30,562 nucleotides of DNA, from IMG/VR virus record IMGVR_UViG_3300032047_000080, positions 1-30,562 of that record; one strand, written 5' to 3'. The stretch comes from a virus. Shown here one piece after another: positions 1 to 30,562 of the stretch (its first letter is position 1; each line of letters starts with the position of its first letter). The translations under genes and the position numbers were made by a program. A model generated the notes under the pieces. The model ran no database searches and was not told the origin of the DNA. It saw only the letters and a program-made list of their open reading frames with translations.

Positions 1-355
1 CATCAATAGGAGCAGTTGTTCCGCTAATAGTTGAACTAATTACATAGCCAAAAAAATCTTCTCTATTACTAAATTCACCAGAAAGAGAACCGCTAATTAA
101 CAATTTTGAGTTAGCTTTGGTTGTTGTAACAGTAGTATCAATACCTGTAACATAGTAAATATTAGAACTATTGTTAGCATATTGATTTGTTATAGAGAGA
201 CTAGCTCTGCTATTAAAAGTAGTATTAACAACTTGAAGAATTTTACCTACACCACCTGACAAGTTAGATATAGTTGTACTTCCATCAGAACCTAAAACAA
301 TATTATTAGAACCAGAGGAAGCGTGTTTTAAATTTGTTGCGTTTAAAGTTGCCAT
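1..355 (-). CDS. Fibre-like protein, paralogue 3 (3' end cut by window edge)
   Basis: An open frame of 118 codons starts at ATG 355 and runs off the left edge without a stop. After a short Asn/Ser/Gly-rich lead, the product contains GKILQVV near residue 37, the same block found in the two genes before it. A beta-rich Thr/Ser-heavy stretch follows, with a second shared element (TKANSKLLI) near residue 83. The ATG overlaps the stop of the preceding gene in a TAATG junction, so the three are translated as a unit. I infer an accessory fibre or tail-tip adhesin from position and paralogy. No enzymatic motif is visible and the C-terminus is missing. Confidence 0.75.
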   Translation of the reverse strand, partial: MATLNATNLKHASSGSNNIVLGSDGSTTISNLSGGVGKILQVVNTTFNSRASLSITNQYANNSSNIYYVTGIDTTVTTTKANSKLLISGSLSGEFSNREDFFGYVISSTISGTTAPID

Positions 356-969
356 TATGCTGCTACCTCCATAAGAGTAATTGTACAGGGACACCTCAGG
401 TGTTGCTGATAGTTACCATTATCTCCTGTAGTTCCTACTCTTCCAGTGCCACCTGAGTTAAAAACTTTCATTAAAACTCCATAAGTATGTGCATTTGTAT
501 CTGCTGCTGTATCTAAGTACATAAAAGCTGCTTCTTCTGCATGATTTACTGAACTCTGTCTAAATCTAAAGGTTCCTGATTCTTGGTTATTACCAGAAGC
601 TGCACCTATTGCACCAGATATTGCAGTTCCATCTTTTGCTAATTGAAACCCCACGGCATAATCATTTGCACTATTACCACCATATATAGTTACATTTATT
701 AAAATTTTATTATTTGCTGTAGTTGCTGTGATTGCTTGAGTTAAGCCTGTAATTAGTGCATAGCTTGTACTATTTGTAGAGTAAACGTCAGTTTTAACTG
801 TTTGAACAACTTGAAGAATTTTACCTGTGCTTGTTGCGGATGTTAATAATGTTGCATTACCAGTTCCGGGTACAGTCAACTCAAGAGCTGCATTACCAGT
901 TGTACTGGCTGGCCCTTTGATAGCAACTGTACCTCCACCGCTGTCTGCGGTTAATTTTAATTGACTCAT
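355..969 (-). CDS. Fibre-like protein, paralogue 2 (204 aa)
   Basis: The 204-residue product has a Gly/Thr/Ala-rich N-terminus, GKILQVVQ at about residues 49-56, a Thr/Asn-rich beta region ending in NNKILINVTIYGG, and a C-terminus ending TLMEVAA. The same landmarks in the same order occur in the 193-residue neighbour, so the two are paralogues. The ATG at 969 overlaps the previous stop (ATGA). In cyanopodoviruses, genes right after the main tail fibre often encode further fibre or receptor-binding subunits, and that is my inference here. No signal peptide or transmembrane segment is visible. The gene is more AT-rich than the core virion genes, consistent with an exchanging module. Confidence 0.75.
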   Translation of the reverse strand: MSQLKLTADSGGGTVAIKGPASTTGNAALELTVPGTGNATLLTSATSTGKILQVVQTVKTDVYSTNSTSYALITGLTQAITATTANNKILINVTIYGGNSANDYAVGFQLAKDGTAISGAIGAASGNNQESGTFRFRQSSVNHAEEAAFMYLDTAADTNAHTYGVLMKVFNSGGTGRVGTTGDNGNYQQHLRCPCTITLMEVAA

Positions 970-1547
970 GCTGCTATCTCCATTGCTGTAATTGTTGAAA
1001 TAGCTCTTCCATTACCATGACTATCTCCATCTGTATAAAATCTATTTAGATACATTGTCCTTGTTAAACCAGATGAATGACGTATTGCAACATTATAAAT
1101 TCTACTATTTGTATCACCAGCAGAGACTTGAGCTATCAAATTCGTAGTTCTACCAGCACCACTCGCCATATCATCTTCTAAAGAACTAGATCTGGTTCTA
1201 CTTCCAGCAGCATCACCTATAATATCAGTAATCTCAGCACCATTCTTTTCAAATCTAAGCATATAAATTTGCCCACTACCTTCAGAGAATGTAACTGTTG
1301 CCATTAATAATATTTTATTAGAAGCTGAAGAAGGAGTAATACTTACTTGTAACCCTGCGTTATAAATACTCCACCAAGTTGCAGTAGCAAGGTCATTAGA
1401 AGCTGTGTCTGTTTTTTGATCGTGAACAACTTGCAGAATTTTACCGCCAACACCAGTTGCTAAATCAGCACTTTGTATAATCCCGTCTGGTAAACCACCA
1501 GCGGATATACCGGATACTGTGCCAGACCCGTTTAATGTTATAGGCAT
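966..1547 (-). CDS. Fibre-like protein, paralogue 1 (193 aa)
   Basis: This 193-residue protein starts with a short Gly/Ser-rich repeat-like stretch, then GGKILQVVH at about residues 34-42. It has a Ser/Thr-rich segment ending in SSASNKILLMATVTF and a C-terminal ITAMEIAA. The GKILQVV block, the NKIL element and the MEIAA end are shared with the 204-residue gene downstream. It sits three bases after the stop of the main fibre gene. I read it as an accessory fibre or adhesin subunit. The function is inferred from position and repetition and not from a characterised domain. Confidence 0.75.
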   Translation of the reverse strand: MPITLNGSGTVSGISAGGLPDGIIQSADLATGVGGKILQVVHDQKTDTASNDLATATWWSIYNAGLQVSITPSSASNKILLMATVTFSEGSGQIYMLRFEKNGAEITDIIGDAAGSRTRSSSLEDDMASGAGRTTNLIAQVSAGDTNSRIYNVAIRHSSGLTRTMYLNRFYTDGDSHGNGRAISTITAMEIAA

Positions 1548-1550
1548 AAT

Positions 1551-3287
1551 TTATACGATTGTCCAGTTTTCTCCAGTACCAATTGTTACAGCAACACCAT
1601 TATTGATTGTTACAGGGCCAGCTGACATTGCGTTGTAGCCGTTTGTAATTGTATAGTTGGTTGTTACTGTTTGACCATTTTCCCAGAATATTTTATCTGT
1701 GCCACCACCTGTAGCTCCAGCTGCTGACTCAACCCACTCCATACCATTGGATGTGTAGCCAAGTACTTTGTCTGTGCCAGACGGTGCTGCATGTATATCT
1801 AGTTTAGCTTCTGTTACGCTATCGTCTGCTAACTTACTACCAGCAATAGCTGCTGAAGCGTTTATGTCAGCATTGACAATAGTACCATCTACAATCTTAG
1901 CAGATGTGACTGTATCGTCAGCTGGTGTATTTATACTTATTGCGAGTCCGATGGTGAGAATAAAGAAGTCAGCACCATTAGCAGGGGCACTGGCAAATAT
2001 AATATCGTTACCATCAATAGCAAATCCTTCGCTTGGGCTGGTTCCACTATTAGGTTTCTGAATGACTCCATTGATGCTAACAAGATGTGCTTGAGCATTT
2101 GAACCGGGGTTTGATAATGTGAATCTTGTAGCAGAACCATTAAAGGTTGCACTACCACCACCTGAGCCACTAGAGCTAGACAGTGTGTTGATTGCTATGG
2201 TTTGAGATCCAGCTGCTGCCCAGCTTAGATTACCATTAGAATCTGTTTTTAGAAACTGACCGTTTACTATGTTAGATGGTAGTGTCAGCGTATAACTTTG
2301 TGCAGCACTATGAGGTGGTGACTTAATCTTGACACCATGGCTGTTAGCTGAACAGTTAAGTTGCAGTGTACCATCTGCACCGCCTGCACCTTTAATTTCT
2401 ACAACACCTGTACCATTAGGTGTTACTTTAATATTACCGTTAGTTGTGCTTGTAGTAATCTCATTTGTTTGTACATCTAAGTTACCGCCAAGCTGTGGTG
2501 TAGTATCATCTACTATATCTTGAGTTGGTGTTGTAACTGTAACAAACTCAAGTGCATTACCAGATGAGTTCACCTTTACTGTTTTACCAGCTGCACCTGT
2601 AAAGTTAGCTGGTGTATCTGATAAGGTTGTAAATGTTGTAGCACCCGCACCGGCAGATATGCCTGCTAGTTTGCTTTTTTCTGCATCTGTAAATACGTTA
2701 CTATCTGATGCAGCTGCTACGGCTGCTCTAATCTCTGCATCAGTTTGATCTGCTGTTGCACCAGCTTCTATAGCATTAAGTTTACTGTGGTCAGCGTCAG
2801 TAAATACATTACTGTCACTTGCATTTTCTACTAATGTTCTAATCTCTGATGCTGTTTGGTCAGCTGTTGCTGCTGTTTCAATGCCGTCAAGTTTTGTCTT
2901 GTCAGCAGCTGTCATAAGGCCGGGGCTAGTTGTTGTAACACTAGCTAAGTTATTCTGCTCTTCTTGTGCAGCAAATAATAACTGCTCATGGTTAGCATTA
3001 AGGTCAGCTGCTTTGACTGACGAGCCTGCGACATATGTAGCCTTTGCAACGTCTACGTTAGTATCACGAAGTATACGTATCTTTGCAGGGCTAGTTGGTA
3101 TATTACCAGCTGTAAATACTACATTACCACCACCTGTAGTAGTGTAGCTTGTTATATTGTAATGTGTGCTTGTTGTTTTTGTAACACCATCTACTTCTAC
3201 TTTTACATCTGATTCTTGTATAGAAGGGAAAGAAAACGCTTTGGTCGCATTTCCATCCCCAGTGTATTCTACGAATGTTGTTGCCAT
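1551..3287 (-). CDS. Tail fibre protein with T7 gp17-type N-terminal domain
   Basis: The 578-residue protein starts at ATG 3287, immediately after the stop of the gp16-like gene. Residues 1 to about 115 match the virion-attachment domain of T7 gp17: the opening TTFVEYTGDG, the hydrophobic-acidic SFPSIQESDVKVEVDG stretch, an IRILRDT motif, and a helical segment with LNANHEQLLFAAQEE. Residues 132-211 hold two full copies and part of a third of a 37-residue repeat (KLxxIexgATADQT...SDSNVFTDA). The remainder is Ser/Thr/Gly/Asn-rich beta structure ending in WTIV, where receptor binding is expected. The N-terminus should bind the tail nozzle. Family assignment is firm for the N-terminus only, because the distal part is not recognisable. 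Confidence 0.92.
   Translation of the reverse strand: MATTFVEYTGDGNATKAFSFPSIQESDVKVEVDGVTKTTSTHYNITSYTTTGGGNVVFTAGNIPTSPAKIRILRDTNVDVAKATYVAGSSVKAADLNANHEQLLFAAQEEQNNLASVTTTSPGLMTAADKTKLDGIETAATADQTASEIRTLVENASDSNVFTDADHSKLNAIEAGATADQTDAEIRAAVAAASDSNVFTDAEKSKLAGISAGAGATTFTTLSDTPANFTGAAGKTVKVNSSGNALEFVTVTTPTQDIVDDTTPQLGGNLDVQTNEITTSTTNGNIKVTPNGTGVVEIKGAGGADGTLQLNCSANSHGVKIKSPPHSAAQSYTLTLPSNIVNGQFLKTDSNGNLSWAAAGSQTIAINTLSSSSGSGGGSATFNGSATRFTLSNPGSNAQAHLVSINGVIQKPNSGTSPSEGFAIDGNDIIFASAPANGADFFILTIGLAISINTPADDTVTSAKIVDGTIVNADINASAAIAGSKLADDSVTEAKLDIHAAPSGTDKVLGYTSNGMEWVESAAGATGGGTDKIFWENGQTVTTNYTITNGYNAMSAGPVTINNGVAVTIGTGENWTIV
2655..2894 (-). repeat. 37-residue (111-base) tandem repeat in the tail fibre
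   Basis: Residues 132-168 and 169-205 of the fibre are two copies of one unit, and a third begins at KLAGI before it diverges. Conserved elements are KL-x-x-I, ATADQT, an EIR helix and SDSNVFTDA. The unit probably forms a repeating trimeric stalk, and copy number may vary among relatives. Confidence 0.8.
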
Positions 3288-6200
3288 TTATTTGTATATG
3301 TTGAGGATGTTTGCGGTATCCGTACGTTTTTCGATACGTGCGATTTCTTTTTCACGTTGCTCTAGTATAACTCTTCTGACATTTGGTTGACTGCTAATTT
3401 TAGCCCAAGCCTGCCTACGTGCGTTGTAGAATATACGTTCTATAATTCTGTTATGGTAGTAGTCTTTTACATCAAAGTCACCACGTCTACCAGATTTTAT
3501 ATCTGTACGCATCTGTTCTAATGACGCTAGTATCTTGGGATCGTCAGCTAGTTTGTCAAGTTTTAATTCTAGATTTTGCTCACCTATAGCTTGTTGAAAC
3601 AAAGATCTAATTACTGCATTATCTGTAAGCTTTGTGCCGTCAGGTGCGTAGTATGTAGATGTACGTAAATCGTAGCCACTATTAAATAGTAACTGTCTAC
3701 CTTTGCTTTGTTCTAAGTTAAGTGTTACAGGACTTACAGCATTATATGCTCTTGTTAAGAAGTCCCAATCTTTGAGTGGTTTACCGTTGAGTATGTCATA
3801 CTTTTTAGGTAGCTGTTGTGTACCAGCTATCTGTTCAGTAAGTAAGTTTCTGTTACGTATAGACTGTAGCACGCCTGAGTTTATCTCACGCATGTATGGT
3901 GTAAATAATCTACCAAGTTCGTTACGTAGACCAGCCAGAGGTACAGAGTTGTTAGCAAGAGATGCTACAATACGTTTTCCCTGTCCGGGTCTAGCACCAA
4001 ATAAGTCTACAAATGACTGTATACCTGCTAGGTATGACTTACTTGTAATAGCCTGTGCTACAACAAGAGATATCTTACCTAACTGGTTTTCTGTCCACTC
4101 TTCACCCATCAGTTCACTCGCATCACCTACGTCAGCGATTGTAGACATAATAAGGTTGAATGGTTCAAAGTTGTCGTAACCTACACGTACATCACCTAGT
4201 TTAATTGTTCTTGGTTCCCACTTACCATCTATCCAGACCTGTCTTTTCTGTCTATCAACTGGGCCGTTACCGTTAAGATCACCACGCATCCAAGCGTTTA
4301 TAGCCATCATAACTACACCAGAGCCTATAGCCAATCGGCCTGTTTGTAAAGCTCTAGCATTAGCAAGTTCTTCTGGTGTAAAAATACCATACTTGTTTAC
4401 ACTTGCTAGGTCAGCTGGGTTTGCAAATGCTATGTCGTTAAACTCTTTGACTAAGAAGTTAAACCCGGGTGTATACTTACCTGTAAGAGCAAGACCGTTT
4501 ACACCTGTTCTAGCAAACAAAAAGAATGGTTTGGCTAGAGGTGCAGCACTAAATACATCGTTGAGACCTTTTGCAAAGCCTGTAAGATCTTGTGTTAGTG
4601 TTACTTCTTTACGTCCAAATTTTGTAGCTTCGTCAATAATATTACCGTCTTTGTCAAATACCTGTGAATAGAAGTCGTCTTCATATGCCTTCATCAAGTC
4701 TTTGTTTATCTCTGGTAGTTTGATGCCGTCAACACTTTGCATTTCTAAGACTCTACGCATTGCTTTCTCACGCATCTTAGCACGACCAAGAATGTAACCA
4801 AACGCATCGTCAGTTGCAGCCATAATCTTTGTAGAGTATGTAAACAAGTTATTGTTGTTCATCTGTCTAGCTACGTTAGCCATACGAAATGCAGCTACTT
4901 CACCAGCGTCAGCTCTACCACTATCTTCTGCCCAACGACGTAATATCTCCCAGTTATCGTCTGCTTGTGTATACTCTGAGAAACGTGTCTTGATTGTACG
5001 TATATCACCTTTCCAGTATGAGTTTAGTTTTTCTCTAAACAAAGTAAACGACTCAGGTATAGCTTCTATCATACCATTGACCGCAGCTAGGCTACTTCTA
5101 AGTGTAGCAGAGTCACCCTCAAACGGATAACGTACAACTGCTCCTAATGCTGAAGCTAGTGGTCGTAAGAATGTTGCAGTAGATGTACCCATGATTGCTC
5201 GAACTGGTGTTTTAGGGCCTGATAGAATACTATGACTCATCACACCTTCTAGTTCACGAATTAGTGCACCTGTTCTAGCTGGGCCGTCTGGTACTAATGA
5301 ACCACCTTTAAGTATTGTACGTGCCCATCTGTCAAAGTCTTCAAGAGTATTGACATCTTTCATCATAGAAAAAGCTTCAAACAACGCATTGAGTAGGTTG
5401 TCGTCTGCATCATCTTTAGCTATCTTTAGTACAGCCATTATAGACTCTTTTGCTTTCTCTACATCTGCTGTAATAACTTCGTCGACTATCTGTGATTTTG
5501 GTTGTTTACCAGCTTGTAACTGTCTAAATGCGTCAGATTTTAAGAATCTAGCTTTTTTAGTTTGGTACAAAGCTGTTAACATTGTATCTACAACTTGCTT
5601 GGCTGGGCCATCTACATCGTCCAGACCAACTAGATCTGCTATTTCACGTCCAGCTGTACCTAGATCTCGTAGTTGTTTAAGTAAAGAACCTACAACTAAG
5701 TCACCTATAACAACATTCTTTGATGTCCATATTTCTACACCGTCAACAACATCGGGTTGAGCTTCTAATAACTCTTTTAGATACTGTTGTGGTGACATTT
5801 CTACGGCATTTCTACCCTGTGTTATACGTTGATGACCTTCTATAGCCTCTCTCCATCTGGATGCTAGCTTTGGTACACTGCCTTTTACAGCGTCAAGCTC
5901 TGCTTTAAATTTAGCATCACTCATTAGTCCACGCATAATACGCTCTACTTGTGCTTCATCTGTAGCACCCTCCATAGCAATACGTTCGCGTTCGTATGGT
6001 GTTGTTACAGAGCCAGTAGATCCTTCTTCTGAACCCCACTCTTTACGAGTACGAGATAGCTGTTCACGAGCTTGTTGTGGTGATACCTCGGTTATATGTG
6101 CCCCTTGGTGTGGTTGAGATATAGGTGCATTTTTATCTGCTCTAAACTCTACTTCGCCACGTCTTAGCTGTGCTAGTCCGTTTTGTACTGTTGCCTGTTT

Positions 6201-6986
6201 TAGATTCTTGTTTCTATCTTGTATCTGTTTTACAGCTTTTTTACCACCTCTTCCAAGTGTGTAAGCAAAACCGTCAAAGAATAGACCTATGCCCATACCT
6301 TCAACAATGTTCTTCATCTTCATTACAACTGGATGGTCAGTATCCTTTGTAGATATAGGTGTATCCATCCAACCGTATCGGTCACGTAAAGCACCTAGAG
6401 CGTTCTGTTCATCTGACTCTTTTGATACTAGGTCAGATACAGCTCCAACAGCCATACCTCTTACAACATTACCTTTAGCTAGTGCTATAAGACCGGCTGG
6501 TAAAGCAACTACACCTGTAGCTGCCGCAGCTTTTGCAGTTAGTATTGTACCAGCTGCTAGAGATCCAAAGTGTACTAGACCTCTAAGCTGTTTACCCCAC
6601 CATGTTTTTGTTTCGATTGGATTATCATAACCACCAAAGGGTGTAAAGTCTGGCTTGTATGCACCAGTCTCTTCCCTTTGTCTTTGCATCTCCCCACTGA
6701 AAGCATCAACTGTACGTTCTGGAAACGTAGCAATAGATGATGCAGTGTCTTGTAGACCGCCGGATAAAATAGACTGACCCTCTTTGATGAGTGCCTTAGC
6801 ACCCCATGTATCGGAGTTACGTGGATCAGCTTGTGTGTCAACGGCTTGTTGTTCAGCCTGAGCTTGCTCTGACTTTGCCTGTTCTTCGGCTATTATCCGA
6901 TTTCGATAGTCGTCTGATATGTCGTCAGCTACATTACTTAGCTCATCGACCATATCGTCGTCTATCATATATTTTCCTGAGTCCAT
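3288..6986 (-). CDS. Internal virion protein, T7 gp16-like (1232 aa)
   Basis: This is the largest gene in the window. It lies between the gp15-like gene (TAATG junction) and the tail fibre, exactly the slot of T7 gene 16, and T7 gp16 (about 1318 aa) is of similar size. The N-terminal 130 residues are acidic and Gln-rich. Residues 139-184 are an Ala/Gly/Val-rich hydrophobic stretch that could insert in a membrane, and the rest is mainly charged helix. In T7, gp16 is ejected and forms the channel that draws DNA across the envelope. T7 gp16 begins with a lytic transglycosylase domain, and I cannot see one here. The role is inferred from position and size, since sequence similarity is not obvious by eye. 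Confidence 0.8.
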
Positions 6987-9511
6987 TAAATTGTTATTCC
7001 TCCAAAGTCGTTCTCGACGTAATCTTTAATTAGTCCGTCGAAATACTTATTGGTTTTGGTTTTTTTTACGTTATCTAAAATTATCTCGTTTATATCACCC
7101 TGTAAGTTCTGAAACTGGTTATTTGTCATACCTCTAAGATTAGGAAAGAATTGTAATACTTGTGTTCTTTCTGTATCAGATAGGTTAGTAAGTCTACGCC
7201 AGTCTTTATCAGCGTCAACTAATGCACCCATAATACTGTTACTTTTGTTGGCTTGTATTCTCATCAAACCAAACACTATAGCATTTTGAGTCTGCTCATC
7301 CATGACACCATCTACTCTTATACCACCAGACTCTACAACTTCTATAAGTTCTTCTGAGCTAATCTTAAACATACCGAAGTCAGTCGCACCAGCCTTAGCT
7401 TTTCTGTACGCATCTGCAACTGTCATTTCTTCTAGTTTGACTTTTGGTTTTGTAAATGGATTGCTGTTAGGATCTCTGTAGTAGTCTGCATTATCTGTAA
7501 CTTTTAGAGCATTAAGCATTTTAGCTTCTATCTCTGTATTATCATCGTTGTTAAGTAAGTTAAGATTCTTAGTCTGATTCTTACGTAGATACAAGAAACG
7601 CTGCTCTTCTTCTGTTAAATCAAAGAATGTTTCTGGGTTCTTCATATTGCTAGTGTCACCCGGGAACATAGCCTTAAATCTTGCAAGAGCATACTCATGT
7701 GGCATTACGTTTGTACCATGAGTTACACTTCTAAAGTATTGTGGAAATGGTGTTTTGAAACCACTTTCATAGTAATCATACAACTGATCTAACGCACGTT
7801 TCTCGTCAAGAGATACAAACTCTTTCTGATTCATTGTAGCATCAACTCCGTTGTCCTTTAAGAAAGTCTGATCGTTACGTATATCTATTGGTAATGTTGG
7901 CCTAGTAATATCAACTTGAGATGAATACTCTTTGTTTATCAACTTTTCTAAAATTTTTGGATACTCTAATTCTAGTGCAGCTTCAAGTGTTAAGTTTTGG
8001 TCGCCTGCCATACGTTCATTAACTTTTTGAGTTAGCTCATACTCAGCAGCTTTAACTTGTATATTTTTCTGTAAGCTAGTAAGCTCTATGTTTGGATCTC
8101 TAGCAGCTTGTCTTAACTTGTTGACATAATCTTTTCCTACATCTACAATGTCAAATATCTTGTTTGCCTTGCCTACCTGATTAGAGTATGATTCGTTACC
8201 TATACCAGAAGTTTCATCATTTAAAAAATGAGTTGGTAGAGGCAGTGATGAATCAAGACCTTTAGCTTTTAGTTCTTTACGATATCTAGTCTCTTCTTCA
8301 GCAAGAGCCATAGTAAACTCTTGGTCAGATAAACCTTGTAGTCGTAGCTGTCTTACTCTTTCTTGAGAATTTGTAACAACAGTTTTATATACCTTATCAT
8401 CAGCCAGAGCCATCTCACTTTGTACACGTGTAAGAAAACCCATGTTACCGTCTATCTCACCCGGGCTACCTATGCCAGAATTAGCGTAACCTTTAGATAC
8501 TTTTTTGGTAGATTTATTAGTAAACTCAGCTTCATTCATAAAATGACTAACACCACCAGACTCTAATCTATATCTTAGCTCGTACATACGTTCTATGATA
8601 TAATCTAAAGATTGTTTATCGTTAAGCCCTTTTTTAAGTCCAACAAGTTGAATCAAACCTGTATCTATGTTATCGTATACTCCATCGTAATCACCGTCTG
8701 CATTTTTAGAGTTAACAGTTTCGATGATAGCATTATCAACAAACTTATTATTTTGATTTATGTAGTTCTGGTCACTTATACGTTCCCATGTAGATAATAT
8801 CTTTTCTTTTTCTTTTACAAGAGCTGGGTATAAACGCTTGATAAAATGTCTACGAAGCTGTCTGCTTTGTACATTTAGTCCTTTAGAGTTTGCATCCATC
8901 AGATACTTAGTAACAATGTTTTCTATAGTATCATCAACAGCTTCACTAGCATCTAGTCTAGTTGGTAAGTTAAGAACATTCTTAGCTTGTATTCTACTTT
9001 TAAGAGCACTAGCTGCAAAGTCATCGTAGTCTTGTATAAAATCATCTGTATCTAAACCTTCGATAGTAGGTGCAAATCTTAACTTTAGAAAGTCATAGAC
9101 TTCTTCGTTATCGCCTGCTATCTCTCTTAACGCAGCTTCCTGTTCAGCTTCGTTCATATCAAGTTTCTTTTCTTGAAACTCTAGAAACTGATCCTGTTTC
9201 TCTTCGTATAATTTTTTAGCAAACTTAAGTGACTCACGTGCTTCTCTATTTCTTTCACGTGCTTCATTAGCCGCAGCAACATTCTTTACTAAACCACCTA
9301 GCGCGTTTAGATTGTCAAAAAAGTTTTGTGATTTAAGTGCTTCTATGTCGCCTAGTTCTTTGTAAAATCTTTCTAGGTCTTTTGCACTTTCGTCATTCGC
9401 TTTGTTGACGGCCTCTTCCATGTTAGCTTCGGTAGAGGCGTAGTTACTAATCGGTAGGTCAGGAATCCTGTCCCTTTCCGTACCGACTAGATTAGAAAAT
9501 GATGAGGTCAT
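6986..9511 (-). CDS. Internal virion protein, T7 gp15-like (841 aa)
   Basis: The 841-residue protein occupies the T7 gene 15 position (T7 gp15 is about 747 aa). It starts at ATG 9511 in an ATGA overlap with the gp14-like gene and ends in a TAATG overlap with the gp16-like gene. It is strongly helical, with dense Glu/Lys/Arg/Leu between about residues 40 and 140 giving clear coiled-coil character, and no hydrophobic membrane segment. In T7, gp15 forms the periplasmic tube of the ejected core together with gp14 and gp16. The assignment rests on order, size and composition. Confidence 0.8.
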   Translation of the reverse strand: MTSSFSNLVGTERDRIPDLPISNYASTEANMEEAVNKANDESAKDLERFYKELGDIEALKSQNFFDNLNALGGLVKNVAAANEARERNREARESLKFAKKLYEEKQDQFLEFQEKKLDMNEAEQEAALREIAGDNEEVYDFLKLRFAPTIEGLDTDDFIQDYDDFAASALKSRIQAKNVLNLPTRLDASEAVDDTIENIVTKYLMDANSKGLNVQSRQLRRHFIKRLYPALVKEKEKILSTWERISDQNYINQNNKFVDNAIIETVNSKNADGDYDGVYDNIDTGLIQLVGLKKGLNDKQSLDYIIERMYELRYRLESGGVSHFMNEAEFTNKSTKKVSKGYANSGIGSPGEIDGNMGFLTRVQSEMALADDKVYKTVVTNSQERVRQLRLQGLSDQEFTMALAEEETRYRKELKAKGLDSSLPLPTHFLNDETSGIGNESYSNQVGKANKIFDIVDVGKDYVNKLRQAARDPNIELTSLQKNIQVKAAEYELTQKVNERMAGDQNLTLEAALELEYPKILEKLINKEYSSQVDITRPTLPIDIRNDQTFLKDNGVDATMNQKEFVSLDEKRALDQLYDYYESGFKTPFPQYFRSVTHGTNVMPHEYALARFKAMFPGDTSNMKNPETFFDLTEEEQRFLYLRKNQTKNLNLLNNDDNTEIEAKMLNALKVTDNADYYRDPNSNPFTKPKVKLEEMTVADAYRKAKAGATDFGMFKISSEELIEVVESGGIRVDGVMDEQTQNAIVFGLMRIQANKSNSIMGALVDADKDWRRLTNLSDTERTQVLQFFPNLRGMTNNQFQNLQGDINEIILDNVKKTKTNKYFDGLIKDYVENDFGGITI

Positions 9512-10254
9512 ACGAGCTCCATATTAACGTCAATTTTACTGTAGTCTACAGTTAAGTAATTATCTCGTATACCTACAGCCATTGGATTTTTCTTGACAAC
9601 ATCTTGAGCCATAGCTCCACGCCATCTATCTTTAAATCCTTTATAGTTAAATTCATATATTTTGTAGCCATCAGGTGATACACCAACTTCTTCTATGTTT
9701 TCTTTTAGTTTTATATCAGAAGAAAAAGCACTGTATATACCAGCAACCTGACTAGCAATCTGTAGAGCACCGCCAAGTCTGTTGGTTGGAGGCATCATAA
9801 CTGGTGCACCATACTCTGGTCTGATACCTAGAGCTTCTCGTGCTGATGCTTGTTTAGCTTGGAATACACGTTTGATACCCTCTTGTGAGTATGCCATGTT
9901 TCGTCCAAATACATTCTGTACTGTAGCTTCAACATCTGCATTTTTCTGTAGTAATTCAAGATATCTTAGTTTACCAAATCGTCTACTACGACCACCTTCG
10001 TTTACAGGCATCTTAGTAAAGTATGCTTTAGCAGCATCTTCTACTTTTCTTCTACCCTTTCCTTGGGTAGCTAAAGCTTGAGCATAGGCATCACTCTGAT
10101 CTTTTGTGAGTCCTATGACATTGTTTTGTTGTGTTCTTTCTAAAGTAACTTCTCTGTTGAAAAACTTTAGAGCATCGGACTTATATCGGGCATCTTTAGC
10201 AGCAGCTTGTGCTCTAGCTTGTGCCCTTGCCCCTGCATTAGCGTCTACGCACAC
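9508..10254 (-). CDS. Internal virion protein, gp14-like, with C-terminal S74-type chaperone domain
   Basis: I favour the GTG start at 10254 (248 aa, MCVDANAGARAQ...). A TTG at 10266 would add four residues. The N-terminal 150 residues are Ala/Arg/Gln-rich helix, as in T7 gp14, the core protein that enters the outer membrane on ejection. From about residue 179 the sequence changes to SDIKLKENI, then a KIYEFNY strand, AMAQDV and YLTVDYSKIDV. This is the signature of the S74 intramolecular chaperone (autoproteolytic) domain usually found on tail spikes. Ser179 and Lys184 fit the S-x4-K dyad. It overlaps the gp13-like gene upstream by 17 bases and the gp15-like gene downstream (ATGA). Confidence 0.83.
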   Translation of the reverse strand: MCVDANAGARAQARAQAAAKDARYKSDALKFFNREVTLERTQQNNVIGLTKDQSDAYAQALATQGKGRRKVEDAAKAYFTKMPVNEGGRSRRFGKLRYLELLQKNADVEATVQNVFGRNMAYSQEGIKRVFQAKQASAREALGIRPEYGAPVMMPPTNRLGGALQIASQVAGIYSAFSSDIKLKENIEEVGVSPDGYKIYEFNYKGFKDRWRGAMAQDVVKKNPMAVGIRDNYLTVDYSKIDVNMELV

Positions 10255-10678
10255 GGCAAAATTCAATAAATGTTAGATTGTTTGGCCCATGGTTTAACTT
10301 ACGTAAAAACCTAAAGCCTAGAAACTTGAGCAGTTTTAAATGTGCTGTGTTTCTGATGTCAACTATATTCCAGAGGAGTGGCTCAGTACGGCTATCGACA
10401 TACCGCTTGGCCTCTCTTGCAAATGTAATTGGATATCGGTGTATTTCTGGAGTGCAAAGCATCCATATATCACCTTCTTCTCCTACCCCGGCCATGCCAG
10501 CAGTCTTGCCGTCAGGCACTGTAAAATACACGTAGGAGGGGTTGTGAGCCATAATAGAGGGTAAGAGGGCTGATGGTATCCCATGGCCTTCTTCGACCTC
10601 TCTACGGTCATCTGAGCGGAGATTAGAGGCAACCTGAGCGGCAGCCTCCAATGTAAGTGGGTGTATGTAATTAGACAC
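10238..10678 (-). CDS. T7 gp13-like virion morphogenesis protein (GNAT-like fold)
   Basis: I choose the GTG at 10678 (146 aa, MSNYIHPLTLEAAAQV...) because it overlaps the gp12 stop by only eight bases. A GTG at 10723 would add 15 residues inside gp12. The C-terminal half carries LLWNIVDIRNTAHLKLLKFL followed by a Phe-Ile-x-Phe strand, matching the WNYVWVGNTSHIRFLK region of T7 gp13 in order and spacing. That pattern is typical of phage acetyltransferase-like proteins. T7 gp13 is needed for proper core assembly but is scarcely present in mature virions. Its place between the tail nozzle and gp14 agrees. I would not claim acetyltransferase activity. Confidence 0.78.
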   Translation of the reverse strand: MSNYIHPLTLEAAAQVASNLRSDDRREVEEGHGIPSALLPSIMAHNPSYVYFTVPDGKTAGMAGVGEEGDIWMLCTPEIHRYPITFAREAKRYVDSRTEPLLWNIVDIRNTAHLKLLKFLGFRFLRKLNHGPNNLTFIEFCRVRRR

Positions 10679-13460
10679 GTTTGTAATATTTGGGTGAGTA
10701 GTCACCTTCCCAAGATACAGCACGTAATGTAGCTGGAGCTGGGTGTGACGATCGTAGTGTTATATCTACGTTTGTGTTCTTTTCGTATACAGGTACAGTC
10801 TTGATGAACTCCTCAAGATATGGTGCATCTGAAGCGTCATACTCATCAAGTTCTGTAGACTCGTACACCTCTGTATAATCATTTTTACCTACACGTTCAA
10901 GTGTGGTTTCGTATAAACCTATCTTACCAAAGTGAAACTTGATTCTATGTAGCACCAGTGATGAGTTTACATCAGCTCGAGAACTGTTACCTTCTCGTCT
11001 GGTTGCATAGAATGTAGGAAACTTAACTTCGTAAGGGTATATATAACCTATAGTAAGTGTAACACCAGACCAGTTACCGGGTAAGGTAAAGCTTGTGCCA
11101 CTAATTGTAGGTTTTGCGTATCGACCAACTCGTGTGGAGCTGGAGTTTGTGTCAATCACAACTAAATCATGGTTAGGTGTGGTAACTGTATTTAACCAAC
11201 TAACACCAGTAAATGTAGTTATATTTGTAGTTGAGTTAAAGCTGCCACCGCTAACAGTAGTATGATTGTCCACATGTAATAAGAAGTCGACATTATCTTG
11301 TACTATGCTAGGGTCTGTCTCAGTCTGCACAAGTTTTACACTTTGTAAATAATAGTCACTATCTAAAAAGAAATATTCATCATTAATAATAAAATGATAT
11401 ATCAATGGATTGTTGAGTTTCCACTTGAACCATGCAGCCTGTTGTCTTTGATCTGATACTTGAAAATATTTATAACCAAAGACATCATCAGATCCTGTCT
11501 TACCTAACAATATTATAGAGTTTTCTCTAGAGTTTGTCAATAAGTCTATGTCTTTTGGTAGTAATGTAGGTACAACTTTACTTACCTCTACCACATTTGG
11601 TTCTCCTTCACGTTGTACGTTTGCCATTTCATTGAATCGACTAAACTTACCAGAGTTATCGACGTATGCAAGTGTTGTTCCTAAAGATATTGGTGATATA
11701 GTTTCGTTATAGTTAAATGTAGATATACTACGCAGCTTTGCAGTATCAGGGTTGAAAACTGTATCATCTGATGCAAGTAAGAATTGTTGGTTTGTACTAA
11801 ATATTACTAAACCAGTGTTCATTTCTATACCATCAAACAGTTCTGAAGGGAACATAGATGCAGCTGATATATCTACAGGGTCGCTAGCAGATACAGTCAA
11901 GGCTGTTTCGTTAAAGAAGTCAGGTGTACCAAGGGTTCCCGGTCGTGAGGTTATGACATTCTCACCTGACAGCAGTGCTAATCTGTTACGAAAGAATAAT
12001 ACTTTATTAATACGTGCACCTACGAAAGAAGGCATTGGATTAGTTACATCGTCACCAACTCTTCTATCCTGATATGTGAACTGCTTGACAGTAAATGTAG
12101 TTGTAGCTGTACGTTGTATAACTAACGGCATGTTTGTAAGAGTCTTAGCTATGCCTGCTTTAGCACACTCAGACCAAGAGCCTACTCCATCCCTATTATT
12201 TTCGCCATCAAAACGAAGATAGTAGTCATCTTCGTCTGACATTCTAGAGTTAGCAACTTTTACAATATATCCATGCTTGCATTGATTAGGTAAATTTTGT
12301 ACATCATTTACCGAAGCTTGGAAGCACCGCATCAAGTCTTCTTCGACAATCTCTACACTAAATGGGTTAGAGCTAGATAGATATATACCTGTACCTATAT
12401 GTTTACCTGAGACACCAGATGGTAACTCAGCTATAATACCACCAATAATAGTATCAGCAGTAACAGCTGTATCAGCGTCAAAAGGTGTAGGCTCTGGTCG
12501 TATAAGCCCGTCGCCATTAGAAGAAATTGTAGCATTGACTTGAGTAGATTCGTGATCTTCTACACGTATAGTATATGTAGCATTACCGCCGCCTGATGCA
12601 CCGCCTGACGCAGCATCCAAGGTGACAGTAGTTGTATCGCCTGTAACCCAGCCTTCACCACCATGTAGTAGTACAGCTTCTCTATTATAACTACATCTAT
12701 AGTTACTACCACCGGGGCCGTTTTGACTAGCACTATAGTTAGGACTAACACCTTGTTGTCCCAAAACGTTAAGTCTAAATATTAAGTTTTTCTTTGATCC
12801 TGAGTCTACACTAAATACCTGTGTACCTATACCGGGGCAATGCCCTGTACCGTCAGACTCATCAAGTGTATCACTCTGTATTTTGATACGTGTAGCTCGT
12901 GTTACAGTTGTAACTGTACTACCGTTGTTTATATTGACACCGTACTGTCTACCATTTTCTGTACGTAAGAGTTCTATGAACCCGAAGTGAGCATCTGGTG
13001 TAGCATCTGTAGTTCCCGTTGTCCCAACGAGAGTGTTAGCATTAGTAGTATCACGGTTGGTAACAAAAGTCGTATCATTGATTGTTAAGAACTGTAAGTT
13101 TTCTGGTGTGCTTGTAGCTAGATAGTTTTGTATAGCTGTCTGGCCACCTGTGCCATAGGCTGTAGTCATCAACTGCCCATCGCTACAACGCCAGACTCTA
13201 ACTTGACCATCAGCAGCTACTTGTCCAATGTAAGATCCTTCTGTCTCATCACGAAAGTAATGGAACCACGAACCTCCACTCTGTACACTCGATAGTGCGT
13301 CAGTGCCTATACGTTTAGCACCCGGTCTTTTGAACAAACCTTTAGTTAGGTCTGGTATTGCATTTGTTACCTCTGTTACCTGACCGGGAAACTTTAGCTG
13401 GTCAGGCTGTTCTGACATTCCTAGTGAGTATTGAGGGATAGTTTGTGTGATACTTGCCAT
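10671..13460 (-). CDS. Tail tubular protein B / nozzle, T7 gp12-like (929 aa)
   Basis: The 929-residue protein starts with MASITQTIPQYSLGMSEQPD and continues with PGQVTEVTNAIPDLTKGLFKRPG, a hallmark opening of T7 gp12 nozzle proteins (T7 gp12 is about 794 aa). The body is Thr/Ser/Gly/Asp-rich beta structure, consistent with the stacked beta-propeller of the nozzle. The second half contains the family-typical run of FRNRLALLSGENVITSRPG, with SASDPVDISAA following. It assembles under the gp11 adaptor and carries the fibres. The ATG overlaps the gp11 stop (TAATG). The extra length over T7 suggests an inserted domain in the first 400 residues, where Gly/Thr-rich sequence is abundant. Confidence 0.93.
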   Translation of the reverse strand: MASITQTIPQYSLGMSEQPDQLKFPGQVTEVTNAIPDLTKGLFKRPGAKRIGTDALSSVQSGGSWFHYFRDETEGSYIGQVAADGQVRVWRCSDGQLMTTAYGTGGQTAIQNYLATSTPENLQFLTINDTTFVTNRDTTNANTLVGTTGTTDATPDAHFGFIELLRTENGRQYGVNINNGSTVTTVTRATRIKIQSDTLDESDGTGHCPGIGTQVFSVDSGSKKNLIFRLNVLGQQGVSPNYSASQNGPGGSNYRCSYNREAVLLHGGEGWVTGDTTTVTLDAASGGASGGGNATYTIRVEDHESTQVNATISSNGDGLIRPEPTPFDADTAVTADTIIGGIIAELPSGVSGKHIGTGIYLSSSNPFSVEIVEEDLMRCFQASVNDVQNLPNQCKHGYIVKVANSRMSDEDDYYLRFDGENNRDGVGSWSECAKAGIAKTLTNMPLVIQRTATTTFTVKQFTYQDRRVGDDVTNPMPSFVGARINKVLFFRNRLALLSGENVITSRPGTLGTPDFFNETALTVSASDPVDISAASMFPSELFDGIEMNTGLVIFSTNQQFLLASDDTVFNPDTAKLRSISTFNYNETISPISLGTTLAYVDNSGKFSRFNEMANVQREGEPNVVEVSKVVPTLLPKDIDLLTNSRENSIILLGKTGSDDVFGYKYFQVSDQRQQAAWFKWKLNNPLIYHFIINDEYFFLDSDYYLQSVKLVQTETDPSIVQDNVDFLLHVDNHTTVSGGSFNSTTNITTFTGVSWLNTVTTPNHDLVVIDTNSSSTRVGRYAKPTISGTSFTLPGNWSGVTLTIGYIYPYEVKFPTFYATRREGNSSRADVNSSLVLHRIKFHFGKIGLYETTLERVGKNDYTEVYESTELDEYDASDAPYLEEFIKTVPVYEKNTNVDITLRSSHPAPATLRAVSWEGDYSPKYYKRV

Positions 13461-14071
13461 TATCTTCTAAGGTTTCTCCATGGTTGGTAGGTTTGATATG
13501 CACTGTTATCTTCAAATCCAAACATACTATGGTCAGCCTGATTGCACTCATACTCCATAAGAGCAGCTCTAGCAAGTGCTTCTTGTTGAGCTAGTAGTTT
13601 TACTAACTGAGGGTTTGCAACTAGCTTTGTAGCAGCAACTCTAGATGCTCTGTATGTTATATACCTTCTAAAAATAACAGGTAAGTCTTCAAAGTTGTAT
13701 AGTCTGACAACATCCAAGGTTAGATCAGCTGTAAATACATCTGTGTGATCTATCTTGTCGTATAAAAATCCAGCACGACGCACGAGATCATGTGTACGCT
13801 TTGCTTGGTTTTCATGTAAATCCATAGACAGTATATCATTACCAATAGCTATTTTGCCATTAGCGTCTATTGCAAACTTTACATGTTTTTCTGTGTTGAA
13901 ATGCCACCCTTCTGCTTGCGTGTCTACGTTAGCATCACGGAGTAGGTTAAAGATCATTGCTACTTCTGGATTATCAAAGTTAAGAGTAGTCAATGGTGAT
14001 TGTCCGATAGCTCCCAGTATAGAGTTCACTGCGGATAGTTCGGTATCGAGGTCAATAGTTGTGGTTGCCAT
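13460..14071 (-). CDS. Tail tubular protein A / head-tail adaptor, T7 gp11-like (203 aa)
   Basis: The 203-residue protein has the gp11 opening (acidic helix, then VNSILGAIGQSPL and FDNPEVAMIFNLLRDAN) and the mid-protein FRRYITYRASRVAATKL region. It is close to the T7 length of 196. It forms the dodecameric ring joining portal to nozzle. The start at ATG 14071 lies only four bases beyond the T tract of the terminator that follows the capsid gene, so its mRNA either reads through that terminator or starts at a promoter I cannot identify. It ends in a TAATG overlap with gp12. Confidence 0.93.
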   Translation of the reverse strand: MATTTIDLDTELSAVNSILGAIGQSPLTTLNFDNPEVAMIFNLLRDANVDTQAEGWHFNTEKHVKFAIDANGKIAIGNDILSMDLHENQAKRTHDLVRRAGFLYDKIDHTDVFTADLTLDVVRLYNFEDLPVIFRRYITYRASRVAATKLVANPQLVKLLAQQEALARAALMEYECNQADHSMFGFEDNSAYQTYQPWRNLRR

Positions 14072-14074
14072 AAG

Positions 14075-14096
14075 AAAAAAGGAGGCCGAAGCCTCC
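14075..14096 (-). terminator. Rho-independent terminator after the major capsid gene
   Basis: Read on the minus strand, a 6-bp G+C-rich stem (GGAGGC paired with GCCTCC) closes a TTCG tetraloop and is followed directly by six T. It lies 15 bases past the capsid stop and just before the gp11 start. T7 has its Tphi terminator at the same place, after gene 10. Confidence 0.93.
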
Positions 14097-14110
14097 GTAT
14101 AGAATATAAA

Positions 14111-15259
14111 TTAACCAAACGCTGTTGGCTTTGTTGCTGTGCCTGCGAATAATTCAACAGCAGCAGCTGGGTTTAAGAAGTCTGCACCCATAGCTAGACG
14201 ACCTAAGATTACGTCGCCTTGGTAAACCACGGATATGTCTCCGCTTGTTACCTGTACTTGAGGGCCGATTGCTTCTACAACAGCAGCAGCTTCCTTCTGG
14301 AAGATAAGTCCACAAGAGTTGTTGAACTTAGCCTGCTGACCGTAATCGTTTACGGTTACGTTGTGATCGTCACCCATTGCTTCTTCTACGAAGGAGCCTG
14401 AGTTTCCGGGGTCTGTTACACCGGGGTTTGTAGCAGATCCAGTACCATACTTAGTACCGAAGTTGCCAAAGAAAGGAATGTTCATTGACTTGTAGATGGT
14501 GATACCAGCTATTTCAATGATGCCTTGTCCAGACTGTAAAGCGTCTCCTCTCTCGTTACGGTTGATTAAGCCGTTTGTTTCTACGCCTTGGATAAGTTCG
14601 TAGTACTGTCTTGGGTTCAAGACTGCTACTCTTCCGTCACCAGAAACGCCTTTCTCATCTAGTGCAGCAGCTGCATCGTAGAAAGCATTGATTAGGTTGG
14701 AAGCGTTGTAAGCATCAGATGCGTTTGTAGTACCACCTACACGGATCTGTGTTCCACCGGGCTCAACAAAGTTAGTCTTTGTGATTGGGTGTGCTTTACG
14801 AGCTGATTTTGTAATCGCTCTAAAGATCTTTCTGTCATACTTCTCTGCTAGAGCATAACCGATCTTTCTTGAGATTTCTCCTCTCAAGTCATAGTGAGCT
14901 AGTGTTTCATCTAACTCATAGACAAATGCAGAACTGATGAGTAGGTCATCAACTGTCACTGTCTTTTCAGCTACTGGAGGTGCTCCATCGGAGTTACCTA
15001 GTATGCTGTTTCCGGGAGTATGATACTCGGCGGATGTTCTACCTGTGTAGATAAACTGAAGTGACTTACCAGAAGTAAGTGTTCTTTTCATTACAAGGTC
15101 GCGGGCTATAGTGTTTCTCTGGAAGCCTTTGAACATCTCACCTGAGAACAACTTTAAATAAAGGGCTCTCCTTTGGTCAGTTGTAGAAGCTGCACCATTA
15201 TTAGCACCCGGTACGGTTAAAGGAGCTAGTTGGCTAGATCCTGATTGTTGTTGTGCCAT
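14111..15259 (-). CDS. Major capsid protein, T7 gp10-like (382 aa)
   Basis: The frame is open from a TTG at 15373, but I place the start at ATG 15259 (MAQQQSGSSQLAPL...), which gives 382 residues, near the usual 345-400 for this family. Recognisable features are QRRALYLKLFSGEMFKGFQR near the N-terminus, the GKSLQFIYTGR strand, the DDLLISSAFVYELDE region, and the central RVAVLNPRQYYEL motif typical of the HK97-fold capsids of T7-like cyanophages. A terminator follows. I see no slippery heptamer near the stop that would give a T7-style frameshifted second form. Confidence 0.95.
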   Translation of the reverse strand: MAQQQSGSSQLAPLTVPGANNGAASTTDQRRALYLKLFSGEMFKGFQRNTIARDLVMKRTLTSGKSLQFIYTGRTSAEYHTPGNSILGNSDGAPPVAEKTVTVDDLLISSAFVYELDETLAHYDLRGEISRKIGYALAEKYDRKIFRAITKSARKAHPITKTNFVEPGGTQIRVGGTTNASDAYNASNLINAFYDAAAALDEKGVSGDGRVAVLNPRQYYELIQGVETNGLINRNERGDALQSGQGIIEIAGITIYKSMNIPFFGNFGTKYGTGSATNPGVTDPGNSGSFVEEAMGDDHNVTVNDYGQQAKFNNSCGLIFQKEAAAVVEAIGPQVQVTSGDISVVYQGDVILGRLAMGADFLNPAAAVELFAGTATKPTAFG

Positions 15260-15373
15260 TTCTAAGAATGATATTGGTTTACGTTTCTCAGATCTGAAAT
15301 TTTTTGGCCATTTTTGTGGTCTATCCCACCGTCTAGACGGCTCAAGGTATCCAGCGTACTGGGCTCTCGCCAA
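15260..15373 (-). promoter_or_regulatory. Capsid gene leader with two palindromes
   Basis: This is most of the longest interval without a gene. It contains two perfect palindromes, CCGTCTAGACGG (15329-15340) and TCAGATCTGA (15288-15297), and an A-rich run of KK/KW-type codons between them. A capsid-specific phage promoter or mRNA leader is expected here in T7-like phages, but I recognise no sigma-70 or T7 promoter consensus. The frame is also open in phase with the capsid gene from TTG 15373, so an N-terminally extended capsid form cannot be excluded. Confidence 0.4.
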
Positions 15374-15415
15374 TAGAGATGGGAGGACTTGAACCTCCCT
15401 GCACGGCCTTAACCG
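15374..15415 (-). other. tRNA-Leu-like 3' fragment (possible attP core or tRNA remnant)
   Basis: On the minus strand this stretch reads as the last part of a class II tRNA: a variable-arm-like CGGTTAAGGCCG, a T arm with 5-bp stem GGAGG/CCTCC around the exact T loop TTCAAGT, a 7-base acceptor strand CATCTCT and discriminator A. No D arm or anticodon arm is found upstream, where a small gene lies instead. Tyrosine-recombinase phages use such tRNA 3' ends as attP. From memory, the related phage P-SSP7 carries a 42-bp match to a Prochlorococcus tRNA-Leu gene. No integrase is in this window. Confidence 0.5.
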
Positions 15416-15462
15416 ATTACTCTTGTGTACTTGATGCCACGATATACGTAAGTTACAGTCAT
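15409..15462 (-). CDS. Tiny protein MTVTYVYRGIKYTRVIG (17 aa)
   Basis: ATG 15462 is preceded by GAGAG five bases upstream, a credible ribosome site. In-frame ATGs at 15474 and 15507 would extend the product to 21 or 32 residues. The TYVYRGIKY pattern resembles the short beta-strand proteins with a YRGxxY motif that are frequent in cyanobacteria and their phages (DUF4278-like, from memory). Its last bases overlap the tRNA-like element. It is the final gene of the microprotein cassette. Confidence 0.5.
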   Translation of the reverse strand: MTVTYVYRGIKYTRVIG

Positions 15463-15513
15463 TGTATCTCTCATATATCCAAGCCCCGTTCCATGCTTGG
15501 GTGTCATGCGTCT

Positions 15514-15783
15514 CTACTTGTTAATACGTAGAGATGAACGGACGGGTTTTTTCTTCCGTCTCGAATGATTATAATTAATCCTCTTACTACTTGTCTTAGT
15601 TCTGTTGAACTTGGCCTTCTCGCCCTTAGACATTTCACCTGTAGTCTTAGGTGTTTTGGATGACACACGTTTAGATGGTCTGCAAGCTGGGTAGCCTTTA
15701 CGCTTCTCACCTTTCTGTCTGCCACAGGGCTTACCAGTTTTGGTGTCAACCCATTTCTCTTGGAACCATCTACGTAAGCTCAT
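15514..15783 (-). CDS. Basic small protein with Cys pair (89 aa)
   Basis: The 89-residue, very Lys/Arg-rich protein starts MSLRRWFQEKWVDTKTGKPC. It has Cys at residues 20 and 34 (KPCGRQKGE and YPACRPS), then GEMSKGEKAKFNRTKT, and ends in RRKKKPVRSSLRINK. WFxEKWVD with a downstream PxCRPS is a pattern I recognise from small conserved proteins of cyanophages and large algal viruses, without a known function. The ATG overlaps the previous stop as ATGA. The composition suggests nucleic acid binding or packaging with DNA, which is inference. Confidence 0.75.
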   Translation of the reverse strand: MSLRRWFQEKWVDTKTGKPCGRQKGEKRKGYPACRPSKRVSSKTPKTTGEMSKGEKAKFNRTKTSSKRINYNHSRRKKKPVRSSLRINK

Positions 15784-15944
15784 CTTCTTTTTGCTTTGCT
15801 ATAACCGGGGGCAGTCTTCTTCTTACCACCAGCTTTGACTTGACCCTTACATACCTTAACACCGTAGGCGTTAGCGTATGCGGAAGGGTATACTTTAAAC
15901 TTTCTTTTGGCAGCTGCTTTACCTCTTGGACATAATTTACCCAT
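15780..15944 (-). CDS. Basic small protein MGKLCPRGKAAAKRKF... (54 aa)
   Basis: The frame from ATG 15944 to TGA 15780 encodes 54 residues. A Cys-Pro-Arg-Gly opening leads to AAKRKFKVYPSAYANAYGVK and then VCKG, ending in a Lys/Arg-rich tail. The KVYPSAYANAY stretch is a strikingly specific motif that I know from several small phage proteins without assigned function. The two Cys (residues 5 and 32) could bind metal. Junctions are TAATG upstream and ATGA downstream, which argues that it is a real gene. Confidence 0.72.
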   Translation of the reverse strand: MGKLCPRGKAAAKRKFKVYPSAYANAYGVKVCKGQVKAGGKKKTAPGYSKAKRR

Positions 15945-16000
15945 TAGCGTTTCTTACCTCCATGCTTGCAGCCACATTTAGATCCTTTCTTGTGTGCCAT
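15944..16000 (-). CDS. 18-residue Cys/His/Lys microprotein
   Basis: The sequence is MAHKKGSKCGCKHGGKKR. Support for coding is positional: its ATG overlaps the stop of the 68-residue gene (TAATG) and its stop overlaps the ATG of the next gene (TAATG), so it fills the slot exactly. Eight of 18 residues are Lys or Arg, and the CGC plus two His could bind a metal ion. I know of no characterised function. Confidence 0.6.
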   Translation of the reverse strand: MAHKKGSKCGCKHGGKKR

Positions 16001-16206
16001 TATGCTTTACCCTTTTTGTTTTTCTTTTTGTAATAGTCTATGACTTTCTTCTGGTCATTGACATCAAATGGGCCTTTACCATATAGTCTTTTACTAGCTT
16101 CCCTAACATCTTTAGGTACACCAAAGAACTCTTTGCCCATAGCAATAGCTTTTTTATCGCCTTTGCGTTTCTTTACAGAACCGTCTTCATTGTATGTGAT
16201 TGCCAT
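16000..16206 (-). CDS. Small basic protein, paralogue of the gene before it (68 aa)
   Basis: The 68-residue protein begins MAITYNEDGSVKKRKGDKK, nearly identical to the start of the 74-residue gene just upstream. The first 30 coding bases differ at two positions. The remainder differs: a helical middle with VREASKRLYGKGPFDVND and a Lys-rich tail. The pair looks like a duplication in which only the leader was kept, or a shared N-terminal tag on different bodies. TAATG junctions bound it on both sides. Confidence 0.75.
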   Translation of the reverse strand: MAITYNEDGSVKKRKGDKKAIAMGKEFFGVPKDVREASKRLYGKGPFDVNDQKKVIDYYKKKNKKGKA

Positions 16207-16430
16207 TATACTCCAAATTTACGTTGTTTCTTTAGTGTCTTAATACGGTAGTCCCGCATAGGGCCTGCGGGCGTGCTGTCCTTGATGAACTGTTTAAATT
16301 TTTTAAACTCTTTCTTAGACATAGGGCCAGTCTCACCAGATACACCTATAAAACTTTCAGCTAGTTTTACAGGCTTCTTGTTACCCCTACGAACCTTTTT
16401 AGATCCGTCTTCATTGTATGTTATTGCCAT
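16206..16430 (-). CDS. Small basic protein with MAITYNEDGS leader (74 aa)
   Basis: I choose ATG 16430, which overlaps the upstream stop as TGATG, over the ATG at 16442 inside the previous gene. The product is 74 residues. It has the MAITYNEDGSKKVRRGNKK leader shared with the next gene, then a helical segment (SKKEFKKFKQFIKDS), and RDYRIKTLKKQRKFGV at the end. It is strongly basic and has no Cys. Function unknown. Confidence 0.75.
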   Translation of the reverse strand: MAITYNEDGSKKVRRGNKKPVKLAESFIGVSGETGPMSKKEFKKFKQFIKDSTPAGPMRDYRIKTLKKQRKFGV

Positions 16431-16678
16431 CAGCATTTCCATCTACGTAAGGCAAGTGCCTTTCTTGTGGGCTTGCCGTTTGGTTTTTTGAGTGGGCCTT
16501 TCATGCCAGACATGCGAGCACAGAAAGACCTTTTACGAGCTCCTCCTCCGGGCTGAGGGGCTTTGAGATTAGAGCCAGTAGCACGATTGTACTTGGCTCT
16601 TCCCTTAGCTGTTAGGCCGCCTTTGCGGCTCTTCTCACCTCTTCCGAGAGACAGGCTTACTCCCTTTTTTCTTGCCAT
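16430..16678 (-). CDS. Basic small protein SLSLGRGEKS... (82 aa)
   Basis: The 82-residue protein has a conserved-looking core: SLSLGRGEKSRKGGLTAKGR, then AKYNRATGSNLKAPQP, a Gly-rich turn, RKRSFCARMSGMKGP, and RKALALRRWKC at the end. I recognise this arrangement from cyanophage and other marine-phage small proteins (DUF6321-like, from memory). Net charge is very high. The Cys in SFCARM and the C-terminal Cys could pair or bind metal. It overlaps the upstream gene by 44 bases in another frame. Confidence 0.78.
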   Translation of the reverse strand: MARKKGVSLSLGRGEKSRKGGLTAKGRAKYNRATGSNLKAPQPGGGARKRSFCARMSGMKGPLKKPNGKPTRKALALRRWKC

Positions 16679-16784
16679 TTTTTCTTAGTGCTGCGAAGTC
16701 TGCCCCTGTGATCTTGTTGCGAGGTGGTGCAACACGTGCGATCTTTTTCTGACCGGGGCTATAGCCACCTTTACCTTTTGGCAT
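16635..16784 (-). CDS. Basic small protein MPKGKGGYSPGQKK... (49 aa)
   Basis: Starting at ATG 16784, which overlaps the hli stop (TAATG), it encodes 49 residues. There is a YSPGQKKIARVAPPR segment, then KITGADFAALRKNGKKKG and a basic tail. The GQKKIA...ITGADFxxLR pattern recurs in small cyanophage proteins of unknown function, from memory. An upstream in-frame start at 16817 would lie inside hli and is less likely. Confidence 0.72.
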   Translation of the reverse strand: MPKGKGGYSPGQKKIARVAPPRNKITGADFAALRKNGKKKGSKPVSRKR

Positions 16785-16918
16785 TACCAGATTCCGGGTA
16801 TGATTTGCCCTGTCCAAGCGTAGTTAAGTAGAGCTGCAACTATGCCTATCATAGCTAGTCTTCCGTTAAGCTCCTCTGCTGGATGCCATTTTTGATTTTC
16901 GTGGTTGTGGTGTGTCAT
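16784..16918 (-). CDS. hli: High-light-inducible protein (44 aa)
   Basis: This short gene encodes a 44-residue protein. A polar His-rich N-terminus leads into AEELNGRLAMIGIVAALLNY and then TGQIIPGIW. That is the full signature of high-light-inducible proteins: the chlorophyll-binding E-x-x-N-x-R motif (Glu15, Asn18, Arg20), one transmembrane helix, and the conserved TGQIIPGIW tail. HLIPs sit in the thylakoid membrane and protect photosystem II assembly by binding pigment and dissipating energy. In cyanophages hli is a host-derived auxiliary gene that helps keep photosynthesis running during infection. It lies two bases after the 60-residue gene and shares a TAATG junction with the next. No psbA accompanies it here. 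Confidence 0.93.
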   Translation of the reverse strand: MTHHNHENQKWHPAEELNGRLAMIGIVAALLNYAWTGQIIPGIW

Positions 16919-16920
16919 TG

Positions 16921-17103
16921 TTATACTACGTTGTTGTTATCTTTTGATAAGAAGTCTTGCTTCTTCTTGTTGTTTTTTGCTAGAGGATAGATCAGCCCCG
17001 GTATTGGGAGCTGTCTAATATACTCTTTCTTCTCTGGCTTGAACTCATCAAGTGGAGAACGTGGGTCAGAGGTAGGTTTTTTCTTTCCTTTCTTCTTGAC
17101 CAT
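16921..17103 (-). CDS. Small Lys/Pro-rich protein (60 aa)
   Basis: The 60-residue product begins MVKKKGKKKPTSDPRSPLDE, has a middle IRQLPIPGLIYPLAKNNKKK and a polar Asn-rich end. The PIPGLIYPLA stretch is the only hydrophobic part and is too short and Pro-rich for a sure membrane helix. The ATG overlaps the preceding stop (TAATG) and hli begins two bases after its stop. I do not recognise the family. Confidence 0.65.
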   Translation of the reverse strand: MVKKKGKKKPTSDPRSPLDEFKPEKKEYIRQLPIPGLIYPLAKNNKKKQDFLSKDNNNVV

Positions 17104-17201
17104 TACTTTTTCTTCTTAAGTTTAGCAAGCATCTTTTTCTTTTCTGCTGCTGTCATTTTTTTCTTGCCTTTTGGCATAGCTTTTCCGTAATGTCCGGGCA
17201 T
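17103..17201 (-). CDS. Lysine-rich microprotein (32 aa)
   Basis: The 32-residue frame starts at ATG 17201, two bases after the scaffold stop. It reads MPGHYGKAMPKGKKKMTAAE and then a KKKMLAKLKKKK tail, with 14 Lys in total. The second half is a basic amphipathic helix. Similar Lys-rich mini-genes lie near capsid genes in other marine T7-like phages, from memory. The coding call rests on the tight junctions on both sides. Confidence 0.6.
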   Translation of the reverse strand: MPGHYGKAMPKGKKKMTAAEKKKMLAKLKKKK

Positions 17202-17203
17202 AG

Positions 17204-18007
17204 TTAGAACTCCAAATCTGATCTGTCTAGTTTTTCGATAACATCTTGCCTGTAGGCAGGGTCGTTATCATACCTTGCATCTGACATAGCACGGACAAGT
17301 TCCGCTTGGCTACGAAAGACATCCCCATTGTTAGGGGCGGTTTTACCTGTTACCATTCTACCTTCAACTCCATTTGCGTTATCGTACTCAGCTTTCAATC
17401 CAGACACAGCTAGTTGTATAGCTTGTACGCTGCCTGTATTGACTACCTCATCAAACGCATTTATCTGATCTTGTGGTAGACTGTTCTTTGCCCAGTTTAC
17501 TATATTAGCATAGGCTTTCTCGCCGCCTGCTGCGTTCTTGATCTGGTTGATCTGTGACGCAGTGATCTCAGCTGCTGGTGCTGCCTGTTGTTGTTGAAAC
17601 TCAGGGTTCTGTGACACCTCCATGTAGGCTTTGATAAGATCTTGGCTAGATAAAGAAGAGAACTTAGCAAGAGTCTCTGGTGATAATTTATTACCATTAT
17701 CAAAGTATTCTTTGCTAGCATCTGTAATCAGTGTAGCACCATCAGATAGCTGTGGCTTATCTTCGGGCTCTGGTTCTGCACTGGCTTGGTCTGTGTTTTC
17801 TTCTTCTTTGCTTTCGCCAAGTTTTTTCTGTAGCTCTACGTATGCTTTTTCTAGTTCTTCTGCACTTTTATATTTACCAGCCAGTAGTCCTTCTTGTTCT
17901 GCCTGTAGCTTTTCACCAACGGCAAGGCTATCTTGCTCCTCTGGTGTGAGGTTATCAGGTGCACTTTCAGTTTGTACCTCTGGCTGATATGATAATGTTT
18001 CTGACAT
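17204..18007 (-). CDS. Capsid scaffolding protein, T7 gp9-like (267 aa)
   Basis: The acidic, Glu/Gln/Ala-rich 267-residue protein sits directly after the portal, as in T7 (gp9, about 307 aa). The first 100 residues are very rich in Glu with a helix-heavy KYKSAEELEKAYVELQKKLG motif, which recurs in this scaffold family. A long Gln/Ala-rich central part follows and the C-terminus is basic/acidic helix (AYRQDVIEKLDRSDLEF). Scaffolds direct assembly of the procapsid from capsid protein and are then expelled. It is separated from the capsid gene by the microprotein cassette, unlike T7 where gene 10 follows directly. Confidence 0.9.
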   Translation of the reverse strand: MSETLSYQPEVQTESAPDNLTPEEQDSLAVGEKLQAEQEGLLAGKYKSAEELEKAYVELQKKLGESKEEENTDQASAEPEPEDKPQLSDGATLITDASKEYFDNGNKLSPETLAKFSSLSSQDLIKAYMEVSQNPEFQQQQAAPAAEITASQINQIKNAAGGEKAYANIVNWAKNSLPQDQINAFDEVVNTGSVQAIQLAVSGLKAEYDNANGVEGRMVTGKTAPNNGDVFRSQAELVRAMSDARYDNDPAYRQDVIEKLDRSDLEF

Positions 18008-19597
18008 TTACTCTTCTGGTGGTTGTTGTTGTTGTAAGTTACCTATTACATTTGCGGCTTGCTCTGCCAACTCAGGATTCTTAGTAGGATCCATGAGTGG
18101 TGTACCAGCAAGTTGACCGGCCTGATCTACAAGTGACTTCTGAGACATCTCTTGTTGAGCCATCTGCTTCATCTGATCTAGCTGCTCGGCTGTACGTACA
18201 AGATTGAGTACGTCGATACCTTGTGCTGCTGCTAGTCTCTTGATAGCTTCGCTTGGATCTATAAACTTAACCAAAGCTTCTGGGCCAAGTGTCTGTGCAA
18301 TAGTTCCTATAAATCTAGTCAAGGATTCGTTATCCTGTCCTCTACCTAGACTATTGATACCAGCAACTATCTTAGGTCTGACGACATCTTTTGGTAGTCT
18401 AGGTATCTGGTTTGTTCTCTGTAGTATTAACAGAGTTCTGTTGAGGTAGGGTACTAAGAACTCTACCGTTAACAAGCTGAACAGTCCGCCAAGGGATTGC
18501 TCTAGCTCTAGCTGTGTAAGGCGTACCTCTTCAGCTGTAACTCTTTCTGCGTTTCTGATGTTCATAACCAAGAAAGCTTCGAGTATTCTTCTCTCTATAG
18601 TTGCTGCCATATTTGCAGCTGTAGCAAAGTCTGCTGTCTTACCAACTTGCACGACTCCTACGTCTTCTGGTCTACCCTGTATGATAGCTCCGTTACCAGC
18701 TTTGGCAAGAGTTCCGGGCTTGGTTGTAGCAGATGGTGATACAAGAAAGACAACTTTACTTGCCACACTTGCTCCCTCTACTAGAGCTTGGGATAAACCA
18801 TCGAGACTCCTTAGATCCCCGATGAACTCTTCTACTCTACCACGTCCGTAGTCCTCTCCGTCTACTGTATTGAATCGAAGCACTAACCATGGCGAGGCGT
18901 TCTTCGGTGCTGTGCTCTGGCTACCTTCTAGGATCATATCGTCCACTTCTTGATGCCATCTCCAGTTACCGCTGCTCTCGTCCATCTTAACACAGGTGTA
19001 TACCTCAGCGTCGTCTTCTGTAGCACCATATTCGCCATTTGGCTTTTCGTTAGGAGGGGGTGCTATGCCCAAAACCTTACGACTTACTGATTCTTTAGTA
19101 ATGATCTCTATAACATTACCGTTACCATCTCTTTCTACTACGTATCGTTGTAGAGGATAGTGTTTCAAACCATCCTTGCCCATAAATATCAAAGCATTGC
19201 CCGATACGATCAGGTGTTTCAAGGCTTGGTGTACGACCACACGGTCACTTGATGCAGCGATGTAGTCCATAATCAATCTTTCAATTTTAGAGAAAGATAG
19301 GTCTAACTCACTACGCATCATAGGATCTAACGTCTGGCCTAGTTTATCATCCCTTACCTGTAGTTTGAAGAAGGCTGTCTGTGGTGGTAGTATTGCTAGC
19401 ATAAGTTTTGCTGCAAGTGTCACCACTGCCTTTGCTCCAACTGACTGGAAGGGTTGAATTAGAGTTCGTTTGCCTTTGTAGTTGTCATCTTGAGTGACTA
19501 GATAAGGTAAGGTAAGTTGAGAACACTCTTCAGCCATGTCCAAGAACTGAGTTCTACCTGACGTAAGCTGAGAGTATCTTGCCTTAGCCTTATACAT
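18008..19597 (-). CDS. Portal / head-tail connector, T7 gp8-like (529 aa)
   Basis: The 529-residue protein is almost exactly the length of T7 gp8 (536). Landmarks are the N-terminal RTQFLDMAEECSQLTLPYL, the GAKAVVTLAAKLMLAILPP segment, YPLQRYVVERDGNGNVIEI, the GRGRVEEFIGDLRSLDGLSQ motif, and RNAERVTAEEVRLTQLELEQ, all typical of the gp8 portal family. Twelve copies form the vertex through which DNA is packaged. The last 60 residues are Gln-rich, as in relatives. The ATG overlaps the small gene before it by eight bases, and the scaffold starts directly after the stop. Confidence 0.95.
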   Translation of the reverse strand: MYKAKARYSQLTSGRTQFLDMAEECSQLTLPYLVTQDDNYKGKRTLIQPFQSVGAKAVVTLAAKLMLAILPPQTAFFKLQVRDDKLGQTLDPMMRSELDLSFSKIERLIMDYIAASSDRVVVHQALKHLIVSGNALIFMGKDGLKHYPLQRYVVERDGNGNVIEIITKESVSRKVLGIAPPPNEKPNGEYGATEDDAEVYTCVKMDESSGNWRWHQEVDDMILEGSQSTAPKNASPWLVLRFNTVDGEDYGRGRVEEFIGDLRSLDGLSQALVEGASVASKVVFLVSPSATTKPGTLAKAGNGAIIQGRPEDVGVVQVGKTADFATAANMAATIERRILEAFLVMNIRNAERVTAEEVRLTQLELEQSLGGLFSLLTVEFLVPYLNRTLLILQRTNQIPRLPKDVVRPKIVAGINSLGRGQDNESLTRFIGTIAQTLGPEALVKFIDPSEAIKRLAAAQGIDVLNLVRTAEQLDQMKQMAQQEMSQKSLVDQAGQLAGTPLMDPTKNPELAEQAANVIGNLQQQQPPEE

Positions 19598-19856
19598 TTA
19601 GTCCTCCAGTGCCTTCTCCACCACCACCGGTGTTGATATTGATTTTAAGAGCGTCTGTACCTGTTCTCTTAGCCGCTCCACGTGTGTCATCTTTCTTTGC
19701 AGATGTACCATACTCAACGCCTGCTGTCTCATCTGGATCTAATAATTCTTTTTTACTAGGTAGTCTAGCAGCTGATACTAAGTCTGGCTGTCTAGGCTGA
19801 ATCGGCTGAGGTGTTGATACTGGGGTAGGTGATCTCCTACCAAAACTAATACACAT
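19590..19856 (-). CDS. Small portal-adjacent protein (88 aa), possibly gp7.3-like
   Basis: The 88-residue protein starts MCISFGRRSPTPVSTPQPI, is Pro-rich then charged, and ends with RTGTDALKININTGGGGEGTGG. A Cys near the N-terminus, a Pro-rich linker and a DALKI-type C-terminal strand just before the portal gene is a recurring layout in short podovirus proteins. T7 gene 7.3, a virion protein affecting adsorption, holds the same position. Sequence similarity to gp7.3 is not evident, so the equivalence is inferred from position only. Confidence 0.65.
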   Translation of the reverse strand: MCISFGRRSPTPVSTPQPIQPRQPDLVSAARLPSKKELLDPDETAGVEYGTSAKKDDTRGAAKRTGTDALKININTGGGGEGTGGLNV

Positions 19857-19857
19857 G

Positions 19858-20043
19858 TTATTCTTCTAAAATAGATTTTATATATTGTACCACTTCCCAT
19901 TGTCCGGAGCGATACATGATGGAGGCTAAGTCCTCCTTGGGGTGGACAGGATACCAAGCGAACTTGGATTCCAAATCCTCGACAAGCTTCTCGAGTTTCT
20001 CAGAATGGAAACTAAGCGTATTGAGGGAGGTTGGTGTTTGCAT
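19858..20043 (-). CDS. Conserved-looking small protein (61 aa)
   Basis: I start it at ATG 20043, which gives 61 residues and a 32-base overlap with the reductase beta gene. An ATG at 20106 would lie deeper in that gene. The protein is amphipathic: FHSEKLEKLVEDLESKF helix, then WYPVHPKEDLASIMYRSGQW and a C-terminal VVQYIKSILEE helix. There are no catalytic motifs. It links the nucleotide-metabolism genes to the virion block. Function unknown. Confidence 0.7.
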   Translation of the reverse strand: MQTPTSLNTLSFHSEKLEKLVEDLESKFAWYPVHPKEDLASIMYRSGQWEVVQYIKSILEE

Positions 20044-20725
20044 GTTCAAAGAACGCTGGCATGCGAGCTGCTTTTGTGTCGGCAAACTGTGGTGCTTTGC
20101 CTTCATACATCAGCCGGTCGCTCGCATCCAGCCAGAATGTTTTGTCTAGGTGTTTGTCCGGTGAAGTTTTTAAGGGTTGTAGTACCCAAGATATAGTTGC
20201 CTTCCTAAGCTTATCCAAAGAATTGCTAGGAACAAGACCAAGCTCACGACATACGAGACTATTTGTTGCCACGTGTATTTGTTCATCTCTGGATATATCA
20301 GCTGATACTGTTCTGAGAGCAGCGTCACCAAGAAAGCGAAACATAGGCAATAGAACAAAGAATATAGCTCGCTCTGCAACGAGTGCCTTTGTGATAGTAT
20401 GGTCAGGGTGTTGTATCCAAGCATCTCTTAATCGTATCGCCTCCATTTCAGCAATGGGATCAGCCCCATGGGATTCAACAATGAAGCCCAGAGCGAGATC
20501 ATGCTTAATCTCATCTTTAACGTTTGACTCAAGAAGTGTCCTCGCTGCTTGCGGGACTTCTTTCTCCAAGCCTTGTGAAATAAATTCTCCAACTGGTAGC
20601 TCCATATGACGTATTGCGAGAGCACGCTTGATGGTTTCTTCAGCACCAGATCTTACCTCCCCTTTGGTGGGTTTTACGGGAGTCCATGTTCTTTTTCTTC
20701 CTAATAATTTTTCGTATGGGTTCAT
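20012..20725 (-). CDS. nrdB: Ribonucleotide reductase class I beta (radical-generating) subunit, short, Leu at radical-Tyr position
   Basis: The 237-residue helical protein follows the alpha subunit in an ATGA overlap. The diiron-type ligand pattern of class I beta is visible: a plausible first acidic ligand at Glu42, E-x-x-H at 72-75 (DEIKH), Glu119 (AERAIFF), and E-x-x-H at 148-151 (SRDEQIH, matching the ARDEALH of E. coli). The radical Tyr of E. coli lies four residues after the first His, and here that position is Leu79. The protein therefore probably uses a metal-centred oxidant instead of a tyrosyl radical. Small cyanophage reductases of this type have been described. The length is far below E. 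coli NrdB (376). Confidence 0.82.
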   Translation of the reverse strand: MNPYEKLLGRKRTWTPVKPTKGEVRSGAEETIKRALAIRHMELPVGEFISQGLEKEVPQAARTLLESNVKDEIKHDLALGFIVESHGADPIAEMEAIRLRDAWIQHPDHTITKALVAERAIFFVLLPMFRFLGDAALRTVSADISRDEQIHVATNSLVCRELGLVPSNSLDKLRKATISWVLQPLKTSPDKHLDKTFWLDASDRLMYEGKAPQFADTKAARMPAFFEHANTNLPQYA

Positions 20726-22095
20726 TGTTCGCAGTCACATTTGATTTTGTTGTCAAGAATACCATCCAAATAATCCTGTATGTCAGTGTCTCCAAGTGCT
20801 GCATAAGCGTCAGACTTATCTTGAACATCACCCATAACTTGTAATGAATAGTACAAAGAGGTCTGTGGACTTCCAAGCCACTCCTCTACAAATGCTTCAT
20901 CATATCTAATCATGTCGCTCCAGCTGTTGAAGCTGTAGCCATGAAGCAATCCTGTCCTATCGAGCATCGTCATGATTTCGTCTGCTACACGCTTGTATGC
21001 GTCCCATCCTACTTCACTTGCAATCTCAACGTCGCCATAGTTGACTCTCTCTACACCGAACTCGCCGGAGTCTCTGTCAACCATCTTTGCTATTGGTGGT
21101 GCTATCTCGGGTGTGCATGTAAAGCCGTCTAGGTCTCTACTGCGATAGCTGCAACTGGCAGTGGGTGCAATAGCGAACGCCCTTACCATATTGTTTTCTC
21201 TTGCAATCTGAGCTGCCTCAAAGATCGCATTGTTTAGTGCCCAAGCGGCACAGCCTGCTTCATTGTTAGCCGAGTGGCCAAGGTTTACCAAGCGGAGTGC
21301 CTCTCCGAATTTCTCGTACGTGATGTTGTATCGTCTGAGGAAGTTGGCAAGACCGAGCACTCCAAGCCCCACTTGTCTGTCAACTTCTGGGGTAAGGTAC
21401 TCTCCAGATTCTCCAACACCTGTCCGTGCATGGAGATCACACAACTCGGACATACCTGTAGTGAAAGCCTCTTGTAGATTGTCGAGTGTACAGGAACCGA
21501 GATTGACATGCTGTAACAAGCAAGTCCCACGTGAGGGCAAGTATACCTCAAGACAGACGTTTCCATAGATACGCTCCCCGGTCTCTGTGTATTTGATTTT
21601 GTTGAGCCAGATGTCTCCTGATTTGATTCCATAAAGTAAAGCGTCCTTAGTGTCTTGTTCTGCAAACTTCCACATCTCGTCGTCAATATCGACGCAACGC
21701 TTGACCCAAGGCAGTTCTGTTCTGGAAGCAGTAATAAAGTCCACCACGTCTGGGTGGCATAGGTCGAGGTGCAATACGATAGCACCATTCTTGTAAGCTC
21801 CACCTCTTCTCAAGGTTTCATTTAGAGCTGAATATATTTTGCCGAAGCTGACTGGGCCAGTAGCCACAAGTCCTTTGTCATTTTCATGACCGGCTGGTCT
21901 AAGCTTAGATAGGTGGATTGCACAGCCTGCACCAAATCTTAGTGCGTGACTTGCGAATCTCCAGCTAGCTTCGATGCCGTTGTCCCCTTCCATGCTGTCT
22001 TCAACAACGAAGGTTGTGCATGATACAGGTAGTCTTGATGTAGGATCGTCGATCCAAGACTGTACCCGTCCAGTGCGGGAGATTAAGTTAGACAT
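20722..22095 (-). CDS. nrdA: Ribonucleotide reductase class I alpha (catalytic) subunit, compact
   Basis: The 457-residue protein reduces ribonucleotides to deoxyribonucleotides for phage replication. Visible residues are Cys26 (PVSC, redox partner), Asn179-x-Cys181-x-Glu183 (NVCLE, the catalytic triad) and Cys192 (TCLL, second redox Cys). Tyr415-Tyr416 (SLYYS) is the class I radical-transfer pair, and C-terminal Cys453 and Cys455 (KCDCEQ) are for re-reduction. The YY pair, CDC tail and adjacent beta subunit mark it as class I, although small cyanophage enzymes were long annotated as class II. There is no ATP cone, so overall dATP inhibition is probably absent. It begins directly after the stop of the 54-residue gene. 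Confidence 0.92.
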   Translation of the reverse strand: MSNLISRTGRVQSWIDDPTSRLPVSCTTFVVEDSMEGDNGIEASWRFASHALRFGAGCAIHLSKLRPAGHENDKGLVATGPVSFGKIYSALNETLRRGGAYKNGAIVLHLDLCHPDVVDFITASRTELPWVKRCVDIDDEMWKFAEQDTKDALLYGIKSGDIWLNKIKYTETGERIYGNVCLEVYLPSRGTCLLQHVNLGSCTLDNLQEAFTTGMSELCDLHARTGVGESGEYLTPEVDRQVGLGVLGLANFLRRYNITYEKFGEALRLVNLGHSANNEAGCAAWALNNAIFEAAQIARENNMVRAFAIAPTASCSYRSRDLDGFTCTPEIAPPIAKMVDRDSGEFGVERVNYGDVEIASEVGWDAYKRVADEIMTMLDRTGLLHGYSFNSWSDMIRYDEAFVEEWLGSPQTSLYYSLQVMGDVQDKSDAYAALGDTDIQDYLDGILDNKIKCDCEQ

Positions 22096-22260
22096 TTAAA
22101 TAAAATTAATTATGTTTTTTAGATTGTTTGTTAGTACAAAGTTTTGTTTTTGTAAAGCAAGGAAGAGTGTAATTATGTCTTCCTTGTTTGTATCATATCT
22201 CTCTCTGAGCTTATCCTCAACTAACTTCAATTTGAACTCCTGTTCCAGAGTTAATTTCAT
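22096..22260 (-). CDS. Small helical protein between exonuclease and reductase (54 aa)
   Basis: I place the start at ATG 22260 (MKLTLEQEFKLKLVEDKLRE...), overlapping the exonuclease by 44 bases. An upstream start at 22308 would add 16 residues. The product is almost entirely helix: charged heptads to about residue 30, then LFLALQKQNFVL and a hydrophobic end. I see no domain that I can name. Its slot between the gp6-like exonuclease and the reductase suggests an early-middle role. Confidence 0.68.
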   Translation of the reverse strand: MKLTLEQEFKLKLVEDKLRERYDTNKEDIITLFLALQKQNFVLTNNLKNIINFI

Positions 22261-22981
22261 ACTCGGGCGTAGGTGTCCAGAGTCTTGGTTCTTGCTTTTG
22301 GGAATCATAGTCCTCGTTTGTAAGTATTCTGGCTAGCCTTGCATTACAAAGAGCGTCTTCTTCTGTGAGCCCTTTGTCCTCAAAAGCTTTGACAACTGTA
22401 GTCCAGCTGTAGCCTTCTTTCTCGAAAAGAGTTGTTGCTCTCTTCACTCCGATCCCGGGAACGCCACTGTAGCCATCTGTCTGGTCGCCTGCTAGCGTCT
22501 GTATCAGATGCCACTTTGCACCTTCTTCTGGTGTGATCGTTGTGGTGTCTTCGAGATTGTATAGCTTGCCGGGGATCTGTCTCATGTCTTTGTCAGGAGA
22601 AACAATGATATTCCCTTCAAACTTGGTGGCAAAGATGCCCATAGCATCATCGGCCTCCAGTTGTGGCATGACAATAACGTCATACTCAATTTTAAGTCCT
22701 GATATGACACGTTTGTATCCGCAGGGCTTCTTTCTGTTTCTGTGACCCTTATAATCTGGGTAAATTTTTTTCCGAAAATTTTTAGAGTCGCTAAAAAACA
22801 GTGTTGGCTTCGCAAAAGAGCCAAATTGCATTTGTATGTTAGATATTTCACGTTTTACGGCACTATAGGCTTCTGAAAAGTTAGAAGTCACTAATATTAC
22901 GTCTTCTCCGTAGTCTATCTCTGTTTCACAGGCTGCACAGCACTTATATACTATGTAGTCTGCATCAATTAGTAATTTCAT
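22217..22981 (-). CDS. 5'-3' exonuclease, T7 gp6-like (254 aa)
   Basis: The protein belongs to the FEN-like nuclease family that degrades host DNA and removes RNA primers. It shows the ordered acidic metal ligands: D6 and D8 (LLIDADY), E109-x-D111-D112 (LEADDAMG), D130 and D132 (SPDKDM), and D166/D169 (GDQTDG). The helix-hairpin-helix GVPGIGVKRATTLFE follows at 173-187. A basic arch around residues 70-90 (FRKKIYPDYKGHRNRKK) is where 5' ends thread. At 254 residues it is a little shorter than T7 gp6 (about 300). The start is ATG 22981, six bases from the end of the polymerase gene. Confidence 0.93.
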   Translation of the reverse strand: MKLLIDADYIVYKCCAACETEIDYGEDVILVTSNFSEAYSAVKREISNIQMQFGSFAKPTLFFSDSKNFRKKIYPDYKGHRNRKKPCGYKRVISGLKIEYDVIVMPQLEADDAMGIFATKFEGNIIVSPDKDMRQIPGKLYNLEDTTTITPEEGAKWHLIQTLAGDQTDGYSGVPGIGVKRATTLFEKEGYSWTTVVKAFEDKGLTEEDALCNARLARILTNEDYDSQKQEPRLWTPTPEYEINSGTGVQIEVS

Positions 22982-22987
22982 GGTGGT

Positions 22988-24250
22988 TTAGTGTACGTCA
23001 GCCCAAGTATATCCGATCTTAGCTTCTGCTGCGATGGGACATCTTAGATTGTAATGTTCGCCTGCCAATCTGGCGGCTGTTTCGAGCCATTTTGCAAATT
23101 CTTCTGCAAATCTTGGATAACATTCGTAGTTTAGCTCGTCATGTACGAATGAGAGTTGATGTCCGTCGGGTGGTAGACATTCATTCACAATCACCATCCA
23201 TCTTTTGGCGATCGTCGCTGCGCTTCCCTGTAGGAGGTAATTGAGAAACTTATGCCCTTTGTCAACGCTGATACGCCTGCCGTCGATGGCGTTTGCATAA
23301 CCACGTTTACTAGCTTTTTCACAAGCGAGTAGCAGATCTGCAAGACCCGGAATGGCAGCAATATAAGCCTTACGAATCTCTGCCCCTTTGACAGCAGCGG
23401 CTTTTTCGGACAATAACTTATCATAGCTGTATCCTAGTTTCGTATTACCGGCTCCATAAAGGAAGGCATAGGTAACGGTTTTAACTTGTCGACGGGTGAT
23501 CCCAATTTTGTCGGCATTGGTTTGGTGAATATCCCCCGTAGTAAGTATTCGTTGATACCGGCCATTATCATACCTCGAAAGGTAATGAGCAAGCATACGG
23601 AGCTCAATCCCACTAAGATCGGCAGACACCATTTGATAGGTAGGCGTGGCCCGGAATAATTTTCTGAATCTTTCATCTGATGGTACTTGTGCTAAGTTTG
23701 GTTTTCTGTGTGCACATCTGAATGTGCTGGTTGCAACCCCGCAGTGGTGGTGAATACGATTACACGTCGTAGATAGCTTCTGCCATGCGTTCACGCCTTC
23801 CGAGATCATCCCCAATTTCTTGGTAATATCTAGACATTTCAGAAACAAGAGGGCTGTCTCCGACCCAATATCTTTCAATACTGTCTCGTCTACGACCGGC
23901 TTGCCTGTGGCCGTTCTCTGTGTTGGTTTCCAATTTTCGTGGGTCTGTAGTATCCATGCTATGTGGTCTCGTGAGGTGGGGTTAAGTTGTTTAAGTTTTG
24001 TAAATGGGCATCCTTGTACGTACCCTTGTGGCCTGTTATTTCGCTTAGGTGTAAACACTGCTCCAGCAACGAACCCGAATTTTGTGCGTAATATATTTGT
24101 AGCTTCTTCCAGTTCTCCTCTGAGAGCTGACTCGAGCTCGTAGGCTGCTCGTTCGTCGAAATACCATCCATGTTCTTCTTGTTTTTGTAAGATGTGTGCG
24201 ACCTGATGTTCTAGTTGTACCCAGTCAGGTAAGGGTGGAAATGTTGGCAT
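22988..24250 (-). CDS. DNA polymerase, polymerase domain (separate ORF, 420 aa)
   Basis: This family A palm-fingers-thumb domain lacks its own exonuclease. The N-terminal DWVQLEHQVAHILQKQEEHGWYFD matches the start of the polymerase half of T7 gp5. Motif A has D211 and E216 (SADLSGIELRML), motif B has R253, K257, Tyr261 and Y265-G266, and motif C is H370-D371-E372. The position equivalent to E. coli Phe762 is Tyr, as in T7. It starts at ATG 24250, 40 bases inside the exonuclease-domain ORF and in the -1 frame relative to it. It is either a genuinely split polymerase with translational coupling, or a frameshifted single gene. All catalytic residues are intact. Confidence 0.92.
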   Translation of the reverse strand: MPTFPPLPDWVQLEHQVAHILQKQEEHGWYFDERAAYELESALRGELEEATNILRTKFGFVAGAVFTPKRNNRPQGYVQGCPFTKLKQLNPTSRDHIAWILQTHENWKPTQRTATGKPVVDETVLKDIGSETALLFLKCLDITKKLGMISEGVNAWQKLSTTCNRIHHHCGVATSTFRCAHRKPNLAQVPSDERFRKLFRATPTYQMVSADLSGIELRMLAHYLSRYDNGRYQRILTTGDIHQTNADKIGITRRQVKTVTYAFLYGAGNTKLGYSYDKLLSEKAAAVKGAEIRKAYIAAIPGLADLLLACEKASKRGYANAIDGRRISVDKGHKFLNYLLQGSAATIAKRWMVIVNECLPPDGHQLSFVHDELNYECYPRFAEEFAKWLETAARLAGEHYNLRCPIAAEAKIGYTWADVH

Positions 24251-24753
24251 AGTTTATTTGTAACAATAACGTCTTGTTCGCAATAGTCCTCCATCTCTTT
24301 GCTCCATGCTGACCAGTCGGCAGTCTGTCCAAAGTTCCCTTTGTATTCTCCCAACCTGTGGCCATAGGACTCCAAAGAGTGGCGACCATAGAGTTTTGGT
24401 GGCATACCGTCAATCCTTGCCTTGCGGTCTACCTCTAGCATATCGGGGTGGTACAACCTCGACAGCAGTAGTGTGTCTATAACTCTACCCTTCGGTTCAA
24501 AGAATGGGTAGACTTTCTTTATCATCGGTATGTCAAAGCCAATGATGTTGTGGCCAATGATCGTGTCAGCATCCATAAGATACGTAACACCTCTGCTGAT
24601 TGGCTGTGCAGATCCTGTGTCATTGTATCTGGTAGTCTCACCTGTCTCATAGTCAAGTGTAACTAAGCAGTGCAGCTCAACGTCCTCTTGACTTAGAGGT
24701 GTTGTTTCCAGATCGAACAGGAGGGTAATAGGTCTTGTCTCTGAATTTTGCAC
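24211..24753 (-). CDS. DNA polymerase 3'-5' exonuclease (proofreading) domain, separate ORF (180 aa)
   Basis: The 180-residue protein carries all three DEDDy exonuclease motifs: Exo I D14-x-E16 (LLFDLETTPL), Exo II D74 (GHNIIGFDIPMI), and Exo III Y157-x3-D161 (DYCEQDVIVT), the last almost as in T7 gp5. It lacks any polymerase sequence because the frame stops after LTGYN. The polymerase domain continues in another frame from within its last 40 bases. The likely start is GTG 24753. As a stand-alone protein it would have to join the polymerase ORF product to proofread. It follows the primase-helicase with a 32-base gap. Confidence 0.88.
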   Translation of the reverse strand: MQNSETRPITLLFDLETTPLSQEDVELHCLVTLDYETGETTRYNDTGSAQPISRGVTYLMDADTIIGHNIIGFDIPMIKKVYPFFEPKGRVIDTLLLSRLYHPDMLEVDRKARIDGMPPKLYGRHSLESYGHRLGEYKGNFGQTADWSAWSKEMEDYCEQDVIVTNKLCQHFHPYLTGYN

Positions 24754-24785
24754 GTCTTTTCTGTTGTTTGGTGGGTGGGTTTGGT

Positions 24786-26372
24786 CTAAAAATCTGTAGC
24801 TGGGTTGAACTCAACTGTGTCTTCGGTTTTAGTTTCATAGAATTGGCAAGTAGATAGGTCATAGCTCAGAGTTGTAGCAACTCCAACCTCTCCTGAGAAA
24901 CGGTTTTTAAGCACTCTAAGAGTTGTAAGGTTAGCGTTAGCCTCTCCTTGCTGGTCTCGTTCCAATGCGATGACGCTATCGCTGAGCTGAGCGATCGAAT
25001 GAGATCCTCGTAGCTGGCCAAGAGAGACACGTCCCCCTTCTTCGTGTGAGTTACTGTCACTGTTTGTTCTCCGTAGGTGTGATACTAAAAATAGTGCGAT
25101 ACCTGTACGTTCGACTAATGATCTGAGCTTCGTCATTGTCGAGTCTATCATACGTCTTTCATCGCCGTCAAGACCACTTAATAATATAGAAAGATGGTCA
25201 AGAAATATAATACGGCACTCCAGTCCACTGGCAAGGTATTCGATCCTGTTGTAAATAACATCTGGGTCAAAGCTACCAAAGCCATCAAACAGAAAAACAT
25301 TCCACTTTGCAAGAGTATCAGCAAAAGCAGACTCGAGTTCTTCTTTGTCATGTTCTCCGATGTGATAGGGTTTACCAACGGCAGCGGACATAAGTCCTAG
25401 TGCTGTACGTTTGTTGTTTGCTTCTAGCTCAAGGATACCAACTGTCTCACCTTTCATGGCAAGATCAGCTGCGATAGCCCTGACCAGTGAAGTCTTACCA
25501 CTACCTGACCCAGCTGTAAGAGTAGTTAGCTCTCCGTATCTGATGCCATGTAGTTTTTCGTTGAGCCCCTCGAAAGGATACTCGTGGTCACAGGTTTTGG
25601 TAGGCTCTGTAACCAATGCCATGAGATTCTTACCATCAACAATACCGTCTGGTCTGTATGGCTTGGCATCCCATATGGCTCGCCTTATTGCCTCTCTGTC
25701 TTCAGCTTGGAGTGCATCGCTAGCATCTTTGTAAGCATCGAGTCTAGCAATCTTAACCCTACCGGCTGGGAGTATACTCGTGGCAGATTCAACGGCCTCA
25801 CGCCCTGCTTCGTCGTTGTCGAAGAAGAGGACGATTTCTTGGTAGCCTTGCAAGAAGGGTATGGCTTTCTGCAAGTCTTTCTTGGCTGCTGCCGCACCAT
25901 GAGGTAGGCTGACCATGGGCCAACCTGACATAACTTCGTAACAAGAGGCAGCATCTAGTTCGCCCTCTGTGATGACGATTCGTTTTCCGCTGGTGGGGAA
26001 AAGATGCTGGCCAAAGAGTTGATCTGATCCCTGACCTTCATAGTGGAAGTCCTTTGACTTTGTTTTAATCTTGAATCCAACAACTTGGCCGCTTTCATTA
26101 TAATATGGGAAGCGGAGGGTGTTGCCGTGTCTGTAGATACGGTAGAATGAGTTGGTGGATTCGCTGATCCTTCGTTTTTGCAGCTGTTCAGCTGATCCGA
26201 GGAATTGTACTCGTTCATTATTCATTATGGGTGTATAGTTGTCCCCTTCCGCAGGGGTGTACGTTTGGCACGCAAAGCAGTACGCATGGCCGTCAGAGTA
26301 ACGTGAGTTAGCGTCCGACGAGCCACAGTTGTTACATGGTTCGTGTGCCACAAATTCTGATTCTGTGTTCAT
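24786..26372 (-). CDS. DNA primase-helicase, T7 gp4-like (528 aa)
   Basis: The start at ATG 26372 overlaps the endonuclease stop as ATGA, and a TTG at 26381 would add three residues. The domains, in order, are: a Cys4 zinc ribbon (C13, C16, C32, C35) for template recognition; a TOPRIM primase fold with E137 (VITEGELDA) and D185/D187 (FFDNDEAG); and a RecA-like ring helicase with Walker A at 287-294 (AGSGSGKT), Walker B D392 (IIFLDHLS), and a late LRGSHSIAQLSDSVIALERD segment. It both unwinds DNA and makes primers at the phage fork, working with the split polymerase. Length is near T7 gp4 (566). Confidence 0.95.
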   Translation of the reverse strand: MNTESEFVAHEPCNNCGSSDANSRYSDGHAYCFACQTYTPAEGDNYTPIMNNERVQFLGSAEQLQKRRISESTNSFYRIYRHGNTLRFPYYNESGQVVGFKIKTKSKDFHYEGQGSDQLFGQHLFPTSGKRIVITEGELDAASCYEVMSGWPMVSLPHGAAAAKKDLQKAIPFLQGYQEIVLFFDNDEAGREAVESATSILPAGRVKIARLDAYKDASDALQAEDREAIRRAIWDAKPYRPDGIVDGKNLMALVTEPTKTCDHEYPFEGLNEKLHGIRYGELTTLTAGSGSGKTSLVRAIAADLAMKGETVGILELEANNKRTALGLMSAAVGKPYHIGEHDKEELESAFADTLAKWNVFLFDGFGSFDPDVIYNRIEYLASGLECRIIFLDHLSILLSGLDGDERRMIDSTMTKLRSLVERTGIALFLVSHLRRTNSDSNSHEEGGRVSLGQLRGSHSIAQLSDSVIALERDQQGEANANLTTLRVLKNRFSGEVGVATTLSYDLSTCQFYETKTEDTVEFNPATDF

Positions 26373-26734
26373 CTTAACCAATCAATGGGGATTGCGTGTG
26401 CTGCCGCCCACCTGATGTTGTGTTTCTCACACCATTGGGCGTATGTAGTTTTGGATTTCTTACTGATCTTGTTGAATGGTGCTTGAAAGACCATACGAAT
26501 ATCAAGGTGTGGGTTGTCACGAATGACAGCCTTGATCTTACGTCTGTCCTCTGCATCCCAGTAACCTTTGGTTTCCAGCATGACACCGTTGAGCAGTACG
26601 AAATCAGGATTGTATTGGTGCTGTATGGTATAAGGAACTTGCTCGCCCTCATACACATACTTGCAACCAACTGTGTCTAGTAGTTCAGCAACGCTGACCT
26701 CTAGCTTAGACTTAAAAGTCTTCTTCTTCTTCAA
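26369..26734 (-). CDS. Endonuclease I (Holliday junction resolvase), T7 gp3-like (121 aa)
   Basis: The core matches T7 endonuclease I: a Glu-containing first helix (E12/E17), NPDFVLLNG with D44, then LETKGYW with E54 and K56, spaced ten and two residues apart as D55, E65 and K67 are in T7. The C-terminal half is helix with a basic KISKKSKTTYAQW segment. It resolves branched replication DNA and helps break down the host chromosome. No ATG precedes the core, so I propose TTG 26734, inside the end of the SSB gene, which gives 121 residues (T7 gp3 has 149). The frame is open further upstream, so the exact start is uncertain. Confidence 0.85.
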   Translation of the reverse strand: MKKKKTFKSKLEVSVAELLDTVGCKYVYEGEQVPYTIQHQYNPDFVLLNGVMLETKGYWDAEDRRKIKAVIRDNPHLDIRMVFQAPFNKISKKSKTTYAQWCEKHNIRWAAAHAIPIDWLR

Positions 26735-27287
26735 TGCTATCTTCGTCAGCAGACTCAGGAGCTGTAGCTTTTGCAACAAACCCTTCAGTTTTACCGAATA
26801 GATCTGCAACTTCTTTGTCGTCCATGCTGTCTGCATCAACCCCAGCTGCACTGCCTGCAATCTCGACAACCTGTACACCAACTAGCTTGAGTGAACTACC
26901 ATAAGTTACTCCATCCTTCAAGATGTATGGCTTCTGGAAAAAGCCTAGCTTTACAGTTGAGCCACCATAGATTGGTGTCTTTGCATCTGTAACTGGTGTG
27001 CCTTCTGTGTCGACAACTGGTGGTCTCTTGTCCTCTCCCCATGAGAACTTGATCTTGAACTTACCATCAGCTACCTCTTCCCATGGTGTAGGCTTGAGTG
27101 TAGCTCTCTTTGGGTTCTTCAACTTAGACTCTGCCCACTTGAGGACAGCCTGTCTTTCAACTTCAAGCGCGTCAATGATACTTGTACCCACAATAGCTGC
27201 GAGTGAGTATCCGAACTTGCCGGGTTCTAGGATAGCTTGGAAGCCTTCTAGTTTGATAGCGTCTGTGACGTGTACGTTTTTGCTCAT
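26712..27287 (-). CDS. Single-stranded DNA-binding protein, T7 gp2.5-like (191 aa)
   Basis: ATG 27287 (MSKNVHVTDAIKLEGF...) lies two bases past the RNA polymerase stop. An upstream start at 27407 would lie inside that gene and is rejected. The protein has the OB-fold style of gp2.5: a KFGYSLAAIVG strand region, WEEVADGKFKIKFSW, a TPIYGGSTVKLGFFQKPY barrel strand, and a highly acidic C-terminal tail (DEDSIEEEEDF) ending in Phe. In T7 that tail and terminal Phe contact polymerase and helicase. It coats single strands and organises the replisome. The tail-coding bases also encode the Lys-rich start of endonuclease I in another frame. Confidence 0.93.
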   Translation of the reverse strand: MSKNVHVTDAIKLEGFQAILEPGKFGYSLAAIVGTSIIDALEVERQAVLKWAESKLKNPKRATLKPTPWEEVADGKFKIKFSWGEDKRPPVVDTEGTPVTDAKTPIYGGSTVKLGFFQKPYILKDGVTYGSSLKLVGVQVVEIAGSAAGVDADSMDDKEVADLFGKTEGFVAKATAPESADEDSIEEEEDF

Positions 27288-27288
27288 A

Positions 27289-29640
27289 TTAACAAAAGAA
27301 ATAAGTGGATTCAATAACCGACTCTGGCTGTAAGTCGCCAATGATCGGTGGTTCAGTCTCTGCCTGTATCTGGTCGGCAAAGGTCTGGAGATAATCATGC
27401 TCTGCAAACAGAATCATGTATGTCTCCCTAATTATAGCAGATAATTTATCCATATCGCAACATCTGCTTAACACACTGTCATGAATTAGTGCGATTGGCT
27501 GATCGAAGCTACGCACAGCGAGGTGTAGCAGTGATGCGTCCAGACTATGGATTAGGTTAGGTGCAGTAGCAGCCTTGTGCCTATTGATGTCGACCTCCTT
27601 CCCATCTTCTACTGCGACGGATAGATCACAACGACCTAGTAGCTGTAGCTGGATGCGTTCAACCTTCTTCTTGAAGTAACGCTGTCTGACTACGAAGCCA
27701 GAAGGAGTCGTCCATTCCACATGCTCTTCACCACGTTTGATAGTCTTACCAACTTCAGTCTCGATCCATCTCATAACTGACATTGGCCCGGGCACGACTG
27801 CCCCCATAGCCGAACGAACTGATGTAACGATCTGAGTAAGCTGATCTTTGTCAACCTCGACACCCTTCTCACGAAGTGCATCTTTGATATAAGACCTATT
27901 AGAATATGGCTTTGCATTATATGGTATGGTCATTACAGTACGCTTTACACATTTTCTGTCCCACACACCTCGTACTGTCTCAGGTATGTATGGCTTTGAC
28001 ACATCTGCAATAACTTTGTACGCATCTTGTGGTCGATCAGATGGTACAACATTTACAAGAAGTGCTGTGGTCTTGTCCCGTGCCAAGCCTGCTAGTATCT
28101 GCAAACCAGAACAGGTAGCATCGGTAGCCACGGGCAGGGAGGTGAGGGTACGTGTCTGACGTAAGCAACAAGCGTCGTACTCTTCGCAAGCTGCTAGAAA
28201 TAGCCAAGGTTCATCTGCACCTTCCCAGTCTCCTAAATTATCAATAGGATTCCGTGCGACACGTGCGATAAGTGAGACATTGGTACGTGTCCAATCCAAT
28301 CTCTCTTGCATTGTGGACTTATCAAGTCCGTAGGTAGTAGCTACTTGAAAAGCGAGCCATCGTTCTCCGTCCTCTGTAATCTCTCCAGCATCAGCAAACT
28401 GTAGTAAGGACTTACCAAAGTCTGTGTCTTGAGGAGTCAGGAACGCAGGGATAGGATAAGCTCGCCCCCTGTAATCGAACGACCATGGTATGTAGAACTC
28501 TCTGTCCTTGAAGCGATCGACAGCTTCCATAGTCATACGTGTGCGACAGGATCTCTTGAACTCTGCTGCTCTTTTGTTCATTACCTCTGCTGCTGCACGT
28601 CGATAATTCTTACGAGACTCTTTGTTCTCAGCAATATCAACTGGCTTGGGTGGTAGATCATAATGAACGATAGGTAGGAACTTGCCCACACTTATACCTC
28701 TCTCTTGTAACAGCTCCGCAGTACGGACGATAAAGGGATTTAACCTGTATTTAACTTGCTGTATTTTGTTCAGAAAAGCGAGTGGGATTTCCCCCTGTAT
28801 AAGGGCGTGATCGCCTCTTCTAACAAGCTCGTGGCCTTGCATTACCTCGTTGAGTATATACCCACCGACTTGGGTGTTTGACCAGTCTCTGGGCGGTACT
28901 AGCATGGGCCACGCCAAAGGGCTGAATAACTCTGCATTTGCCATGACTTCATCTTTGATGTCCATGAACTCTGCGGTCGGTGCAATAAACACTTGTGTCT
29001 TACGACCTGTGCGTATGCGTTGCTTGTAGAACCAGCCACTCGTTGCCATGATGCAATCAAGTAACCAGCCACCAAGTTTGGTACGTATACTTGTACCCCA
29101 AGGATTCCATGGTTCAATATTGTAGCGGTTCATCAGCGTCCTGATAACAACTAGCTTTTGATGTGTACCACAGGCTTTGTGCCAGTAGTTGTCCTTGAGA
29201 GTCTTGAGTAGAGCAGGGGCTGCGTGTTCGTAGTGCCGCATCTGGCACTCGTCTTCGATAGCCTTGCCTATCATAGAACATACGTTGGTAGCTGTGTTGC
29301 AGTTGTCCTTGTAACCAAAGACATTATCAAATGTAACTTTACAGGCGATAGCTGCGGCAGCCAATGCCTCAATACTAGCTAGATATTGGTGTATATCCTT
29401 GAAGGCAGCTCCATACTTGCCTTGATGTATTTTCTTGTTAGTTTCTTCGATACGTTGAACTACACGTGGTAGTAACGCATCAATCGAAGCGATACCATAT
29501 ACTGTTGCAGAAGAGTACTGTTGTGCTTCTAGCTTATACGTTTGGTCACGCAGTCTTTTGAGACCTTGTTTGATCTGTGATCTTTCTAAGTTGACCTGTT
29601 CCGTGATTTGGTCTTCCGTTATATCTATCTGCGAGTTCAT
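27289..29640 (-). CDS. Single-subunit DNA-dependent RNA polymerase, T7 gp1-like (783 aa)
   Basis: The phage RNA polymerase transcribes middle and late genes. Catalytic residues of the T7 family are all visible: D507 (ATDATCSGLQ), K566 and Tyr574 (VKRTVMTIPYNAKPYSN, fingers O helix), and D721 (ALIHDSVLS). The PWSFDYRGRAYPIP element at about 385-398 precedes the palm, and the C-terminus ends STYFFC. The Tyr-Asn after the O helix replaces the Tyr-Gly of T7, which I recall from cyanophage enzymes. Length 783 versus 883 in T7 reflects a shorter N-terminal domain. The ATG at 29640 lies 95 bases inside the preceding small ORF. Confidence 0.96.
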   Translation of the reverse strand: MNSQIDITEDQITEQVNLERSQIKQGLKRLRDQTYKLEAQQYSSATVYGIASIDALLPRVVQRIEETNKKIHQGKYGAAFKDIHQYLASIEALAAAAIACKVTFDNVFGYKDNCNTATNVCSMIGKAIEDECQMRHYEHAAPALLKTLKDNYWHKACGTHQKLVVIRTLMNRYNIEPWNPWGTSIRTKLGGWLLDCIMATSGWFYKQRIRTGRKTQVFIAPTAEFMDIKDEVMANAELFSPLAWPMLVPPRDWSNTQVGGYILNEVMQGHELVRRGDHALIQGEIPLAFLNKIQQVKYRLNPFIVRTAELLQERGISVGKFLPIVHYDLPPKPVDIAENKESRKNYRRAAAEVMNKRAAEFKRSCRTRMTMEAVDRFKDREFYIPWSFDYRGRAYPIPAFLTPQDTDFGKSLLQFADAGEITEDGERWLAFQVATTYGLDKSTMQERLDWTRTNVSLIARVARNPIDNLGDWEGADEPWLFLAACEEYDACCLRQTRTLTSLPVATDATCSGLQILAGLARDKTTALLVNVVPSDRPQDAYKVIADVSKPYIPETVRGVWDRKCVKRTVMTIPYNAKPYSNRSYIKDALREKGVEVDKDQLTQIVTSVRSAMGAVVPGPMSVMRWIETEVGKTIKRGEEHVEWTTPSGFVVRQRYFKKKVERIQLQLLGRCDLSVAVEDGKEVDINRHKAATAPNLIHSLDASLLHLAVRSFDQPIALIHDSVLSRCCDMDKLSAIIRETYMILFAEHDYLQTFADQIQAETEPPIIGDLQPESVIESTYFFC

Positions 29641-29764
29641 CTTGTATTTGTGCTAGTAGGTGTTTTCTGACCTCATCATAGTGAGGGTGATCTTTGCTTA
29701 ACATGTCTAATGCTTGTTTGTGGTAGGTGTAAACGTCATCAGACGGAATAGTTCTCTTTGTCAT
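29546..29764 (-). CDS. Small early protein overlapping the RNA polymerase start (72 aa)
   Basis: From ATG 29764 it encodes MTKRTIPSDDVYTYHKQALD, a His/Asp-rich helical stretch, KHLLAQIQDELADRYNG, and a polar tail. The last 95 bases overlap the RNA polymerase gene in another frame, and the start overlaps the 109-residue gene by 26 bases. The first 50 residues look like a real amphipathic protein, while the final part could be simply out-of-frame polymerase. Function unknown. Confidence 0.55.
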   Translation of the reverse strand: MTKRTIPSDDVYTYHKQALDMLSKDHPHYDEVRKHLLAQIQDELADRYNGRPNHGTGQLRKITDQTRSQKTA

Positions 29765-30068
29765 TGTCTGTAACATATTTTAGTGGTATCAAATGTTGTA
29801 TATCGTTGTGTGTGCATACAGTAAACTCTGTCTCAGCACCAGCGATCAACTCTTTGACCTTTTTCTTTGCAGCTGCACCTGACTTGTACACGTGTTCTGT
29901 GACCTTGTTGGTTCTGTGGTTACGTGCACGAATCATGCAGTGATACTCTGTTGGCATCTCCCAGCCGTCTATCTTCCAGTGCATGAAAGTGACAAACTCG
30001 ATAGGCTCGAACCACTCAGCTGGGCAGTTCTTTATCATGTTGTAGTTGTTTGGAAATTCTTTCTTCAT
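29739..30068 (-). CDS. Early protein of unknown function (109 aa)
   Basis: The 109-residue frame from ATG 30068 is mixed alpha/beta: AEWFEPIEFVTFMHWKIDGW, a CMIRARNHRTNKVTEHVYKS basic strand-turn, an Ala/Lys helix (AAAKKKVKELIAGA), and an acidic end. The hydrophobic-aromatic FVTFMHWKIDGWEMP core suggests a folded globular protein. It belongs to the early block preceding RNA polymerase, where T7-like phages put host take-over genes. I do not recognise the family. Confidence 0.68.
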   Translation of the reverse strand: MKKEFPNNYNMIKNCPAEWFEPIEFVTFMHWKIDGWEMPTEYHCMIRARNHRTNKVTEHVYKSGAAAKKKVKELIAGAETEFTVCTHNDIQHLIPLKYVTDNDKENYSV

Positions 30069-30234
30069 TGCAGTGATGATGTTTGTCTAGGTAGATGTCA
30101 GTGAGGGTGGTGTTCCAGTGATACTTGGCTATGTGTGTAGCCCTGTATGCAGCCTCTATGTCGTCACGAGCGAACAGGTGTATTAGCTTACCCGTGCCCA
30201 TGAGAGCTTCATAGTAGTAGTAAGTGTCGGTCAT
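30016..30234 (-). CDS. Small early protein (72 aa)
   Basis: ATG 30234 gives MTDTYYYYEALMGTGKLIHL, then FARDDIEAAYRATHIAKYHW, a His/Asp-rich middle (YLDKHHHCNEE) and a polar end. It overlaps the next gene by 53 bases. The Tyr cluster followed by an Ala-rich helix is reminiscent of small early phage proteins that read a sensory/phone-number-like beta-alpha fold, but no family is recognisable. It is part of the early region. Confidence 0.58.
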   Translation of the reverse strand: MTDTYYYYEALMGTGKLIHLFARDDIEAAYRATHIAKYHWNTTLTDIYLDKHHHCNEERISKQLQHDKELPS

Positions 30235-30272
30235 GTCCTTGATGATTGTGATGTGAGCTTTTTGATGAGCAT
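30231..30272 (-). CDS. Possible 13-residue ORF MLIKKLTSQSSRT
   Basis: The ATG is at 30272, one base after the stop of the 64-residue gene, and the TGA overlaps the ATG of the 72-residue gene (ATGA). The only support is the perfect fit between its neighbours. It could instead be a translational-coupling leader or chance. Confidence 0.25.
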   Translation of the reverse strand: MLIKKLTSQSSRT

Positions 30273-30273
30273 T

Positions 30274-30468
30274 TTAGTACGCTTGCGGGCAGCTTGCACC
30301 ATGCGTGGCTTGCTCTTGTACTTGGGCTGCTTGCGGCTGTGGTGCTGCCAGTTTGGTGTTGTCATAGCGAATCCAATGTCGTGTTACACCAGCAATAATA
30401 AACAAGTTAGTTACTATACTGAGAATCATGATAGTATTCTTCTCGAATCTTGATTGCTTTCGTTTCAT
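30274..30468 (-). CDS. Small single-pass membrane protein (64 aa)
   Basis: The 64-residue protein begins with a basic MKRKQSRFEKN followed by a hydrophobic helix at about residues 13-29 (IMILSIVTNLFIIAGV), then a polar Pro/Gln/Ala-rich tail ending SCPQAY. Positive residues before the helix favour an N-in, C-out membrane anchor, and a non-cleaved signal is also possible. Its ATG overlaps the stop of the truncated gene upstream (ATGA). An early phage membrane protein is likely. The target is unknown. Confidence 0.65.
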   Translation of the reverse strand: MKRKQSRFEKNTIMILSIVTNLFIIAGVTRHWIRYDNTKLAAPQPQAAQVQEQATHGASCPQAY

Positions 30469-30562
30469 AATTTAATGAATGGGTAGCATGGCTCGTGCAT
30501 ATCATTTGGATAGAACCAATCGACCAGTTCGTACTGCATAGAGTTACAATGGTTCTCTGCAT
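30465..30562 (-). CDS. Small early protein, 5' end uncertain (possibly cut by window edge)
   Basis: The frame is open from the right edge to a TGA at 30465-30467. If it starts at ATG 30539 the product is 24 residues, MQYELVDWFYPNDMHEPCYP plus FIKL. Otherwise it extends beyond the window. The acidic-aromatic DWFYPNDMHEPCYP segment looks like a small conserved protein and not random sequence. The stop overlaps the start of the next gene (ATGA). Confidence 0.55.
   Translation of the reverse strand, partial: AENHCNSMQYELVDWFYPNDMHEPCYPFIKL

Follow-up and report, generated by a model that had tools for sequence, protein, structure and literature searches.

Cyanopodoviruses are abundant marine viruses, with P-SSP7 as a model phage. 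The window analysed here is the whole 30,562-nucleotide stretch of IMG/VR record IMGVR_UViG_3300032047_000080, from a marine T7-like cyanophage, and all of the features described below lie on its minus strand. The interval of interest is bounded upstream by the capsid assembly scaffold gene (17204–18007), which aligns by tblastn to the P-SSP7 gp9 region with 53% identity, and downstream by the major capsid protein (MCP) gene (14111–15259), which matches PDB 2xd8 at E 5e-160. Ten open reading frames (ORFs), g1 to g10, run from 17201 to 15514. The chain is followed by an aptamer, a short peptide ORF and a hairpin, and then by a separate structured leader ahead of the MCP gene. In related phages, the same site also houses hli and psbA.

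The first gene, g1 (17103–17201, 32 aa), is 41% Lys+Arg and has homologs in three related loci (L003, L011 and L065), with few informative sites. The weakest of the ten is g2 (16921–17103, 60 aa), for which no homolog was found among the relatives compared. The third, g3 (16784–16918, 44 aa), is a high-light-inducible (Hli) protein, assigned through phrog_178 (E 1.6e-17), with Pfam PF00504 remaining under its cut-off. The basic protein g4 (16635–16784, 49 aa) has a homolog in pelagiphage HTVC106P, and g5 (16430–16678, 82 aa) belongs to DUF6321 (PF19846, 8.4e-25; 87.6 bits vs a Pfam cut-off of 28.5), a family present in 416 phage records. The N-terminus MAITYNEDGS is common to g6 (16206–16430, 74 aa) and g7 (16000–16206, 68 aa), and g6 was matched solely through N-terminal similarity to g7-like genes. 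The 18-residue g8 (15944–16000), MAHKKGSKCGCKHGGKKR, has homologs in 18 loci, while g9 (15780–15944, 54 aa) belongs to phrog_27331. The last gene, g10 (15514–15783, 89 aa), is a DUF5872 member (PF19197, 6.7e-14; 52.9 vs 27.5 bits). The predicted structures of g5 and g10 are of low confidence (mean pLDDT 68 and 58, respectively). Foldseek gave no match for the g5 model, and a PDB profile search returned none for g5 or g9 and a weak ribosomal-protein match alone for g10, with none credible as a solved relative.

Adjacent genes of the chain are joined by TAATG at five junctions (g1/g2, g3/g4, g6/g7, g7/g8 and g8/g9), by TGATG at g5/g6 and by ATGA at g9/g10; g4 and g5 overlap by 44 nt, and g2 and g3 are separated by 2 nt. 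The longest run of genes with starts −4 to +3 nt from the preceding stop comprises six, compared with a maximum of three in 1000 first-order resamplings. Relatives retain the stop/start junction of g5, TGGAAATGCTGATGG, even when the gene after it is not the same, as judged from MEMLM/MLM read-throughs. Nine of the ten products contain 26–41% Lys+Arg, the net charge among microgene products ranges from +9 to +25, and Cys pairs are present in g5, g8, g9 and g10. The tight overlaps, the nine basic products and the four Cys-pair genes of the original prediction are thus borne out.

That prediction had also named purifying selection among relatives as its check, and the microgenes pass it. Based on NG86 counts (Nd, Sd) against the homologs of relatives, selection is clear in seven of the ten genes, including the short g8 (Nd 0 vs Sd 2 and 3). 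The counts were Nd 1 vs Sd 10 and 17 for g5 (dN/dS 0.02–0.17) and Nd 1 vs Sd 7 and 9 for g9, with strong constraint too in g3 (Nd 0, Sd 3–6), g4, g7 (dN/dS 0.09–0.12 in three relatives) and g10. g1–g10 are best explained as small accessory genes that form a modular set coupled in translation. Genes of 18–89 codons, often missed by annotation, can be strongly constrained.

The proposed chain of eleven genes holds for these ten; the eleventh falls outside it and resolves into a riboswitch and a 17-aa ORF. The riboswitch had been overlooked in the original prediction. Its Glutamine-II aptamer (RF01704; 15478–15543) scores 45 bits vs a cut-off of 33, and no other element of the scaffold–capsid interval is conserved as strongly. 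RF01704 is present in 47 of 50 related records, one copy each and 44 over the cut-off, with no match in L011 and L058; further carriers are S-RIP1, S-TIP37, S-CBP4 and MedDCM-S28-C3. It was not found in the MPP-A, MPP-C or pelagiphage records tested. A location-blind pattern scan of viral contigs identified 119 loci, 117 of which have the scaffold or psbA upstream, or the MCP gene downstream. Two T4-like cyanophages carry sub-cut-off matches ahead of two-motif proteins. In P-SSP7 and its relatives, the riboswitch and peptide lie unannotated between psbA and the capsid gene. A literature search found no report of podoviral copies, and earlier papers on the glutamine riboswitch, the S-SBP1 transcriptome and aptamer biochemistry may mention one.

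The pseudoknot and ligand strands CGUUCA, CGCA and AUGGAACGGG occur in the window and are invariant across a 38-sequence alignment (strand names and numbering follow the crystal-structure paper, PMC6698751). Stems P1 and P2 contain nine pairs changed on both sides, a number reached in 0 of 500 shuffles, and 98.5% of cells are paired vs 82.7% when shuffled; the shuffles overstate the significance of this covariation because the aligned sequences share ancestry. The 5′ strand pairs no better with the linker than with shuffled versions of it (−4.54 vs −4.47 kcal/mol), and a conserved SD/anti-SD expression platform using this strand was rejected on that ground.

The ORF of the peptide MTVTYVYRGIKYTRVIG (15409–15462, stop codon included) begins 15 nt downstream of the aptamer and 51 nt past the g10 stop. 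It is preceded by a Shine–Dalgarno-like GAGAG (15468–15472), read directly from the window, and similar sequences are found in most relatives. An ORF with Y-R-G-x-x-Y follows 131 of 132 elements, with Y, R, G and Y at 100%. Synonymous codons vary among the 131 peptides, and a mononucleotide shuffle control gave 0/2640. A 32-aa version of gene 11 was rejected, as its start lies within the aptamer and its frame is open in close relatives only; it had no Pfam match. Of seven longer phage peptides, four gave matches to DUF4278 (PF14105) at E 0.003–0.04, and the best score was 18.3 bits vs the cut-off of 25.3. These Pfam matches stop at profile position 57 of 57, and the C-terminal YRGxxY motif of DUF4278 is present.

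The same riboswitch is found in the host. All 21 Prochlorococcus genomes searched hold two to eight RF01704 copies, as counted by an RF01704 search. This replaced the phage-type pattern, which was rejected for finding host elements as it gave mostly chance matches in genome contigs. It also picked up two phage contigs within single-cell genomes of Prochlorococcus. At the 29 host loci read, proteins of 33–58 aa with one to three YRG motifs lie behind the riboswitch.

In the psbA-lacking branch containing this phage, g10 extends 27 nt into the aptamer, and overlaps of 15–27 nt occur here and at nine further loci, two of which (L030 and L203) are one and the same contig. Ribosomes translating g10 would cross the ligand-binding strand of the aptamer; g10 translation should therefore, on anatomical grounds, interfere with the switch in this branch.

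Downstream of the peptide, a hairpin with a T-loop-like loop (15381–15399) precedes element B (15315–15372), a conserved structured RNA in the MCP leader defined by alignment, a stem census and its single copy per genome. NATL1A-7 and L036 have a tRNA-Gly between peptide and element B. A tRNA at 15381–15473 was rejected, with ARAGORN reporting 0 genes in the window and the hairpin alone left. Element B has no Rfam match; 16 of 17 records each show a single strong match to it, secondary matches being at E 0.04 or weaker. Its single copy per genome led to rejection of a dispersed phage promoter. With the riboswitch, peptide, hairpin and separate leader RNA in between, the capsid gene is not directly coupled to the chain. 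The proposed production in a fixed ratio with the capsid finds no support, given these intervening elements, the freely varying gene content and the presence of psbA at this site in relatives.

As to what the microgenes do, two possibilities are each held tentatively and with equal weight. One, as originally suggested, is a role in the particle as minor virion or DNA-associated proteins. Their net charge agrees with this, and Pelagivirus HTVC031P and P-SCSP2 likewise have DUF6321 in the interval from scaffold to capsid. The cyanomyovirus family T4-GC119 fuses DUF6321 to a DUF5872-like stretch in a protein called structural in S-B43, and a DUF6321-bearing protein is labelled structural in S-P4 and RB11-B too, an annotation that comes without a traced proteomics table. 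This fusion makes a virion-related role possible for g5 and g10 only, and g3, as an Hli protein, does not fit. The lack of a PDB profile match for g5 or g9 despite the deposited P-SCSP1u capsid also counts against it, and is compatible with disordered or few-copy proteins. Close relatives of P-SCSP1u carry DUF6321. The other possibility, small basic host-takeover proteins targeting host nucleic-acid machinery, agrees with the small size and basic nature of the products and with the shuffling of their genes between unrelated marine phages, including HTVC106P, where g4-, g9- and g10-like genes lie close together. Their late-gene position argues against it, and no known-inhibitor family was matched in Pfam, PHROGs or NCBIfam.

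With a probability of roughly 0.7, 'gene 11' is a Glutamine-II riboswitch with the 17-residue peptide that it controls, a putative minimal mimic of a host nitrogen-status protein, set beside the coupled accessory chain. This draws on riboswitch homology and covariation, coding conservation of the peptide, position, host paralogues and the g10 overlap. That the riboswitch mainly controls the MCP and other downstream late genes, with the peptide as a coupling leader, is unlikely. The element is always upstream of the MCP gene, and L061 has kept the aptamer and lost the peptide, with element B and the MCP gene following the aptamer directly; however, the aptamer-to-MCP distance ranges from 103 to 1375 nt, annotated genes intervene in NATL1A-7 and P-SSP10, conservation lies in the peptide amino acids and not in this distance, and the MCP has its separate structured leader. 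That the riboswitch and peptide are a selectively neutral relic of host DNA that travelled with psbA and hli is highly improbable: host genomes do hold many copies and the interval is an accessory-gene site, but relatives lacking psbA keep the pair, with compensatory changes in P1, an invariant ligand site and synonymous variation in the peptide codons.

For the riboswitch-controlled peptide, the host type-2 switches, which are activated by glutamine and located before DUF4278 genes (PMC6316151), suggest an ON direction by analogy. High free glutamine would stabilise the aptamer pseudoknot and release translation of the peptide. The peptide is a reduced form, with a single motif, of the LTYRGxxY proteins kept by Prochlorococcus behind the same riboswitch. 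Given this resemblance, it most likely shares their host target, probably in nitrogen-assimilation control, and it would influence infection. The capsid gene has its own structured leader in element B. A broader scheme, a late-region glutamine checkpoint of MPP-B phages, is speculative and on balance doubtful. The riboswitch-gated peptide would compete with the host multi-motif YRG proteins and keep nitrogen assimilation on for virion protein synthesis, g10 ribosomes would tune the switch in the psbA-lacking branch, and element B would separately control capsid output. Through the riboswitch and peptide it becomes possible to ask directly whether infecting phages sense the nitrogen status of their host. 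The peptide, with its single motif, is a natural variant suited to studies of the DUF4278-like proteins that lie behind the same riboswitch in marine picocyanobacteria, and element B is a second regulatory RNA to characterise.

Among known systems, the Glutamine-II/Downstream-peptide motif (RF01704; Weinberg 2010, PMC2864571; PMC6698751) has the same aptamer, invariant ligand strands and a short ORF downstream, with a published range of 17–100 aa. Unlike the published elements, the phage copy is located among the late structural genes of a T7-like phage and precedes a one-motif peptide (13–38 aa in tabulated relatives); in this branch, the reading frame of the upstream gene takes in the 5′ half of the aptamer. 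S-RIP2 has one annotation-dependent longer frame outside that range. The host type-2 genes (PMM1846-like, DUF4278; PMC6316151) share the riboswitch type and the L/T-x-YRG-x-x-Y motif, whereas the phage peptides have one motif and fall below the DUF4278 cut-off, against one to three motifs in 33–58 aa. T4-like cyanophages and pelagiphages also carry glutamine riboswitches (PMC9964418, PMC9602691, PMC9004378), and so a marine phage carrier is common to both. That of Melnitz was described with tmRNA and as glnA-like in these papers; in contrast, the element in podoviruses lies in the capsid interval ahead of a YRG peptide and occurs in nearly all MPP-B-type records checked. For the chain, T4-GC119 resembles g5 in having DUF6321 at or near its C-terminus, and g10 and g9 in a DUF5872-like stretch in three cases and a weak WPSAYA motif in two. 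T4-GC119 is one large protein near gp16/gp17, whereas the phage under study encodes separate microgenes.

The scaffold gene (17204-18007, minus strand) and the gene of the major capsid protein (MCP; 14111-15259, minus) are separated in the window by ten consecutive minus-strand ORFs of 18-89 residues, g1 to g10 (17201 to 15514). The original prediction described eleven overlapping microgenes here; its joined chain holds for ten, while the eleventh is a Glutamine-II riboswitch followed by a 17-aa peptide ORF (15409-15462, minus). The junctions of g1-g10 are TAATG, TGATG or ATGA, except for a 2-nt gap at g2/g3 and a 44-nt overlap at g4/g5. Under strict junctions the longest chain comprises six ORFs, compared with at most three in 1000 first-order resamplings of the region. 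The reported richness in Lys and Arg and the remarks on Cys were correct. Purifying selection, named as the check on these frames, was evident for seven genes: when synonymous and non-synonymous differences from relatives were counted, g3, g4, g5, g7, g8 (only 18 residues), g9 and g10 proved strongly constrained. Informative sites were few in g1, g2 had no homologue among the relatives compared, and the sole match of g6 there was N-terminal, to g7-like genes.

The riboswitch matches its Rfam model at 15543-15478 (minus), scoring 45 bits where the cut-off is 33. All ligand-binding strands of the crystal structure are present and are invariant in 38 relatives. The two hairpin helices covary, with 98.5% of cells paired versus 82.7% in shuffles and nine pairs showing two-sided change; 0/500 shuffles scored as high. 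A single copy occurs in 47 of 50 relatives’ records, above cut-off in 44. A position-independent pattern scan of viral contigs returned 119 loci, 117 of which have scaffold or psbA upstream or a capsid gene downstream. The element is also found in S-RIP1, S-TIP37, S-CBP4 and MedDCM-S28-C3; in the records searched it was absent from Syn5 and P60 (both MPP-A), P-SCSP2 (MPP-C) and HTVC031P. Two T4-like cyanophages carry below-cut-off matches ahead of two-motif proteins, and each of the 21 Prochlorococcus genomes searched has 2-8 copies. Two Prochlorococcus single-cell genomes (L132, L136) contain cyanopodovirus contigs bearing psbA, riboswitch, peptide and MCP.

The ORF following the element encodes a Y-R-G-x-x-Y product in 131 of 132 cases, against 0/2640 for shuffled downstream sequence. 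Y, R, G and Y each stand at 100% although the codons differ (TAT/TAC; CGT/CGC/CGG/CGA/AGA; GGC/GGT/GGA/GGG). The distance from riboswitch to capsid gene varies from 103 to 1375 nt; the peptide, not the capsid gene, is the conserved partner of the riboswitch. Four of seven longer phage peptides matched the C-terminal end of DUF4278 in Pfam (E 0.003-0.04, below cut-off). The peptide carries the DUF4278 C-terminal motif but is not classed as a member.

In the window and nine other loci (two from the same contig), g10 extends 15-27 nt beyond the start of CGUUCA, which puts both the 5′ arm of P1 and the first pseudoknot strand inside coding sequence. A ribosome at the end of g10 would cover the ligand site, and g10 ribosomes may affect the riboswitch. 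psbA is present in all published MPP-B phages (PMC4646655). It lies between g10 and the riboswitch in two related loci (L065, L076). Neither the window nor those overlap loci that were checked (L003, L030, L035, L061) showed a psbA gene in the sequence examined, and L011 showed none there either.

The MCP leader of MPP-B-type cyanopodoviruses holds a second structured RNA, element B (15372-15315, minus), whose hairpins covary. UACG-like loops cap more than a dozen different stems in hairpin 1; in hairpin 2 a GAUAGA loop closes GUGG/CCAC, GUAGG/CCUAC, GUGUG/CACAC, GCUG/CAGC or GACUG/CAGUC. The element is single-copy in 16 of 17 records searched, occurs in four further MPP-B-type records and has no match in Rfam. 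A hairpin with a T-loop-like loop (15381-15399) lies between the peptide and element B, and two relatives have a tRNA-Gly (tcc) slightly upstream of the latter (L002 3746-3816, L036 2390-2462). A 16-aa ORF directly precedes MCP in L003 (3351-3401, MAKKISDLRNVNQYHS) and L011 (3506-3556); its frame is broken in the window by a shorter A run. Elsewhere, the DNA polymerase appears by eye to be split into a 420-aa polymerase ORF (22988-24250) and a 180-aa exonuclease ORF (24211-24753), overlapping in different frames, and part of a 252-aa ORF (9508-10266), SSDIKLKENIEEVGVSPDGYKIYEFNYKG, resembles a putative intramolecular chaperone (peptidase S74) domain.

Among the microgenes, g3 is an Hli protein, g5 DUF6321, g9 phrog_27331 and g10 DUF5872. 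DUF6321 occurs in 416 of the phage records searched, mostly of marine cyanophages with some pelagiphages; Pelagivirus HTVC031P and P-SCSP2 likewise carry it in the scaffold-capsid interval. Cyanomyovirus proteins encoded beside the terminase genes, T4-GC119 among them, have it at their C-terminus or close to it; three such proteins contain a DUF5872-like stretch (g10 profile, E about 5e-7 in a set of 14 proteins), and two a weak g9-like motif. In pelagiphage HTVC106P, whose annotation includes repressor genes and which is not classed with the T7-like phages, g4-, g9- and g10-like genes lie near one another (L338 2540-3407) and near a peptidase M15 gene. Because of this spread of DUF6321 and DUF5872 and the HTVC106P genes, g1-g10 is, on sequence comparison, a modular, exchangeable small-gene set. 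A DUF6321-bearing protein is labelled structural in the annotation of some records, and virion roles for g5 and g10 are plausible.

The Glutamine-II class and its short ORFs were already known (PMC2864571). No glutamine riboswitch was reported for T7-like cyanophages in the literature searched, which did not cover several key papers; earlier notices concern T4-like cyanophages, an OM43 phage and pelagiphages. Glutamine activates host type-2 switch genes (PMC6316151), and structural work leads to the expectation of ribosome binding site release (PMC6698751). By analogy, glutamine would free the ribosome binding site in the phage element and turn the peptide ON. No conserved alternative pairing was found when one was looked for. 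Since the same motif follows the same switch in the host, the best guess is that the peptide acts in nitrogen-assimilation control. The phage ORFs tabulated among relatives mostly have 13-38 residues and a single motif, whereas the host proteins, read at 29 Prochlorococcus loci, have 33-58 residues and one to three motifs.
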